Assembly: GCF_030705305.1 (NCBI RefSeq)
Contig: NZ_JAUZEE010000002.1
Span: 152,374-216,373, forward strand
Length of the DNA stretch: 64,000 nucleotides
Source of the DNA: Leptothrix discophora
GTDB taxonomy: Bacteria > Pseudomonadota > Gammaproteobacteria > Burkholderiales > Burkholderiaceae_C
Reading direction: 5' to 3'
How positions within the stretch are numbered: position 1 is the stretch's first letter; each line of letters starts with the position of its first letter. Both the position numbers and the translations under genes were made by a program. The notes beneath the pieces are model-generated. The model worked only from the letters and a program-made list of their open reading frames with translations. It ran no database searches and was not told where the DNA came from. Below, piece by piece: positions 1 to 64,000 of this stretch.

Positions 1-1
1 G

Positions 2-1465
2 GGCGCGCAGATCAACGGCACCGGGAATGATCTGGCCAACCTGATCGTGGGCAGCACCTCTGCCAACCGGATCGACGGCGGCGTGGGCAACGACACGCTG
101 CAAGGTGGCGCAGGCAACGACACGCTGATCGGTGGTGTCGGCATTGACAGCCTGGTGGGCGGCACCGGCGACGACGTGTACGTCGTGGATGGTTCCGATT
201 TTGTCGTCGAGGCAACTGGCAGCGGTCTTGACACCGTACAGAGCGTCGTTACGCACACGCTTGCGCTGAACGTCGAGAACTTGACCCTGACGGGCTTGGC
301 CGCCATCAACGGTACGGGCAACACTTTGGCGAATGTGCTCACCGGCAATGCCGCCAACAACAACCTCGACGGCGGGGAGGGCAATGACACCTTCAGCGCA
401 GGTGATGGCAACGACACCATCCTCGGCGGTGGTGGCAATGACTTCATGATTGGCGGCACCGGGGCAGATTCTCAGATTGGTGGCGCCGGCGATGACACCT
501 ACACGATCGACAGCGTTGGTGACTCGGTGAACGAACTGCTCAACGAGGGCACCGATACGGTGATCACTTCATTGAGCTACACGCTGGGCGCGAACGTCGA
601 AAACCTGACGCTGTATGCGGGCGCGCAGATCAACGGCATCGGCAACGATCTGGCCAACTTGATCGTGGGCAGCACGGCCTCCAACCAGATCGACGGCGGC
701 CTCGGCAACGACACGCTGCTAGGTGGTGCGGGTAATGACACCATCAATGGAGGTGATGGCAACGACTCCATCATCGGCGGCGACGGCAACGACTTCATGA
801 TCGGTGGTACCGGTGCAGACTCGCAGATCGGTGGCACCGGCGACGACACCTACACGATCGACAACGTCGGCGATTCGGTGAATGAACTGCTCAACGAGGG
901 CAGTGACACGGTCATCACCTCGCTGAGCTACACGCTGGGCGCGAACGTCGAGAACCTGACGTTGTACGCGGGCGCGCAGATCAACGGCACCGGGAATGAT
1001 CTGGCCAACCTGATCGTGGGCAGCACGGCGGCCAACGCGATCAATGGCGGCCTGGGCAATGACACGCTGCAGGGTGGCGCGGGCAACGACACGCTGCAGG
1101 GTGGGCTCGGCCGGGATCTGCTGGTGGGTGGCACAGGCGCCGACGTGTTCCTGTTTGACACCACCCCGAACGCCACGACCAACCTGGACGTGGTCTCGGG
1201 GCTGGAGGCGGCCGACCAGTTCGCACTGTCGACCGGCGTCTTCACCGGCATCGGTGGTGCGGGTGCCCTGGCCGCCGCGAACTTCTACAGCGGCGCCGGC
1301 CTGACCGGCAGCACCTCGGCGGCGCAGGGTGCCGGCATCTACTTCGACACCACGTCCGGCGGCATCTACTACGACGCCGACGGCCAGGGTGGTGCGGCGT
1401 CGGTGCAGGTGGCCACGGTGACCGGTGGCGCGGCGGTGACGTCCAGTCAGTTCCTGCTGGTCTGA
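2..1465 (+). CDS. RTX calcium-binding repeat protein (C-terminal part)
   Basis: The frame is open from base 2, so the N-terminus lies outside the window and 487 residues are visible. The sequence is built from about nineteen glycine/aspartate nonapeptides of the GGxGxDxLx type (for example GGAGNDTLQ), which in RTX proteins form a calcium-loaded parallel beta-roll. Blocks of nonapeptides alternate with a spacer module containing ANVENLTL and INGTGNDLANLIVG. The last 100 residues are Asp/Ala/Gly-rich without repeats and end in SSQFLLV, as in uncleaved type I secretion signals. Role inferred: secreted, calcium-binding surface or extracellular protein. No catalytic domain is visible. It converges on the polysaccharide operon; a link to that operon is possible but unproven. 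Confidence 0.9.
   Translation, partial: GAQINGTGNDLANLIVGSTSANRIDGGVGNDTLQGGAGNDTLIGGVGIDSLVGGTGDDVYVVDGSDFVVEATGSGLDTVQSVVTHTLALNVENLTLTGLAAINGTGNTLANVLTGNAANNNLDGGEGNDTFSAGDGNDTILGGGGNDFMIGGTGADSQIGGAGDDTYTIDSVGDSVNELLNEGTDTVITSLSYTLGANVENLTLYAGAQINGIGNDLANLIVGSTASNQIDGGLGNDTLLGGAGNDTINGGDGNDSIIGGDGNDFMIGGTGADSQIGGTGDDTYTIDNVGDSVNELLNEGSDTVITSLSYTLGANVENLTLYAGAQINGTGNDLANLIVGSTAANAINGGLGNDTLQGGAGNDTLQGGLGRDLLVGGTGADVFLFDTTPNATTNLDVVSGLEAADQFALSTGVFTGIGGAGALAAANFYSGAGLTGSTSAAQGAGIYFDTTSGGIYYDADGQGGAASVQVATVTGGAAVTSSQFLLV
619..1040 (+). repeat. 351-bp tandem module within the RTX gene
   Basis: The segment starting at 619 recurs at 970 with only a few differences, a period of 351 bp or 117 codons. 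The same words also occur at base 2 at the edge of the window. This is in-frame module duplication, a usual source of length variation in RTX genes. Confidence 0.75.
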
Positions 1466-1485
1466 CGCGCCGACATCCGACCTGT

Positions 1486-1505
1486 CCGGCCCTGGAAGGG
1501 GCCGG
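1486..1505. terminator. GC hairpin between convergent genes
   Basis: CCGGCCC and GGGCCGG form a 7-bp stem around a 6-base loop, placed between the stop of the RTX gene and the stop of the convergent polysaccharide gene. There is no T-run, so an intrinsic terminator is only a possibility. Confidence 0.35.
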
Positions 1506-1519
1506 TCACGGTCGGGTTG

Positions 1520-2857
1520 TCAGGTGAGCTGAGGCAAGTTCAGGATGCGGCGCAGCGCCGCATGCATACCCTTCACATGCCCGCGATCCTCCGGCGCATG
1601 CGCCGCGATGCCCGGCGAGAAATACGCATAGCCCTCGGACTGGTGCATGCCGTTCTTGACCGCGACGAAGGCCACGTGCGGCAGCAGCGGCACCGTGCGG
1701 CCGGCCACCGAGATGGCCGTCTCGGCGGTGATCTCCAGCGGATAGCTCAGCGTCACGAACAGGCTGCTGCCCCGGTTGTCGATCTCGCCGAAGAGCGGCT
1801 GGTCGCCGCCCGCCACGCGAATGGCGGACAAATGGTCCTGTCCACGCTGGGCATCGTCCACCGAATCGAACTCGATCAGGAAGTCGCGCGTCATGCGCGG
1901 CATCACGCGCGCGTGGCGCAGGCCGATCAGGTTCAGGAACGACGCGTGATCGCGCAGGCGGTAGTAGAACTTGACTCGGTCATAGGGCCGCTGCGACAGC
2001 CCGGTCGCAACGATGACCTGGGTGTCCTGCAGTGCGAGGTACTCGCCCAGGATGCGGTCGTAGACCTTCAGCATGTCCAGCACCGGATCGGCGGCCGGAT
2101 CGACATACCAGTCCGGGTTGCGCAGGCTGCTGTCCTGCCGGATCGGACCGGCATTCAGGAAGTAGTGGTGCTGGATGTGCGCGCCCGAGTTCAGGAAGAC
2201 GGTTGAGAACTTCACCGGCGTCGATGCCAGCAGCTTCATGTGCAGGTCATGCAGGAAGACGTCCAGCAGCAGGGCCTTGTTCCACGATCGCCGCCGGATG
2301 CCCTTGATCAGGTCGGCGTAGAGCGGCAGGTTGCGCGCCCGGCTGAAGGTCAGCAGGCCGGCCAGCAGGTAGAGCTTGCTGGCGGTCGTGACCTTGCCCG
2401 AAGCGTTGTCGTTGACCACCTGCGAGACCGCGCTGGACAGCCGCTCGCTCCACCAGGATCCATCGGTGGGGGTCTTGGTCCAGGGGTCGGGGATGAAGTA
2501 CGCGGGGTGCTTCAGCCGGTTCTCGGCGTTCATCGCCGAGATGCAGCCCACCGCAATGCCGGCGTCTTCGGCTTCCTCGAAGATCTGGCGAGGCTTGCTG
2601 CCCACCACGTCGCCCAGCCGGAAGATGCCGTGCTCGGCGGCGCTCAGGCCGTTGTGTAGCGAGGGCCACTGGATCCAGGGCTCGAGGTCCTCGTAGCGCG
2701 TTTCGGCCGTCGTGCGAATCAGTTTGCCCTCCAGCATCCGGCGGAAGGCTGGCAGGTCATGGCTGGCCAGGTACCGTCGGACGACCTCGAAGTTCACCTC
2801 GTTCAAGGCGATCAGGATCAGGCGCTGGTCGCGCCTACCGTGCGTCTGTGGATTCAT
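1520..2857 (-). CDS. Alkaline-phosphatase-superfamily-like protein of polysaccharide locus
   Basis: The product has 445 residues and no signal peptide or membrane segment. The N-terminus (LILIALNEVNFEVV) and the stretch WPSLHNGLSAAEHGIFRLGD near residue 65 resemble the nucleotide pyrophosphatase/phosphodiesterase-like branch of the alkaline phosphatase fold. That branch often has WP(S/T)xHTG followed by HG. The usual first metal-binding Asp appears to be replaced by Glu or Asn, so activity is uncertain. It is the last gene of the operon and overlaps the end of the upstream glycosyltransferase gene by 23 bp. A role in transferring or removing a phosphate-linked group on the polysaccharide is inference from context. 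Confidence 0.55.
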   Translation of the reverse strand: MNPQTHGRRDQRLILIALNEVNFEVVRRYLASHDLPAFRRMLEGKLIRTTAETRYEDLEPWIQWPSLHNGLSAAEHGIFRLGDVVGSKPRQIFEEAEDAGIAVGCISAMNAENRLKHPAYFIPDPWTKTPTDGSWWSERLSSAVSQVVNDNASGKVTTASKLYLLAGLLTFSRARNLPLYADLIKGIRRRSWNKALLLDVFLHDLHMKLLASTPVKFSTVFLNSGAHIQHHYFLNAGPIRQDSSLRNPDWYVDPAADPVLDMLKVYDRILGEYLALQDTQVIVATGLSQRPYDRVKFYYRLRDHASFLNLIGLRHARVMPRMTRDFLIEFDSVDDAQRGQDHLSAIRVAGGDQPLFGEIDNRGSSLFVTLSYPLEITAETAISVAGRTVPLLPHVAFVAVKNGMHQSEGYAYFSPGIAAHAPEDRGHVKGMHAALRRILNLPQLT

Positions 2858-4022
2858 GTCGGCAAAGGTCTGAATAGGTTGCGAGTGTCGTGGCGATCAC
2901 CGACTCGATGCTGAACCGGTCGATGGCCAGCTGGCGTCCGGCCACACCATATCGGTGGCGGCGCGCCGGGTCCCTGATGAGCTGCAACAGCGCGTCGGCC
3001 AGCGCGTCGGCGTCGCGGGCCGGCACCAGGTCGCCGGTCTCGCCGGGAATAATGGCCTCACGACAACCAGTGGTGTCGGTCGTGATGACGGCACACCCTG
3101 CAGCTGCCGCCTCCAAAAGACTCTTGGGCATGCCTTCCCGGTAGGAGGGCAGGCAGACGATGCTCGTCTGCGCCAGCAGGCCCGGCATGTCGGCGACGTG
3201 GCCGGCCCATTCGATGACGCCTTCATCGTGCCAGGCCTGGGCCTGATCACGCGAGATAGCGCTGGGATTCTGGTAGTCCGCCGAGCCGGCCAGCATGAAA
3301 CGCCAGCCGGGGCAGGCCTCTCGCAGCCGGCGGCAGGCGGCGACGAACTCATGCACGCCCTTGTCGGCCAGCAGCCGCGCGGGCAGCACGACCAGGTCCT
3401 GCTTCCGCTCGATCGGCGCCTGGACGAACAGGTCGAGGTCGATGCCGGAGCCGGGAATGCGGATCACCTCATCTGCCCGGGCCCAGCCGACCTCGACGAC
3501 ATAGCGCTCGTCGTCCATGTTCTGTACCACCACTCGCTTGTTGCGGTGGCCGTAGGCCAGCCTGGACAGCACCTTGTAGAGCCCGCCGATCAACTGACGC
3601 TTCAGGCTGGTGCGGGCGCCGGGCGTGAACGCGTAGCCCATGCCTGACACTGAGATCACCAGCGCGTGCGGCGGCACGATCCGGCTGGCCAGCCCGCCGT
3701 ACAGCACGCCCTTGGGGGAGGCGCAGTGGACCAGTTCCGGGCGCAGCTTCCAGAACCAGCGCGCTATCTGCAACACGCCGCGCAGTTCCTTCAGCGGGTT
3801 CATGCCGTCGGCCGTGAAGTCGACCCTCATGCGCTCGATGCCGGCCGCGTCGACCCGCCGCTCGCCCTCGGATTCCATCGCCTCGCTGCCGCCATGGCCA
3901 GTCAGCAGCCGGACATGATGTCCGCGCGCCTGCGCCGCCGTCGCGATCGGCAGGCGATGCGAGGCGAAGAAGGCCACGTTGTTGATGACGTAGCAGATCG
4001 AACGTGGACGGGGCGCGGACAT
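2835..4022 (-). CDS. Glycosyltransferase family 4
   Basis: This 395-residue GT-B glycosyltransferase begins with ICYVINNVAFFASHRLPIA, a typical GT4 N-terminal strand-helix. The C-terminal donor-binding half contains PSYREGMPKSLLEAAAAGCAVITTD, including the E-x7-E type nucleotide-sugar motif. It should transfer one sugar to the lipid-linked repeat unit on the cytoplasmic face of the membrane. Base composition is high-GC like the rest of the chromosome. It sits between an AsnB-like gene and the alkaline-phosphatase-like gene. The sugar specificity cannot be read from the sequence. Confidence 0.85.
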   Translation of the reverse strand: MSAPRPRSICYVINNVAFFASHRLPIATAAQARGHHVRLLTGHGGSEAMESEGERRVDAAGIERMRVDFTADGMNPLKELRGVLQIARWFWKLRPELVHCASPKGVLYGGLASRIVPPHALVISVSGMGYAFTPGARTSLKRQLIGGLYKVLSRLAYGHRNKRVVVQNMDDERYVVEVGWARADEVIRIPGSGIDLDLFVQAPIERKQDLVVLPARLLADKGVHEFVAACRRLREACPGWRFMLAGSADYQNPSAISRDQAQAWHDEGVIEWAGHVADMPGLLAQTSIVCLPSYREGMPKSLLEAAAAGCAVITTDTTGCREAIIPGETGDLVPARDADALADALLQLIRDPARRHRYGVAGRQLAIDRFSIESVIATTLATYSDLCRHESTDAR

Positions 4023-4045
4023 CGGATCCAGGGTAGCTAGGTGCT

Positions 4046-6037
4046 TCAGTGTTCGACCTGTCGTGTCTGGGTGGCCAGCCAGGCCTGGAACATCAGCACG
4101 TCCCAGAGCTGTCCGGCCCAGCTGCGTCGGCCCGAAAGGTGTTCCAGCCAGCAGCGCCGCACGGCCACAGCGTCAAAGTGGCCGCCTTCGCGCAGGCGCT
4201 GCTCGGACAGCAGGTCTTCGGCCCAGTCCTTCAGCGGGCCGCGCAGCCAGGCCGCGATCGGCACCGCGAAGCCCTTCTTCGGGCGCTCGATCAGTTCACG
4301 CGGCACATGGCGGTAGAGCACTTGCCGCAGCGGCCACTTGGTCACGCCGGCATTGAGCTTGAGGTCCAGCGGCAGCCGCCAGGCGAACTCGACCAGCGCG
4401 TGATCGAGCATCGGCACCCGCGTCTCCAGCGACACGCCCATCGAAGCCCGGTCGACCTTCGTCAGCACATCGCCGGGCAGGTAGGTCAGCAGGTCCAGCA
4501 GCATCATGCGCTCGACGTCGCCGAGCTCGGTCAAGCCCGGCGGCAGGTCGTTCAGCAGCGTGGTCGGCTCCCGTGCCGACAGCACCACCTGGTCCGGCGT
4601 GGCCCAGTGGCTGACCATGCCGCGGTACAGCGCCGAGAGGTCGCGGCTGCCCAGCAGCGCGGCGCCCTTGTGGATCTTGTCGCCCATGTTGTTGGCGCGC
4701 CGATCTGCCGGCTTCCAGGTCCACAGCCAACGGAAGACCGTGTTCCATTGCTCAACCGACAGGCTGCGCAGGGCACTGGCTGTCCAGCGCCGCAGCGGCG
4801 TGGGCACGACGTGCAGCCAATGCCAGACCGCAGCGGTGATGCGGTAGCGGTCATAGCCGCAGAACAGCTCGTCGCCGCCATCACCGGACAGCGCCACAGT
4901 GACATGCTTGCGCGCCATCCGCGAGACCAGGAAGGTCGGAATCTGCGACGAATCCGAGAACGGCTCGCAGTACATCTCCGGCAGCTTCGGGATGACGTCG
5001 AGCGCATCCTGCGGCTGCACGTACAGCTCGGTGTGGTCCGTACCCAGGTGCTGCGCGACCGCCTTGGCGAAAGTCGCCTCGTTGTAGCCGGGCTCATGGA
5101 AGCCGATCGTGAAGGTGCGCACCGGCCGGCTCGACTGGGCCTGCATCAGCGCCACGACCACCGACGAGTCGATGCCGCCAGACAGGAAAGCGCCCAGCGG
5201 CACGTCCGACATCATCTGCCGGCCGACCGATGCCGAGAGCAGCAGCTCGACGTGATCCACCGCCTCGGTCGCGCTGCCCTCGAAGCGGTTGCGCGTGCCG
5301 GCCAGGCCCGCTTCCAGGCCGGACCAGTAGGTCCGGATCACCGGGTCCGGCGAGTGGCGCGAAACCTCCAGCCAGGTGCCGGGCTCGAGCTTACGGATGC
5401 CCTGGAAGATCGAGTGCGGCGCGCCGATGTAGTTGTGCCGCAGCAGCAGCGCGAGCGCATCACGGTCGATTTCGGCCGCGAAGGCCGGATGGCGCTGCAG
5501 CGCCTTGAGTTCGGAGCCGAACAGGAAGACACGCGGCTGACCGGCCTGCCCGCCTTGCCAGCCCCAGTACATCGGCTTCTCGCCCAGCCGGTCGCGGGCC
5601 AGCACGAGGCGGCGTTCCTGTCGGTCCCACAGCGCGATCGCGAACATGCCGGTCAGGCGCGTCAGCGTACCCTCGATGCCCCAGGCCTCGAATCCGGCCA
5701 GCAGGGTCTCGGTGTCCGAATGGCCGCGCCAGGCAGGCGCGAAGCGCATCGCCGTGAGGATCTCGCGCAGGTCGTCGTGGTTGTAGATCTCGCCATTGAA
5801 AGCGATCACGTACCGGCCCGACGCCGAGGTCATCGGCTGGTGACCGGCCTCCGACAGGTCAACGATGGCCAGCCGGCGGTGCGCCAGCGCGATGCCTGCT
5901 TCCGGGTCCTGCCACAGGCCCTCGCTGTCAGGGCCGCGCAGGTACAGCGCGTCGTTCATGTGACGCAGGCGTGCGTCCAGCTCCGGACGCGGTTTATCGC
6001 TCGGCGTGGCAGCGAGCCACCCTGTTAGTCCGCACAT
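4046..6037 (-). CDS. AsnB-like glutamine-dependent amidotransferase (copy 1)
   Basis: I start the gene at the ATG giving MCGLTGWL, because class II amidotransferases need Cys right after the initiator Met as nucleophile; GGGAGGG lies 6 bases upstream. The frame is open 15 codons further. The product has 663 residues. The N-terminal half is a glutaminase domain (Cys2, IAFNGEIYNH) and the C-terminal half an asparagine synthetase ATP-pyrophosphatase domain with the P-loop FLSGGIDSS at about residue 280. Such proteins in surface-polysaccharide loci are thought to convert sugar carboxylates to amides (WbpS-type). With UDP-GalNAcA enzymes in the same operon, amidation of an aminouronic acid is the favoured inference; free asparagine synthesis is the alternative. 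Confidence 0.85.
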   Translation of the reverse strand: MCGLTGWLAATPSDKPRPELDARLRHMNDALYLRGPDSEGLWQDPEAGIALAHRRLAIVDLSEAGHQPMTSASGRYVIAFNGEIYNHDDLREILTAMRFAPAWRGHSDTETLLAGFEAWGIEGTLTRLTGMFAIALWDRQERRLVLARDRLGEKPMYWGWQGGQAGQPRVFLFGSELKALQRHPAFAAEIDRDALALLLRHNYIGAPHSIFQGIRKLEPGTWLEVSRHSPDPVIRTYWSGLEAGLAGTRNRFEGSATEAVDHVELLLSASVGRQMMSDVPLGAFLSGGIDSSVVVALMQAQSSRPVRTFTIGFHEPGYNEATFAKAVAQHLGTDHTELYVQPQDALDVIPKLPEMYCEPFSDSSQIPTFLVSRMARKHVTVALSGDGGDELFCGYDRYRITAAVWHWLHVVPTPLRRWTASALRSLSVEQWNTVFRWLWTWKPADRRANNMGDKIHKGAALLGSRDLSALYRGMVSHWATPDQVVLSAREPTTLLNDLPPGLTELGDVERMMLLDLLTYLPGDVLTKVDRASMGVSLETRVPMLDHALVEFAWRLPLDLKLNAGVTKWPLRQVLYRHVPRELIERPKKGFAVPIAAWLRGPLKDWAEDLLSEQRLREGGHFDAVAVRRCWLEHLSGRRSWAGQLWDVLMFQAWLATQTRQVEH

Positions 6038-6056
6038 GTCATGCCCTCCCGTGGCA

Positions 6057-7253
6057 TCAGTTTTTGTATGTGTCTGATCCATGGCTGCGCGCCACGGATG
6101 CCTGCAGTTCGCTGAATCGCTGGCAGGCTCGCGTCATGCTGTATTCGTCGACGATGCGCTGACGTGCCTTCTTGGCACGCTGGTCATGGAGGTCGGCCGA
6201 TTCCGTGGCCGCCGCATGCAGGGCGGTGGACAGCGCGACTGGGTCCTCTTTGCGCACGACCCAGCCGGTGTCCCCGACCAGCATCGCCGCGTCGCCCACG
6301 TCGGTGACCACGCAGGGCACGCCGCTGGACATGGCCTCGCCGACCACGTTCGGGAAGCCCTCGGTGCGCGACGACAGGCAGAACAGGTCGAAGGCCTGCA
6401 GCAGGTCGGGCACGTCGTTGCGTTCGCCAAGCAGCAAGTAGCGGTCACGACAAGCAGTGGCTGCCAAGGCCTCGTCCAACACCGCGTTCTGCCCATCAAC
6501 ACCTCGGCCCACCATCGCGAAGCGCAGGGTGCCTGGACGGTCGGCGGACCAGCCAGCCTGCAACATGTCGGCAGCGCGGACGAAGTTCGGGTGGTCCTTG
6601 GCATCATTCCATCGCCCCACATTCCCGATCACGATGTCCGACTCGCCGAGGCCGAGGCTGGCGCGCATGCGCTGCCGCCGTTCGGGATCTGGCTTGAACT
6701 GGTCGACGTCAAAGCCATTGGGTATGACCACCATGTGTGAAGCGTCGTAGCCGATCGCGATGTGCGAGCGTCGCGAGGCCTCAGCGGCACAGGCGATCGC
6801 GGCAGGCACCCAGCCCGACAGGCGTGCGCAGAGCCAACGAATCTGGCGGGTCCCGCGCGACGTGCCGCCGAATTCGGTGGTGCGGACGCCCCAGATCACC
6901 GCCCGGATGCCGGCCATCCGGGCGGCCAGTCCGCCGATCAGGTCGGCGTGGACCATCCAAGTCTGGACGACATCCGGGCGGCGGTCGTCCAGCACCCGCT
7001 GCGTGGCGAATAAGACACGCGGCAGGTCCCAGATCCCGCGCAGTCCGAGTTCAATGACCTCGACCCCATCTGCCTGCAGCATGTGGCCGACCGGCCCGAT
7101 GTCCTTTAGCGACACCACCGTGGTTGGCCGCTGTGCAACCGCCAGACGGCGAAGCATCAGTTCGGCGCCGCCAACGCCGAGGCTGATGATGATGTGGATG
7201 ACATTCGGGTAATTCACAACGTCCGTTTTCTGTGGATCGGCTGAAGATATCAA
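6057..7253 (-). CDS. Glycosyltransferase family 4
   Basis: This 398-residue GT4 protein has the N-terminal VIHIIISLGVGGAELMLRRL, where GGAE is the usual acceptor-side loop, and SSRTEGFPNVVGEAMSSGVPCVVTDVG in the donor-binding half. It is expected to add one sugar to the growing lipid-linked unit. Its stop lies 19 bp before the AsnB copy 1 start, and its ATG overlaps the stop of the upstream glycosyltransferase by 4 bp, so translation is probably coupled. This gene is high-GC while its upstream neighbour is AT-richer, so the overlap marks the left edge of the atypical segment. Confidence 0.88.
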   Translation of the reverse strand: MISSADPQKTDVVNYPNVIHIIISLGVGGAELMLRRLAVAQRPTTVVSLKDIGPVGHMLQADGVEVIELGLRGIWDLPRVLFATQRVLDDRRPDVVQTWMVHADLIGGLAARMAGIRAVIWGVRTTEFGGTSRGTRQIRWLCARLSGWVPAAIACAAEASRRSHIAIGYDASHMVVIPNGFDVDQFKPDPERRQRMRASLGLGESDIVIGNVGRWNDAKDHPNFVRAADMLQAGWSADRPGTLRFAMVGRGVDGQNAVLDEALAATACRDRYLLLGERNDVPDLLQAFDLFCLSSRTEGFPNVVGEAMSSGVPCVVTDVGDAAMLVGDTGWVVRKEDPVALSTALHAAATESADLHDQRAKKARQRIVDEYSMTRACQRFSELQASVARSHGSDTYKN

Positions 7254-8272
7254 CTGACTACTATTTTTTTGAGAACTTCATTCCATCGCTGTGTAGCAAC
7301 TTGGATTGAATACTTCTTCTCTACGAGCGCGCGCCCTGCCTTCCCCATCTGGTGCCTAGCCATGGGGTTGTCGATCAGGAAATCGAGAGCCGCACTCCAG
7401 TCATCAGCTGTGCCAGGCCCGAAGCCGATGTGCCCTTCCCGGAGTAAGTCTGCGTTCATTCCGATGTTCGAAACGACCACGGGTATGCCACATGCCATGT
7501 ACAGCAGCATTTTGTAGCTGCACTTTCCTCGGCTCCACGGGTCGTCAAAGATTGGCATGAGGCCGATATCAAAGCCTGACGACAATTCGGCTTCGTTTTC
7601 GGGGCTCCACCTGATGAACTGCATTTTCTCCGAAGGAATTTCTGGGAAGTCTGGGGGTGCGTTTGAGACGATTTGAAACTTCCAGCCGGGATGGCTTGAC
7701 AGTGCTTTGCCAATCGCGACCTGTAACTCTCTCGTAAAGAACTTATATCCACCGGCAGTTCCACACCATCCTATGATGCCCTTCGACTCTTCCCGCAGTT
7801 TGCAGGATGGCCTGAATCGATTGACATCAACCGCGGTTGGGATGATTGTGGTTGGAGTTCCGAATCCTGAAAAGTATTCTGCGATGTGTGCATTACCGGC
7901 GACTACATGGTCTGCAAACCGCACCGCATTTCTTGCGGCCAATCCACCCCGATGCAGCCAGATGGCGTCGTCAACATCCAGTATTAAGGGGCGTTTGGCG
8001 AGAAATTCAAACGATGGGACTGTTGAAATTAGTTCTCGCTGAAGAATTGATGCATCAAATGATTGCGATTTAATCGCCCTGCTCATGGAGTCTACAATGA
8101 CACTTGCGGCCCATCGAACTCTGGATGAGAATTTTGCCGGAGGATAAGACTGAGGATCTGCGATCAGTTCAGTGACTTCTAGGTGATATTCATGCAAAGG
8201 ATTGATTAATTGCCTGATTCGAAATCTTGCGGACGGCACGTGCAGTCCTTGAGTGAGCGCAGCAATTTTCAT
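7250..8272 (-). CDS. GT-B glycosyltransferase (GT4-like)
   Basis: The product has 340 residues. Seen in the sequence: a MKIAALTQG start, LILDVDDAIW near residue 95, IPTAVDVNRFRP near 145, and YKMLLYMACGIPVVVSNIGMN near 255, the donor-binding region of GT4 enzymes. The leading part is short and divergent, so family assignment is firmer than any specificity. The gene is AT-richer than its left neighbour and begins the low-GC core of the locus. A 26-bp gap separates it from the EpsG-like gene. Confidence 0.78.
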   Translation of the reverse strand: MKIAALTQGLHVPSARFRIRQLINPLHEYHLEVTELIADPQSYPPAKFSSRVRWAASVIVDSMSRAIKSQSFDASILQRELISTVPSFEFLAKRPLILDVDDAIWLHRGGLAARNAVRFADHVVAGNAHIAEYFSGFGTPTTIIPTAVDVNRFRPSCKLREESKGIIGWCGTAGGYKFFTRELQVAIGKALSSHPGWKFQIVSNAPPDFPEIPSEKMQFIRWSPENEAELSSGFDIGLMPIFDDPWSRGKCSYKMLLYMACGIPVVVSNIGMNADLLREGHIGFGPGTADDWSAALDFLIDNPMARHQMGKAGRALVEKKYSIQVATQRWNEVLKKIVVS

Positions 8273-8298
8273 GCGATGACATCTGATGTGTTGATTCG

Positions 8299-9276
8299 CT
8301 AACTCGTCAATGAAGGATCAATTGCTGATTGCCATGTAAGCCTAGCGAGGTTCAGATAGACAAGAACCAACAAGAGCGTTACGAGTCCCGCATAACGTTT
8401 ATTCTTGATGGCAATCGGGAGCATGATGCTCCAGGCTATCTCTAGAAACCGAGTTGATGCAGTCGGAATGATCAGAGTTATGCCGAACGAAAGAGAGACC
8501 ATCAGCAAGCATATTTCCCTACAGGTTTCAGTTAATTTTCTATCGGGAACGTCTTTGTTTGATTGATTGCTCGCAATGTTGGTGTGAAAAATAAGAAAAA
8601 AGGGGACCAGGACCAGTATAGGGGTGGCTAGCGAAAATAAAGTGCCTTGGCTTTCTTCGTAGTAAGCCCACTTTGGGAATGCTGATAATATAGCCGGGGT
8701 TCCTGTGGCTATTGCTATCGTAATCGCTATATATGATGCTGGAAACCTCTTGAGGAATCTCTGTGCTGTCGGGTGTGTAATGAGAACGGCAGGGGCTAGC
8801 GAAGTGTGCGCAAGGATAGCGAGCATGCCGAATAAGGCTTTCTTGAACTTCTCCCCTTCGCTTGCAACTGTGATCATCAAGAAGCCAATAGCTAGGCCTG
8901 CTCGCATGGCAGCAAACTCTAGACCTGGAGCAATAAATATGATGTAAAGGATGGCGAAGATTGCGATTCGGCCCGAAAGAATTCTGTGAAATGCATAGTA
9001 TTTTGAATACAGCGACAAAAGGCAAATGAAAACAAAGCTGAATTTGGGGTCTTGGCTAAAGAAGGCGCAGGCACTCACGATCAACAAGAAAAGGGGATCT
9101 TTGGCGAAGAACATTTTTTCGATCAGATCGCTGCCTTCGACGATTCCCCAATACGCCTGAATATAGTTATCGCGGTCTGCCCCCCACTCTCTCCAGCCTG
9201 CGGCAATCGAGGTCAGGAAAAGTAAAGTGAGCGCCACAACTTTCATGCTGCTGACGCTAGATTTTCTCTTCGTCAT
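8299..9276 (-). CDS. EpsG-like membrane protein, candidate Wzy polymerase
   Basis: This 325-residue polytopic membrane protein has about nine or ten hydrophobic segments. After the first segment comes WREWGADRDNYIQAYWG, resembling the conserved D-x2-Y region of the EpsG family. EpsG proteins are found in many capsule and exopolysaccharide loci and are considered repeat-unit polymerases. It is the only candidate for Wzy here and sits beside a flippase, so polymerisation of flipped repeat units at the periplasmic face is inferred. The start overlaps the upstream gene by 4 bp. Low GC and weakly conserved sequence are typical of Wzy. Confidence 0.72.
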   Translation of the reverse strand: MTKRKSSVSSMKVVALTLLFLTSIAAGWREWGADRDNYIQAYWGIVEGSDLIEKMFFAKDPLFLLIVSACAFFSQDPKFSFVFICLLSLYSKYYAFHRILSGRIAIFAILYIIFIAPGLEFAAMRAGLAIGFLMITVASEGEKFKKALFGMLAILAHTSLAPAVLITHPTAQRFLKRFPASYIAITIAIATGTPAILSAFPKWAYYEESQGTLFSLATPILVLVPFFLIFHTNIASNQSNKDVPDRKLTETCREICLLMVSLSFGITLIIPTASTRFLEIAWSIMLPIAIKNKRYAGLVTLLLVLVYLNLARLTWQSAIDPSLTS

Positions 9277-10019
9277 AGCTTGATGACGTTTCTGGCGAGC
9301 AGAAGTTCAATGATGGGACGCCAGACCCACCACGTAAAGTTCCTCTTGAATGCATCTCCCTTGTGGCCATCTCTGCACTGGAAGTATTTGTGCGTGAACC
9401 TGTGATCTGCGCGCCCTAGCGATGTGATGTTGGTTCCGGCCTTCCAAGCCGAAAAAATAAGCGCAAGTTGATCTCGCTTAATCCCGTTCAGATATTCTTG
9501 CCACCATTCGAGCATGAGCCTCTTGCATTCGATTGATGCGGCTTTTCGAATGATGACCCCGCCTTCAAACAGTCCGAGGTTCTTTGGTAGGCCTGCTGCT
9601 CTTATTCTTTCCAGGAATCTTCTGGTCTCCTTTAGGTTGCTTTTCATGCTAACAAAGCAGGCTTTCGCTTCGTCGTATACGCAGTCTCGTTGGGGGTGTT
9701 CGTAAAGAAAAGTGTGTCCGTCGTTTGAAATGACGTTGTTTACGAGGTCGCTCGTGTCCCCTGTGATGGAAATTGATCCATCGACATAAATCAAGATCTC
9801 AGCACTATTCAGACATTCATACTCAAAGTAGCAGATCTTCGCGTGACGATTGAGCAGGGCGCCGGAAAGATCCCCAGTGATGGGTATGTTTATCCAGGGG
9901 GGCGGGACGACGATGTTTCCGTCATTTATGCAAATGAATTCAATGCCTTCGAACTCTCCTTGTGGGGGGAGTAGTTCGTCATAACCTTTCGTGATGCACG
10001 TGTATATGATCGTCTTCAT
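9273..10019 (-). CDS. DUF616/TOD1-MUCI70-like putative glycosyltransferase
   Basis: The product has 248 residues and begins MKTIIYTCITKGYDELLPP, with YFEYECLNSAEILIYVDGSISI near residue 75 and LGLFEGGVIIRK near residue 150. The YTxITxGYD opening, the (I/V)YVDGSI acidic motif and the EGGVIIR segment match the DUF616 family, whose plant relatives TOD1 and MUCI70 are Golgi proteins linked to cell-wall polysaccharide assembly. I read it as a GT-A-like glycosyltransferase acting in the cytoplasm on the repeat unit. The assignment is by recalled motifs only. It overlaps both neighbours by 4 bp. Confidence 0.65.
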   Translation of the reverse strand: MKTIIYTCITKGYDELLPPQGEFEGIEFICINDGNIVVPPPWINIPITGDLSGALLNRHAKICYFEYECLNSAEILIYVDGSISITGDTSDLVNNVISNDGHTFLYEHPQRDCVYDEAKACFVSMKSNLKETRRFLERIRAAGLPKNLGLFEGGVIIRKAASIECKRLMLEWWQEYLNGIKRDQLALIFSAWKAGTNITSLGRADHRFTHKYFQCRDGHKGDAFKRNFTWWVWRPIIELLLARNVIKL

Positions 10020-11914
10020 GTTGTGAACTCAATGAACATGAGAATGGCCCAGATTTTGTCTGCGTGGTTGGCATTTCGGGAACAATGTTCAGTCCAGAGG
10101 TTCCTGATTATCGAGTTGTCCAGTAATTCGCTGCCGCGCTTTTCGGAATGAAGTAGGTCTTCGCACCATGGACGTAAGCTTGTCCTTAGCCACTCATCAA
10201 GTGGTATCGAGAAACCCATTTTCGGGCGATCAATTAAATGCCTTGGGATGTGTCTTTCTAGTACAGACTTTAGTATAATTTTGCTTTCGCTTGACGTTGC
10301 CTTAAACTTGTCCGGCAATCCAAAGGAGAATTCAATAACTCTGTGATCAAGAAGCGGGGCACGTGTTTCTAGGCTGTTTGCCATGGATGCCCTGTCAACT
10401 TTCACTAGAATGTCATCAGGGAGGTAATGTGAGGCGTCCCAGAATGCAAAGGCGCCCGGTGTTGCTGATGGTGTGTATTCGCGGTTAGGTGTGATTCGAC
10501 TATCTCTTTCGTCTATAAGTGGGGTGTGGCGATTCTTGTATTTGTCGGCCCAATATTCTGCGAGATCTGTTGGCGTGGCATTGCTCCAAGCGCCGCTTAG
10601 AATATCGATCTTGTTTTTGATCGATCGGAGTAGTTGGTTTTGGTTTCCTGTCTTGCTCTGCAATGGACCGAATCTTGTTGGGTTAATTCTGTTGAGTTCG
10701 CGCCAGCGCCATATTTTGTTTAGCTTGCCATAGTGCGAGTAACCCCAAAAAAACTCGTCGCCCCCATCTCCTGATAGTGCGACTTTGACTTTTTGGCGTG
10801 TTAGCTTGCTAACTAGAAATGTTGGAATTTGCGAGCTGTCAGCGAAAGGTTCATCCCATGTCTTTGCGATGGTCGGAATTAGATCTAGAGCATCTTGCTC
10901 GCTGATGTCGTACGAGTGGTGTCGCGTACCCAGGTGAGTTGCGACTTGCTTTGCATAATGCGATTCGTCGTATCTTGCGTCGGGCATTCCTATTGAGAAT
11001 GTAAGAATCTCTGAGTTTCCAGATTTCCTCATCATCGCAGCCACGAGACTGGAATCGACTCCTCCTGACAGAAATGCGCCTACTGGAACGTCAGCATATG
11101 ATTGGCCCGAGACTGCGCGCGACAGTAGATATTCTAGTTGGTCGACTGAGTCGTCATAAGTTCCGGTGAATGGGTTGTCTCGCCCATTCTTGGCTGCTGA
11201 CGATAGAGACCAATAGGCGGTTTTGCTTGGCTCACATCGTTGTTCAAGAGAATCGTGGTCGAATGTTAAAATCTGTCCTGGTTGTACTTTCTGAAATTCG
11301 GTGTAGACGGTCTCTGGTGCGGGAATGTAGTTGAGTCGGAAGTATTTTGATATTGCAGACTTGTTGAGCGAGGGTGAGAATCCTCGAATTCTCTTGACTG
11401 CTTTTAGTTCGGATGTGAAAACGAAGCGGTTGTTCGCGAATCCGTAATACAGTGGCTTTTCGCCAATCCTGTCGCGCGCCAGGTGTAGTTTTTTCTCCTT
11501 TACATCCCAAAGGGCAATTCCAAACATGCCAACCGAGGCGTTTAGTGCTGCATTCAATCCGAATTCTTCAATGTATTGGAGCAGCGTCTCTGTATCGGAG
11601 TGGCCCCGCCATTTTGATTGATTTTGAGGGATGGTTCTTTCAAGATCCCGTCTGAGGTCTAGGTGGTTATATATCTCGCCATTGAAGGCAATGACGTACC
11701 TTCCACTGGAACTCATCATCGGCTGTGCCCCTGCGCTGCTCAAGTCGATGATTGACAGCCTTCGGTGACCGATGGCGATGGGATAATCGGTGTCGCACCA
11801 TATGCCTTGGTCGTCTGGGCCTCTGTGCTCAATGCTTGAAAGCATGGCTTGCATATCTTCCATGCATTGAAGGCCAGGTTCTTTTGACCAAGAAATACCC
11901 AGAATTCCACACAT
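10016..11914 (-). CDS. AsnB-like glutamine-dependent amidotransferase (copy 2)
   Basis: This 632-residue protein starts MCGILGIS with the Cys2 nucleophile, followed by the glutaminase domain (IAFNGEIYNH near residue 75) and the synthetase domain with FLSGGVDSS at about 280 and ALSGDGGDEFFWGY near 390. It aligns along its length with copy 1 of the same operon, but base composition is much more AT-rich, so it is not a recent duplicate. Two amidotransferases in one locus suggest two amidated positions or two uronic acids in the repeat unit. It is separated by 2 bp from the upstream gene. Confidence 0.85.
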   Translation of the reverse strand: MCGILGISWSKEPGLQCMEDMQAMLSSIEHRGPDDQGIWCDTDYPIAIGHRRLSIIDLSSAGAQPMMSSSGRYVIAFNGEIYNHLDLRRDLERTIPQNQSKWRGHSDTETLLQYIEEFGLNAALNASVGMFGIALWDVKEKKLHLARDRIGEKPLYYGFANNRFVFTSELKAVKRIRGFSPSLNKSAISKYFRLNYIPAPETVYTEFQKVQPGQILTFDHDSLEQRCEPSKTAYWSLSSAAKNGRDNPFTGTYDDSVDQLEYLLSRAVSGQSYADVPVGAFLSGGVDSSLVAAMMRKSGNSEILTFSIGMPDARYDESHYAKQVATHLGTRHHSYDISEQDALDLIPTIAKTWDEPFADSSQIPTFLVSKLTRQKVKVALSGDGGDEFFWGYSHYGKLNKIWRWRELNRINPTRFGPLQSKTGNQNQLLRSIKNKIDILSGAWSNATPTDLAEYWADKYKNRHTPLIDERDSRITPNREYTPSATPGAFAFWDASHYLPDDILVKVDRASMANSLETRAPLLDHRVIEFSFGLPDKFKATSSESKIILKSVLERHIPRHLIDRPKMGFSIPLDEWLRTSLRPWCEDLLHSEKRGSELLDNSIIRNLWTEHCSRNANHADKIWAILMFIEFTT

Positions 11915-11916
11915 GA

Positions 11917-13134
11917 TTAGGTCGAGATGAAATTAAGAAAGGCTTGGTAGGCTATCTCGGCGCTCAAGAACTTCTTTGCGAAGTCATGGCTTTTTACCGA
12001 CAGTCCTCTGCGGAAATCTGGGTCGTCGCAAGCGATAAGGTGGGAATATATTTGTTCGGCCGTTGTTGCTTGCATGATCGGGACGTCTGATCCCCACTCT
12101 TTAGCGAATACTTCGGGCCGCCAGTTCGCGATTAGTGGCGTCCCGCTATAGAGGGCGTAAGCTCCAATCGCACCCATCCAATGACTTCCTACTTGGTCAA
12201 TGCAGATGTCGCTCGAATAATATTCTTCGAGTAGGTCTGGCAGGGGCATTGGTTTTAGCCAATTCACTCGACTTTCAATGCCTAGTTTTCTGCAGAGTTC
12301 CTGCGCGAAGCTCAAGTCTTTGGCTGGTCCTTTGCTTGTGAGGTGAAATGTCGCCTCTGGATTGTGCTTTGAGTACATCGCGAGGGCTTCAATAATTAGG
12401 TCGTTTCCTTTGTATTCGAAGCTGCTCCCGGGGCTTGGGTTTATGTTGAGTCGAACTGGGATAATTATTTTTCTGACTCTCTGGAATTTCTTTGCGGAGA
12501 ATCTGATGCCGGTTGACTCGAAGTCAACGTCAAATCTAGGTATGAATTTAGTGTTCTTGTTCTTGTGCAGGAATTCGGCAACTATGTTGTCTCCGATACT
12601 ATTTAGACCTTGTGGGAAATAACTTATGCATGTCGCTTGACTTAGTCCCCTACGTTGTTTGTGGGTTCTTATATGGTTAAGGGCGAGCGCCAGTGGTTGT
12701 AGCCATTTCCGTCGAATGTCAAAAGAATTAGGCCAAATGGCTGCCTTATTGCAGTGGACGTCTATGTCGCTGCCGCTTGAGAGGGCAATAAGTTTTGCGG
12801 ATCTGGGTAACTTGTTTGACAGAGCAAGGCCGTAGTGATTGAGGAATATGACGTCCCTGTCTGCCATGTGACGGGCAGCTTCGGTGTATGAGGTTTCTGC
12901 AAAGGCATGTGTTGCGAGTCGATAGTCAACGGGCGATTCGATGATCCATGGTGGATATGGATAACTTATTTCCCGGGAGAATTGATGTTCGGGCCTGTTG
13001 AGGGTGTCGTTTTTCAGGGCGTCAACAACATATTTGACGTCAAAGCCATCTCGATGAAATCTCAATGCATAGGCCATAGGCATGGCATTGATGCTTCCGA
13101 GGAAGCCTATTCTGGTGTTTTTTATACTATTCAT
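11917..13134 (-). CDS. Putative GT-B glycosyltransferase, divergent
   Basis: The product has 405 residues and no membrane segments. IGFLGSINAMPMAYALRFHRDGFDVKYVVD at the start looks like a GT-B N-terminal Rossmann fold, and the C-terminal part has KGPAKDLSFAQELCRKLG and DICIDQVGSHWMGAIGAYALYSGTPLIANW, which fits a nucleotide-sugar-binding lobe. Similarity to named families is weak, so I call it by fold and context. It is AT-rich and sits between the flippase and AsnB copy 2. The acceptor and donor are unknown. Confidence 0.6.
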   Translation of the reverse strand: MNSIKNTRIGFLGSINAMPMAYALRFHRDGFDVKYVVDALKNDTLNRPEHQFSREISYPYPPWIIESPVDYRLATHAFAETSYTEAARHMADRDVIFLNHYGLALSNKLPRSAKLIALSSGSDIDVHCNKAAIWPNSFDIRRKWLQPLALALNHIRTHKQRRGLSQATCISYFPQGLNSIGDNIVAEFLHKNKNTKFIPRFDVDFESTGIRFSAKKFQRVRKIIIPVRLNINPSPGSSFEYKGNDLIIEALAMYSKHNPEATFHLTSKGPAKDLSFAQELCRKLGIESRVNWLKPMPLPDLLEEYYSSDICIDQVGSHWMGAIGAYALYSGTPLIANWRPEVFAKEWGSDVPIMQATTAEQIYSHLIACDDPDFRRGLSVKSHDFAKKFLSAEIAYQAFLNFIST

Positions 13135-13171
13135 GTTTAAGATAAAATCTTGAATAGCCGCTTGATATCGC

Positions 13172-14680
13172 TTACCGCTTATTGCGAAGAAAGTTTTTCA
13201 CGAAATCTCTCGCTGTGCTAGACATTAATCCGGACGCGAGGATCGTGGTCGTGCCTATGGCGCAAAGCTGGGCGAAGGTCGCAAGTCTCTCCGCAGGCCA
13301 TGGAGATAAATCAATTAACAGCCAGCTTACAATTACTGCTGTAGAGCCAATCGGTGCGACGTCTTTCAGCATCCAGGTTCTGTGAAGTCCCGGAGAGAGC
13401 TTTCTGTGGACTATTGCAGTCCAAACAATGAGGTAAAACAGGTTTGATCCTGCCCAACTCCAAGCTGCACCGATTCCTCCGCTGTACCTTGATGCTAGTA
13501 CGATTGTTGGTAGTAGTATCGCTGCGAAGAAGACGTTGCCAATCAGATGCAGTCTAATATTGCCTTTTGCATATTGAAGGTAATAGGGGAAGGCGCTTAT
13601 GCTCAACAGGCCGTTGCCGATTGCGTATAATGTCGTGATGGGCGCTGCTGACTGCGCAATCGAATGATTACCTGTCCAGCTATATATTAAATGCTGCGAT
13701 CCAAAGCCAATCGTTGCGGATACGGGCATGGCGATCAACACCATGCCTTGAGTGGCTTGCCGATACAACTTCAAGAGTCGACTTTCGTCTCCTTCGGCAT
13801 GAATTCTCGAAAGACGAGGCAAAAGCGCCATGCTCAGCGGGTTGCTTAAGATCGTGACGCCACTGGCCACCAACACCGCCAGTGTGAAGTGTCCATACTC
13901 TGCCAAAGGCAGGAACTTGGAAAGCACCAGCTTGTCAATCTGGGTCACGCCGACCCACACGGCGCTGGTGAAGGCAATGCTCATTGAAAAGCGAACGACA
14001 TCGCGCATTGCCACCCAGTGCCAGCCAACCGGCGGGCTATCGGGTGGCTGACGGGGCAACAGCATGTAGGTCTTGCGGCATAGCAGGGTGGTTTCCATCA
14101 AGGCGACCATCAATTGCCAGCCAAAGAAGTGGGCCGGGGTGGTGCCCAGCCACTCGAAGATGGCGAGCACGACAACGAAGCGTGCCGTGGCGGTCGAGGC
14201 GTTCAGGCGGCCAAGCCACACCTGTTGCTCGAATCCTCCGATTGCACCGCGGTATAGCCCTGCTACCCAGCGCAAGCCGACGATGCATGCCATCAGTTCG
14301 ACTGATAGCGTTACTTGCTCCAGCGGAAGGGACTGCGCTTGCAGCCAGCGCGTGGCGATCCAGTCTGCTCCCAAGCCGATCGCCACGGTCCCTAGCAAGG
14401 CAACACCATAGAAAATCCCCTCGAGAACGCGAAGTAGGCGCCGCAGTTCTAGGGCAGTGATGGCGCCGCCGGACAGTCGCGCTGTCTGGCGTGACAGAGT
14501 GGGCGACAGCCCCATGTCCAGCAACTGGAACCATGCCTGCAACATCGCATAGAAACCGACGAGACCGTAGGCCTCGGTTCCCATGTAGCGGATGTAGAAC
14601 GGCACGATGACGATGCCGACAATCGCGACGTAGATCTGACTGAGGTAGGAAGCAACGAGGTTGCGCTTGAAATCGGCCAC
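13172..14680 (-). CDS. Wzx-type polysaccharide flippase (MOP superfamily)
   Basis: This 502-residue membrane protein has about twelve to fourteen hydrophobic helices and the Wzx/RfbX-style start FKRNLVASYLSQIYVAIVGIVIVPFYIRYMGTEAYGLVGFY. It should move lipid-linked repeat units across the inner membrane for polymerisation by the EpsG-like protein. The gene is mosaic in base composition: the 5' half (about 13850-14680) is GC-rich like the chromosome, while the 3' half is AT-rich like the genes beyond it. This fits a recombination junction within the gene. The reading frame is intact. Confidence 0.85.
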   Translation of the reverse strand: MADFKRNLVASYLSQIYVAIVGIVIVPFYIRYMGTEAYGLVGFYAMLQAWFQLLDMGLSPTLSRQTARLSGGAITALELRRLLRVLEGIFYGVALLGTVAIGLGADWIATRWLQAQSLPLEQVTLSVELMACIVGLRWVAGLYRGAIGGFEQQVWLGRLNASTATARFVVVLAIFEWLGTTPAHFFGWQLMVALMETTLLCRKTYMLLPRQPPDSPPVGWHWVAMRDVVRFSMSIAFTSAVWVGVTQIDKLVLSKFLPLAEYGHFTLAVLVASGVTILSNPLSMALLPRLSRIHAEGDESRLLKLYRQATQGMVLIAMPVSATIGFGSQHLIYSWTGNHSIAQSAAPITTLYAIGNGLLSISAFPYYLQYAKGNIRLHLIGNVFFAAILLPTIVLASRYSGGIGAAWSWAGSNLFYLIVWTAIVHRKLSPGLHRTWMLKDVAPIGSTAVIVSWLLIDLSPWPAERLATFAQLCAIGTTTILASGLMSSTARDFVKNFLRNKR

Positions 14681-14789
14681 GAATCGCTGCTAGGTGAACG
14701 GAGTGAATTGACGAGGGCTGCCCTTGCAGGGCTGGGCAAATGGCGGAGGAACTGGTTTACGGATGACGGGAACAACGGTGCTTCGCGCC

Positions 14790-15359
14790 TCAGGCTCCGT
14801 TCGATCCAATCAGTCGGTGCTCCAGTTCCAGCAGATCCCTGCGCCGATCGCTGATCCGGCGCGCCGGGTTGCCCGAATAGATCCCGAAGCTGGCGCAGTT
14901 GCGCAGGACCAGGCTCAGGGCGCCGATGGCGACGCCTTCCTCCAGGTGCACGTTCGGCAGCACGACGCTGCCCGCGCCGATGATCACGTGCTTGTCGAGG
15001 ATGACCGGGCCGGTGGCGCCGCCGGTGTATTCCTTGGGCACGGTCGGGTTGGTCAGGAACTCGCCGCTGTAGTCGTCGCTGCTGCTGTAGATCGACACCC
15101 GTGAGGACAGGCCGCTGAAGTCGCGCAGCACGATCGGACCGGCGCCGATCAGGCTGCAGAACACGGCGATGTGCACGTGATTGCCGATCTCGATTCCACC
15201 TTCCCCGGCCGACAGCACGCAGAAGTCGTCGATGCGCACATGGTTGCCGATGCGGATTCGCGAGGCACCGTAGATCGAAGCCTTGTCGGAGATCTGGACG
15301 TCGTCCCCGACGGCCGCAAACCCCCGGGCTTTCAGTTCCGTGCTGTTCAGCATGGCCAT
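14790..15359 (-). CDS. Left-handed beta-helix acyltransferase (WbbJ/LacA-like)
   Basis: The product has 189 residues built of hexapeptide repeats such as IRIGNHVRIDDF, IEIGNHVHIAVF and VIIGAGSVVLPNVHLEEGVAIGALSLV, the mark of trimeric left-handed beta-helix acetyltransferases. A role in O- or N-acetylating a sugar of the repeat unit, or a nucleotide-amino sugar made by the neighbouring aminotransferase, is inferred. The aminotransferase gene lies 20 bp upstream, so both are probably co-translated. The substrate is not determinable from the sequence. Confidence 0.82.
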   Translation of the reverse strand: MAMLNSTELKARGFAAVGDDVQISDKASIYGASRIRIGNHVRIDDFCVLSAGEGGIEIGNHVHIAVFCSLIGAGPIVLRDFSGLSSRVSIYSSSDDYSGEFLTNPTVPKEYTGGATGPVILDKHVIIGAGSVVLPNVHLEEGVAIGALSLVLRNCASFGIYSGNPARRISDRRRDLLELEHRLIGSNGA

Positions 15360-15379
15360 GGCAGTCCGGCTCCTCTTGC

Positions 15380-16504
15380 TCAGTTGCGGCAGGCGCCGCG
15401 AATCGCCTCGATCACCCGCCCCTGCTCCTCATCCGTCAAGGCCGGATAGATCGGCAGGCACAGCACCTTGCGGGCGATCTCGCTGGCCACGGGCAGGCGG
15501 CTGGGGTCGGCCGAGGGCATGCCGCGGTACATCGGGAAATCGGAGATCAGCGGATAGAAGTAGCGGCGAGCAAAGATGTTGTGCTCCCTCAGGCGCGCAT
15601 ACAGGGCGTCCCGGCTGATCGGGTATTCCGCATCGACCAGGATCGGGAAATAGGAGTGGTTGGCCACCTTCTCGCCGCTGTCGCGCACGCAGCGGATGCC
15701 GGGCAGGTCGGCCAGTTCGGCGCGATACCGGGCGTCGATCTCGGCGCGTCGCTGGAGGGCCGCGTCGATGTGCTGCAACTGGATCAGGCCGAAGGCGGCG
15801 TTGAACTCGCTCATCTTGCCGTTGATGCCCGGCGCGACCACCGTGACCTCGTCGACAAAACCGAAGTTCTTCAAATGGTCGATGCGCTGCTTGGTCTTGG
15901 CATCCGGGCAGACGATGGCGCCGCCCTCGAAGGTGTTGAACACCTTGGTGGCGTGGAAACTGAGCACCGACAGGTCGCCGTGGTTCAGCACGCTGCCGCA
16001 GTGGCACTGCACGCCAAAGGCATGTGCGGCGTCGTAGATGACCTTGAGGTTGTAGTTGTCCGCGATCTTCTGGATCGCCTCGACATCACAGGGGTGGCCA
16101 TAACAGTGCACCGGCATGATCGCGGTGGTCTGCGGGGTGATGGCCGCCTCGATCTTGCGCGGATCGAGGTTCAGCGTGTCGCGGTCGATGTCGACGAAGA
16201 CCGGCTTGATGCCGTTCCACAGCAGCGAGTGCGCGGTCGCCACGAAGGAATAGGGCGTGGTGATCACCTCGCCGGTGACGCGCAGCGCCTGCAGCGCGGT
16301 GACCAGCGCGATCGTGCCGTTCGTGAACAGGGCGATGTGCTCGACGCCGAGGTGCTCGCACAGCGCCTTCTCGAGCTGCTGGTGGAAGGGCCCGCCATTG
16401 GTCAGGATCTGGTTGGCCCAGATCTTCTCCATGTAGGGCATGACTTCCTTCAGATCCGGCAGGAAGGGCTTGGTGACGTAGATCGGCGGGCGAGAGTCGG
16501 ACAT
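15380..16504 (-). CDS. DegT/DnrJ/EryC1 sugar aminotransferase
   Basis: This 374-residue PLP enzyme shows the family motifs: ITTPYSFVAT near residue 81, the PLP-contacting YDAAHAFG with Asp158, and SFHATKVFN with the Schiff-base Lys187. The sequence is VioA/FdtB-like, which would fit a dTDP-4-keto-6-deoxyhexose aminotransferase, but no dTDP-sugar synthesis genes are in the window. Together with the adjacent acyltransferase it may make an N-acylated 4-amino (or 3-amino) sugar. It lies between the acyltransferase and the chain-length gene. Confidence 0.87.
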   Translation of the reverse strand: MSDSRPPIYVTKPFLPDLKEVMPYMEKIWANQILTNGGPFHQQLEKALCEHLGVEHIALFTNGTIALVTALQALRVTGEVITTPYSFVATAHSLLWNGIKPVFVDIDRDTLNLDPRKIEAAITPQTTAIMPVHCYGHPCDVEAIQKIADNYNLKVIYDAAHAFGVQCHCGSVLNHGDLSVLSFHATKVFNTFEGGAIVCPDAKTKQRIDHLKNFGFVDEVTVVAPGINGKMSEFNAAFGLIQLQHIDAALQRRAEIDARYRAELADLPGIRCVRDSGEKVANHSYFPILVDAEYPISRDALYARLREHNIFARRYFYPLISDFPMYRGMPSADPSRLPVASEIARKVLCLPIYPALTDEEQGRVIEAIRGACRN

Positions 16505-16543
16505 GTGGGCTTCCGGTCGGGGACGGGCGGATGGCGGCGGGTA

Positions 16544-17743
16544 TCAGGCGCTGGCGGTGCGGCGACGCAGGCCGAGGGCGGCTCGCAGCGCGGCGAGCTT
16601 CTCGGCGCCTTCGGGCGTCTCGGCCATGCGCGACAGCGCGCGGCTCATCAGGATCCAGAGCACGCAGGCGATGAAGGCCAGCAGCGTGGCGGACATCGCG
16701 ATCAGGCCGCGCTTGGGCTTGGACTTGTATTCGGGCACCTCGGCCGGGGCCACCACCTGAAGGATGGCGCCGTTGCTGGCCTCGTCCGAGCGGGCCATCT
16801 CGTACTGGCGCGCGAACAGCTCCATCAGGGTCTCGAAATACTTGAACTCGCGGTACTTGGCGATGTATTCGCTGTTCTTGCCGTCGGGGTCCTGCACGTC
16901 GTCGCGTTCCAGACCCTTGAGCTGTCCGCGCAGTGATTGCAGTTCGGCGAGGGCCTGGCGGTATTCGGGGTTGGCCTCGGTCATGGACCCGCGCATGACC
17001 GACAGGCGCACCTCCTGGGCGGCGATCGCCGCCTGGGCCTGCGCGACGCGCCCGACCGCTGCGGCCGGATTGATCTTCAGGACGTCCTTGCCGACGCCGC
17101 TGTCCTTCAGGGCGATCTCGGCCTTGACGAGCTTGTCCTTCGCATCGCCGAGCTGGCGCTCGAAGAACAGACGTCGCTGGGAAGCTTCGGTCACGGCCAG
17201 CGTCTTGGTCAGTTCCTGCAGACGGCTGATGTAGCTGTTGGCGATCTTCGCGGCGCGTTCGGGCACCTCGTCGTCGACCTCGATGGTGATGAGGCTGTCC
17301 TTCCCGGACTGGATGCGGGTGCTGCCGCCGAGTGCCAGGCGAGCCTGGAACTGGTACTCGCTGTCGTAGACCTCGCGCAGCTTGAACTCCGAGATGATCC
17401 CGTCGGCGATCGGCCGGCTCTTGAGCAGCGCGATCCACTGGTCGTTCGGGTTCTTCAGGCCCGCCACGCTGCCCAGCGCACCGGCCATGCCGCCGGCCGC
17501 ACCCAGCAGGGCCGCGACGGCACCCCCTTGCTGCTGCTGTGGCGGCATCATCTGCGCGGTGGCCGTGAAGGTCGGCTTGATCAGGAAGCTGATGCCCAGC
17601 GCGACGACACCGACCGCGAGCGGCACCAGCGTCAGCAGTCGCTTGTGATCGAGCAGGACGAGCAGGATGTCGACCAGCGAGACCGACGATTCCTCGTCGC
17701 TCGAGTCGCTCGACGGTTGTTCTTGGGGCAGGGGATGGGTCAT
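16544..17743 (-). CDS. Wzz/GumC-type polysaccharide co-polymerase
   Basis: The product has 399 residues with one hydrophobic segment near residues 35-55 (LLTLVPLAVGVVALGISFLI), a long periplasmic part rich in coiled coil, and a second segment near 350-370 (IAMSATLLAFIACVLWIL). This is the two-transmembrane layout of Wzz chain-length proteins. An unusual Gln/Gly/Ala-rich stretch (residues about 68-95) follows the first segment. No cytoplasmic tyrosine kinase domain is attached, and none is encoded nearby. It should set chain length together with the SLBB export protein 27 bp upstream. Confidence 0.85.
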   Translation of the reverse strand: MTHPLPQEQPSSDSSDEESSVSLVDILLVLLDHKRLLTLVPLAVGVVALGISFLIKPTFTATAQMMPPQQQQGGAVAALLGAAGGMAGALGSVAGLKNPNDQWIALLKSRPIADGIISEFKLREVYDSEYQFQARLALGGSTRIQSGKDSLITIEVDDEVPERAAKIANSYISRLQELTKTLAVTEASQRRLFFERQLGDAKDKLVKAEIALKDSGVGKDVLKINPAAAVGRVAQAQAAIAAQEVRLSVMRGSMTEANPEYRQALAELQSLRGQLKGLERDDVQDPDGKNSEYIAKYREFKYFETLMELFARQYEMARSDEASNGAILQVVAPAEVPEYKSKPKRGLIAMSATLLAFIACVLWILMSRALSRMAETPEGAEKLAALRAALGLRRRTASA

Positions 17744-17770
17744 GGGCCGGTCGCGGGTCGTCGGGTGGGA

Positions 17771-20161
17771 TCAGTTCCGCAGCGTCTTGATTGCCGCCGC
17801 ACTCAGGCCGAACTGGTACAGGATCTGGCTCCAGTCCTTCAGGCCGCGCGTGAAGCTGGTCCAGAAGGTTTCGCGGTTGCCGCGCTCGGGCACCACCAGG
17901 GTGTCGCCGGGCATCAGCTCGACGCGCTCCAGGCCGTCGAACCACCAACCGCGGCGGCTGGCGTGCAGCACGGTGCCGTCGGCCCGGACGATGAAGCTGT
18001 TTTCCAGGTCGGCCTCGACGTCCACGCCGGCGGCGTCCAGGTAGTCCTTCATCTTCTTGCCGGAACGCCACAGCAGCGCGTTGTTGTTGGCCACCGCGCC
18101 CACCGCGAACACGAAGGCGGGCTTGGGCGGGATGCTGACGCGGTCGCCGTCCTCCAGGCTCAGTGCCGGCAGGTCGCGCAGGGTGCTGGCGGTCGTCGGC
18201 AGTTCCAGCGCGATGCGGCCGTTGGACTTGATGCTCTTCAAGCGCTGCAACTGGGCCCTGTTGGCTTCGGCCTGCGCCGCACGCAGGGCCGTTGCCGCCT
18301 GCACGTCGGTGGCCGACAGGTTGGCCGTGGCCGTCGCGGTGTCACTGGACAGCTTGCTTTCCAGGCGCAGGATGGCGTCGTCCAGTGCGACCTGCTGCTG
18401 GCGGCGGGTTTCCTCGCGGGCGAACTCGGTGCCATAGACATAGGCCTCCGGCGTCAGGCCGCCGGCGCGGTTGATCAGGTCGCCCAGGGTTTCGCCAGCG
18501 CCGATCTGGTAGACGCCAGGTGCGCGGACCTCGCCCTGCACGCGCACCAGCCGGTTCTGCCGGGCGACCGGGTTCTTGATGTCGGCTCGGCCGAAGATGG
18601 TCACCACGTCGCCGGATTGCAGGACCGGGTCGTTGGCCGGGTCCTTCTCGATCACGGCCTTGGCGAGGTTGAAGGGGATCAGCTCCATCGCGACGCGGTC
18701 GGCGTTCAGGCGTTCGATGGCGGCGTATTCCCAGTTCGGTTCGTCCAGCAGGTTGCGCACGTCGCGTTCGAGCTTGGCCTCGCTGACGTCGCGGCCGTCG
18801 ATGAACTGCACCAGCTTGTTCTTGCGCTGGTAGTAGTCGGGCGTGATCAGCGCCTCGCGGTCGGGGATCAGGTCGCTCACGCGCATGCCGGGCGTGAACG
18901 GGAAGCGCAGCGGGTTGGCGACGTTGCCGCGCAGGGTGACGGCATTCGCGAACTTCGGCTGCACCTTGAAGAGCGTGAGGATGTCGCCGTCACGCAAGCT
19001 CATGTTGCTGACCGAGCCAGCCAGTTCGACCTTGTTGACGACCCGCGGCGAACGCGGCGTGCTGCGGTCCAGCCGTTCGAGCTGGGCGGTGCTCAGGTCG
19101 GTCGAGGCACCGGCACCGCCGCCATAGGCCAGCACATCCGCGAGCGTCTCGCCGCTCTTCTTCATCTCGTAGATCGCGGGGCTCTCGATCGCGCCGACCA
19201 GCGCCACCCGGGGCCCGGCTGCGTTGAACACGACGACGTCGCCGGGCAGCAGGCGCACGTCGGTGCCGCTGTTGCCGTTGAGGATGAAGTCGTACAGGTC
19301 GATCTCGCCGACCAGCTTGCCGGCGCGCTTGAGCTGCACGTTGCGCAGGCTGCCGTTGCCGTTGGGACCGCCGCTGGCGAAGACGACGTTGATCAGCGTC
19401 GACAGGCTGCTGACGGTGTAGCCGCCGGGCCGGCGGGCCTGGCCGACAACGAAGACCTGGATGCTGCGCAGCTGGCCCAGGGTGACGTTGAGGCTGAAGT
19501 TGCGGAACACGCGGCCGACCTGGGCGCGCAGGTGCGCGTCGATGTCGGCGGCCTTGATGCCGGCGACGCTGACCGTGCCCACGCGCGGGATGCTGATCTG
19601 CCCGTTGCGGTCGACCACCGCGCGGAAGTCGACATCGATGCTGCCCCAGGCGCGCAGCTGCAGCTCGTCGCCCGGGCCGATCACGTAGTCGGATGGCACC
19701 GGCACGTCGGCCAGCGGCGCGTAGCTGCTGCCACCGCTCTGGAAATAGCGCTCGCCGAAGATCGGCAGCTTCTGGCCGGTGCTTTGCTCGACAAAGCGCT
19801 GGAATTCGTTGCTCAACGGTTCGAGGGGCGGCTGGAATGCGGGTTCGCCGGCGCGTTGGGCGTCCGGACCACCCGCGAACGGCAGCCTTGAGGGGGCGCT
19901 GCCGCCACGGATGGTCGGCACCCCACCGACGCTCGGCGAGCCGACCGAGCCGCCTCCCTGTCCTGAGCCCAGGGTCGCACCACCCAGCCCGCTCGACGCG
20001 GCATCGCCACCCGCATCGCCTTGCGCACCGGATGAGCCGCCGAGCATCTTCTGGATCGTGGACAGGCTCTGTGCCCACGTGGCCGGTGCGATCGCCAGCC
20101 CGGCGATCAGGACCAGGCCGGCCATCTGGTTGAAAGACAGGGTTCGGGACATGCGTCGCAT
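17771..20161 (-). CDS. SLBB-domain polysaccharide export protein (Wza/OPX-like)
   Basis: I favour the ATG at 20161 (MRRMSRTL), giving 796 residues; 20152 is equally possible, and a TTG start at 20224 would put 21 extra residues before the signal peptide. A cleavable signal peptide ends at ATWAQ. A Gly/Ser-rich low-complexity region (about 40-95) is followed by the Poly_export domain (YVIGPGDELQLRAWGSIDVDF) and several SLBB repeats such as VFVVGQARRPGGYTV and VRVQGEVRAPGVYQIGAGET. It is about twice the size of E. coli Wza, resembling larger multi-SLBB porins. It should form the outer-membrane or periplasmic exit channel. No lipobox is visible. Confidence 0.88.
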   Translation of the reverse strand: MRRMSRTLSFNQMAGLVLIAGLAIAPATWAQSLSTIQKMLGGSSGAQGDAGGDAASSGLGGATLGSGQGGGSVGSPSVGGVPTIRGGSAPSRLPFAGGPDAQRAGEPAFQPPLEPLSNEFQRFVEQSTGQKLPIFGERYFQSGGSSYAPLADVPVPSDYVIGPGDELQLRAWGSIDVDFRAVVDRNGQISIPRVGTVSVAGIKAADIDAHLRAQVGRVFRNFSLNVTLGQLRSIQVFVVGQARRPGGYTVSSLSTLINVVFASGGPNGNGSLRNVQLKRAGKLVGEIDLYDFILNGNSGTDVRLLPGDVVVFNAAGPRVALVGAIESPAIYEMKKSGETLADVLAYGGGAGASTDLSTAQLERLDRSTPRSPRVVNKVELAGSVSNMSLRDGDILTLFKVQPKFANAVTLRGNVANPLRFPFTPGMRVSDLIPDREALITPDYYQRKNKLVQFIDGRDVSEAKLERDVRNLLDEPNWEYAAIERLNADRVAMELIPFNLAKAVIEKDPANDPVLQSGDVVTIFGRADIKNPVARQNRLVRVQGEVRAPGVYQIGAGETLGDLINRAGGLTPEAYVYGTEFAREETRRQQQVALDDAILRLESKLSSDTATATANLSATDVQAATALRAAQAEANRAQLQRLKSIKSNGRIALELPTTASTLRDLPALSLEDGDRVSIPPKPAFVFAVGAVANNNALLWRSGKKMKDYLDAAGVDVEADLENSFIVRADGTVLHASRRGWWFDGLERVELMPGDTLVVPERGNRETFWTSFTRGLKDWSQILYQFGLSAAAIKTLRN

Positions 20162-20386
20162 CGGGCGGGAAGGGGTGGGCATCGGTCGGCGTGCGCAGCC
20201 CGAAAAGGCTGGACAGTGGGTCAAGAGGGTTCGGCCAGTCTGCTCAAGTCTCTGATTGCAAAGGACTTTCCTGGCGTGAGCTGAAACTTGTCGAGGTCGG
20301 GTCCAAGTGTATGACCGAGGTCTCCGGCAGGGCCTCCGAAACCGGCAGATCCGTGAGGCCTCGCGGGCCTCCCGGCGGCGACGGAC

Positions 20387-21454
<1,068 letters not shown>

Positions 21455-21465
21455 GTCGTGTGGGC

Positions 21466-22767
21466 TCACAGTCGCCAGGCGTTGAGGCTCGCGCGGTCGA
21501 TGTCCGCGAGGTCGTAGGCAGACTTGATGTCGATGAAGACGCCGCCCTTCTTGAGCGGGCGCACCAGCTCCGCAAAAGGCTGGGCGAGGTAGGCCTGGTG
21601 CGACACGGCCGCGACCATCGCGTCGGCCTCCTGGGGCAGGTCGGCCCATTCGGTCAGCGAGATGCCGTATTCGTGCTCGGCCTCGGCAGACGTCGCCAGC
21701 GGGTCATGGACGGACACCGCGCAGCCGAACTCTCGCAGTTCCCGGACCACGTCGGCGACCTTGCTGTTGCGCAGGTCCGGGCAGTTTTCCTTGAAGGTGA
21801 GGCCCAGCACGATGACCTTGGCGCCCTTGATGCTGGTGCCCGCGGCGATCATCTTCTTGATGGTCTGCTGGGCGACGTAGGCCGCCATGCCGTCGTTGAT
21901 GCGTCGGCCGGCCAGGATCACCTGAGGGTGGTAGCCCAGCATCTCGGCCTTGTGCGTCAGGTAATAGGGATCGACGCCGATGCAGTGGCCGCCGACCAGG
22001 CCGGGCCGGAAGGGCAGGAAGTTCCACTTGGTGCCGGCGGCCTTGAGCACCTCGAGGGTGTCGATGCCGACGCGGCCGAAGATCATCGCCAGCTCGTTCA
22101 TCAGCGCGATGTTCAGGTCGCGCTGGGTGTTCTCGATCACCTTGGCGGCCTCGGCCACCTTGATGCTGCTGGCCGGATAGACGCCCGCCGTGATCACGCT
22201 GCCGTAGACCTGCGCGACGATCGCGAGCGTCTCGGGCGTGTCGCCCGAGACCACCTTGGTGATCTTGGTGACGGTGCGCTCCTTGTCGCCCGGATTGATG
22301 CGTTCCGGGCTGTAGCCGACGAAGAAGTCCTTCTTCCACGTCAGGCCGGAGAGCTTCTCGATGATCGGGATGCAGACCTCCTCGGTCGCGCCGGGGTAGA
22401 CGGTCGACTCGAACACCACGATGGTGCCGGGCTGGATGTGCCGACCGACCGTCTCGGAGCTCCGGACCAGCGGCGTGAAGTCGGGCTGGTGGGCCTCGTC
22501 CACGGGTGTCGGCACCGCGACGATGATGAACTGCGCCTGCGCCAGCACGGCGGGGTCGGCATGGCAGCTCAGCATGTGGGCGGCGCGCAGGTCCTCGGTC
22601 GCCACTTCACCCGTCGGATCGCGGAACTCCCGGTAAGCCTGGATCTTGGCTTCGGAAAGGTCGAAGCCCAGCGTCGGCATCTTCTTGCCGAACTCGACGG
22701 CCAGGGGCAGACCGACATAGCCGAGTCCGACGACAGCGACGGTCTGGGGAGGGAGAGCTTGCGTCAT
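21466..22767 (-). CDS. tviB: UDP-N-acetyl-hexosamine 6-dehydrogenase (TviB/WbpA/WbpO-like)
   Basis: The ATG at 22767 gives 433 residues starting [29 protein letters not shown], with the NAD-binding GxGxxG at 14-19. The catalytic cysteine is Cys262 in [13 protein letters not shown]. These enzymes carry out the two-step NAD-dependent oxidation of C6 to the uronic acid. TviB-type proteins use UDP-GlcNAc or UDP-GalNAc, and the adjacent epimerase supports the GalNAcA route. It is the first gene of the 21-kb operon; the 210-bp divergent region to the NYN gene must hold the promoter, but I find no convincing -35/-10 pair. Confidence 0.88.
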
Positions 22768-22977
22768 GGCGGGTGGGGCGATGGGTTCGAGGGAAGGATC
22801 GGGCGGCGCAGGCGGCGCCTCGGCCGCCAGAGCGCCAAGAAGTGTATGCCGCTCAACCTGGGGGGCATCCCCGCCCAAGCTGCACAAATCCAGCCCTGCC
22901 TGCGGCCCCCGTCACGCTCGACCGAGGTGGTGAGGGCCTCAGAATCCCGCCTGTCACCCGAGCCGAGAGCCCCCACC

Positions 22978-24090
22978 GTGTCCACCAACCCCGAATCCGT
23001 CGCCCTCTACTGGGACTTCGAGAACCTGCACGCCAGCCTGGTCGACCAGAGGTACGGGCAGGGCGCGTACTTCAGCAGCCGTTTCCGGCCGCAGGATGCG
23101 CTGATCGACATCGCGGCGATCGTGGAGTTCGCGCTGTCGCTCGGGCCGGTGGCGGTGAACCGGGCGTTTGCGAACTGGGCCTCGTTCAGCCGCTACCGCT
23201 ACGCGCTGCTGGAACAGGCGGTCGAGCTGATCCAGCTGTTCCAGCCCGGCTCGAACGGCAAGAACGGCGCGGACATCCGGCTCTGTCTGGACGTGGTCGA
23301 GGACATGGGCCGCTTCCCGCACATCGGCACCATCGTCGTGGTCGGCGGCGACAGCGACTTCATGCCGCTGTCCTTCAAGGTCAAGGCGGCCGGCCGCACG
23401 CTGGTGGGCATCGGCGCGCTCAACAGCACCAACGCGAACTGGGCCCGCAGCTGCCACGAGTTCAAGTACTACGAGGCGCTGCTGCGTCCGCTCAACCTGC
23501 GTCTGCCGCATCCTGATGATGAGGCCGGCGCGATCGCCGCCGATCCGCGCGGGGCGGCGGCGGCCGGCGTGATGCTGGCCGAGCGGGCCGCCCGTCAGGC
23601 CGACGAGGGTCAGGCCGACGCGGCCTTGCAGCCGGGCCGCGGTGAGGTCGATGCAGCGGGCGTTCCAGGGGGCAATTCAGAGGGCGTTCCAGAAGGTGAT
23701 GCCCACGTCGACGCCCAGGTCGCCACGCCGGTCGACAGCGTCGAACGGGCCGGGTTGGCCGGGGCATCGGACGCCGACGAGACGCCCGAACTGAGCCCCG
23801 TCGACCTGGAACTGCGGGCGCTGCTGGACCGCGCGGCCGAAGCCCAGGACCGTCACCGCGACGCCCGCGAGCTGGTGCGCCGGGCCATCGACCTGCTGTC
23901 CCAGCGTCGCGGCGACGCCTGGGTGCAGAAGGCCGGCGTGCGGCCGGTGATCCAGCGCATGGACCCGACCTTCCAGGAGTCCAGCTACGGCTGCAGCAGC
24001 TTCTCGGAGTTGCTGCACGCCATGCCGGACCTGGTCGAGATCCGCAAGGGCGAGTACGACCATGAAGTCCGCCTGAAGCCGGTGGGGTGA
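22978..24090 (+). CDS. NYN-domain protein with C-terminal LOTUS/OST-HTH domain
   Basis: I choose the GTG at 22978 (V/M-STNPESVALYWDFENLHASL), because NYN proteins usually start a few residues before the catalytic WDFEN; the frame is open far upstream but looks non-coding. The product has 370 residues. The NYN (PIN-like) ribonuclease domain covers about 5-165, with acidic residues in YWDFEN, DIRLCLDV and GGDSDFMPL. A Gly/Ala-rich linker follows, and then about 70 residues of LOTUS/OST-HTH type (VQKAGVRPVIQRMDPTF, SSFSELL). This architecture suggests an RNA-binding nuclease; the target is unknown. It is transcribed divergently from the polysaccharide operon. Confidence 0.85.
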   Translation: MSTNPESVALYWDFENLHASLVDQRYGQGAYFSSRFRPQDALIDIAAIVEFALSLGPVAVNRAFANWASFSRYRYALLEQAVELIQLFQPGSNGKNGADIRLCLDVVEDMGRFPHIGTIVVVGGDSDFMPLSFKVKAAGRTLVGIGALNSTNANWARSCHEFKYYEALLRPLNLRLPHPDDEAGAIAADPRGAAAAGVMLAERAARQADEGQADAALQPGRGEVDAAGVPGGNSEGVPEGDAHVDAQVATPVDSVERAGLAGASDADETPELSPVDLELRALLDRAAEAQDRHRDARELVRRAIDLLSQRRGDAWVQKAGVRPVIQRMDPTFQESSYGCSSFSELLHAMPDLVEIRKGEYDHEVRLKPVG

Positions 24091-25201
24091 TCGCGCGGAC
24101 GACCGGGCGCCATGCGCCCGGCCAGATTTAAGCCTGAAGTTTTTCTTAAGCTTAAGAAGTCCCCCCTCCTGGGGTGCGCAACGACGGGATGTCGACGCGC
24201 GGACCACCTGGGTGAGGGCGGACCCGCCCGAGAGGCGGGCGCAGGTTGATCCCCGGCCGGGCGGGATCGGCTGTCCATGACAGCGGCCGATTCGGGTGAA
24301 TGTGCTCAGTTGAAATGGGTGATATGGCCCTGTCGCGGTGATTTCACCCGAAAGCCTGCCGTCGGCCGCCTGTCGGGTGATCGATGGGCCATCAACGGGC
24401 CATCCACGGGCGGTGAGCGCGCGCGACCACGGCACCTCTGGTGCAGTCGGGCGACGGCGGCCTTGTCGCACTTGCACTTGCCTGGCATGCGTCAACCCCT
24501 GGGGTGCAGGGGGTGGGCCCGACAACATCGTGACGAAGGTCGCGCCGGTTGCCGCCGATCGGCCTCATTCCTTCGACAGGCCACGCGCTTTCGACCTTGC
24601 TGTCCTGGGTGCACGCATAAAAAAGGCCTGCTTCCCTCGGTGCGGCCGTCGAGAACTGACAAAAGTCAGTTCATTTGTCATTAGCACAATTCATTAATAG
24701 AGACTGAATGAAAGTGGCCGAGGTGCAACGAAGGGCATCGGATGTAGAACGACTTTTGTGACTTTTGCACGGCCGATTTCGCGTTTTGCCGATTTTGGCA
24801 TCTCTGCGGATTCTGGATAGATGGGTTGATTTCCCATGAATGAACGGTTTCGACCGGGATCACGCGGTGGTGTTTCACGCCCCACCCAGGTGGGTGTCGA
24901 TTCCGTCACGTTCCGGCAGGTCTGAAGGGTCCCGGTTGATGGGTGCTAAGCCCCAGCAGGTCGTTCCCGCTTGGGGCTGGGTCGGTGATTGAAGTCCAGG
25001 CGCCGCACTTGTATTGTTCAGCCCATCGAACTTAAGAAGATTTACTTAACGACGGGCCGCTGGTTGCACGCAGATGCAAGCCGTCGGTGGCGTCGGTAGG
25101 TCTCCTGAAGAGAGACGTGACCAGAACGAGGGCGGCCAGGGTTCAGGACCAGAGGAACCAGCCGGGAAGCGAGCACAAGTCATCCAATGAAGGGAACTGC
25201 C
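24091..25201 (+). promoter_or_regulatory. 1.1-kb non-coding region upstream of multicopper oxidase 1
   Basis: No credible gene is visible. The region holds a 16-bp palindrome at 24143, a small hairpin with 8-bp arms at 24653-24672, and from about 24680 a segment that aligns with the region upstream of the second oxidase gene. Shared words are TGCAACGAA at 24724, CGCACTTGTAT at 25004, CTTAAG at 25031 and TTGCA at 25064, all at nearly the same distances from the start codon as in copy 2. A perfect inverted repeat TTGCA-N6-TGCAA lies at 25064-25079. The leader ends in AGGGAACTGCCATGAA, giving a good ribosome binding site for the ATG at 25202. Confidence 0.7.
24143..24158. promoter_or_regulatory. 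16-bp perfect palindrome TTCTTAAGCTTAAGAA
   Basis: A perfect AT-rich palindrome made of two CTTAAG words, 53 bp after the NYN stop codon. CTTAAG also occurs once in each oxidase leader (25031 and 33789) and should be rare in a genome of this GC content. It could be the stem of an NYN transcript hairpin or a protein-binding site. Confidence 0.4.
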
Positions 25202-28099
25202 ATGAACGAAACCAAGATGCCGGAGCCGTCCGTCACCGCGACCCCGCGGCGGCGGGGCGCGGCACTGCCGGCGTGGACGCGCCGCGGGGCCTATGTCCTC
25301 GGCGCGCTGGGCGCCGCTTCGCTGTCGGTCGCCGTGACCGCCCAGGTCGCGGTGGACTATTGGGGCGATCCGCCCGACACGGACACCTCGGCCTATGTCG
25401 AGCCGGCGATCGGCCCGGTGGCCAACGACGCGCTGAAGACGGCCGAGCACACCAACCATTCGTCCTTCGAGGGCACCGCCAACGACGCCAAGGCCGACGT
25501 GTTCGTCGAGACCTCGGTGCCGCTGACCGCTCAGACCGGCAATGCGATCCCGACCGGCGGCCGCCCCAGCCCGTTGTTCAGCGCGACGGACTGGAGCTTC
25601 CCGCTGCTGATGTTCGAGGAGTTCGCGCCGCAGAAGCTCGATGCGACCGTCGACACCAGCAACTACAAGGGCTTCCCCGCGCCGACCCTCGGCCCGGCCC
25701 CGGCCCAGCACCCGACGAAGATCACCCGCAGCGCCCCGTCGGCCTCGGCGATCGAGAGCTTCCTGGGCCAGCCGGGCATCAAGCCCTACCCGGCCAACCA
25801 CGCGAACACCTTCGACCGCAACCCGTGGAATGCGGTGGCCTCGGAGTTCATCGGCCGCACCATCGACGGCCCGGCCGAAGGTCGCCCGCCCGGTGAAGGC
25901 TGGGCCCACCAGCGCTGGAACGAGTTCTTCCCGCAGACCTACTTCCAGACGGTCCAGGGCACCTCGCGCGTGAACCTCGGCGTGCGCGACAAGTGGCAGC
26001 GCCACGGCTACCAGGACGGCACCGAGTTCGGTCCGAACGGCCTGTACGCCAAGCCGGCCGGCCCGACCGGCAAGACCGGCACCACCAACGGCATCGACGT
26101 CCGTTTCCACCCGGGCCTGCCGGCACAGCATGCCGGATCGGTCTGGACCTTCGACGGCACCATGCCGCCGAAGCTGCTGCAGGTGCGGTATGGCGAGGGC
26201 GTGGTCATGCGCCACTACAACGGCCTGCCGGTCGATCCGGCCGCCAACAAGGGCTTCGGCCTGCACACGATCTCGACCCACCAGCACAACGGCCACAACC
26301 CGGCCGAGTCCGATGGCGTCGCGCAGGCCTTCTTCTTCCCCGGCCAGTTCTACGACTACCACTGGCCGATCCAGCTGGCCGGCTACGACACCATCAACAC
26401 CGGTGCGACCGACCCGCGCGCGGGCTACCCCTGCGTGCCTGGCGAGACCCTGTACGTGAACGACGCGGCGGCCGGTGCCAAGACCTGCCCGGCCGACGGC
26501 GTGATCCGCATCCGCGGTGACTGGCGCGAGACCGCCAGCACGCTGTGGTTCCACGATCACATGCTCGATTTCACCGCGCAGAACGTCTACAAGGGCAACG
26601 CGGCGATGATGAACCTCTACAGCGCCATCGACCGTGGCAACGAGTCGTTCAACTGCCACTACAACGACCCGGTGGCCGCCGACCCGACCAAGGTCCCGAA
26701 GAACGTCAACCTGTGCCTGCCCTCGGGCAACAAGCTGTCCTGGGGCAACCGCGACTACGACATCAACCTCGTGATCTCGGACAAGGCCTGGGACCGCCAG
26801 GGCCAGCTGTGGTTCAACGTGTTCAACAAGAACGGTTTTCTCGGTGACCGCCTCCTGACGAACTTCGTCTACCACCCCTACCTGGACGTCCGCAACCGCC
26901 GCTACCGCTTCCGCATCCTCAACGGCGGCGTGTCGCGCTACCTGTCGGTGGCCCTGGTCAAGCAGATCCCCAAGGGCAGCAAGACGCCCGGCGAGTTTGC
27001 CGGCGTCAACGGCGTGACCTACACGGCCATCCCGTTCCACATGATCGGCAACGACGGCAACCTGATGGAACACGCCATCGCGTTCGACGGCAAGGCCGAC
27101 CTGGACGGCAACGGCAACGCCAGCGAGCACAAGGGCACGCTGCCGCAGCAGGCCATCGCCGAGCGCTACGACATCGTGGTCGACTTCTCGAAGAACGGCG
27201 TCGTGCCGGGTGACAAGCTGTACTTCGTCAACCTGCAGGAACATGCCTCGCCCGAGAAGACCAGCCGTCGCGTGGCCCTGGCCGACGTGCTGTCCGGTCG
27301 CTACAAGCCGACCACCAAGGACGACAACGGCGACGGCGTGGCCGACCGCTGGGTCAACGGCGACCCGGCCGTGGGCCAGTTCATGGAGCTGCGCGTCAAG
27401 CCCATGGCCGCCGGCCAGGTCGACACCAGCATGGACCCGGCGAAGTACGTCGAGGGCAAGCTGAAGATGATTCCGCTCAAGCTCGACCGCACGTCCAAGA
27501 TCGACTACGCGGAGAAGCTGAAGAACGCCAAGCACCGCACCTTCTCGTTCGGCCACAGCGGTGGCACCGATGACCAGCCCTGGACGGTGAAGACCGACGG
27601 CGGCGACGGCTACAACGCCGACATGCGCCGGATCTCGGCCGCGCCCAAGCTGTCGGTCAACCCGACCGCCGGTGGCTCGGTGCAGAGCGACTCGCCCTAC
27701 GAGATCTGGTACCTGGAACTCGGCGGTGGCTGGGACCACCCGGTCCACATCCACTTCGAGGAAGGGATCATCCTGCGCCGCAACGGCAAGCTGCCGCCGG
27801 CCTGGGAGAAGTACGCCCGCAAGGACGTCTACCGCATCGGTGGTGACCTGCATGCCGGGTCGTCGGTCGAGATCGCGCTGCAATTCCGCGAGTTCGCCGG
27901 CACCTTCGTCGAGCACTGCCATGCGACCCAGCACGAGGACAACGCGATGCTGCTGCGCTGGGACATCGAGCGCGCCGGCCAGACCCTGGCGATGCCCACG
28001 CCGATGCCGACCTGGGACGGCGTTCACTACACCGGCTCGGCTGCGCTGACCACGTTCCGCTCGGGTCTGGGAACCGGCCCGACCTACACCCTGCCGTGA
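25202..28099 (+). CDS. Large multicopper oxidase, paralogue 1
   Basis: The ATG at 25202 (MNETKMPEP) is chosen over one five codons upstream because AGGGA sits 7 bases before it and the same leader precedes copy 2. The product has 965 residues. Residues 26-50 form a Tat-like signal (TRRGAYVLGALGAASLSVAVTAQ). Copper motifs are complete: HQHNGH at 360-365, HDH at 451-453, HPVHIHF from 846 and HCHATQH from 905 with Met916 as probable type 1 axial ligand. A DxNxDGxxxD calcium-type loop is at 707-715. It is far longer than CopA/CueO enzymes (about 500-600). Periplasmic or exported oxidation of a metal ion such as Mn(II) is a reasonable inference; phenol oxidation is an alternative. Confidence 0.9.
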   Translation: MNETKMPEPSVTATPRRRGAALPAWTRRGAYVLGALGAASLSVAVTAQVAVDYWGDPPDTDTSAYVEPAIGPVANDALKTAEHTNHSSFEGTANDAKADVFVETSVPLTAQTGNAIPTGGRPSPLFSATDWSFPLLMFEEFAPQKLDATVDTSNYKGFPAPTLGPAPAQHPTKITRSAPSASAIESFLGQPGIKPYPANHANTFDRNPWNAVASEFIGRTIDGPAEGRPPGEGWAHQRWNEFFPQTYFQTVQGTSRVNLGVRDKWQRHGYQDGTEFGPNGLYAKPAGPTGKTGTTNGIDVRFHPGLPAQHAGSVWTFDGTMPPKLLQVRYGEGVVMRHYNGLPVDPAANKGFGLHTISTHQHNGHNPAESDGVAQAFFFPGQFYDYHWPIQLAGYDTINTGATDPRAGYPCVPGETLYVNDAAAGAKTCPADGVIRIRGDWRETASTLWFHDHMLDFTAQNVYKGNAAMMNLYSAIDRGNESFNCHYNDPVAADPTKVPKNVNLCLPSGNKLSWGNRDYDINLVISDKAWDRQGQLWFNVFNKNGFLGDRLLTNFVYHPYLDVRNRRYRFRILNGGVSRYLSVALVKQIPKGSKTPGEFAGVNGVTYTAIPFHMIGNDGNLMEHAIAFDGKADLDGNGNASEHKGTLPQQAIAERYDIVVDFSKNGVVPGDKLYFVNLQEHASPEKTSRRVALADVLSGRYKPTTKDDNGDGVADRWVNGDPAVGQFMELRVKPMAAGQVDTSMDPAKYVEGKLKMIPLKLDRTSKIDYAEKLKNAKHRTFSFGHSGGTDDQPWTVKTDGGDGYNADMRRISAAPKLSVNPTAGGSVQSDSPYEIWYLELGGGWDHPVHIHFEEGIILRRNGKLPPAWEKYARKDVYRIGGDLHAGSSVEIALQFREFAGTFVEHCHATQHEDNAMLLRWDIERAGQTLAMPTPMPTWDGVHYTGSAALTTFRSGLGTGPTYTLP
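26205..26360 (+). repeat. 156-bp tract identical to oxidase copy 2
   Basis: Read base by base, this tract is identical to 34957-35112 in the second oxidase gene, including third codon positions. It covers the first copper motif (HTISTHQHNGHNP). Confidence 0.85.
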
Positions 28100-28193
28100 T
28101 CGAAGTCCCGCAAGGGGCCTGATCGAAGCCTGTCCTGCTGGCCGTCCCGACGGTTTGCAGGGCAGGATGCTCGAGGCGGCGCCACGGCGTCGC

Positions 28194-28242
28194 CTCGTTT
28201 CCATTGGGGGCCCTCGCACGCCAGGCCCCCAACGGAAACGAG
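28194..28242. terminator. Long hairpin between oxidase 1 and the SCO gene
   Basis: Two 19-base arms (28194-28212 and 28224-28242) pair with a single mismatch around an 11-base loop. No T-run follows, so it may be a processing or partial termination structure that sets the ratio of oxidase to SCO-cytochrome transcript. Confidence 0.55.
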
Positions 28243-28295
28243 CGGCAGCATCGACTGCCCGGACCCTCTGACGCAGACACAGGCCGTACCGCAAC

Positions 28296-29369
28296 ATGAA
28301 TCCCTGGATCCGACGCATCTCCCTCATCGGCGGCATCGCGGTGGTGGCCAGCATCGCCACGACGGTGGTGCTGGCGCAGCGCACGCCGCCGGCTTCTGCG
28401 TCACCGGCATCCGTGTCACCCGCTTCCGCGTCACCGGCATCCGCACGGGCCGTCGTCAAGCTCGACGACGACGGCGGCCAGGTCTGGGGCGCCAGCTACT
28501 TTCCCAACACCGTGCTGACCGACCAGTTCGGCCGCAAGCACCGCTTCTTCGAGGACCTGGTCAAGAACAAGGTCGTCGCGATCAACACCTTCTTCACCAG
28601 CTGCTCGGCCTCCTGCGGCCTGGAGACCGCGCGCATGCGCGAGGTCCAGTTGCTGCTGGGCGACCGGGTCGGCAAGGACGTCTTCTTTTACTCGATCACG
28701 ATCGACCCGCTGACCGACACGCCCGAGGAAATGAAGAAGTACGCCGACCGCTACCAGGCCGGGCCGGGTTGGCTGTTCCTGACGGGCAACGTCAAGGAGA
28801 TCGAGCAGATCCGCCGCAAGATCGGCCTGTTCGACGACGAGGACCTGAAGAACCCGAACCCGAACGACCACCGGCTGCACTCGGTCATCGGCAACCAGAA
28901 GACCGGCCGCTGGATGCGCGCCTCGCCGTTCGAGAACCCGACGATCACCGCGACGCAGATCGGCTCCTGGCTGCACAACTACAAGGCCGCGCCGTCGGCC
29001 GAGACCCGGTTCGAGCTGGCCCCGCAGATCCTGCGCAACCCGTCGGCCGGCGAGAAGCTGTTCCGCACCCGTTGTGCCTCCTGCCACTCGGTCAACGCGG
29101 CCGACCAGTCGATGGCCGCACAGCAGAAGATCGGCCCCAACCTCGACGGCATCGGCAAGCGCCGCCCGCGCGACTGGCTGGAGAAGTGGGTCAAGGCCCC
29201 GGACCGCATGATTGCCGACAAGGATCCGATCGCGCTGGCCGTCTACAACCAGTACAACAAGATCACCATGCCCAACATGCGGCTGGAGATGAAGGAAGTG
29301 CGGGAGGTGCTCGACTTCATCGACGAGGAGAGCGCCCTTCCTCAGAACGACCGCCGGATCAAGCAATGA
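28296..29369 (+). CDS. SCO1/SenC copper chaperone fused to cytochrome c
   Basis: The product has 357 residues. An uncleaved or cleavable hydrophobic N-terminus (6-27) is followed by an Ala/Ser/Pro linker (31-51) made of near-repeats. The SCO thioredoxin-like domain spans about 65-230 and has the copper-binding Cys103-xxx-Cys107 (CSASC) and His192/His195 in NDHRLHS. The C-terminal class I cytochrome c domain carries the heme site CASCH (260-264) and a candidate axial Met325 or Met328 in ITMPNMRL. SCO proteins deliver Cu to copper enzymes. Its position 196 bp after a multicopper oxidase suggests copper loading of, or electron acceptance from, that oxidase. It may instead serve cytochrome oxidase. 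Confidence 0.9.
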   Translation: MNPWIRRISLIGGIAVVASIATTVVLAQRTPPASASPASVSPASASPASARAVVKLDDDGGQVWGASYFPNTVLTDQFGRKHRFFEDLVKNKVVAINTFFTSCSASCGLETARMREVQLLLGDRVGKDVFFYSITIDPLTDTPEEMKKYADRYQAGPGWLFLTGNVKEIEQIRRKIGLFDDEDLKNPNPNDHRLHSVIGNQKTGRWMRASPFENPTITATQIGSWLHNYKAAPSAETRFELAPQILRNPSAGEKLFRTRCASCHSVNAADQSMAAQQKIGPNLDGIGKRRPRDWLEKWVKAPDRMIADKDPIALAVYNQYNKITMPNMRLEMKEVREVLDFIDEESALPQNDRRIKQ

Positions 29370-29375
29370 TCCGAG

Positions 29376-29405
29376 CCCGGACCTCGCGGAGACGCGAGGT
29401 CCGGG
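29376..29405. terminator. Bidirectional terminator hairpin
   Basis: A perfect 13-bp GC-rich stem (29376-29388 and 29393-29405) with loop GAGA lies between the convergent SCO-cytochrome and mutL genes. No clear T-run on either side. Confidence 0.6.
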
Positions 29406-29409
29406 TGTC

Positions 29410-31407
29410 TCAGCGGCCCCTGAGGAAGAGCGCGTCCAGCTCCTTCATCGTCACCTGACGCCAGGTCGGGCGGCCGTGGTTGCAGAGGTCGGCGCGGTCG
29501 GTGGTTTCCATGTCGCGCAGCAGCGCGTTCATCTCGTCGAGCGTGAGCCTGCGGTTGGCGCGCACGGCGCCGTGGCAGGCCATGGTGGCGAGGATCTCGT
29601 CGTGGGCGCGCTGGACCAGGGTGCTGGCTTCGCCGGTGTCGGACTGGCCCAGCTCGGCCAGCACCGAACGGGCCAGCGCGACCGGATCGGCATCGCGCAG
29701 CGCGGCCGGGCGCGAGCGCAGGGCCAGCACGCCCGGCGACAGCGGGCTCAGGTCCAGGCCGAGCTGGGCCAGCGTCGCGGCATGGACCTCGGCGGTGGCG
29801 ACCTCGGTGGGCGTGGCCGCGAAGGTCGCCGGGATCAGCAGCGGCTGGGCCTGGATGCCCGCTGGCGCGTCGCGTTCACCCGGTTCGACGGCACCGCGCC
29901 GCTCGGCGAAGTCGCGCTTGAGGCGCTCGTAGACGATGCGCTCGTGGGCCGCATGCATGTCGACGATGACCAGTCCGCGGCGGTTCTCGGCCAGGATGTA
30001 GGCCCCGCCCAGCTGCGCCAGCGCACGACCCAGCGGCCAGGCCTCGTCGGGATCGACCGGGGCCGATGCGATCCCGGTCGGCAGGCCGCCGGGTGCGTAG
30101 CCGGCAGCTGGCTCAGCGACTGAGCCACCGGGCGAAGGGCCCGTTCCGGTCGGGCCTGTCGGCGATCGACCTTCCGCAACCGGGTGGCCCCAGGCCCGCG
30201 GCGGCACCGGCTGGCCGTAGAGCGCACCGGCCTCCTGCAAGGCCAGCGCGCCCTGCACGCGCGGCATCGCCGTGGGCTGCCATGCCGGGTAGGACCGCGC
30301 GGCGGCCGGCATGCCCGCCGCTGGCACGCCCAGGCTGGCCGCGACGCCGGCATCGGCCGGCTGCGCAGACCCTTCGTCCGCGCTGCGCGAGACCGCGATC
30401 GCGGCCTCGACCGCGCGGCGCAGGGCCTGGTGGACCTCGCGCGAGTCGCGGAAGCGCACCTCGGCCTTGGTCGGGTGGACGTTGACGTCGACCCGCTCGG
30501 GCGGCATCTCCAGGAACAGCACGTAGCTGGGCTGGCGCTGGCCGTGCAGCACGTCCTCGTAGGCCGAGCGCACGCCGTGCGCGACCAGGCGATCGCGCAC
30601 GTGGCGACCGTTGACGTAGGCGTACTGCAGGTCGGCGCGGGCCCGGGCGGCCTCGGGCAGGCCGACGCGGCCGACCAGACGCAGCGGCCCGGCCTGCGAC
30701 CCGACCGGCCGGCTCGCGGCGATGAAGTCCGCACCGAGCACGTCGGCGATGCGCTGTTCGGACGTGGCCGCGCGCCACTGCTCGACCAGCCGGCCCTCGT
30801 GCCAGACCGCGAAGCCGACCTCGGGCCGCACCAGCGCATGGCGGCGCACGGCGTCCAGGCAATGCGCCAGCTCGGTGGCGTCGGTCTTGAGGAACTTGCG
30901 CCGTGCCGGGGTGGCGTAGAACAGCTCGCGGACCTCGACGGTGGTGCCGACCGCGCGCGCCGCCGGGCTCAGCTCGCCGGTCCGGGCGTCGATGCGCATG
31001 GCATGCGGCTGGCCGGCATGGCGGCTGGTGATGCTCAGTTCGGCGACCGAGGCGACCGCCGCCAGCGCCTCGCCGCGAAAGCCCATCGTGCCGACCTGTT
31101 CGAGGTCGAGCAGGCTGTGGATCTTGCTGGTGGCATGGCGGCGCAGCGCCAGCGGCAGCTCGTCGGCGGGGATGCCGGCGCCGTCGTCCTCGACGCTGAT
31201 GCCGCGCACGCCGCCGGCGGCCAGGCGCAGCGTGATCTGGCACGCGCCGGCGTCCAGCGCGTTGTCCAGCAGCTCGCGCACGACCGAGCCGGGACGCTCG
31301 ATCACCTCGCCGGCGGCGATCTGGCTGATCAGCTCGTCGGGCAGCTCGCGGATCGGTCGGCGGGCAGGGAGGGCGGCGCGGGCGGCCGGTCCGTCGGGCA
31401 GGTTCAT
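29410..31407 (-). CDS. mutL: DNA mismatch repair protein MutL
   Basis: The product has 665 residues. The GHKL ATPase domain is at the N-terminus, with ELISQIAAGEVIERPGSVVRELLDN, VEDDGAGI and GFRGEALAAVASV. A Pro/Gly-rich linker precedes the C-terminal dimerisation domain. The endonuclease motif appears as DMHAAHERIVYE (consensus DQHAxxExxxxE, with Met for Gln), and the accessory motifs ACHGAVRAN and CNHGRPT are present, so a nicking MutL is likely. It couples MutS mismatch recognition to strand incision. It ends against the convergent SCO-cytochrome gene; the next upstream gene starts a separate unit. Confidence 0.95.
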   Translation of the reverse strand: MNLPDGPAARAALPARRPIRELPDELISQIAAGEVIERPGSVVRELLDNALDAGACQITLRLAAGGVRGISVEDDGAGIPADELPLALRRHATSKIHSLLDLEQVGTMGFRGEALAAVASVAELSITSRHAGQPHAMRIDARTGELSPAARAVGTTVEVRELFYATPARRKFLKTDATELAHCLDAVRRHALVRPEVGFAVWHEGRLVEQWRAATSEQRIADVLGADFIAASRPVGSQAGPLRLVGRVGLPEAARARADLQYAYVNGRHVRDRLVAHGVRSAYEDVLHGQRQPSYVLFLEMPPERVDVNVHPTKAEVRFRDSREVHQALRRAVEAAIAVSRSADEGSAQPADAGVAASLGVPAAGMPAAARSYPAWQPTAMPRVQGALALQEAGALYGQPVPPRAWGHPVAEGRSPTGPTGTGPSPGGSVAEPAAGYAPGGLPTGIASAPVDPDEAWPLGRALAQLGGAYILAENRRGLVIVDMHAAHERIVYERLKRDFAERRGAVEPGERDAPAGIQAQPLLIPATFAATPTEVATAEVHAATLAQLGLDLSPLSPGVLALRSRPAALRDADPVALARSVLAELGQSDTGEASTLVQRAHDEILATMACHGAVRANRRLTLDEMNALLRDMETTDRADLCNHGRPTWRQVTMKELDALFLRGR

Positions 31408-31452
31408 CGACCGGATTCTAGGGAGCGGCCTCCGCCGGCCTGCCGCTTGGGG

Positions 31453-32577
31453 TCAGCGCAGGTAGCGTCCGCCCGGCCCGATCTGGACCAGCTCGACCAG
31501 GCGCGATCCGGCCGGTTCGCCGCGCTGGAAGTCGATGTCCATGCCGGCCAGCGAGAACTTCAGCCCGGCCAGCTGATCGCGCAGCGCGCGGCGCTGGACG
31601 CGCGGGCCGACCCGCCGCATCGCCTCGATCAGCACCTGGGCGGTCAGGTAGCCCTCCAGGCTGGCGTAGCCGACGCGCACCTGGGCCGGCTCGCAGGCGC
31701 GGCGGTAGTCGCTCAGCGCGGGCTGGGCGTCGCTCCAGGGGTAGGGCACCACCTGGGTCACGACCAGTCCTGCGGCGCGCTGGAGGCCGCCCTCGATCAG
31801 GGCCTCGCCGCCGCCCATCGACATCGCGTACAGGGCCGGGTGACGGCGCAGCGCGCGGACCTGGTCGATCAGGCCGAGCACCTGGTGCGCCGGCAGGGCC
31901 AGCAGCAGCGCCTGCGGGTCCAGCGCGATCAGCTTGCGGGCGGCTTCCTGCAGCGTCGCGGGGTCGTCGGTGACGCTGGCCTGCGCCAGCGGCCGCATGC
32001 CACGGTCGACCAGCGTGGCGGACAGCACGCCGGCCGCCGCATTGCCGTCCGGGCCGCTGCGGCTGACCAGCGCGACGCGGCTCAGGCGCAGCGTGCCCAG
32101 GTGGCGCACCAGCGCATCGGCCTCGCGGGCCTGGGTGGCGCGGACATGGAACTGCCAGCCCGGCAGCTGCTCGCGCTGGCGGTCCTGCAGCGACAGCGCG
32201 CCCACGCAGGGCGCCCGGCCGTCGGCGGGAATTTGGGCCAGCGCCGCCTGGCAGGCCGCGCCGACCGGTCCGAGCCAGGCCGCGAAGGCGGGCTCCGAGC
32301 CCAGCCGCTGGGTCTTCACCGCGAGCATCTCCGGCGCCAGGCCGCTGCTGTCGATGCGGGCCCAGCGCAGCTTGCGGCCGCCGATGCCGCCGCGCGCGTT
32401 GGCGCCGTCGATCGCGAGCTTCATCCCGGCGAGCTGCTCATGGCAGGCCGAATCGAGCAGCGCGCCCTGCGGGCCGATCTGCCCGATCACCAGCTCGCCG
32501 GCGTCGGCCGCCTGCCCTGGGCGGTGGGCCAGGGCGGGCAGGACGACGGCGGACCGGAGCAGCGAGCGGCGTTGCAT
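31453..32577 (-). CDS. ABC-type substrate-binding protein (LivK-like, Periplas_BP_6)
   Basis: The product has 374 residues with a short signal peptide (MQRRSLLRSAVVLPALAHRPGQA). The body has the branched-chain amino acid receptor fold, seen in VIGQIGPQGALLDSACHEQLAGMKLAIDGANARGGIGGRKLRW near the start and KFSLAGMDIDFQRGEPAGSRLVELVQIG at the end. It binds a small solute in the periplasm, possibly an amino acid or amide. No permease or ATPase genes are beside it, so it may be an orphan receptor. It lies 45 bp before mutL on the same strand. Confidence 0.8.
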   Translation of the reverse strand: MQRRSLLRSAVVLPALAHRPGQAADAGELVIGQIGPQGALLDSACHEQLAGMKLAIDGANARGGIGGRKLRWARIDSSGLAPEMLAVKTQRLGSEPAFAAWLGPVGAACQAALAQIPADGRAPCVGALSLQDRQREQLPGWQFHVRATQAREADALVRHLGTLRLSRVALVSRSGPDGNAAAGVLSATLVDRGMRPLAQASVTDDPATLQEAARKLIALDPQALLLALPAHQVLGLIDQVRALRRHPALYAMSMGGGEALIEGGLQRAAGLVVTQVVPYPWSDAQPALSDYRRACEPAQVRVGYASLEGYLTAQVLIEAMRRVGPRVQRRALRDQLAGLKFSLAGMDIDFQRGEPAGSRLVELVQIGPGGRYLR

Positions 32578-32702
32578 GAGCGAAGGCGGGAGGACGGACC
32601 GCCAGTGTGCGTGCCCGATGTGGAAGGCCGATGGCCCGAATCGGCAAATTGTCGCAATCTGTGACGGGATGTACGGAAATGTCGCCCCGGATAATCCCGG
32701 CC

Positions 32703-33353
32703 ATGGAAATCCTCGCCGTCCTCTTCGACTTCGTGCTGCACGTGGACCAGCACCTGGCCCAGTTCGTGGGTGACCACGGCGCGTGGATCTACGCCTTGCT
32801 GTTCTTGATCATCTTTGTCGAGACCGGCGTGGTCGTGATGCCTTTCCTGCCGGGCGACTCGCTGCTGTTCGTGGTCGGCGCGCTGTGCGGCGTCGGTCTG
32901 ATGAGCCTGCCGCTGGCCATGGCGCTGCTGCTGCTGGCGGCGGTGCTGGGCGACCAGCTGAACTACACGATCGGCCGCTCGATCGGGCCGCGCGTGTTCC
33001 AGTGGGAGAAGTCGCGGTTCTTCAACCGCGATGCCTTCCTGCAGGCCCACGCCTTCTACGAGCGTTACGGCGGCATCACCATCGTGATCGCCCGCTTCAT
33101 GCCCTTCGTGCGCACCTTCGCGCCCTTCGTGGCCGGGGTGGCCGACATGACGCGCAGCAAGTTCGTCGCCTACAACGTCGCCGGCGCGGCGCTCTGGGTG
33201 GTCGGCCTGACCGGTGCGGGCTACCTGTTCGGCAACGTGCCCTGGGTGCAGACCCACCTGAGCAAGATCATCTGGGGCTTCATCCTGATCCCCGGCCTGA
33301 TCGCGCTGTTCGGCGCCTGGAAGGCCCGCCGCCAGGCGACCGCCCAGGCCTGA
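32703..33353 (+). CDS. DedA-family membrane protein
   Basis: Starting at the ATG at 32703 (MEILAVLFDFVLHVDQHLAQFV), the product has 216 residues and about five hydrophobic segments. DedA motifs are visible: FVETGVVVMPFLPGDSLLFVVGAL near 42, LLAAVLGDQLNYTIGRSIG, and RFMPFVRTFAPFVAGVADM in the middle. These are the E/D and R residues linked to proton-driven lipid carrier recycling in the family. The earlier in-frame ATG codons lack family similarity. It may help recycle undecaprenyl phosphate, which would serve the polysaccharide pathway, but this is general knowledge of the family. Confidence 0.9.
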   Translation: MEILAVLFDFVLHVDQHLAQFVGDHGAWIYALLFLIIFVETGVVVMPFLPGDSLLFVVGALCGVGLMSLPLAMALLLLAAVLGDQLNYTIGRSIGPRVFQWEKSRFFNRDAFLQAHAFYERYGGITIVIARFMPFVRTFAPFVAGVADMTRSKFVAYNVAGAALWVVGLTGAGYLFGNVPWVQTHLSKIIWGFILIPGLIALFGAWKARRQATAQA

Positions 33354-33383
33354 GCGGCGGCGCCGCGCCGCACGGCCCTGGAA

Positions 33384-33401
33384 CCGACGCGGGAGCGTCG
33401 G
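33384..33401. terminator. Hairpin after the DedA gene
   Basis: CCGACGC and GCGTCGG pair in a 7-bp stem with loop GGGA, 30 bp after the DedA stop codon. No T-run; weak support as a terminator. Confidence 0.4.
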
Positions 33402-33959
33402 CGGGGCGGGCTCCCCTGCTTGCGTTCAGACAGTTTTCATCAGCGCAGTTTCTTAATGCTGACTGAATCGTGGTGGATGTCTTGCAACGAAAAACGTCTG
33501 GTGTAGCCGTTCTTCTGTGATTTCCACACGTCCGGGGGTCGACTTTGCCGGTTCTGAAGAATTCTTCAGTTCCGGCATTCTGGGTTTATTTCCCACGAGT
33601 TGGACAGAAGTGGGACAAATGCGCGGTCAAGTTCCGCACGTGACCCGTTTGGTGTGACTTTCTTGGCGTCGGGAGACGCCTGGCTCCCCTCTGTTGCTGG
33701 GTTATTTGGCCCATGCAACGGCGCCCGGCTGGGCGCTTTTGGGCGATTGCTGAGGGGCGGCCGCACTTGTATGGTTCGGTCCACGGACCTTAAGACTTCT
33801 TTCATCGACGCCTCTTTCTGTTGCATCCAGATGCGGCATGCCGCGCGTACGAAGAAGCAACGCTGAAGTGAATTCCGACCCACTCCCAGGGTTGAAGTCG
33901 TTTCAGTTCAGAACGAGACGGTCGAAGACGACCTGAGCCATCCATCGGAGGGAACTGCC
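33402..33959 (+). promoter_or_regulatory. Leader region of multicopper oxidase 2
   Basis: A non-coding region that aligns with the region upstream of oxidase 1. TGCAACGAA is at 33483, CGCACTTGTAT at 33762, CTTAAG at 33789 and TTGCA at 33821. Distances between these words differ by at most 1 bp from copy 1, and CGCACTTGTAT lies exactly 198 bp before the ATG in both. Two hairpins are present: GGCGTC/GACGCC at 33665-33680, and GCGCCC/GGGCGC at 33721-33736 followed by TTTT. The ribosome binding site is AGGGA before ATG 33960. The promoter probably lies near CGCACTTGTAT, but I cannot place -35/-10 with confidence. Confidence 0.7.
33721..33740 (+). terminator. Terminator-like hairpin inside the oxidase 2 leader
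   Basis: A 6-bp stem GCGCCC/GGGCGC with loop GGCT followed directly by TTTT on the plus strand, 22 bp before the conserved CGCACTTGTAT word. It may insulate the promoter from read-through of the DedA gene or act as an attenuator if transcription starts further upstream. Confidence 0.45.
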
Positions 33960-36845
<2,886 letters not shown>

Positions 36846-36910
36846 GCTGAGGCGGATGGGGCACCGCGCCGCTGCGGCGGCCGGTGCCGGTTCCAGCAGC
36901 CTGAGATGCG

Positions 36911-36948
36911 AGCGGGGCGATGCACAGGCATCGCCCCGCTTGTCTTTT
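36911..36948 (+). terminator. Rho-independent terminator after oxidase 2
   Basis: A perfect 12-bp GC-rich stem (36911-36922 and 36929-36940) with a 6-base loop, followed by TGTCTTTT. It lies between the oxidase and the convergent amidase gene. Confidence 0.8.
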
Positions 36949-36977
36949 GGGCGCGGCAAGCGGCCCTTGGCCGAGGC

Positions 36978-38453
36978 TCAGAGCATCCGGTTGCGGGCCA
37001 TGCGCGGGTTGCGCGCGAAGTAGCGCGTCACGCCGGTCAGCAGCGCCTGCACCAGCCGGGACTGGTAGGCCGGGTCGCGCAACCGGGCCTCTTCCTCCGG
37101 GTTGGAGATGAAGGCGGTCTCGACCAGGATGGACGGGATGTCCGGCGCCTTCAGCACCGCGAAGCCCGCTTGCTCGACCTCGTCCTTGTGCAGCCGCCCG
37201 ATGCGGCCGATGTGGCCCAGCACCTCGCGGCCGATCTTCAGGCTGTCGCGGATCTGCGCGGTCGTGCTCATGTCCAGCAGCGTGTTGATGACGTGCCGGT
37301 CGTTGGCCTTGATGTTGATGCCGCCGATCGCGTCCGAGCGGTTCTCCTGCTGCGCCATCCAGCGCGCGGCCGCGCTGCTGGCGCCACGCTCGGACAGCGC
37401 GAAGACCGAGGCGCCGCGCGCGGTCGGCCGGATGAAGGCGTCGGCATGCACCGAGATGAACAGGTCGGCCTGGACCCGCTGGGCCTTGCGCACGCGCTCG
37501 TTGAGCGGCACGAAGTAGTCGTCGTCGCGCGTGAGCATGGCGCGCATGCCGGGTCGGCGGTTGATCTCGTCGTGCAGCTGGCGGGCGATGCGCAGCACCA
37601 CGTCCTTCTCGCGCAGCCCGCTCGGCCCGATCGCGCCCGGGTCCTCGCCGCCGTGGCCGGGATCGATCGCGACGATCACCAGCCGGTTGATGCCGGCCCG
37701 GCCGGGCTGGACCGGCGGCAGGCTGGCGGGCGGTGGCACGGTGGCCGTCGGCGGTGCCGAGGCGACCGGCGGTGACGCCGGAGGGCGTGCGGCGACCGGT
37801 GGCGAGGAGGGCACGGATGGCGTCGGCAGCGATGGCGTCACCACCGATGGCAAGGGCGGCGCGGCCGGGCGGGTCTCGATCTGGCCGATCAGCTCGCCCA
37901 GCGCGTCGTCGACCGACGAGGCGGCATCGGCCGAGGCCTCCGCCGCCGTCGGGTCCGAGGCCGCGCCGCTGGCCGACAGCGCCTGCTCGCGCGCCTGCAC
38001 CACCTGCAGCAGCGGATCGGGCCGCTGCGCCGGGTAGAGGTCGAACACCAGCCGGTGCCGGTAGGGCGGGATGGGCTGCAGCGAGAACACCTGCGGCCGG
38101 CTCGCACGCTTGAGGTCGAAGACCATGCGGACCTTGCGCGGCTCGCTCTGGCCGACCCGCACGCGGGCGATGTTCGGGTCGTTCTGGCCGACCTTGGTGA
38201 CCAGCTCGCGCAGCTGCGGGCTCAGCTCCAGGTCGTCGATGTCGATGGCCAGGCGCGGCGGGTCCTCGACGGCGAAGTGGCGCGTGGTCAGCGCCAAGTC
38301 CGACTCGATGGTCACGCGGGTGTAGTCGGCCGCCGGCCAGACCCGCACCGCGACCAGGTTGGCCGCGCGCGTCGGGCCGCTCCAGGCGCTGAAGCTCAGC
38401 AGCACGGTGCCGGAGCGGGCCAGCCACTGTCGACGGTCGATGGGGTACGTCAT
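36978..38453 (-). CDS. amiC: N-acetylmuramoyl-L-alanine amidase (AmiC-type)
   Basis: The ATG at 38453 (MTYPIDRRQWLARSG) overlaps the tsaE stop by 4 bp and gives 491 residues. The N-terminus carries RRQWLARSGTVLLSFSAWSG, a Tat-like signal as in AmiA/AmiC. The AMIN domain (about 35-140) targets the septum. After a Pro/Ala-rich linker the Amidase_3 zinc domain follows, with IVAIDPGHGGEDPGAIGPSG, ISVHADAF and ILVETAFISNPEEEARL, which hold the zinc and catalytic residues. It cleaves peptidoglycan side chains during cell separation. In a filamentous organism this step would affect chain formation, but that is inference. Confidence 0.93.
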   Translation of the reverse strand: MTYPIDRRQWLARSGTVLLSFSAWSGPTRAANLVAVRVWPAADYTRVTIESDLALTTRHFAVEDPPRLAIDIDDLELSPQLRELVTKVGQNDPNIARVRVGQSEPRKVRMVFDLKRASRPQVFSLQPIPPYRHRLVFDLYPAQRPDPLLQVVQAREQALSASGAASDPTAAEASADAASSVDDALGELIGQIETRPAAPPLPSVVTPSLPTPSVPSSPPVAARPPASPPVASAPPTATVPPPASLPPVQPGRAGINRLVIVAIDPGHGGEDPGAIGPSGLREKDVVLRIARQLHDEINRRPGMRAMLTRDDDYFVPLNERVRKAQRVQADLFISVHADAFIRPTARGASVFALSERGASSAAARWMAQQENRSDAIGGINIKANDRHVINTLLDMSTTAQIRDSLKIGREVLGHIGRIGRLHKDEVEQAGFAVLKAPDIPSILVETAFISNPEEEARLRDPAYQSRLVQALLTGVTRYFARNPRMARNRML

Positions 38454-38983
38454 GGCGAAAACCACGGTTGCGTCGGGGAAGGCTGCACGGCGTCGGCCAG
38501 CGCCGCGAGCAGCGCCTCGCCGAGCGGCGTGCCGGCGTCGACCTGCACGGCGCGGCTGCCGTCCAGGCGGGCCTCGATCGTCAGCGCCAGGTCGGCCGGA
38601 CCGGTCAGGCCGGCGATGCGCTCGGGCCACTCGACCAGCTTGAGTCCGGGTGCGGCGAAGAGTTCGCGGAAGCCGGCGTCCTCCCATTCCTGCGGGTCGC
38701 CGAAACGGTAGAAGTCGAAGTGCCAGGCGTCGCCGGCCGGTGGCTCGCCCGACGGGCCTGCGGGCAGCGCGTAGGGCTCGACGATGGCGTAGCTCGGGCT
38801 CTTGATGCGGCCGGTGATGCACAGCGCACGCAGCAGGTGCCGCACCCAGGTCGTCTTGCCGGCACCCAGGCCACCGTGCAGCGCGATGCAGGCCCCGCGC
38901 AGCGCGGGCAGGGCGGCCAGCCGGCGAGCCATCGCGTCGCAGGCGGCTTCATCGGACCAGGTCAGGGCGAGGTGTCGGTTCAA
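38450..38983 (-). CDS. tsaE: tRNA threonylcarbamoyladenosine biosynthesis ATPase TsaE
   Basis: The product has 177 residues and a Walker A motif LHGGLGAGKTTWVRHLL at residues 36-52. Later comes HFDFYRFGDPQEWEDAGF, which holds the family's DxYR-like and acidic motif. TsaE is the ATPase that, with TsaB and TsaD, makes t6A37 in ANN-decoding tRNAs. It precedes amiC with a 4-bp overlap, a common arrangement in Proteobacteria. It diverges from queG across 51 bp, which must hold promoters for both. Confidence 0.95.
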   Translation of the reverse strand: MNRHLALTWSDEAACDAMARRLAALPALRGACIALHGGLGAGKTTWVRHLLRALCITGRIKSPSYAIVEPYALPAGPSGEPPAGDAWHFDFYRFGDPQEWEDAGFRELFAAPGLKLVEWPERIAGLTGPADLALTIEARLDGSRAVQVDAGTPLGEALLAALADAVQPSPTQPWFSP

Positions 38984-39034
38984 GTCGGGTCAGGCGCCAG
39001 GGGGACTGGCGGGGGGCGTTCCTAGAATCGTCGG

Positions 39035-40183
39035 ATGACCATGAGCCCATCCGATCGGCAAGACACCGATGCCACCTTGCTGGCTCGCGTGTCGCAACAG
39101 CTGCGCGGGTGGGCCGGGGCTCTCGGATTCTCCCAGATCGGTGTGGCCGATGTGGACCTGGCCAGCGCCGAACCGGGCCTGATGGCCTGGTTGCAGGCCG
39201 GCTTTCACGGCCAGATGAACTACATGGCCGCGCACGGCCTGAAGCGCGCCCGTCCGGCCGAGCTGGTGCCCGGCACCGTGCGGGTGCTCAGCGTGCGGGC
39301 CGACTACCTGCCGCGCGACACGCCGCCCGACTGGCGCGAGCAGGAACGCGCGCGCCTGACCCGTCCCGGCGAGGCCGTCGTGTCGGTCTATGCACGTGGC
39401 CGGGACTATCACAAGGTCGTGCGCCAGCGCCTGCAGCAGCTGGCCGAGCGCATCGCCGCCGAGATCGGCCCGCACGGTCACCGCGTCTTCTGCGACTCGG
39501 CCCCGGTGCTGGAGGTCGAACTGGCCAGCCGTGCCGCGATCGGCTGGCGCGGCAAGCACACGCTGCTGCTCGACCGCGCGCGCGGCTCGATGTTCTTCCT
39601 CGGCGAGATCTACGTCGACCTGGCCTTGCCGGTCAGCACGGACATGCCCGGCAAGGCCGATGAACACGGGCCTGTCGACGTTCAGGGCGCCTGTGGCAGC
39701 TGCACCGCCTGCCTGTCCGCCTGCCCGACCCAGGCCATCGTCGCACCGTACCGGCTCGACGCCCGGCGCTGCATCAGCTACCTGACGATCGAGCAGGACG
39801 GCCCCATCCCGATCGCGCTGCGCACCGCGATGGGCAACCGCATCTACGGCTGCGACGACTGCCAGCTGGCCTGCCCGTGGAACCGCTACGCCAAGGTCAG
39901 CGCGCTGCCCGACTTCGACGTCCGCGAGCCCTTCCGCGCCCCGACCCTGCTGGCGCTGTGGGCCTGGGACGAGCCGACCTTCCTGCGCCAGACCGAAGGC
40001 AGCGCCATCCGCCGCATCGGCCATGCGCGCTGGCGCCGCAACCTGGCGGTGGCACTGGGCAACGCCTGGCGCGAGACCGGCGACGCGGCCATCGGTGCCG
40101 CGCTGCAGGCCGCCGTCGATGCGGCCCCGGCCGATGCCGTGCTGGCCGAGCACCTGGCCTGGGCCCTGTCGCAACGGGGGTGA
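39035..40183 (+). CDS. queG: Epoxyqueuosine reductase QueG
   Basis: The product has 382 residues. The N-terminal cobalamin-binding domain begins with the typical RGWAGALGFSQIGVADVDL. Two [4Fe-4S] motifs follow, CGSCTACLSACP near residue 220 and CDDCQLACPWN near 273, and a HEAT-like C-terminus. QueG carries out the last step of queuosine synthesis, reducing epoxyqueuosine in tRNA. The start could also be the next ATG two codons downstream. It converges with the glycerate kinase gene across 41 bp, where I see no clear terminator. Confidence 0.95.
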   Translation: MTMSPSDRQDTDATLLARVSQQLRGWAGALGFSQIGVADVDLASAEPGLMAWLQAGFHGQMNYMAAHGLKRARPAELVPGTVRVLSVRADYLPRDTPPDWREQERARLTRPGEAVVSVYARGRDYHKVVRQRLQQLAERIAAEIGPHGHRVFCDSAPVLEVELASRAAIGWRGKHTLLLDRARGSMFFLGEIYVDLALPVSTDMPGKADEHGPVDVQGACGSCTACLSACPTQAIVAPYRLDARRCISYLTIEQDGPIPIALRTAMGNRIYGCDDCQLACPWNRYAKVSALPDFDVREPFRAPTLLALWAWDEPTFLRQTEGSAIRRIGHARWRRNLAVALGNAWRETGDAAIGAALQAAVDAAPADAVLAEHLAWALSQRG

Positions 40184-40224
40184 CGGCGCGGGCGCGCGGC
40201 GTCGACCAGCATCCCGACGGTCAC

Positions 40225-41538
40225 TCAGCCGCGATCGATCAGGATCGCGCGGAAGTCGTTCACGTTGGTCAGCGTCGGGCCGGTCACGACCGCGTCGCCC
40301 AGGGCCTCGAAGAAGCCGTGGCCGTTGTTGTCGGCCAGCTGGTCCAGCGGCTTCAGGCCCTGTGACCAGGCGCGGCCGAGCGTGTCGGGGTCGATCAGCG
40401 CACCGGCGGTCTCCTCCTGGCCGTCGACGCCGTCGGTGTCGCCCATCAGCGCGTGCACGCCGCGCTGGCCGTTCAGCGCGATGGCGCAGGACAGCAGGCA
40501 TTCGACGTTGCGGCCGCCGCGGCCCTTGCCACGCACGGTCACCGTCGTCTCGCCGCCGGACAGCAGCACGCAGGGCGGCGCGAAGGGCTGGCTGCGGCGG
40601 GCGATCTGCAGGGCCATGCCGGCGAGGACCTTGCCGACGTCGCGCGCCTCGCCCTCGATCGCGTCGCCCAGGATCAGCGGCGTGTAGCCGCTGTCGCGGG
40701 CCACGGCGGCGGCCGCTTCCAGCGCCATCTGCGGCGTGGCGACCATGCGGGTCTCGCAGCCCGCCAGGCACGGGTCGTCGGGCTTGACCGACTCGCCGCG
40801 GCCACTGTCCAGCAGCTCGCGCACCGCCTCGGGCAGGTCGATGCCGTAGCGCCGCACGATGCCCCGCGCGTCCTCGCAGGTGCTGGCATCGCCGACGGTC
40901 GGACCGGAGGCGATGTCGGCCGGCTGGTCACCCGGCACGTCCGAGATCAGCAGCGTCAGCACCCGGGCCGGGTGGCAGGCGGCGGCCAGCCGGCCGCCCT
41001 TGATGGCCGACAGGTGGCGACGCACCACGTTCATCTCGCCGATGGTCGCGCCCGAGGCCAGCAGCGCCCGGTTGACCGCCTGCTTGTCGGCCAGCGTCAG
41101 GCCTGGCAGCGGCAGTGGCAGCAGCGACGAGCCGCCGCCCGAGATCAGGCACAGCACGGTGTCTTCCGGACCCAGGCTGCGGGCCAGCGCGAGCAGCCGT
41201 CCGGCCGCCGCCAGCCCGGCGTCGTCGGGCACCGGATGGGCCGCCTCGACGATCTCGATGCGCTGGCACGGCACCGCGTAGCCGTAGCGCGTGACGACCA
41301 GGCCGCTGAGCTGCGACAGCTCGCCCGGCCAGGCCCGCTCGACCGCCTGCGCCATCGCCGCCGACGCCTTGCCCGCGCCGATCACCACCAGCCGCCCGTT
41401 GGGCAGCGAGGCGGGATCCGGCAGGTGCGGCGCGATGCAGACCTCGGGTTGCGCCGAGGCGATCGCGGCCTCGAACATCCGGCGCAGCAGCGTGCGCGCG
41501 GGCAGGTGGTTGGTGATGTCGCCGTGCATGGGAAACAT
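40225..41538 (-). CDS. ttuD: Glycerate 2-kinase / hydroxypyruvate reductase family (TtuD, MOFRL)
   Basis: The product has 437 residues, with the DUF4147 N-terminal domain (VVIGAGKASAAMAQAVE near 50, and CLISGGGSSLLPLPLPGLTLADK near 128) and the C-terminal MOFRL domain (GETTVTVRGKGRGGRNVECLLSCAI, MGDTDGVDGQEETAGALID). Members phosphorylate glycerate to 2-phosphoglycerate, though some were first named hydroxypyruvate reductases. Here it would end the glyoxylate route made by gcl, hyi and glxR, feeding glycolysis. It lies 6 bp after the glxR stop in the same operon. Confidence 0.9.
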   Translation of the reverse strand: MFPMHGDITNHLPARTLLRRMFEAAIASAQPEVCIAPHLPDPASLPNGRLVVIGAGKASAAMAQAVERAWPGELSQLSGLVVTRYGYAVPCQRIEIVEAAHPVPDDAGLAAAGRLLALARSLGPEDTVLCLISGGGSSLLPLPLPGLTLADKQAVNRALLASGATIGEMNVVRRHLSAIKGGRLAAACHPARVLTLLISDVPGDQPADIASGPTVGDASTCEDARGIVRRYGIDLPEAVRELLDSGRGESVKPDDPCLAGCETRMVATPQMALEAAAAVARDSGYTPLILGDAIEGEARDVGKVLAGMALQIARRSQPFAPPCVLLSGGETTVTVRGKGRGGRNVECLLSCAIALNGQRGVHALMGDTDGVDGQEETAGALIDPDTLGRAWSQGLKPLDQLADNNGHGFFEALGDAVVTGPTLTNVNDFRAILIDRG

Positions 41539-41544
41539 CCTAGG

Positions 41545-42459
41545 TCAGCGGCCCGACCCGATCTCGAAGTTCGCCATCTTTTCCAGCGCCCGCACCATCG
41601 CCGAGTGGTCCCAGCCCTTGCCGCCGTGCGCGGCGCAGGCGTTGAACAGCTCCTGCGCGGTCGCGGTGTTGGGCAGGCTGACGCCCAGGGCGCGGGCGCT
41701 GCTCAGCGCGAGGTTCAGGTCCTTCTGGTGCAGCTCGATGCGGAAGCCCGGCTCGAAGGTGCGCTTGACCATGCGCTCGCCGTGCACCTCCAGGATGCGG
41801 CTGGCCGCGAAGCCGCCCATCAGCGCCTGGCGCACCTTGGCCGGATCGGCACCGGCCTTGGCCGCGAACAGCAGGGCCTCGCCGACCGCCTCGATGTTGA
41901 GCGCGACGATGATCTGGTTGGCGACCTTGGCGGTCTGGCCGTCGCCGTGGCCGCCGACCCGGGTGATGTTCTTGCCCACCGTCTCGAACAGCGGCCGGAT
42001 GCGCTCGAACACCGCCTCGCCGCCGCCGACCATGATGGACAGCGTGGCGTTGCGCGCGCCGACCTCGCCGCCCGAGACCGGCGCGTCCAGGTGGTCCGCG
42101 CCGAGTGCCTCGATGCGCGCGGCCATGTCCTTCGTGGCAATCGGCGAGATCGAGCTCATGTCGACCACCGTGGCGCGCGCCGCGCCGGCCGGTCGCTGCC
42201 TCAGGCCCTCGGCGATGCCGCCGCCGCCGAACAGCACGGCCTCGACGTCGGGCGTGTCGGGCAGCATGGTGACGATCACGTCGGCGCGCTGCGCCACCTC
42301 GGCCGCGCTGGCGCAGCGCGTCGCCGGGCTGTCGACGATGGCCGGCGGCAGCTTGCTGCGGGCGAACACGAAGACCTGGTGGCCGGCGGCGATCAGGTGG
42401 CCGCACATCGGCGCGCCCATGATGCCCAGGCCGATGAAGCCGATGCGTTGCTGAGTCAT
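41545..42459 (-). CDS. glxR: 2-hydroxy-3-oxopropionate (tartronate semialdehyde) reductase
   Basis: The product has 304 residues in the beta-hydroxyacid dehydrogenase family. The NAD(P)-binding motif is GFIGLGIMGAPM at 6-17. The substrate-binding signature DAPVSGGEVGARN is near residue 118, and the catalytic lysine lies in GGHGDGQTAKVANQIIV near 168. It reduces tartronate semialdehyde to D-glycerate. The neighbouring carboligase makes the substrate and the kinase uses the product. It lies 53 bp after the hydroxypyruvate isomerase gene. Confidence 0.93.
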   Translation of the reverse strand: MTQQRIGFIGLGIMGAPMCGHLIAAGHQVFVFARSKLPPAIVDSPATRCASAAEVAQRADVIVTMLPDTPDVEAVLFGGGGIAEGLRQRPAGAARATVVDMSSISPIATKDMAARIEALGADHLDAPVSGGEVGARNATLSIMVGGGEAVFERIRPLFETVGKNITRVGGHGDGQTAKVANQIIVALNIEAVGEALLFAAKAGADPAKVRQALMGGFAASRILEVHGERMVKRTFEPGFRIELHQKDLNLALSSARALGVSLPNTATAQELFNACAAHGGKGWDHSAMVRALEKMANFEIGSGR

Positions 42460-42512
42460 GTGGGGTCTCCTCTCGATGATTTGTCGTGTCGTGTCGTGGC
42501 GCGTTCAGTGGC

Positions 42513-43292
42513 TCACCTTGTGAGCCTGTCGAGCCATCCCAGGCCGGCGACGGTGGTGGTCGCGGGCTTGTACTCGCAGCCGACCCAGCCGCGGTAGCCG
42601 ATCGCATCGAGGTGCCGGAACAGGAAGTCGTGCGCGATCTCGCCGGTGCCGGGCTCGTGGCGGCCGGGGTTGTCGGCGATCTGGACATGGCCGATGCGCG
42701 CGAGGTGGCGGCTCAGCGTGCCGCACAGCTCGCCCTCCATGCGCTGGGCGTGGTAGCAGTCGAACTGGACCTTGGCGTTGGCCGCGCCGACCTCGTCGAG
42801 GATGTCCAGCGCCTGCGCGGTGCGGCTGACATGGAAGCCTGGGATGTCGAAGGTGTTGATCGGCTCGATCAGCAGGCCCAGCCCGGCCTTGGCGAGTTCG
42901 CTGGCCGCGAAGCGCAGGTTGCCGACCAGCGTGGCGCGCAGCACCCGCTCGTCCGCACCCAGCGGCGCGATGCCGGCCAGGCAGTTCAGCTGCGGCACGC
43001 CCAGCGTGCGGGCGTAGCCGATGGCGCGGGCCACGCCGTCGCGGAACTCGTCGACGCGGTCGGGCAGGCAGGCGATGCCGCGCTCGCCGCCGGCCCAGTC
43101 GCCGGCCGGCAGGTTGTGCAGCACCATCGTCAGGTCATGGGCTTCGAGCTGGGCCCGCACGACCTCGGCCGGATGCTCGTAGGGGAACTGGACCTCGACG
43201 GCGCGGAAGCCGGCCGCAGCGGCGGCGGCGTAGCGCTCGATCATCGGCACCTCGGTGAACAGCATCGAGAGGTTGGCGCTGAAGCGGGGCAT
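42513..43292 (-). CDS. hyi: Hydroxypyruvate isomerase
   Basis: The product has 259 residues of TIM-barrel AP-endonuclease-2 type, starting MPRFSANLSMLFTEVPMIERYAAAAAAGFRAVEVQFPYE. The two conserved acidic positions fall in LLIEPINTFDIPGF and the closing GCEYKP. Hyi interconverts hydroxypyruvate and tartronate semialdehyde. It stands right after gcl, as in gcl-hyi-glxR clusters of many Proteobacteria. The gap of 69 bp to gcl leaves room for its own ribosome site only. Confidence 0.93.
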   Translation of the reverse strand: MPRFSANLSMLFTEVPMIERYAAAAAAGFRAVEVQFPYEHPAEVVRAQLEAHDLTMVLHNLPAGDWAGGERGIACLPDRVDEFRDGVARAIGYARTLGVPQLNCLAGIAPLGADERVLRATLVGNLRFAASELAKAGLGLLIEPINTFDIPGFHVSRTAQALDILDEVGAANAKVQFDCYHAQRMEGELCGTLSRHLARIGHVQIADNPGRHEPGTGEIAHDFLFRHLDAIGYRGWVGCEYKPATTTVAGLGWLDRLTR

Positions 43293-43361
43293 GGGACGTC
43301 CTGTGTTCGGGTGGGGTCGGGGGAATGTTCTGTCGGCGCCGGATTCTCTGGCCCGGCGCGT

Positions 43362-45158
<1,797 letters not shown>

Positions 45159-45337
45159 CGCGTTGCTCCAGTTGTGGTTGACACCGACTGGGACGGATGG
45201 TGGCGAAGACCCCGCCTGCACAGAAGCGCAGGCTGGGCATTCCGGCCATTCCGGGGAGGAATGGGGCGGGGCAGGAAAGGTGGGCTTCCGGCTGCCTCCG
45301 AATCGAACCACCGCTGCGGCGCGCGCACGCCCGGCGC

Positions 45338-45374
45338 ACAAGGAAAAGCCCGCTGTGTGCGGGCTTTTCCTTGT
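45338..45374 (-). terminator. Perfect 16-bp hairpin between tautomerase gene and gcl
   Basis: Arms 45338-45353 and 45359-45374 are perfect inverted repeats with a 5-base loop. Each arm contains AAAAG or CTTTT, so read on either strand the end is T-rich. It lies 22 bp downstream of the tautomerase stop codon and separates the purine half of the block from gcl. Confidence 0.7.
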
Positions 45375-45396
45375 GTCCAGGGGCCGGGCTTCCGGG

Positions 45397-45609
45397 TCAA
45401 CCCGCCGAGGCCGGCGGTGCCGCCATCTTGTCCAGCCACAGCTCGCCGCCGGTGGCCCAGTCGTGGCGTTCGATGTCGAAGAACACGACGTCGACGCTCG
45501 ATGCGTTGCCGCCGAGGGTGCGGACGGTGGCTTCGGTCAGGGCGGCGGCCAGGGCGCGCTTCTGCTCGACGGTGCGGCCGGTCATCAGTTCGACGCGGAT
45601 GGTGGGCAT
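45397..45609 (-). CDS. 4-oxalocrotonate tautomerase-family small protein
   Basis: The product has 70 residues beginning [27 protein letters not shown]. Pro2, exposed after removal of Met, is the catalytic base of the family. Arg12 and Lys18 sit at the usual conserved places. Such proteins tautomerise or hydrolyse small enol/keto acids and act as oligomers. Its position within a purine and glyoxylate operon suggests a ring-opening intermediate as substrate, but that is inference. It lies 38 bp downstream of the deaminase gene and is followed by a strong hairpin. Confidence 0.85.
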
Positions 45610-45647
45610 GGGTCAGGACTCCTGAGGGTCGTGGTTGGGAGCCGGGA

Positions 45648-47012
45648 TCATGCCTCGACCAGCGCGGTCGCGAGGCGGTTGTGGCGCTCGATCAGGCGCG
45701 GCAGGTCGACCGTGGCCAGCACGCCGTCACGCACCACCACGCGGCCGTGCACGATGCTGTGCTGCACGCGCGGCACGTGGCAGAAGAACAGCGCGGCCAG
45801 CGGGTCGTGGTGGGCACCGGCCAGGCCGATGGTGTCGAGCGGGAAGGTCACCAGGTCGGCGCTCATGCCCGGCGCCAGCGCGCCGATGTCGTCGCGGTTG
45901 AGCACCTGGGCGCCGCCGAGCGTGGCGATCTCCAGCACCTCGCGGGCGGTCATCGCGGTCGGTCCCTTGAGCGGGCCGTGCGAGACGCGTTGCAGCAGCA
46001 GCGCCAGGCGGGCCTCGTCGAGCATGTGGCCGCTGTCGTTGCTGGCCGAGCCGTCGACCGCGAGCGAGACCTTCACGCCGGCGTCGCGCATCGCCCGGAT
46101 CGGCGCGGCGCCCGAGGCGAGCCGCATGTTCGAGCCCGGGCAGTGCGAGATGCCGGTGCCCGTGCGCGCGAACAGCGCGATGCCGGCCTCGTCGAGCTTG
46201 ACGCAGTGGGCATGCCAGACGTCCGGGCCGACCCAGCCGAGCTGCTCGGCGTATTCGGCCGGCGTGCAGCCGAAGGTCTCGCGCGTGTAGGCGATGTCGT
46301 TGTCGTTCTCGGCCAGGTGGGTGTGCAGCGACACACCGTGCTGGCGCGCCAGCAGCGCCGCATCGCGCATCAGCTCGCGGCTGACCGAGAAGGGCGAGCA
46401 GGGTGCGACCACCACGCGCTGCATCGCGTGGCGGGCCGGGTCGTGCCAGCGCTCGATCACGCGCTGGGTGTCGGCGAGGATGTCGGCTTCGCGCTCGACC
46501 ACCCGGTCCGGCGGCAGGCCACCCTGGCTCTGGCCGACGCTCATCGAACCGCGCGAGGCATGGAAGCGCATGCCGATCTCGCGCGCCGCCTCCAGCGTGT
46601 CGTCCAGCCGCACGCCGTTGGGGTAGATGTAGAGGTGGTCGGCGCTGGTGGTGCAGCCCGACAGCAGCAGCTCGGCCATGGCCGTCTGGGTCGACACGTG
46701 CGCGTGCTCGGGCGTCAGGCCCGCCCAGATCGGGTAGAGCGTGCGCAGCCACTGGAACAGCTCGCAGTCCTGCGCCGGGCGCACCACGCGCGTCAGCGAC
46801 TGGTACATGTGGTGGTGCGTGTTGACCAGGCCGGGGATGACGACCTGGCCGCGCGCATCGATCACCTCGTCGGCCTGCGCGGGCAGCTGATCGCTCGGGC
46901 CGACCTGCTCGATCACGTGGTCGCGGATGAAGACGGCGCCGTCGGGTATCTCGCGGCGCTGCGCGTCCATCGTGACGAGCAGGGTGGCATGGCGGATCAG
47001 GAGCGTGGTCAT
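45648..47012 (-). CDS. 8-oxoguanine deaminase-like amidohydrolase
   Basis: The ATG at 47012 (MTTLLIRHATLLVTMDAQRRE) gives 454 residues. It is an amidohydrolase-superfamily enzyme with metal motif NTHHHMYQSL near residue 62, HTHLAEN near 238, and LAVDGSASNDSGHM near 325. The family includes guanine deaminase, 8-oxoguanine deaminase and the triazine hydrolases. The sequence pattern (HMYQSLTRVVRPAQDCELFQWL, ASRGSMSVGQSQGGLPPD) resembles the 8-oxoguanine deaminase branch, which makes urate. That fits the urate oxidase gene and permease next to it. Start and function are well supported; exact substrate is inferred. Confidence 0.85.
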   Translation of the reverse strand: MTTLLIRHATLLVTMDAQRREIPDGAVFIRDHVIEQVGPSDQLPAQADEVIDARGQVVIPGLVNTHHHMYQSLTRVVRPAQDCELFQWLRTLYPIWAGLTPEHAHVSTQTAMAELLLSGCTTSADHLYIYPNGVRLDDTLEAAREIGMRFHASRGSMSVGQSQGGLPPDRVVEREADILADTQRVIERWHDPARHAMQRVVVAPCSPFSVSRELMRDAALLARQHGVSLHTHLAENDNDIAYTRETFGCTPAEYAEQLGWVGPDVWHAHCVKLDEAGIALFARTGTGISHCPGSNMRLASGAAPIRAMRDAGVKVSLAVDGSASNDSGHMLDEARLALLLQRVSHGPLKGPTAMTAREVLEIATLGGAQVLNRDDIGALAPGMSADLVTFPLDTIGLAGAHHDPLAALFFCHVPRVQHSIVHGRVVVRDGVLATVDLPRLIERHNRLATALVEA

Positions 47013-47028
47013 GTGGGTTCCGTCGACG

Positions 47029-48510
47029 TCAGTGACCGCCTTCGGCCTGCATCGCGGCGATGCGGGCCTCGCGTTCGCCGGCCTCGGCCGAGCCGCCACC
47101 GTTGAAGAACAGGTTGAGCACGACCGCCGAGATCGTCGTCAGCAGGATGCCCGACTCCAGCAGCGGGTGCAGCCCGTGCGGCATGTGCTGCGTCCACGCT
47201 GGCGCGACCAGCGGGATCATGCCCGCACTGATCGACACCGCGACGATGTAGAGGTTGTTCTTGTTGGCCTTGTAGTCGACGCCCGCGAGGATGCGCACGC
47301 CGGTCGCCGCGACCATGCCGAACATCACCAGGCCGGCGCCGCCGAGCACGAACTGCGGCAGCGACTCGACCAGCGCGGCCATCTTCGGGATCAGGCCCAG
47401 CACGATCAGGATGATGCCGCCGGCGACGCAGACGAAGCGGCTGCGCACGCCGGTCACGCCGACCAGGCCGACGTTCTGCGAGAAGCTGGTGTACGGGAAG
47501 GTGTTGAAGATGCCGCCGATCAGCGTGCCCAGGCCGTCGGTGCGCAGGCCGGCGGCCAGGCTCTGCGAGGTCAGCTTGCGACCGGTCAGGTCGCTCAGCG
47601 CGAGGAACATGCCGGTCGACTCGATGAAGGTCACGATCATCACCAGCACCATCGTGGCGATCAGCACCGGGTCGAAGATCGGCATGCCGAAGGAGAAGGG
47701 CAGCACGAGGTCGAACCAGTGCGCGCTCGCGACCTTGCCGAAGGTCATCTTGCCGGCCAGCGTGGCGACCACGCCGCCGATCACGATGCCCAGCAGCACG
47801 GAGATGTTGGCGATGAAGCCACGGCCGTACTTGGCGATCAGCAGGATGCAGGCGAGCACGAACAGCGCGATGGCCATGTTGTCCAGCGCCGCGTAGTTCG
47901 GGTTCGGGATCATCGGCGCGGCGCCCACCGGCAGCGCGGTGCCGGCGGCCTTGGCGTTGGCCACCGCCTGGAGGTGCGCCGGGTCGGGGATCTTGGCCAG
48001 GAAGGCCGGTCCGCCCATGGCCCAGCCGATGCCCACGCGCATCAGGCTGATGCCGATGATCGCGATGATGGTGCCGGTCACCACCGGCGGGAAGAAGCGC
48101 AGCATGCGGCTGGCCAGCGGCGCGATCACCATGCCGATCACGCCCGCCGCGATGATGGCGCCGAAGATCGTGCGTGCGCCGTCCAGGCCCGGCATGGACT
48201 CGGCCATGGCCACCATCGGGCCGACGGCGGCGAAGGTCACGCCCATCATCACCGGCAGGCGGATGCCGAACCACTGCGTCACGCCCAGCGACTGGATCAG
48301 CGTGACGATGCCGCAGCAGAACAGGTCGGCCGAGATCAGCAGCGCGACCTGCTCGGGGCTGAGCTTGAGCGCACGCCCGACGATCAGCGGCACCGCGATG
48401 GCGCCGGCATACATCACCAGCACGTGCTGGAAGCCCAGCGCGACCAGGCGCGGCGTGGGCAGCTTCTCGTCGACCGGGTGCACGCCCGTGTCCTTCGTGG
48501 TGTCGGTCAT
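47029..48510 (-). CDS. Purine/nucleobase:cation symporter-2 (NCS2, UacT/XanQ-like)
   Basis: The product has 493 residues with about fourteen hydrophobic helices. NCS2 motifs include RLVALGFQHVLVMYAGAIAVPLI at the start, with the conserved QH of helix 1, and TFIESTGMFLALSDLTGR near 285. The signature NVGLVGVTGVRSRFVCVAGG is near 330. Members take up xanthine or urate with protons. Its place between a urate oxidase and an 8-oxoguanine deaminase gene suggests urate or xanthine uptake. Only 16 bp separate it from the deaminase gene. Confidence 0.92.
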   Translation of the reverse strand: MTDTTKDTGVHPVDEKLPTPRLVALGFQHVLVMYAGAIAVPLIVGRALKLSPEQVALLISADLFCCGIVTLIQSLGVTQWFGIRLPVMMGVTFAAVGPMVAMAESMPGLDGARTIFGAIIAAGVIGMVIAPLASRMLRFFPPVVTGTIIAIIGISLMRVGIGWAMGGPAFLAKIPDPAHLQAVANAKAAGTALPVGAAPMIPNPNYAALDNMAIALFVLACILLIAKYGRGFIANISVLLGIVIGGVVATLAGKMTFGKVASAHWFDLVLPFSFGMPIFDPVLIATMVLVMIVTFIESTGMFLALSDLTGRKLTSQSLAAGLRTDGLGTLIGGIFNTFPYTSFSQNVGLVGVTGVRSRFVCVAGGIILIVLGLIPKMAALVESLPQFVLGGAGLVMFGMVAATGVRILAGVDYKANKNNLYIVAVSISAGMIPLVAPAWTQHMPHGLHPLLESGILLTTISAVVLNLFFNGGGSAEAGEREARIAAMQAEGGH

Positions 48511-48597
48511 CTTCGTGTCTCCTCGTGCCCGTCAAGGCGGGTCATCTGTGGATCGTCGGTGGGACTGCGGGGGGTGGGCGTGAGGCGGTGCGACCGG

Positions 48598-49803
48598 TCA
48601 GGGCGCCGGTGCGCCGGCCTCGAACCAGCGCTGGATGAGCGCCCGTTCGTCGTCGGTGATCTGGGTGGCGTTGTTCATCGGCATGAGCTTGAGCACGACC
48701 GCCTGCTGGTACACGGCCTGCGCATGCTGCTTGACGAGATCGGGCGTGTGCAGCGCGATGCCCTTGTTCTGGAGCTGTTCGTTGTGGCACATCACGCAGC
48801 GTTGCTGCATCACCGGGGCGATCAGGTCATAGCTCACCGGCTGAGCCTGCGCGGCCTTCTGGGCGGCGGTCTGCGGCGCGGGTGCCAGCCAGATCACCAG
48901 GCCCAGCAGCACCAGCACGCCGGCACCGGCCTGTTCCCAGGGCACGCGCTTGCCCAGCACCAGGGCCTTGTGGCGGGCCACGAAGCTGTGGCGGATCAGT
49001 GCGCCGGCCAGCATCAGGAGCACCAGCACCAGCCAGTTGTGCGTGCCCTGGTAGAGCCAGCCGTAGTGGTTGGACAGCATCGCGATCAGCACCGGCAGCG
49101 TGAAGTAGGTGTTGTGCACGCTGCGCTGCTTGGCACGCTGGCCGTGGATCGGGTCGACCGGCTGGCCGGCCTTCATCTGCGCGATCACGGTGCGCTGGCC
49201 GGGGATGATCCAGAAGAACACGTTGGCGCTCATGGCCGTGGCGATCATCGCGCCCATCAGCAGGAAGGCCGCCCGGCCGGCGAACAGCTGGCAGGCCAGC
49301 CAGCTCGCCGCGACGATGAACACGGTCACGCCCAGGCCGACCAGCAGGTCGCCGTTCTTCTTGCGGCCGAGGCTGCGGCAGATCAGGTCGTAGACGATCC
49401 AGAACGCCGCCAGGAAGCCCAGCGCCGCGCCGATGGCCAGGCCCGGCGACCAGTCGTGCACGCGCTTGTCGACCAGGAAGGTGCCGGCATTGAACAGGTA
49501 GAGCACCGTGAACAGCCCGAAGCCGCTCAGCCAGGTGCTGTAGCTTTCCCAGAAGAACCAGTGCAGGTTCTGCGGCAGCGACTTCGGCGCGACGAGGTAC
49601 TTCTGCGGGTTGTAGAAGCCACCGCCGTGGACCGCCCACAGCTCGCCGTCGACGCCCTTGCCGACCAGGTCCGGCGCGGTCGGCCGGGTCAGGCTGTTGT
49701 CGAGAAAGACGAAGTAGAACGACGAGCCGATCCAGGCGATAGCCGTGATGACGTGGACCCAGCGCAGCAGCAGGTTGGCCCAGTCGAGAAGGTAGGTTTC
49801 CAT
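48598..49803 (-). CDS. puuD: Membrane urate oxidase PuuD with C-terminal cytochrome c domain
   Basis: The product has 401 residues. About eight hydrophobic helices (DUF989/urate hydroxylase PuuD type) begin with WANLLLRWVHVITAIAWIGSSFYFVFLDNSL. The C-terminal cytochrome c domain has the heme site CVMCH, with later Met residues in LKLMPMNNATQIT as axial ligand candidates. Such proteins oxidise urate to 5-hydroxyisourate and pass electrons to the respiratory chain rather than making hydrogen peroxide. It is the first gene of the block. No hydroxyisourate hydrolase, OHCU decarboxylase or allantoinase is seen in the window. Confidence 0.93.
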   Translation of the reverse strand: METYLLDWANLLLRWVHVITAIAWIGSSFYFVFLDNSLTRPTAPDLVGKGVDGELWAVHGGGFYNPQKYLVAPKSLPQNLHWFFWESYSTWLSGFGLFTVLYLFNAGTFLVDKRVHDWSPGLAIGAALGFLAAFWIVYDLICRSLGRKKNGDLLVGLGVTVFIVAASWLACQLFAGRAAFLLMGAMIATAMSANVFFWIIPGQRTVIAQMKAGQPVDPIHGQRAKQRSVHNTYFTLPVLIAMLSNHYGWLYQGTHNWLVLVLLMLAGALIRHSFVARHKALVLGKRVPWEQAGAGVLVLLGLVIWLAPAPQTAAQKAAQAQPVSYDLIAPVMQQRCVMCHNEQLQNKGIALHTPDLVKQHAQAVYQQAVVLKLMPMNNATQITDDERALIQRWFEAGAPAP

Positions 49804-50097
49804 CGCGTCCTCACGCTGTGCGTCCCCCTGAACCGATCAGGGGCACGCGGATGTGGGTGGGAAGGCGCCGCGCACGAGGCTGGGCACCTTCCCCTCACCA
49901 CAGCGGGCTCTGTGAGGAGCGAACGTCGCGACCGGGGCATCGGGGCGGTCCGGCTGGACTGCGTCGATGGCCGGGCTCCGCGGCGACATGGTGAAAAGTG
50001 TATACACATCCGTGCACGATGCAAGATCCGGATCGACCCTGATCCGTGGCCTGCGCGGCGATGGGCGGACGGCGACCGGCGTCGCGGCCTGCCGGCT
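49804..50097 (-). promoter_or_regulatory. Upstream region of the puuD block
   Basis: A 294-bp gap between the AEC transporter stop and the puuD start. It contains the palindrome GTGTATACAC (49998-50007). TGTATACA-cored palindromes are typical of FCD-type GntR regulators, which often control purine, allantoin or glyoxylate genes. The same stretch read on the minus strand gives TACAC-like -10 candidates, so a repressor could block the promoter there. No regulator gene is present in the window. Confidence 0.5.
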
Positions 50098-51009
50098 TCA
50101 GGTGCCTTGCAGCGCCGCGAACGCGACCATCGCCAGCGGCACGCTGAACATGCCCAGCAGGGTCGATGCGGTGACCAGGCCCGCCACGTACGGGCCGTCG
50201 CCGCCCATCCGGGCGGCCAGCACGTAGCAGCTCGAAGCCGTGGGCAGCGCGGCGTAGGCGAGCAGGATCTGTGCCTGTCCTGGCGGCAAGGCCAGCAGCA
50301 GGCCCAGGCCCAGGCCAGCGGCCGGCAGCACCAGGTGGCGGATCGCCAGCAGCGCGGCGGCCAGGCCGGGCGCCTTCTGCAGGCCGCCGAACTGCAGGCC
50401 CGCGCCGACCGCCATCAGGCCCAGCGGCAAGGCGGCCGCGCCGATGCGCGTGAGCGTGGTCTGCACCGGACCGGGCAGCACCAGACCGGCCTGGTTGGCG
50501 ACCAGGCCGGTCACGGTGGCGATGATCAGCGGGTTGCGCAGGACCTCGCGCAGCGTGTCGTGGCCGCCATGCCGGGCCAGCGACCAGACCGCGCCAAGGT
50601 TGCACAGCGGCACGCCCAGCGCGATCAGCAGCGCGACCCAGGCGACGCCTTGCGCGCCGCCGAGCCGTTCGGCCAGCGCCAGCGCGACATAGGAATTGAA
50701 GCGGAAGGCGACCTGCGCGCCCGAGGCCAGCCGCATCTCGTCGATGCCCGGCCAGCGCCGCATCAGCACGGTCAACGCGAAGCCGATGCCGAAGACCGCC
50801 ACGCCGCCGAAGGCCAGGTTGAGCGTCTCGCCCGGCGCCAGCGGGCTGCGCACGATGGACACGAACAGCAGCACCGGGAACAGCAGCCAGTAGACCAGCC
50901 GTTCGGCCGCGTTCCAGACGCTGCGGTCCAGCGCGGTATGGCGGCAGACCAGGAAGCCCAGCACGATGAGCAGGAAGTCGGGCAGCAGCAGCAGGGCGTG
51001 GGTCAGCAT
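50098..51009 (-). CDS. AEC (auxin efflux carrier) family permease
   Basis: The ATG at 51009 (MLTHALLLLPDFLLIVLGFLVCRH) gives 303 residues with about ten hydrophobic helices and the AEC pattern of a short inner-membrane carrier. The C-terminal region has LLALPPGQAQILLAYAALPTASSCYVLAARMGGD, which is the typical AEC helix 8-9 stretch. Members export or import dicarboxylates and aromatic acids. It stands alone on the minus strand, upstream of the puuD block, and diverges from a Bug receptor gene. The substrate is unknown. Confidence 0.85.
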   Translation of the reverse strand: MLTHALLLLPDFLLIVLGFLVCRHTALDRSVWNAAERLVYWLLFPVLLFVSIVRSPLAPGETLNLAFGGVAVFGIGFALTVLMRRWPGIDEMRLASGAQVAFRFNSYVALALAERLGGAQGVAWVALLIALGVPLCNLGAVWSLARHGGHDTLREVLRNPLIIATVTGLVANQAGLVLPGPVQTTLTRIGAAALPLGLMAVGAGLQFGGLQKAPGLAAALLAIRHLVLPAAGLGLGLLLALPPGQAQILLAYAALPTASSCYVLAARMGGDGPYVAGLVTASTLLGMFSVPLAMVAFAALQGT

Positions 51010-51113
51010 GGGCGGAAGCTTAGCGGCGGCTCGTGGTTTGCCCTTGTGCGCAGGAACCACAATGCGCGGCGATGCTTGCAGGTTGCAGCATCGGCCATCG
51101 CCGGGAGAACCCC

Positions 51114-52097
51114 ATGCACACCACTCGTCGCTCCATCCTTCGCCACGGCCTGCTGGCCGCCGGTCTCGCGGCCTCGCCGCTGCTCGTGCAGGCCCAGGCC
51201 TGGCCGGCCCGGCCGGTCCGCCTGATCGTGCCGTTCGCGCCTGGCGGCACCACCGACATCATTGCCCGCACGCTGGCCGAGAAGCTCGGCCCGGCGCTGG
51301 GCCAGACGGTGGTGGTCGAGAACAAGGCCGGCGGCGGCGGCATCATCGGCGCCGACCTGGTCGCCAAGGCCGCGCCGGACGGCTACACGCTGGCGATCGC
51401 CACGGTCTCGACCACGGCGGCCAACCCGGCCATCAACCCGCGCACGCCCTACAACCCGCTCACCGACTTCACGCCCATCATCAACGTGGCGGCCACGCCC
51501 AACGTGATCGCGGTGCATCCGACCTTCATCGCGCGGGACTACAAGACCTTCGTGCAGGTGCTCAAGAAGAGCCCCGGCCGCTACAGCTACTCCAGCTCGG
51601 GCACCGGCGGCATCGGCCATCTGCAGATGGAGCTGTACAAGAGCCTGGCCGGCGTCTTCGTGACCCACATCCCCTACCGCGGCGCCGGGCCGGCGCTCAA
51701 CGACACGGTGGCCGGCCAGGTGCCGATGATCTTCGACAACCTGCCCTCGGCCCTGCCCTTCATCAAGGACGGCCGGCTGGTGCCCATCGTCGTGGCCGCA
51801 CCGCAGCGGCTGGCCCAGCTGCCTGATGTGCCGACCTTCAAGGAGATCGGCCTGGAGCCGGTCAACCGCATGGCCTTCTACGGCATCCACGGTCCCAAGG
51901 GCATGAGCAAGGACGTGGTCGACAAGATCCACGCGGCCGTCAAGCAGGTGGCCGAGGACCCGGCCGTGCGCCAGCGCATCGAGGCCACCGGCTCGGTGCT
52001 GGTGCTCAACACGCCCGAGCAGTTCGCGGCCCAGATCAAGGCCGAGTTCGAGGTCTACAAGAAGGTCGTCGACCAGCAGAAGCTCAAGCTCGATTGA
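51114..52097 (+). CDS. Bug/TctC-family extracytoplasmic receptor
   Basis: The ATG at 51114 ([21 protein letters not shown]) follows GGGAGA and gives 327 residues, the normal Bug length. The signal peptide ends at LLVQAQ and starts with TTRRSIL, close to a Tat motif. The body shows [23 protein letters not shown] and [28 protein letters not shown], the most conserved parts of the tripartite tricarboxylate transporter receptors that are very numerous in Burkholderiales. Ligands are small carboxylates. No TctA/TctB genes are adjacent, which is common. Confidence 0.95.
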
Positions 52098-52101
52098 ACC
52101 G

Positions 52102-53046
52102 ATGGCGGCGAGCTTGAAGCGGGCGGCGGCCCCGGTCGCCGCGGCGGTGCGTGCCGACGATCAGGCGGTGATCGACCGCTTCCTCGACGCACTCTGGCTC
52201 GAGGACGGCCTGTCGCGCAACACCCTGGCCGCCTATCGCCGCGACCTGCAGGGCCTGGCCTCGGGCCTGCAGGCGCAGGACGGCCGGCCGCTGCTGCTCG
52301 GTGCGCGCGAGCTGGACCTGATGGGCGTGATGGCCGCTCGCCATGCCCAGACCCGCGCCACCACCGCCAACCGCCGCCTGACGGTCTACCGGCGCTTCTA
52401 CCGCTGGGCGCTGCGCGAGTCGCTCTGCAGCGCCGACCCGACCCTCAAGCTGACGGCGGCGCGCCAGCCGCAGCGCCTGCCGCGCAGCCTGTCAGAAGGC
52501 CAGGTGGAGGCCTTGCTGGCCGCGCCCGAGGTCGACACCCCGCTGGGCCTGCGCGACCGCGCGATGTTCGAGCTGATGTACGGCGCCGGCCTGCGCGTGA
52601 GCGAGCTGGTGGGCGTGCGCCTGCTGCTGATCAACCTCGACGACCAGGTGCTGAAGGTGCTGGGCAAGGGCAGCAAGGAACGCCTCGTGCCCTTCGGCGA
52701 GGAGGCCCGCCACTGGCTGGTCCGCTACCTCGCCGAATCGCGCCCGGCGCTGCTGCAGGGCCGCCTGTGCGACGACCTGTTCGTGACCGTGCGCGGTGCC
52801 GGCATGACCCGCCAGATGGCCTGGAACCTCGTCAAGAAGCACGCCCGCACGGCCGGCATCACCGCGCCGCTGTCGCCCCACACGCTGCGCCATGCCTTCG
52901 CCACCCACCTGCTCAACCACGGCGCCGACCTGCGCGCCGTCCAGCTGCTGCTGGGCCATGCGGACATCTCGACGACCCAGATCTACACGCATGTGGCGCG
53001 TGAACGCCTGAAGGTGCTCCACGCCAAACATCACCCCAGAGGATGA
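52102..53046 (+). CDS. xerD: Site-specific tyrosine recombinase XerD
   Basis: The product has 314 residues. The N-terminal SAM-like domain (about 20-115) has IDRFLDALWLEDGLSRNTLAAYRRDL. The catalytic domain has the tyrosine recombinase residues Arg165 (GAGLRVSEL), Lys192, His260-xx-Arg263 (HTLRH), His286 (GHADI) and Tyr295 (QIYTHV). This is XerD rather than a phage integrase: length and sequence fit the chromosome-dimer resolution enzyme, and no phage genes lie nearby. It acts with XerC at dif under FtsK control. It follows the Bug gene by 4 bp. Confidence 0.93.
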   Translation: MAASLKRAAAPVAAAVRADDQAVIDRFLDALWLEDGLSRNTLAAYRRDLQGLASGLQAQDGRPLLLGARELDLMGVMAARHAQTRATTANRRLTVYRRFYRWALRESLCSADPTLKLTAARQPQRLPRSLSEGQVEALLAAPEVDTPLGLRDRAMFELMYGAGLRVSELVGVRLLLINLDDQVLKVLGKGSKERLVPFGEEARHWLVRYLAESRPALLQGRLCDDLFVTVRGAGMTRQMAWNLVKKHARTAGITAPLSPHTLRHAFATHLLNHGADLRAVQLLLGHADISTTQIYTHVARERLKVLHAKHHPRG

Positions 53047-53108
53047 CTGGGCGCCCTGATTCGCGTCGTTGCGCGACCGGGGATCAACGCGCGCCCGGGC
53101 CGAGCGCC

Positions 53109-53177
53109 GGGCCGCCCCAAGCTGGCCCGGACCCCCTTGGGGGGTGGTCGCGCGTACACGCGTGACCGGGGGCCGAC
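53109..53177. repeat. Candidate dispersed intergenic repeat/terminator of Burkholderiales type
   Basis: Between the convergent xerD and ABC permease genes. The stretch has GCCGCCCCAAG, then ACCCCCTTGGGGGGT (53131-53145), which folds as a short GC stem, and a second palindrome CGCGTACACGCG. Elements of the form CCCAAG...CCCCCTTGGGGGG are common between convergent genes in this order. It probably terminates both transcripts. Confidence 0.45.
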
Positions 53178-53179
53178 AT

Positions 53180-53932
53180 TCACCGCCCGCGCAGATGCGC
53201 CGGGGCCTCCAGCCGCTTCGCGAAGGCCGACAGGGCCAGGGTCAGGATCAGGTAGATCAGCGAGATCGCCAGGTAGGGCTCCCAGTAGCGGGAGTAGGCA
53301 CCGGCCACGGTGCGGGCGGCCAGGGCCAGCTCGGCCAGGCCGATGGCCGAGACCAGCGACGAGTCCTTGATCAGCGTGACGCCCTCGTTGACCAGCGCCG
53401 GCACCATGCGGCGGAAGGCCTGCGGCAGGATCACGAAGCGCATCGCCTGCGCATGCGTCAGGCCGAGGCTGTAGCCGGCCTGGGTCTGGCCGCGGTGGAT
53501 GCTCTGGATGCCGGCGCGGAAGATCTCGCTGATGTAGGCGCCCGCGTTCAGGCTCAGCGCCAGGCAGCCCGAGAAGAAGGCACCGTGCTCCTGACGGAAG
53601 GTGCGGGCCGCCTCACCGGCCAGCAGCAGGCCGTGGTCCGGGTGGATCAGCGCGGGCATCAGCGCGAAGTGGACCAGCAGGATCTGCACGAACAGCGGCG
53701 TGCCGCGGAAGAAGGTGACGTAGCCGACGGTCAGTCCGCGCAGCAGCCGCATGCCCCAGCGCGCGGCCACGCCGCGCGGCGGCGGTGCGTCGCCCGAGCT
53801 GCTGACCAGGCCGAACACGACACCGAGTGCCAGGCCGGCACCGATCGCCACCAGCGTGAGCTTGATGGTCATCAGCACGCCTTCGACGAACAACGGGCCA
53901 TAGCCGGCCAGGATTTCCCAACGCAGATCCAC
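53180..53932 (-). CDS. Polar amino acid ABC transporter permease
   Basis: I prefer the GTG at 53932 (V/M-DLRWEILAGYGPLFVEGVLMTIKLTL) because GGAGA lies 7 bases upstream; an ATG 18 codons further would add an unlikely tail. The product has 250 residues and about five or six hydrophobic helices. The HisM/GltK-type signature is YVTFFRGTPLFVQILL, and the EAA-loop is IHRGQTQAGYSLGLTHAQAMRFVILPQAFRRMVP. It forms the channel for the binding protein encoded just upstream on the same strand. No ATPase gene is in the neighbourhood, so that subunit must come from elsewhere. Confidence 0.88.
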   Translation of the reverse strand: MDLRWEILAGYGPLFVEGVLMTIKLTLVAIGAGLALGVVFGLVSSSGDAPPPRGVAARWGMRLLRGLTVGYVTFFRGTPLFVQILLVHFALMPALIHPDHGLLLAGEAARTFRQEHGAFFSGCLALSLNAGAYISEIFRAGIQSIHRGQTQAGYSLGLTHAQAMRFVILPQAFRRMVPALVNEGVTLIKDSSLVSAIGLAELALAARTVAGAYSRYWEPYLAISLIYLILTLALSAFAKRLEAPAHLRGR

Positions 53933-54067
53933 TTGCAGTCTCCAGTTCGAGTGCGCCTGGCGCCACCTGGGCGCGGTGCGGCGCACCTTGATCGGGCGCC
54001 AGTTTAGGCGGGCACACCTGCTGCAAAAGCCGGGCCGACCCGGGTAGACGCTGCCGGCGCGGACATG

Positions 54068-54093
54068 AAAAAGGCGGACCCGAAGGTCCGCCT
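54068..54093 (-). terminator. Rho-independent terminator of the binding-protein gene
   Basis: A perfect 9-bp stem AGGCGGACC/GGTCCGCCT with a 4-base loop. Read on the minus strand it is followed by TTTTT, 62 bp after the stop codon of the upstream binding-protein gene. It would reduce transcription into the permease gene. Confidence 0.8.
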
Positions 54094-54154
54094 GCTGGCT
54101 TCGTTCACGTGGACGGCTGGCGACCGGCTGGCGGCCCCAGGCGTCCGTCGGGAC

Positions 54155-55006
54155 TTACTTCGAGGCCGCTGCGGCCGCCGCAGCCGGAGCCGCGCCGAAG
54201 TAGGTCGCGAAGATCTTGTCGTAGCTGCCGTCGGCCTTGATGTCGGCCAGGCCCTTGTTGATCTTCTCGAGCAGCTCGGTGTTGCCCTTCTTCACGGCGA
54301 TGCCGTACTGCTCGGGCGCGAAGCTGGTCTTGTCGGCGACGGTCTTGAACTTGTCGGCCGGGTTGTTGGCGACGTAGTGGATGACCACGCCGTTGTCGGC
54401 CACGACGGCGTCGACGCCGCCCGACTGCAGTTCCTTGAGCGCCAGCGGGGTCGACTCGAAGCGCTTGACGTTGGTGCTGGTCTTGCCCAGCAGCTTGGTC
54501 ACGACCTCGTCGCCGGTGGTGCCGGTCTGCACGCCGACCTTGAGCTTCTTCAGGTCACCGAACTTGGCGACCTTGGAGGTCTCCTTGACGGCGATCAGCT
54601 GCTCGGCGTCGAAGTAGGGCGCGCTGAAGTCCATCGTCTGCTTGCGCTCGTCGGTGATCGTGATCGACGAGATCAGCGCATCACGGTCGCCTTGCTGCAG
54701 GCTGTTGAAGATGCCTTCCCACGGCGTGTTGACGAACTTGATCTCGAAGCCGCCCTTGGCCGCCACGGCGGTCAGGATGTCCATCGAGAAGCCGACGATC
54801 TCGCCCTTCTCGTTCTGCGACTCGAAGGGCGCGTAGGCCGCGTCGGTGCCGATCACGTAGACCTTGGCCGGCGGCGGGGGCGGCGGTGCCGAGGCGGCGG
54901 CGGCGGCCGGTGCGGCCTCTTCCTTCTTGCCGCAGGCGACGAGCACCAGGGCAGCGGCGGCGAAGCCGGCGGTCTTCAGGAAACGACGGGTGGTCCAGCG
55001 AGTCAT
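54155..55006 (-). CDS. Polar amino acid-binding lipoprotein of an ABC transporter
   Basis: The product has 283 residues. The start MTRWTTRRFLKTAGFAAAALVLVACGKK combines a full twin-arginine motif (TRRFLK) with a lipobox (LVAC), so a Tat-exported lipoprotein is predicted. After an Ala/Pro linker, the SBP_bac_3 domain starts at VYVIGTDAAYAPFESQNEKGEIVGFSMDI and has ISSITITDERKQTMDFSAPYFDAEQ and LQSGGVDAVVADNGVVIHY. It binds a polar amino acid in the periplasm. The likely partner permease lies downstream beyond a terminator. Confidence 0.92.
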   Translation of the reverse strand: MTRWTTRRFLKTAGFAAAALVLVACGKKEEAAPAAAAASAPPPPPPAKVYVIGTDAAYAPFESQNEKGEIVGFSMDILTAVAAKGGFEIKFVNTPWEGIFNSLQQGDRDALISSITITDERKQTMDFSAPYFDAEQLIAVKETSKVAKFGDLKKLKVGVQTGTTGDEVVTKLLGKTSTNVKRFESTPLALKELQSGGVDAVVADNGVVIHYVANNPADKFKTVADKTSFAPEQYGIAVKKGNTELLEKINKGLADIKADGSYDKIFATYFGAAPAAAAAAASK

Positions 55007-55111
55007 GGGTGTCCTTGGATGGATGGGATCAAGGTTGCCGGGGCGTACACGACGCGGCCGGCGACTGGATCGGGAAGTGTATCGGCCTGTTCCGAACGGC
55101 CTGGTCGGCGC

Positions 55112-56140
55112 TCACTGCACCGTGCCGGTCCCGCCGGCCTGCGACACGACCGGGCTGAACAGCGCGGCCGCGTCGATCGGGTCGAAGGTGTACTGGATGC
55201 CGCAGAACTCGCAGCCGACCTCGACGTGGCCACGCTCGGCCAGCACGCTCTCGACCTCGTCGCGGCCCAGGCCGTTGAGCATGCGCGCGACCCGCTCGCG
55301 CGAGCAGGTGCAGGCAAAGCGCGGATGCTGCGGCTCGAAGCGGCGCAGGTCCTCTTCCCAGAACAGACGGCGAAGGATGGTGTCGACGTCCAGCGTCAGC
55401 AGCTCCTCGCGCTTGAGCGTGGCCGCCAGCATCGCGATGCGGTTGTAGTGCTCGTTCAGGCCAATCTCCTCCTCGTTGCTGCGCCCGCCGCTGGCGGTGC
55501 CGCCTTCGAGGTTCTTCTCGCCCTGCACCGGCAGGCGCTGGATCAGCAGCCCGGCGGCGACGCGGTCGTCGGCGGCCAGCACCAGGCGGGTGTCGAGCTG
55601 CTCGGACTGCAGCATGTAGTGCTCCAGCACCTCCGACAGCTGCTGCAGCGGCTCGCGCTGGTCACCGTGCAGCGGCACCACGCCCTGGTACGGCGTCTGG
55701 CCGGGCTTGCGGTCCTTCGGGTCCAGCGTGATGGCGCAGCGGCCCTGGCCGTTGACGTTGAGCAGCGCCTCCACGCCGGCACCCTCGGCGACCTCGCCGA
55801 TGACCGTCGCGGTGGCGCGCAGGCCCAGCTCGGGCTGGACCTCGGCGACCGCCATGCGCACCGGGCCGTCGCCCTGCATCTGCAGGATCAGCGCACCGTT
55901 GAACTTGATGTTGGCCTGCATCAGCGTGGCCGCCACGCTCATCTCGCCGAGCAGCCGGCGCACCGGCTCGGGGTAGCCGCCGGCAGCCTCGCGGCGCGCC
56001 AGCATCTCGGTCCAGGCGCCGGTCAGGCGCACCAGGATGCCGCGCACCGGCAGGCCCTCGAACAGGAACTTGTGCAGCTCGCCGCCGTCGACCGGCTCGG
56101 TCTCCAGCGTGACGTGTTCTGGGTGATTCGCTCGTGCCAT
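55112..56140 (-). CDS. hslO: Redox-regulated chaperone Hsp33
   Basis: The product has 342 residues, somewhat longer than E. coli Hsp33 (about 290). The C-terminal redox zinc site is intact as Cys277-x-Cys279 and Cys310-xx-Cys313 (CTC and CEFC). The N-terminal domain has the family stretch RRLLGEMSVAATLMQANIKFNGALILQMQGDGPVRMAVAEV. On oxidation it becomes a holdase chaperone against hypochlorite and peroxide stress. It lies 10 bp downstream of the gamma-carbonic anhydrase gene on the same strand. Confidence 0.95.
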   Translation of the reverse strand: MARANHPEHVTLETEPVDGGELHKFLFEGLPVRGILVRLTGAWTEMLARREAAGGYPEPVRRLLGEMSVAATLMQANIKFNGALILQMQGDGPVRMAVAEVQPELGLRATATVIGEVAEGAGVEALLNVNGQGRCAITLDPKDRKPGQTPYQGVVPLHGDQREPLQQLSEVLEHYMLQSEQLDTRLVLAADDRVAAGLLIQRLPVQGEKNLEGGTASGGRSNEEEIGLNEHYNRIAMLAATLKREELLTLDVDTILRRLFWEEDLRRFEPQHPRFACTCSRERVARMLNGLGRDEVESVLAERGHVEVGCEFCGIQYTFDPIDAAALFSPVVSQAGGTGTVQ

Positions 56141-56150
56141 GTCGGGGCCC

Positions 56151-56675
56151 TCAGCCGATGTTCTTGAGTTGCGTCGCGTAGCGCTGCGCGTTGGCGACGT
56201 AGTTGGCGGCGCTGCGCGCCAGGCCGGCCCGTTGCTCGGGCGTCAGCTCGCGTACCACCCGGGCCGGGCTGCCGACGATCAGGCTGCCGTCCGGAAAGGT
56301 CTTGCCCTCGGTCACCAGCGCGCCTGCGCCAACGATGCAGTCGCGCCCGATCACCGCGCCGTTGAGCACCACCGCGCCGATGCCGATCAGGCTGCCGTCG
56401 CCGATGGTGCAGCCGTGCAGCATGACCTGGTGGCCGACGGTCACGCCCTCGCCGATGGTCAGCGGCTTGCCCTCGTCGGTGTGCAGCACGCTGTTGTCCT
56501 GGATGTTGCTGTGCCGGCCGATGCGGATCGGCTCGTTGTCGCCACGCACGACCGCGCCGAACCAGACGCTGCTGCCCTCGGCCATCTCGACCCGGCCGAT
56601 CACCGTGGCGTTCGGGGCGACGAAGGCGTCGGGAGCGATCTGCGGCGTGACGTCGCCGAGCTGGTAGAGGGGCAT
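56151..56675 (-). CDS. Gamma-carbonic anhydrase-like protein (YrdA/PaaY family)
   Basis: The ATG at 56675 ([27 protein letters not shown]) gives 174 residues. It has left-handed beta-helix hexapeptides and the metal-site histidines in [29 protein letters not shown]. The family forms zinc- or iron-bound trimers; some act as carbonic anhydrases and some as thioesterases, so the function is uncertain. A minus-strand TACAAT at 56732-56737, 57 bp upstream of the start, may be the -10 box. It is co-directional with hslO. Confidence 0.9.
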
Positions 56676-56740
56676 GGGGGGTTCCTGTTCGGGCCTCGCG
56701 CACGCCGGGTGGCGTCGGGCCAAAAGGCAAAATTGTAGGG

Positions 56741-57538
56741 ATGACGCTGAGACAGCTGGCCCTGGAGGCCTTGGTGATGCCCGATCCTGCGGCCAAGGTG
56801 CGCGCGGTGCACGCGCTCTGGCAGGCCGCCGAGGGGCTGCCGCTGGACGTCGACGCCGTGCTCGCCGAACCGGCCGGCCTGCCCGGTCGTCCGAACCGCC
56901 CGCGGCTGGTCGCGCCCAAGGACGTGCCGACCCGCTCGCCCCACACCCCCGAGGGCCGCGCCGCGCTGCTGCACGCGATCGCGCACATCGAGTTCAACGC
57001 GATCAACCTGGCGCTGGATGCCGTCTGGCGCTTCCCCGGCCTGCCGCGGGCCTACTACCTCGACTGGCTGCGGGTGGCCGACGAGGAGGCCACCCACCAC
57101 ATGCTGCTGGCCGGGCACCTGGCCACGCTGGGCCATGCCTACGGCGACTTCCCCGGCCATGACGGCCTGTGGACGATGACCTGGCGCACCCGCGACGACT
57201 TCATCGCCCGCATGGCGCTGGTGCCGCGCACGCTGGAGGCGCGCGGCCTGGACGCGACGCCGCCGATCCAGGCCAAGCTGCGGCGGGCCGGCGACCTGCG
57301 CGCGGTGGCGATCCTCGACGTCATCCTGCGCGACGAGGTCGGCCACGTCGCCATCGGCAACCGCTGGTACCGCTGGGCCTGCGAACGCGCCGGCGAGGAC
57401 CCGCTGACGCTCTACCCGACGCTGGTCGCGCGGCACCGGGCGCCGCCGCTGCGACCGCCGCTGAACCGCGAGGCCCGCTTGCGCGCGGGCTTCAGCGAGG
57501 CCGAGCTGGCCTGGCTCGAATCGCCTGACGGGCTCTGA
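56741..57538 (+). CDS. DUF455 ferritin-like protein
   Basis: The product has 265 residues and the family start [26 protein letters not shown]. Glu and His residues typical of a ferritin-like diiron four-helix bundle recur in [31 protein letters not shown] and [15 protein letters not shown]. The function of the family is not established; relatives sit near tRNA-modifying and oxidative genes. The ATG lies directly after GTAGGG, which leaves no normal spacing for a ribosome site, so translation initiation is unusual or the start is leaderless. Confidence 0.88.
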
Positions 57539-57558
57539 ACGGCTCGGCTCTGATCGGC

Positions 57559-58161
57559 TCAGAGCGGTTGCAGGAAGTAGCGCTTGAGGCCGGCCAGGAT
57601 CATCTCGACGGCGACGGCGGTCAGCACCAGGCCCATCAGCTTCTCGATCGCCGACACCATCGACGCGCCGAGCCACACCCGGATCTTCTCGGCCAGCAGC
57701 AGCACCGTCGCGCAGATCACCATCGCGGCGGTCAGCGCACCGGCCCAGTCCAGCAGCCGCTCGGGCTGACGCGAGGCCAGCAGCAGCACCGTGGCCATCG
57801 CCGAAGGCCCGGCCAGCAGCGGCACCGCGAGCGGGAAGATGAAGGGCTCGCGCCCCGTGTCGTCGCTGCCGTAGATCTCCGAGCCACCCTTGAAGATCAT
57901 GCGGATGGCAATGATGATGAGGATCACCCCGCCGGCCACTTCAAGCGAGCGCTCCGACAGGCGCATCAGCGTCAGGAAGTGCTGCCCGCCGACCATGAAC
58001 AGCGCCAGCACCGCGAACGCGATGCATGCCTCCCGCAGGGCCACCCGCGTGCGCCGCTCCGGCGTCACGCCGCGCAGCACCGAGATGAAGATGGGGATGC
58101 TGCCGAGCGGGTCCAGCACGAGCAGCAGGAGGACGAGGGCGGAGGTGAAGCTGTGGTCCAT
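57559..58161 (-). CDS. MarC family inner-membrane protein
   Basis: The ATG at 58161 (MDHSFTSALVLLLLVLDPLGSIPIFISVLRG) gives 200 residues with six hydrophobic helices. The DPLGSIPIF motif in helix 1 and PLAVPLLAGPSAMATVLLL in the middle are MarC hallmarks. MarC proteins have no assigned substrate; earlier links to antibiotic resistance were not confirmed. It converges with the DUF455 gene across 20 bp. Confidence 0.92.
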   Translation of the reverse strand: MDHSFTSALVLLLLVLDPLGSIPIFISVLRGVTPERRTRVALREACIAFAVLALFMVGGQHFLTLMRLSERSLEVAGGVILIIIAIRMIFKGGSEIYGSDDTGREPFIFPLAVPLLAGPSAMATVLLLASRQPERLLDWAGALTAAMVICATVLLLAEKIRVWLGASMVSAIEKLMGLVLTAVAVEMILAGLKRYFLQPL

Positions 58162-58283
58162 GGGGCGGGATTGTGGCGGAGGGCTGCGCCGCGGCGCGGG
58201 CCGAACGGAGGGTATGCGGGCGCGAGAACCACATGAATCGGTCACTTGCCAGGTGCAAATTCGCATCGATAGACTCGTCCGCC

Positions 58284-58424
58284 ATGCTCACCGACAACAT
58301 CCTGAACGTGCTTGGATTGGTGTTTGTCGCCTACTGCGTCGGCTTGTTCGTCATCTTCTCGATTGGCTATCTTTCCCTCGGCCGCGTGGAATCAGACGAC
58401 GAACTCGAAGAGCCGGACGACTGA
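58284..58424 (+). CDS. Small single-span membrane protein
   Basis: A 46-residue frame from the ATG at 58284. It has one strong hydrophobic helix (VLGLVFVAYCVGLFVIFSIGYLSLG) and an acidic tail ESDDELEEPDD. No known family is recognised, and no strong ribosome site is visible. The clear amphipathic-to-acidic layout and intact frame suggest a real small protein, but this is uncertain. Confidence 0.45.
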   Translation: MLTDNILNVLGLVFVAYCVGLFVIFSIGYLSLGRVESDDELEEPDD

Positions 58425-58435
58425 CACGAGTCATT

Positions 58436-58524
58436 CGGGCCCATCTCCGCTGACGCAGGGCAGCCGGCACAGCCGGTCGGATGACCGTGTTGGAACGGTC
58501 GATCCCCGCTCACGCGGGGCAGCC
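58436..58524 (-). CRISPR. Two-repeat type I-E-like CRISPR remnant
   Basis: The unit at 58496-58524, read on the minus strand, contains CCCCGCGTGAGCGGGGAT, the core of type I-E repeats, and ends in ACCG as they do. A degenerate copy lies at 58436-58465 with several point changes in the stem. The 30-bp piece between them would be the single spacer, and the start-to-start distance is 60. No third repeat, leader or cas gene is visible within the window. It may be a relic or a solitary array end. Confidence 0.5.
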
Positions 58525-58783
58525 TCGCTCAAGGACACCCACCCTGCGGGCGAACCGTCCCGGCTGCCTTTGACCCTGTCCATGCGCTTGCTCCCAACCC
58601 GTGCAGGGGGCATCGCATCCGTGCCGGTTCATGGACTGAACCTGTCGTGTCGGACCTGCTCCCCTGGAAGGTCGCAGGCTAGGCAGCTTGCGCGGTGCTG
58701 CCAGCTACTTGAAACAGTAGTTTTTGCGTTCTCGAAACGCTTCGGATCGTGAGCGGCGGGGGTCGACCTCAGGCCGATGCACG
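58525..58783. other. Non-coding stretch without recognisable features
   Basis: Between the CRISPR-like repeats and the hypothetical gene. Apart from GC-rich segments and no convincing further CRISPR units, I see nothing in it. Confidence 0.4.
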
Positions 58784-59254
58784 TCAGGCATGGCGGCCCG
58801 CCCTCAATGTCTCGAACAGCCTCGCCTCACACGCCCCATCCCCGCACCGCCCGCAGGCATGTCGCCAGACAGGCCGCTGCCCGCGATCCCCGTGTTCATC
58901 GAGGCTCCGGGCCGCGCGCCGTGCCCGCCAAGTGGCGCCAGCCGCATCGGCATGGCCCGCCGCAGGCCCTGACAGCACCGCGTGTTCGACGCCCGCGCGG
59001 AACATCGCCGAGCGCAGCGCCGAGTCCGCTGGCGTGGCGCGGCCGTCGAGCGGGCCGTCGATGGGGCCGATCAGCACGAAGAAGACGCCCGCCGGCCAGT
59101 CCGGCGCATGGCCGGCGAGGATCGCCTGCGCGAGCGGGGATGCGTCAAGAACGTCGTGTTGGTCGGCTTTCCCGTCGATCAGCGCCTGTCGCAGTCGCGC
59201 ACAGGCCGCCGGATCGGGGCCGATGACCGCGAGGCGCTCGGCGGCGGCGGTCAT
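58784..59254 (-). CDS. Hypothetical protein downstream of argH
   Basis: A 156-residue frame starting MTAAAERLAVIGPDPAACARLRQAL, 20 bp after the argH stop codon, so likely in the same transcript. It has an N-terminal alpha/beta look with FFVLIGPIDGP near the middle, and a Cys-rich end CGRCGDGACEARLFETL. I do not recognise a family. Base usage is coding-like. The two Cys pairs suggest a metal or disulfide site. Function unknown. Confidence 0.55.
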   Translation of the reverse strand: MTAAAERLAVIGPDPAACARLRQALIDGKADQHDVLDASPLAQAILAGHAPDWPAGVFFVLIGPIDGPLDGRATPADSALRSAMFRAGVEHAVLSGPAAGHADAAGATWRARRAARSLDEHGDRGQRPVWRHACGRCGDGACEARLFETLRAGRHA

Positions 59255-59274
59255 CGGTGCATCGCGAGGGGGGC

Positions 59275-60705
<1,431 letters not shown>

Positions 60706-60740
60706 GGCGCGTTGGCGATGCTTTTGGGGAGAATGTCGAG

Positions 60741-60746
60741 ATTGTA
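60741..60746 (-). promoter_or_regulatory. Candidate -10 box of argH
   Basis: TACAAT read on the minus strand, 36 bp before the argH ATG in the 55-bp divergent gap; a weak TCGGAC lies 16 bp further upstream as a -35 candidate. By eye only. Confidence 0.35.
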
Positions 60747-60760
60747 GGGAGCCCCTTCCG

Positions 60761-62035
60761 ATGTCCGACCGCCCCGTGTCCCGTCCGGCCGACGTGCCGC
60801 CGCCGCGCCCTTCGGCGCCGGCCCGCGACGATGCCGACATGGGCCCGACCACCTGGCTGGACGACCTGCTGCTGCAGAACGGCGACGTCACCTCGCCGGC
60901 CGGCTTGACCGGCGTGGCGACCGGCCACGGCCGGCTCGACGAGCCGCCGCGACCCGGCGACCCGGCGCTGCGCACCCCGCCCGCTGACGCCTTGCCCATC
61001 CCTCGCCCACCCGCGGGCCAGGCCGAGGCTTCCGCCTTCGACGTCTGCCAGGCCGGCGTGGTGCTGCGCGCGCTGCTGGCGGTGCATGGCGTGCTGGTGC
61101 TCGGGCTGGCCCATGTCGCGGTCGACCCGGCCGACTGGCTGGCCCGCAGCGCGCTGGTGGTGGCCATGGCGCTGCCCGCCACGCTGATGTGGCTGGCGCT
61201 GGTCTGCGCCCTGCGCGCGCGCTGGGAACGCCTGCCGCTGGCCGGCCAGTGGGCGGCGATGTGCGGCCTGGGCGCGCTGTGCGCGGCGCTGCCGTGGGGC
61301 CTGATCGTGCAGCTGGGGCTGGTCGCGCCGTCCGGCCTGGGCGTGCTGGCGCCGCTGGCAACCGGTGCGGCGCTGGCCGCCACGCTGTTCCAGGGCCTGC
61401 AGCTGCGCGCCCGGCTGCGTCTGCCGGCGAGCACGGTGGCGCGGCTGGCGGAGCTGCAGTCGCGCATCCGGCCGCATTTCCTGTTCAACGCGCTGAACAG
61501 CGCGGTCGCGCTGGTGCGGGTCGATCCGGCCAAGGCCGAGGACGTGCTGGAGGACCTCTCCGAGCTGTTCCGTGCCGCGCTCGTTGGCTCGGGTGACCAG
61601 GCCACGCTGGGCGAGGAGGTCGAGCTGGCGCGGCGCTACCTGGCGATCGAGCAGGTGCGCTTCGGCAAGCGGCTGCAGGTGATCTGGCAGCTCGACGCGG
61701 CGACCGACACGGCGCGCGTGCCGACGCTGCTGCTGCAACCGCTGGTCGAGAACGCCGTCAAGCACGGCATCGAGCCGGCGGCCGAGGGCGGCGTGGTGCA
61801 CGTGCGCACGCAGGCCCACAAGGGCCAGGCGCTGATCAGCGTGACCAACACGCTGCCGCGCGCGGCTGAGACCCGCGCGGCCGCCGGCATGCGTGCCAGG
61901 GGCCAGGGCATGGCGCTGCGCAACGTGCGCGAGCGGCTGATGCTGCTGCACGACCTGACCATGCGTTTCGAGGCCGGCGTGATCGCCGCCGACCGCTACC
62001 GCGTGCGCATCGCGGTGCCCTTGAACGACCGCTGA
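60761..62035 (+). CDS. LytS/AlgZ-type sensor histidine kinase
   Basis: The ATG at 60761 follows AGGGA at a 10-base distance and gives 424 residues. A Pro/Asp-rich N-terminus (1-95) of unknown role precedes about four hydrophobic helices (100-215), the His_kinase domain with [16 protein letters not shown] (phospho-acceptor His239), and an HATPase part starting [14 protein letters not shown]. The family partners with LytTR regulators and controls surface polysaccharide or pili. The adjacent AlgR-like gene lies 10 bp downstream. A connection to the exopolysaccharide locus is only inference. Confidence 0.9.
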
Positions 62036-62045
62036 GACACGCGCG

Positions 62046-62900
62046 ATGGCCGATCACGACGGGGATCCCTCGACACGGCCGGCTGCGCTCGGTGCGCCGC
62101 TGCGGGTCGCCATCGTCGACGACGAGCCGCTCGCGCGGCTGCGCCTGCGCACGCTGCTGGGCGACTGCCTGGCCCCGCCGGCGCAGGTCGTCGCCGAGCT
62201 GGGCAGTGCCTCGGCCGCGCTGGAATGGCTGGCCCTGCACCGCTGCGACCTGCTGCTGCTGGACATCCACATGCCGGGGCTGGATGGCCTGCAGCTGGCC
62301 GCGCGGCTGCGTCACCAGGCCCATCCGCCGTCGGTGGTGTTCGTGACCGCGCATGTCGAGCATGCGCTGCAGGCCTTCGAGGTCCAGGCGCTGGACTACC
62401 TGACCAAGCCGGTGCGCCGGGCCCGCCTGCAGGAGGCGCTGGCCCGCGTCGCGCGCGGCTGGAGCGACACCCATCCGCAGGCGCTCCCGACCGCCGCGAC
62501 GCTGCCTGCGCCGCTGGACGGGCCGTCGCCCGACGAGCCGATGCTGTGGATCGCCGACCGCGGCACGCGCCAGCGCCTGGCGATGTCGGAGGTGCTGGTG
62601 CTCAAGGCCGAGCAGAAGTACGTGACGGTGCGCACGGCCACGCGCACGCTGGTGCTCGATGAGTCGCTGGCCGAGCTGGAGCTTCGGCTCGGCCCGCGCT
62701 TCGTGCGCATCCACCGCAACGCCATCGTCGCGCTGCGGGCGGTGCGCTCGCTGCAGCGCCGGCCGGGCTCGATGGGCGAGGCGGCCGAGCAGGGCGAGGG
62801 CTGGGCGGTCTGCGTCGACCCGGACGGCGAATGGCTGGCGGTCTCTCGCCGCCAGCTCAGCGCGGTGCGCGAGGCGCTGGTGGGGGAAGGGCTGGGCTGA
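62046..62900 (+). CDS. LytTR response regulator (AlgR-like)
   Basis: The product has 284 residues. The receiver domain has the acidic pair Asp25/Asp26 (VDDEP), the phospho-acceptor Asp73 in LLLLDIHMPGLDG, and LDYLTKPV with the conserved Lys. A linker near 140-175 leads to the LytTR DNA-binding domain with LVLKAEQKYVTVRTATRTLVLDESLAELE and FVRIHRNAIVALRAV. LytTR regulators bind direct repeats upstream of target genes. AlgR in pseudomonads controls alginate and twitching motility. Confidence 0.93.
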   Translation: MADHDGDPSTRPAALGAPLRVAIVDDEPLARLRLRTLLGDCLAPPAQVVAELGSASAALEWLALHRCDLLLLDIHMPGLDGLQLAARLRHQAHPPSVVFVTAHVEHALQAFEVQALDYLTKPVRRARLQEALARVARGWSDTHPQALPTAATLPAPLDGPSPDEPMLWIADRGTRQRLAMSEVLVLKAEQKYVTVRTATRTLVLDESLAELELRLGPRFVRIHRNAIVALRAVRSLQRRPGSMGEAAEQGEGWAVCVDPDGEWLAVSRRQLSAVREALVGEGLG

Positions 62901-62946
62901 GGGGCCGGGCGGATCGGCCGGGCGGATGCACCGGGCCGAGAGGACC

Positions 62947-64000
62947 TCAGCGTTCCAGCGCGCCCATGTCCAGGGCCGCGCCGTTGCGGGTCCGCGCCGA
63001 GACCCGGCCATTGACCGAGATCTGGTAGACCGGCGTGATGCCCGCGGCGGCACCCACGCCCGCTTGCGCGGCATCGACCGGCACGCTGCCGGCCAGCGGC
63101 ACCAGCGTGGCTGGATCGAGCGGCGAGGTGGTCCCGCTGCGCAGGTTGGCCGTGCCGTTCAGGGCGCCGGGCACGGCGTGATCGGCGTCGGAGTCCTGCC
63201 AGCCGGTCGAGATCCAGTTCTGGCCGAGTTCGACGATGCCGCCGGGGGTCCAGGCGCTGCCGTTCAGGTCGGTGGATTGCCGCACGTTGCGCTGCGAGAG
63301 GCTGACGCTGTCGCGCATGACGAAGACGTTGTTCCAGACCTGGGCGGTCTCTTCGGTGGTCGCGAGCTGGAACAGCCGGGCGCTGCCCCCGCCGATCACC
63401 AGCGTGTTGTGGAAGAAGTAGAGCGTGCCCTTGCGGAAGTTGGGCTCGCCCCAGCTCCCGCCCGGCGCCGAGCCGTAGTGGTCACCGCCGTAGTGGATGA
63501 CGCTGCCGGTGTCCCCGCTCTTGACGATGACGTTGCCATAGACATGGCTGAGGCGGTAGGCCGGGTCGCGGGTCGCGGTGCGGGGAAAGTCCTCGGCCTC
63601 GACCAGGTCGATGGCATGGGCGCCGGCCTCGATCAGGTTGTAGCGCACCACCGTGCCGGAGGAGCGGTCCTTGATCGAGTTGCCACCGGCCCCGCTGCGC
63701 AGCGCGCGGTAGCGGTTGAACTCGATGACGATGCCCTGGCTGGCGGTGTAGGTCGTGTGCATCCGGTCGCTGCCGCCGATGCCCATGCCGGAGAAGTCGT
63801 TGCCCGCGATCCGGATGTCCTGGGTCACGGTGAAGTCGTTCTGGTCGATGCTGTCGTCGTTGGACTTGGTGAAGACCGCCATCTGGCTGTCGGTGATCTC
63901 GTTGTCCGCCAGGGTGATGTGGTGGCCGCGTTCGACCCAGATCGCGGCGCCGAAGTCGAGGTAGTTCCGGACATTGCCACCGGAGTCGACGAAGGCGTAG
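62947..64000 (-). CDS. Right-handed parallel beta-helix protein (C-terminal part)
   Basis: The frame is open to the right edge, so about 350 residues of the C-terminal part are visible. Repeating Asn-rich rungs such as ITLADNEITDSQMAVFTKSNDD, IRIAGNDFSGMGIGG, VRYNLIEAGAHAIDL, and VYGNVIVKSGDTGSVIHYGGDHYG look like the parallel beta-helix of polysaccharide lyases, hydrolases and tail spikes. The end has a compact domain ending in MGALER, as in many bacterial members. Secretion and a lyase role on uronic-acid-containing polymers are inferred, not seen. It converges with the regulator gene. Confidence 0.7.
   Translation of the reverse strand, partial: YAFVDSGGNVRNYLDFGAAIWVERGHHITLADNEITDSQMAVFTKSNDDSIDQNDFTVTQDIRIAGNDFSGMGIGGSDRMHTTYTASQGIVIEFNRYRALRSGAGGNSIKDRSSGTVVRYNLIEAGAHAIDLVEAEDFPRTATRDPAYRLSHVYGNVIVKSGDTGSVIHYGGDHYGSAPGGSWGEPNFRKGTLYFFHNTLVIGGGSARLFQLATTEETAQVWNNVFVMRDSVSLSQRNVRQSTDLNGSAWTPGGIVELGQNWISTGWQDSDADHAVPGALNGTANLRSGTTSPLDPATLVPLAGSVPVDAAQAGVGAAAGITPVYQISVNGRVSARTRNGAALDMGALER

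What the first reader, a model, noticed from the sequence alone, without database searches (positions are those of the whole stretch)
25202..36845. Paired giant multicopper oxidases around a SCO1-cytochrome c fusion
Two 961-965-residue oxidases with all four copper motifs and Tat-like signals lie in the same stretch; the first is followed by a SCO-cytochrome c fusion that could supply Cu and take electrons. They are much larger than CopA/CueO enzymes. Established knowledge: bacterial Mn(II)/Fe(II) oxidation can involve large multicopper oxidases such as MofA in Leptothrix and MnxG in Bacillus. Linking this locus to metal oxidation is inference.
Basis: partly seen in the sequence, partly recalled or inferred. 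Interest (0 to 1): 0.85.

Follow-up and report, generated by a model that had tools for sequence, protein, structure and literature searches.

The report
Duplicated McoA-type manganese oxidase genes
A bacterium related to Leptothrix and Sphaerotilus carries two copies of a gene for a large copper enzyme of the kind that Pseudomonas uses to oxidise manganese, one of them paired with its usual copper-delivery protein, so it is a real and testable but recognisable manganese-oxidation locus.

Summary
MCO1 (25202-28099, 965 aa) and MCO2 (33960-36845, 961 aa) are 81% identical; a SCO1/SenC-cytochrome c fusion starts 196 nt behind MCO1. They are not one operon (mutL, a periplasmic binding protein and dedA lie between) and not MofA-type (24% in pieces to the MofA-like enzyme of the same genome).

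They belong with McoA, a genetically shown Mn(II,III) oxidase of Pseudomonas putida GB-1: P. putida-group relatives at 55-57% identity sit in the published mcoA operon, and published primers flanking mcoA bracket 10 of them. Copper, SCO and haem ligands are invariant in the relatives aligned; SCO follows in 50 of 79 loci.

Of 13 genomes of the genus, the same 3 have McoA and a MopA-like peroxidase; MnxS/MnxR-like regulators occur in these and one more. A 32-nt promoter-like element precedes the four mcoA genes found in those genomes and was not found elsewhere in them. The duplication is about as old as the split from Sphaerotilus mobilis; MCO1 evolved faster in protein.

mcoA in this group is already published, so this is a new member of a known kind. 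Mn oxidation by these proteins is inference.

The parts
25006..25037 (+). Promoter-like element CACTTGTATnGTTCrGn9CTTAAGA (TTGTAT-17 nt-TTAAGA), ending 164 nt before the MCO1 start
   Evidence: Found by comparing upstream regions; 4 matches with up to 3 mismatches in 13 genomes, one before each of four mcoA genes; mean 0.00 expected in window shuffles
25202..28099 (+). MCO1: McoA-type multicopper oxidase, 965 aa, the copy that changed faster in protein
28296..29369 (+). SCO1/SenC-cytochrome c fusion, 357 aa; SCO Cu ligands C103, C107, H192; haem C260, C263, H264 and M325
33764..33795 (+). Second copy of the promoter-like element, ending 164 nt before the MCO2 start
33960..36845 (+). MCO2: McoA-type multicopper oxidase, 961 aa, the copy closer in sequence to the single S. 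mobilis McoA (854 of 961 residues); no SCO gene found beside it

Best explanation
MCO1 and MCO2 are two paralogous McoA-type Mn(II)/Mn(III) oxidases of a Sphaerotilus-Leptothrix bacterium. Each is an exported four-copper enzyme: a substrate electron (best guess Mn(II), then Mn(III)) enters at the type 1 copper (H846, C906, H911, M916) and passes through the His-Cys-His bridge to the trinuclear centre, where O2 is reduced to water; Mn oxide forms outside the cell. The SCO domain of the partner protein binds copper (C103, C107, H192) and loads the oxidases; its fused cytochrome c most likely keeps the SCO thiols/copper reduced, with electron acceptance from the oxidase as the alternative. Both genes are transcribed from their own copy of the same promoter, and MCO2 uses the one SCO protein in trans. 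Shown here: gene structure, ligand conservation, family membership by sequence, synteny and tree, the McoA-SCO pair in most relatives, co-occurrence with other Mn-oxidation-type genes, the shared upstream element. Inferred: substrate, export route, copper transfer, role of the cytochrome, transcription from the element, division of labour between copies. The assignment of ligands to the copper sites is from established knowledge of multicopper oxidases.
For: (1) 79 relatives from named genomes at 54-79% best-segment identity (a capped list of the best). (2) A GGDEF-EAL gene lies downstream in 14 of 79 loci, all 14 with the SCO gene by the script's rule. L030 and L025 show the order MCO, SCO-cytochrome, GGDEF/EAL, phosphonate-binding protein, and L025 a phage integrase next: the GB-1 mcoA operon as listed in PMC11409713 Table 4. 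(3) Published primers flanking GB-1 mcoA (PMC5906577) bracket this MCO in 10 of 79 loci at up to 4 mismatches each, 9 of these 10 being among the 14. (4) Histidine kinase genes of one cluster lie near 12 of 79 loci and sigma-54 response regulators of one cluster near 11, both in 8 (type checked by Pfam for L072), as mnxS/mnxR flank mcoA in DSV-1 and MS-1. (5) A SCO gene lies directly downstream in 50 of 79 loci, 47 with both domains. (6) In 13 genomes of the genus, An_peroxidase genes are in the same 3 that have the 960-aa McoA. A kinase matching at least 360 of 497 residues of the L072 kinase is in 4 of 13: these 3 plus G303, which has a shorter relative of McoA. All 6 fetched kinases have a regulator 44-51% identical to that of L072 beside them, sigma-54 type in the 4 checked. 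(7) The promoter-like element was found only before mcoA genes. (8) A GB-1 strain with McoA as the only one of its three Mn oxidases oxidised Mn(II) and Mn(III) (PMC5906577 abstract and passages).
Against: No activity data for these proteins. Identity to P. putida-group McoA is only 55-57%, and the tree puts the window lineage with Thermodesulfobacteriota, Myxococcota and gammaproteobacterial relatives, not inside the Pseudomonas clade; several of those lineages are largely anaerobic (recalled), so the family may do more than oxidise Mn with O2. The GB-1 McoA sequence itself was not at hand. The sigma-54 site that is strong before P. putida-group mcoA is not significant before MCO1 or MCO2 (29 and 85 of 200 shuffles). 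25 of 79 loci have room but no SCO hit by the rule (one of them, L063, does have a SCO on an overlapping ORF), so SCO is not obligatory. Co-occurrence among 13 congeners is confounded by kinship. The structure model of MCO1 is of middling confidence (pLDDT 62.6, pTM 0.76). S. [quoted passage not shown]
Confidence: 0.68

Rival explanations
1. The pair are ferroxidases: extracellular Fe(II) oxidation (or a role in iron-oxide redox) is the main function, and Mn oxidation is secondary or absent.
For: The Sphaerotilus-Leptothrix group oxidises iron, and S. [quoted passage not shown] Family members occur in Geobacter and Desulfuromonadales MAGs; in G. sulfurreducens another MCO, OmpB, is needed for reduction of Fe(III) oxides (PMC5566968 passages).
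Against: The genetically tested relative that the syntenic evidence reaches (P. putida McoA) acts on Mn(II) and Mn(III); a MopA-like peroxidase gene and MnxS/R-like regulators co-occur with it in the genus.
Confidence: 0.14
2. They are laccase/bilirubin-oxidase-like phenol oxidases, for instance acting on aromatic compounds or cross-linking sheath polymer.
For: The closest solved structures by sequence and by fold are bilirubin oxidase and CotA. A polysaccharide gene cluster lies upstream here, and polysaccharide genes lie upstream in S. mobilis and G299.
Against: More than 400 residues longer than those enzymes and 14-22% identical in the 50 fold matches listed. PhsA, CueO and FtsP NCBIfam models score far below cut-off. 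CotA of Bacillus pumilus itself is reported to have Mn oxidase activity (PMC3618234, title and start of abstract in a search listing), so this fold does not exclude Mn.
Confidence: 0.1
3. They are periplasmic cuprous oxidases for copper resistance (CopA/CueO-like).
For: MCO fold; a partner with copper-binding SCO ligands.
Against: CueO equivalog model 65 and 74 bits against a cut-off of 525; no CopA/PcoA model among the hits up to E 0.01. The neighbours identified (mutL, binding protein, dedA, NYN gene, polysaccharide genes) include no Cu-resistance gene; not every neighbouring ORF was scanned.
Confidence: 0.04

Closest known systems
McoA (PputGB1_2665) of Pseudomonas putida GB-1 and its operon mcoA-SCO1/SenC-GGDEF/EAL-phosphonate-binding protein-integrase
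   Same: Homology over nearly the whole length, 55-57% to the syntenic P. putida-group proteins, all copper ligands, SCO1/SenC gene directly downstream of MCO1.
   Different: No C-terminal extension (P. putida-group proteins 1130 aa against 961-965); mutL rather than GGDEF/EAL, phosphonate-binding and integrase genes behind the SCO gene; no significant sigma-54 site, instead a sigma-70-like element; two copies; candidate regulators on other contigs.
McoA of the Sphaerotilus-Leptothrix group (S. mobilis; L. cholodnii SP-6; 'Group 2' of PMC13386937)
   Different: One copy each; between dedA and queG S. mobilis has only about 2.06 kb, too little for an extra oxidase gene.
MofA (Leptothrix discophora) and its mofABC operon
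   Same: Multicopper oxidase proposed to oxidise Mn in the same bacterial group; its operon also has a cytochrome protein and, in some relatives, a SCO/copper chaperone gene (PMC8218464, PMC5566968 passages).
   Different: The MofA-like enzyme here is 1645 aa; the longest piece of similarity is 24%; FKBP and CxxCH partners. The window's genome has such an operon on another contig, G000 C3.
SCO1/SenC-cytochrome c protein PP3183 of Pseudomonas putida (PDB 2l4d, cytochrome domain)
   Same: Cytochrome domain matches residues 250-350 with E 2e-27, 44% identity in the fold match.
   Different: The function of PP3183 was not established by any search here.

Membership tests
McoA-type Mn oxidase | Homology over the whole length to mcoA-operon proteins of the P. 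putida group | tested here: met
   57% identity of MCO1 to L030 and L040 in A3; that these are mcoA rests on operon order and on primers bracketing the gene in 10 of 79 loci (L030 among them)
McoA-type Mn oxidase | Four copper motifs, 10 His + Cys + Met | tested here: met
   Invariant in 38 of 38 rows of A4
McoA-type Mn oxidase | SCO1/SenC gene immediately downstream | tested here: met
   Met for MCO1 (196 nt); not met for MCO2. In relatives 50 of 79
McoA-type Mn oxidase | MnxS/MnxR-type two-component system in the genome | tested here: inconclusive
   Two kinase + sigma-54 regulator pairs in G000, 33% and 46-49% identical to those of L072, on other contigs than mcoA; orthology to GB-1 MnxS/R rests on L072's gene order and was not shown directly
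McoA-type Mn oxidase | Sigma-54 promoter before mcoA | tested here: not met
   Best sites before MCO1 and MCO2 reached in 29 and 85 of 200 shuffles; 0 of 200 for L030 and L040; of 17 upstream regions tried, 6 were reached by at most 3 shuffles, so relatives vary too
McoA-type Mn oxidase | Mn(II)/Mn(III) oxidation lost on deletion or shown with purified protein | not testable with these tools
   Needs bench work
MofA | About 1650-aa MCO with mofB (FKBP) and mofC beside it | tested here: not met
   965/961 aa; 24% in the longest piece to the MofA-like enzyme of its own genome; directly behind lie SCO-cytochrome and mutL for MCO1
CueO / CopA copper oxidases | NCBIfam equivalog score above cut-off | tested here: not met
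   CueO model 65 and 74 bits, cut-off 525; no CopA model among the hits
MnxG | Sequence membership | not tested
   No MnxG sequence was at hand

The most novel reading that the evidence does not exclude
The SCO-cytochrome c fusion is not only a copper chaperone but the electron outlet of McoA: metal-derived electrons pass from the oxidase to the cytochrome domain and on to the respiratory chain, so that Mn (or Fe) oxidation conserves energy or runs without O2. The two paralogs would then be split, the fast-changing MCO1 next to the fusion being wired to it and the conserved MCO2 remaining an O2-reducing oxidase.
Probability: 0.12. Interest if true: 0.85.

Novelty: new member of a known kind. 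Interest (0 to 1): 0.47.

Why it matters
Which enzyme oxidises manganese in the Leptothrix group is argued largely from MofA. Here one genome holds a MofA-like operon, two McoA genes and a MopA-like peroxidase, so single and combined deletions could settle it. The SCO-cytochrome c partner is a testable copper-loading or electron-transfer factor for a Mn oxidase, and the 32-nt upstream element gives a handle on when the oxidase is made. If both copies turn out to be Mn oxidases, their unequal divergence offers a natural pair for finding what sets activity.

Tried and rejected
MofA reading: rejected, 24% in the longest piece. One-operon reading: rejected, three unrelated genes lie between and both oxidases have their own upstream element. 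A SCO remnant behind MCO2: none found by blastn in 1355 nt. Recent duplication: not supported; fourfold-site differences are MCO1-MCO2 96/430, MCO2-S. mobilis 113/468, MCO1-S. mobilis 109/416, against 0.18-0.31 for five other window genes and S. mobilis (mutL 86/367). Recent arrival of MCO2 from the S. mobilis lineage: not supported, for the same reason. Sigma-54 control: not significant (single-base shuffles). RNA structure in the 164-nt stretch before MCO1: z 0.81, none. The upstream element in the other 78 loci: none on the + strand besides L013 at up to 6 mismatches. Paper searches for the fusion: one search gave 0 papers; two searches listed 3 and 6, none seen to treat it in the listings or in the passages read of two of them.
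Full report
What is there. Searches confirm two long ORFs on the + strand, MCO1 25202-28099 (965 aa) and MCO2 33960-36845 (961 aa), each matching Pfam Cu-oxidase_2 and Cu-oxidase_3, and a SCO1-SenC plus cytochrome c fusion at 28296-29369. MCO1 and MCO2 are 81% identical. Between the fusion and MCO2 lie mutL (-), a Peripla_BP_6 gene (-) and a DedA-family gene (+). The layout is therefore an oxidase-chaperone pair, a block of unrelated genes, and a lone second oxidase.

Copper and haem ligands. In 38 aligned oxidases (2 from the window, 36 of 79 relatives) the ten His, the Cys and the Met expected for a complete four-copper enzyme are invariant. In 30 aligned SCO-cytochrome fusions (1 + 29 of 47) the SCO ligands C103, C107, H192 and the haem ligands C260, C263, H264 and M325 are invariant. 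Which residue serves which copper is from established knowledge of MCOs. AlphaFold2 gives pTM 0.76 but mean pLDDT 62.6 for MCO1; its best fold matches are CotA and bilirubin oxidase, 14-22% identical in the 50 listed, with TM-scores of 0.31-0.37 by the query's length. The fusion model (pLDDT 80.0) matches SCO1 structures and the cytochrome domain of P. putida PP3183, 2l4d.

Family. A scan of named genomes returned 79 loci with relatives at 54-79% best-segment identity (the call reports that more exist, so this is the best-scoring set and not a census). By my count of the titles 55 of 79 are Pseudomonas; others include Sphaerotilus mobilis, Ramlibacter, Rhodocyclaceae, Holophagaceae, Thiothrix, Geobacter/Desulfuromonadales, Syntrophobacteraceae and Myxococcota. 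The P. putida-group members are McoA on three counts. First, L030 and L025 show the published mcoA operon order of GB-1; the GGDEF-EAL gene is downstream in 14 of 79 loci, all with the SCO gene. Second, the published primers that flank the GB-1 mcoA deletion bracket the gene in 10 of 79 loci with up to 4 mismatches each; 21 of 79 have at least one such primer site, a few of them misplaced, and 10 shuffled primer pairs gave 0-5 sites over all 79 loci. Third, in the more distant Pseudomonas locus L072 the oxidase and SCO gene are followed by a histidine kinase and a sigma-54 response regulator, which matches the mcoA-SCO-mnxS2-mnxR part of the order described for Pseudomonas MS-1 and DSV-1 (PMC11409713 passages); members of these two gene clusters lie near 12 and 11 of 79 loci, both near 8. 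The GB-1 McoA sequence itself was not at hand.

Pairing with SCO. By the script's rule (SCO hit on the same strand within 400 nt of the oxidase end) 50 of 79 loci have it, 47 with both domains; 4 have no room before the contig end; 25 have room but no hit, of which L063 is a miscount (SCO on an overlapping ORF). In a separate clustering the SCO family is found in 47 loci, each time downstream and on the same strand. The loci without SCO fall mainly in one Pseudomonas clade. More distant relatives of about 730-780 aa in a Comamonadaceae, Paraburkholderia, Fuscovulum and Limimaricola also have the SCO-cytochrome fusion downstream, in the Comamonadaceae with one small gene between; Skermanella has a SCO without the cytochrome.

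Not MofA, not CueO. The genome has a separate 1645-aa MCO followed by FKBP, a 652-aa protein with one CxxCH (no Pfam hit) and SCO1, like the mof operons described in PMC8218464 and PMC5566968 (passages). MCO1 matches it only in pieces, 24% in the longest. CueO scores 65 and 74 bits against a cut-off of 525.

Genomic company. Of 13 genomes of the genus, own included, 3 (G000, G299, G301) have the 960-aa McoA and G303 has a relative of about 740 aa. An animal haem peroxidase is found in the same 3 of 13; in G000 it carries RTX repeats, as described for MopA (PMC9765421 passages). A kinase matching at least 360 of the 497 residues of the L072 kinase occurs in 4 of 13 (G000 twice, G299, G301 twice, G303); the other 9 have only shorter matches in the kinase core. 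Each of the 6 has beside it a regulator 44-51% identical to that of L072, of sigma-54 type in the 4 checked. Shared ancestry of these genomes could produce the same pattern. In the wider family, 1 of 298 other genomes drawn had a match at E up to 1e-30, a 735-aa relative; by handle numbers that draw did not include S. mobilis or G299.

Upstream element. Comparing upstream regions gave CACTTGTATnGTTCrGn9CTTAAGA, which contains TTGTAT and TTAAGA 17 nt apart. It ends 164 nt before both start codons in the window, 169 nt before the S. mobilis gene and 125 nt before the longest ORF in G299. With up to 3 mismatches it occurs 4 times in the 13 genomes, once before each of these four mcoA genes, and the reversed control pattern 0 times. 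On the + strand of the other 78 loci it is absent at up to 6 mismatches. It reads as a sigma-70-type promoter; that is inference. The sigma-54 site that is strong before P. putida-group mcoA (0, 0 and 3 of 200 shuffles for L030, L040, L025) is not significant before MCO1 or MCO2 (29 and 85 of 200), and relatives vary. I saw no mention of the element or of the duplication in the passages read of papers found; whole texts and supplements were not read.

Duplication. Protein identity is 778/959 for MCO1-MCO2, 854/961 for MCO2-S. mobilis and 765/960 for MCO1-S. mobilis, while fourfold sites differ by 0.223, 0.241 and 0.262; five other window genes compared with S. mobilis give 0.181-0.309, mutL 0.234. 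So the duplication is about as old as the split from S. mobilis, and MCO1 has changed faster in protein. The tree (quick method) joins MCO2 to S. mobilis with 92% SH-aLRT, MCO1 outside, G299 outermost. By neighbours it is the reverse: the S. mobilis gene sits beside the NYN gene and SCO as MCO1 does, and the dedA-queG block of S. mobilis has no room for an oxidase. Faster change of MCO1 at the ancestral place is the simplest account; an older duplication with loss in S. mobilis is not excluded. Multiple copies occur elsewhere too (three in a row in P. jinjuensis L056, two in L068).

Mechanism. Shown: complete ligand sets, recurrent pairing, family. From the literature (abstracts and passages): a GB-1 strain with McoA as the only one of its three Mn oxidases oxidises Mn(II) and Mn(III) (PMC5906577), and McoA is described as less efficient than and complementary to MnxG (PMC11930936). 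Inferred: that the window's enzymes do the same, that SCO loads copper, that the cytochrome domain supplies reducing power to SCO or, less likely, takes electrons from the oxidase. Relatives in lineages that are largely anaerobic (recalled) suggest that the family has uses beyond O2-dependent Mn oxidation.

Standing. mcoA has been reported in L. cholodnii SP-6 (PMC11412304 and PMC13386937 passages) and, within the Sphaerotilus-Leptothrix group, in Group 2 and one outlier (PMC13386937). The present locus is a new member of that kind, with a duplicated gene, the SCO-cytochrome partner and a specific upstream element as the added points.

Noticed in passing
window 2838-22887: Polysaccharide cluster (glycosyltransferases, Asn_synthase genes, EpsG, flippase, Wzz, Poly_export/SLBB, UDP-sugar dehydrogenase), G+C falling to 0.47-0.49 at 8-14 kb. 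Polysaccharide genes also lie upstream of mcoA in S. mobilis (L013) and G299 (L102), a possible link to sheath or capsule.
   Followed up: partly
L018:9914-14728: In Ramlibacter monticola the McoA-type oxidase is fused in one 1604-aa ORF to a di-haem CCP_MauG peroxidase domain.
   Followed up: partly
L009:3186-11501: Paraburkholderia gene order CCP_MauG, PKD protein, 732-aa MCO, SCO-cytochrome c, again linking a MauG-type enzyme to this oxidase group.
   Followed up: no
L010:7815-18076 and L011:1-10945: Two Rhodobacterales plasmids carry the MCO and SCO-cytochrome c pair within a few genes of a very large 'peroxidase family protein', a possible MopA-like neighbour.
   Followed up: no
L104:9598-12218 (G000 C28): A third, 631-aa MCO of the same genome overlaps or adjoins a SCO1/SenC ORF on the same strand.
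   Followed up: no
L056:9896-19696; L068:9348-16171; L087:9914-20523: McoA-type genes in three tandem copies (P. jinjuensis), two (Syntrophobacteraceae) and two on opposite strands (L087).
   Followed up: no
L030:10022-13414, L040:9971-13366: P. putida-group McoA is about 1130 aa, with a C-terminal extension that the window proteins lack, and has a sigma-54 site starting 86-90 nt upstream.
   Followed up: partly
L036, L087 and relatives: A Pseudomonas clade of McoA-type oxidases mostly lacks the SCO gene; a gene cluster whose L036 member is YceI-like lies downstream in 11 of the 79 loci.
   Followed up: no
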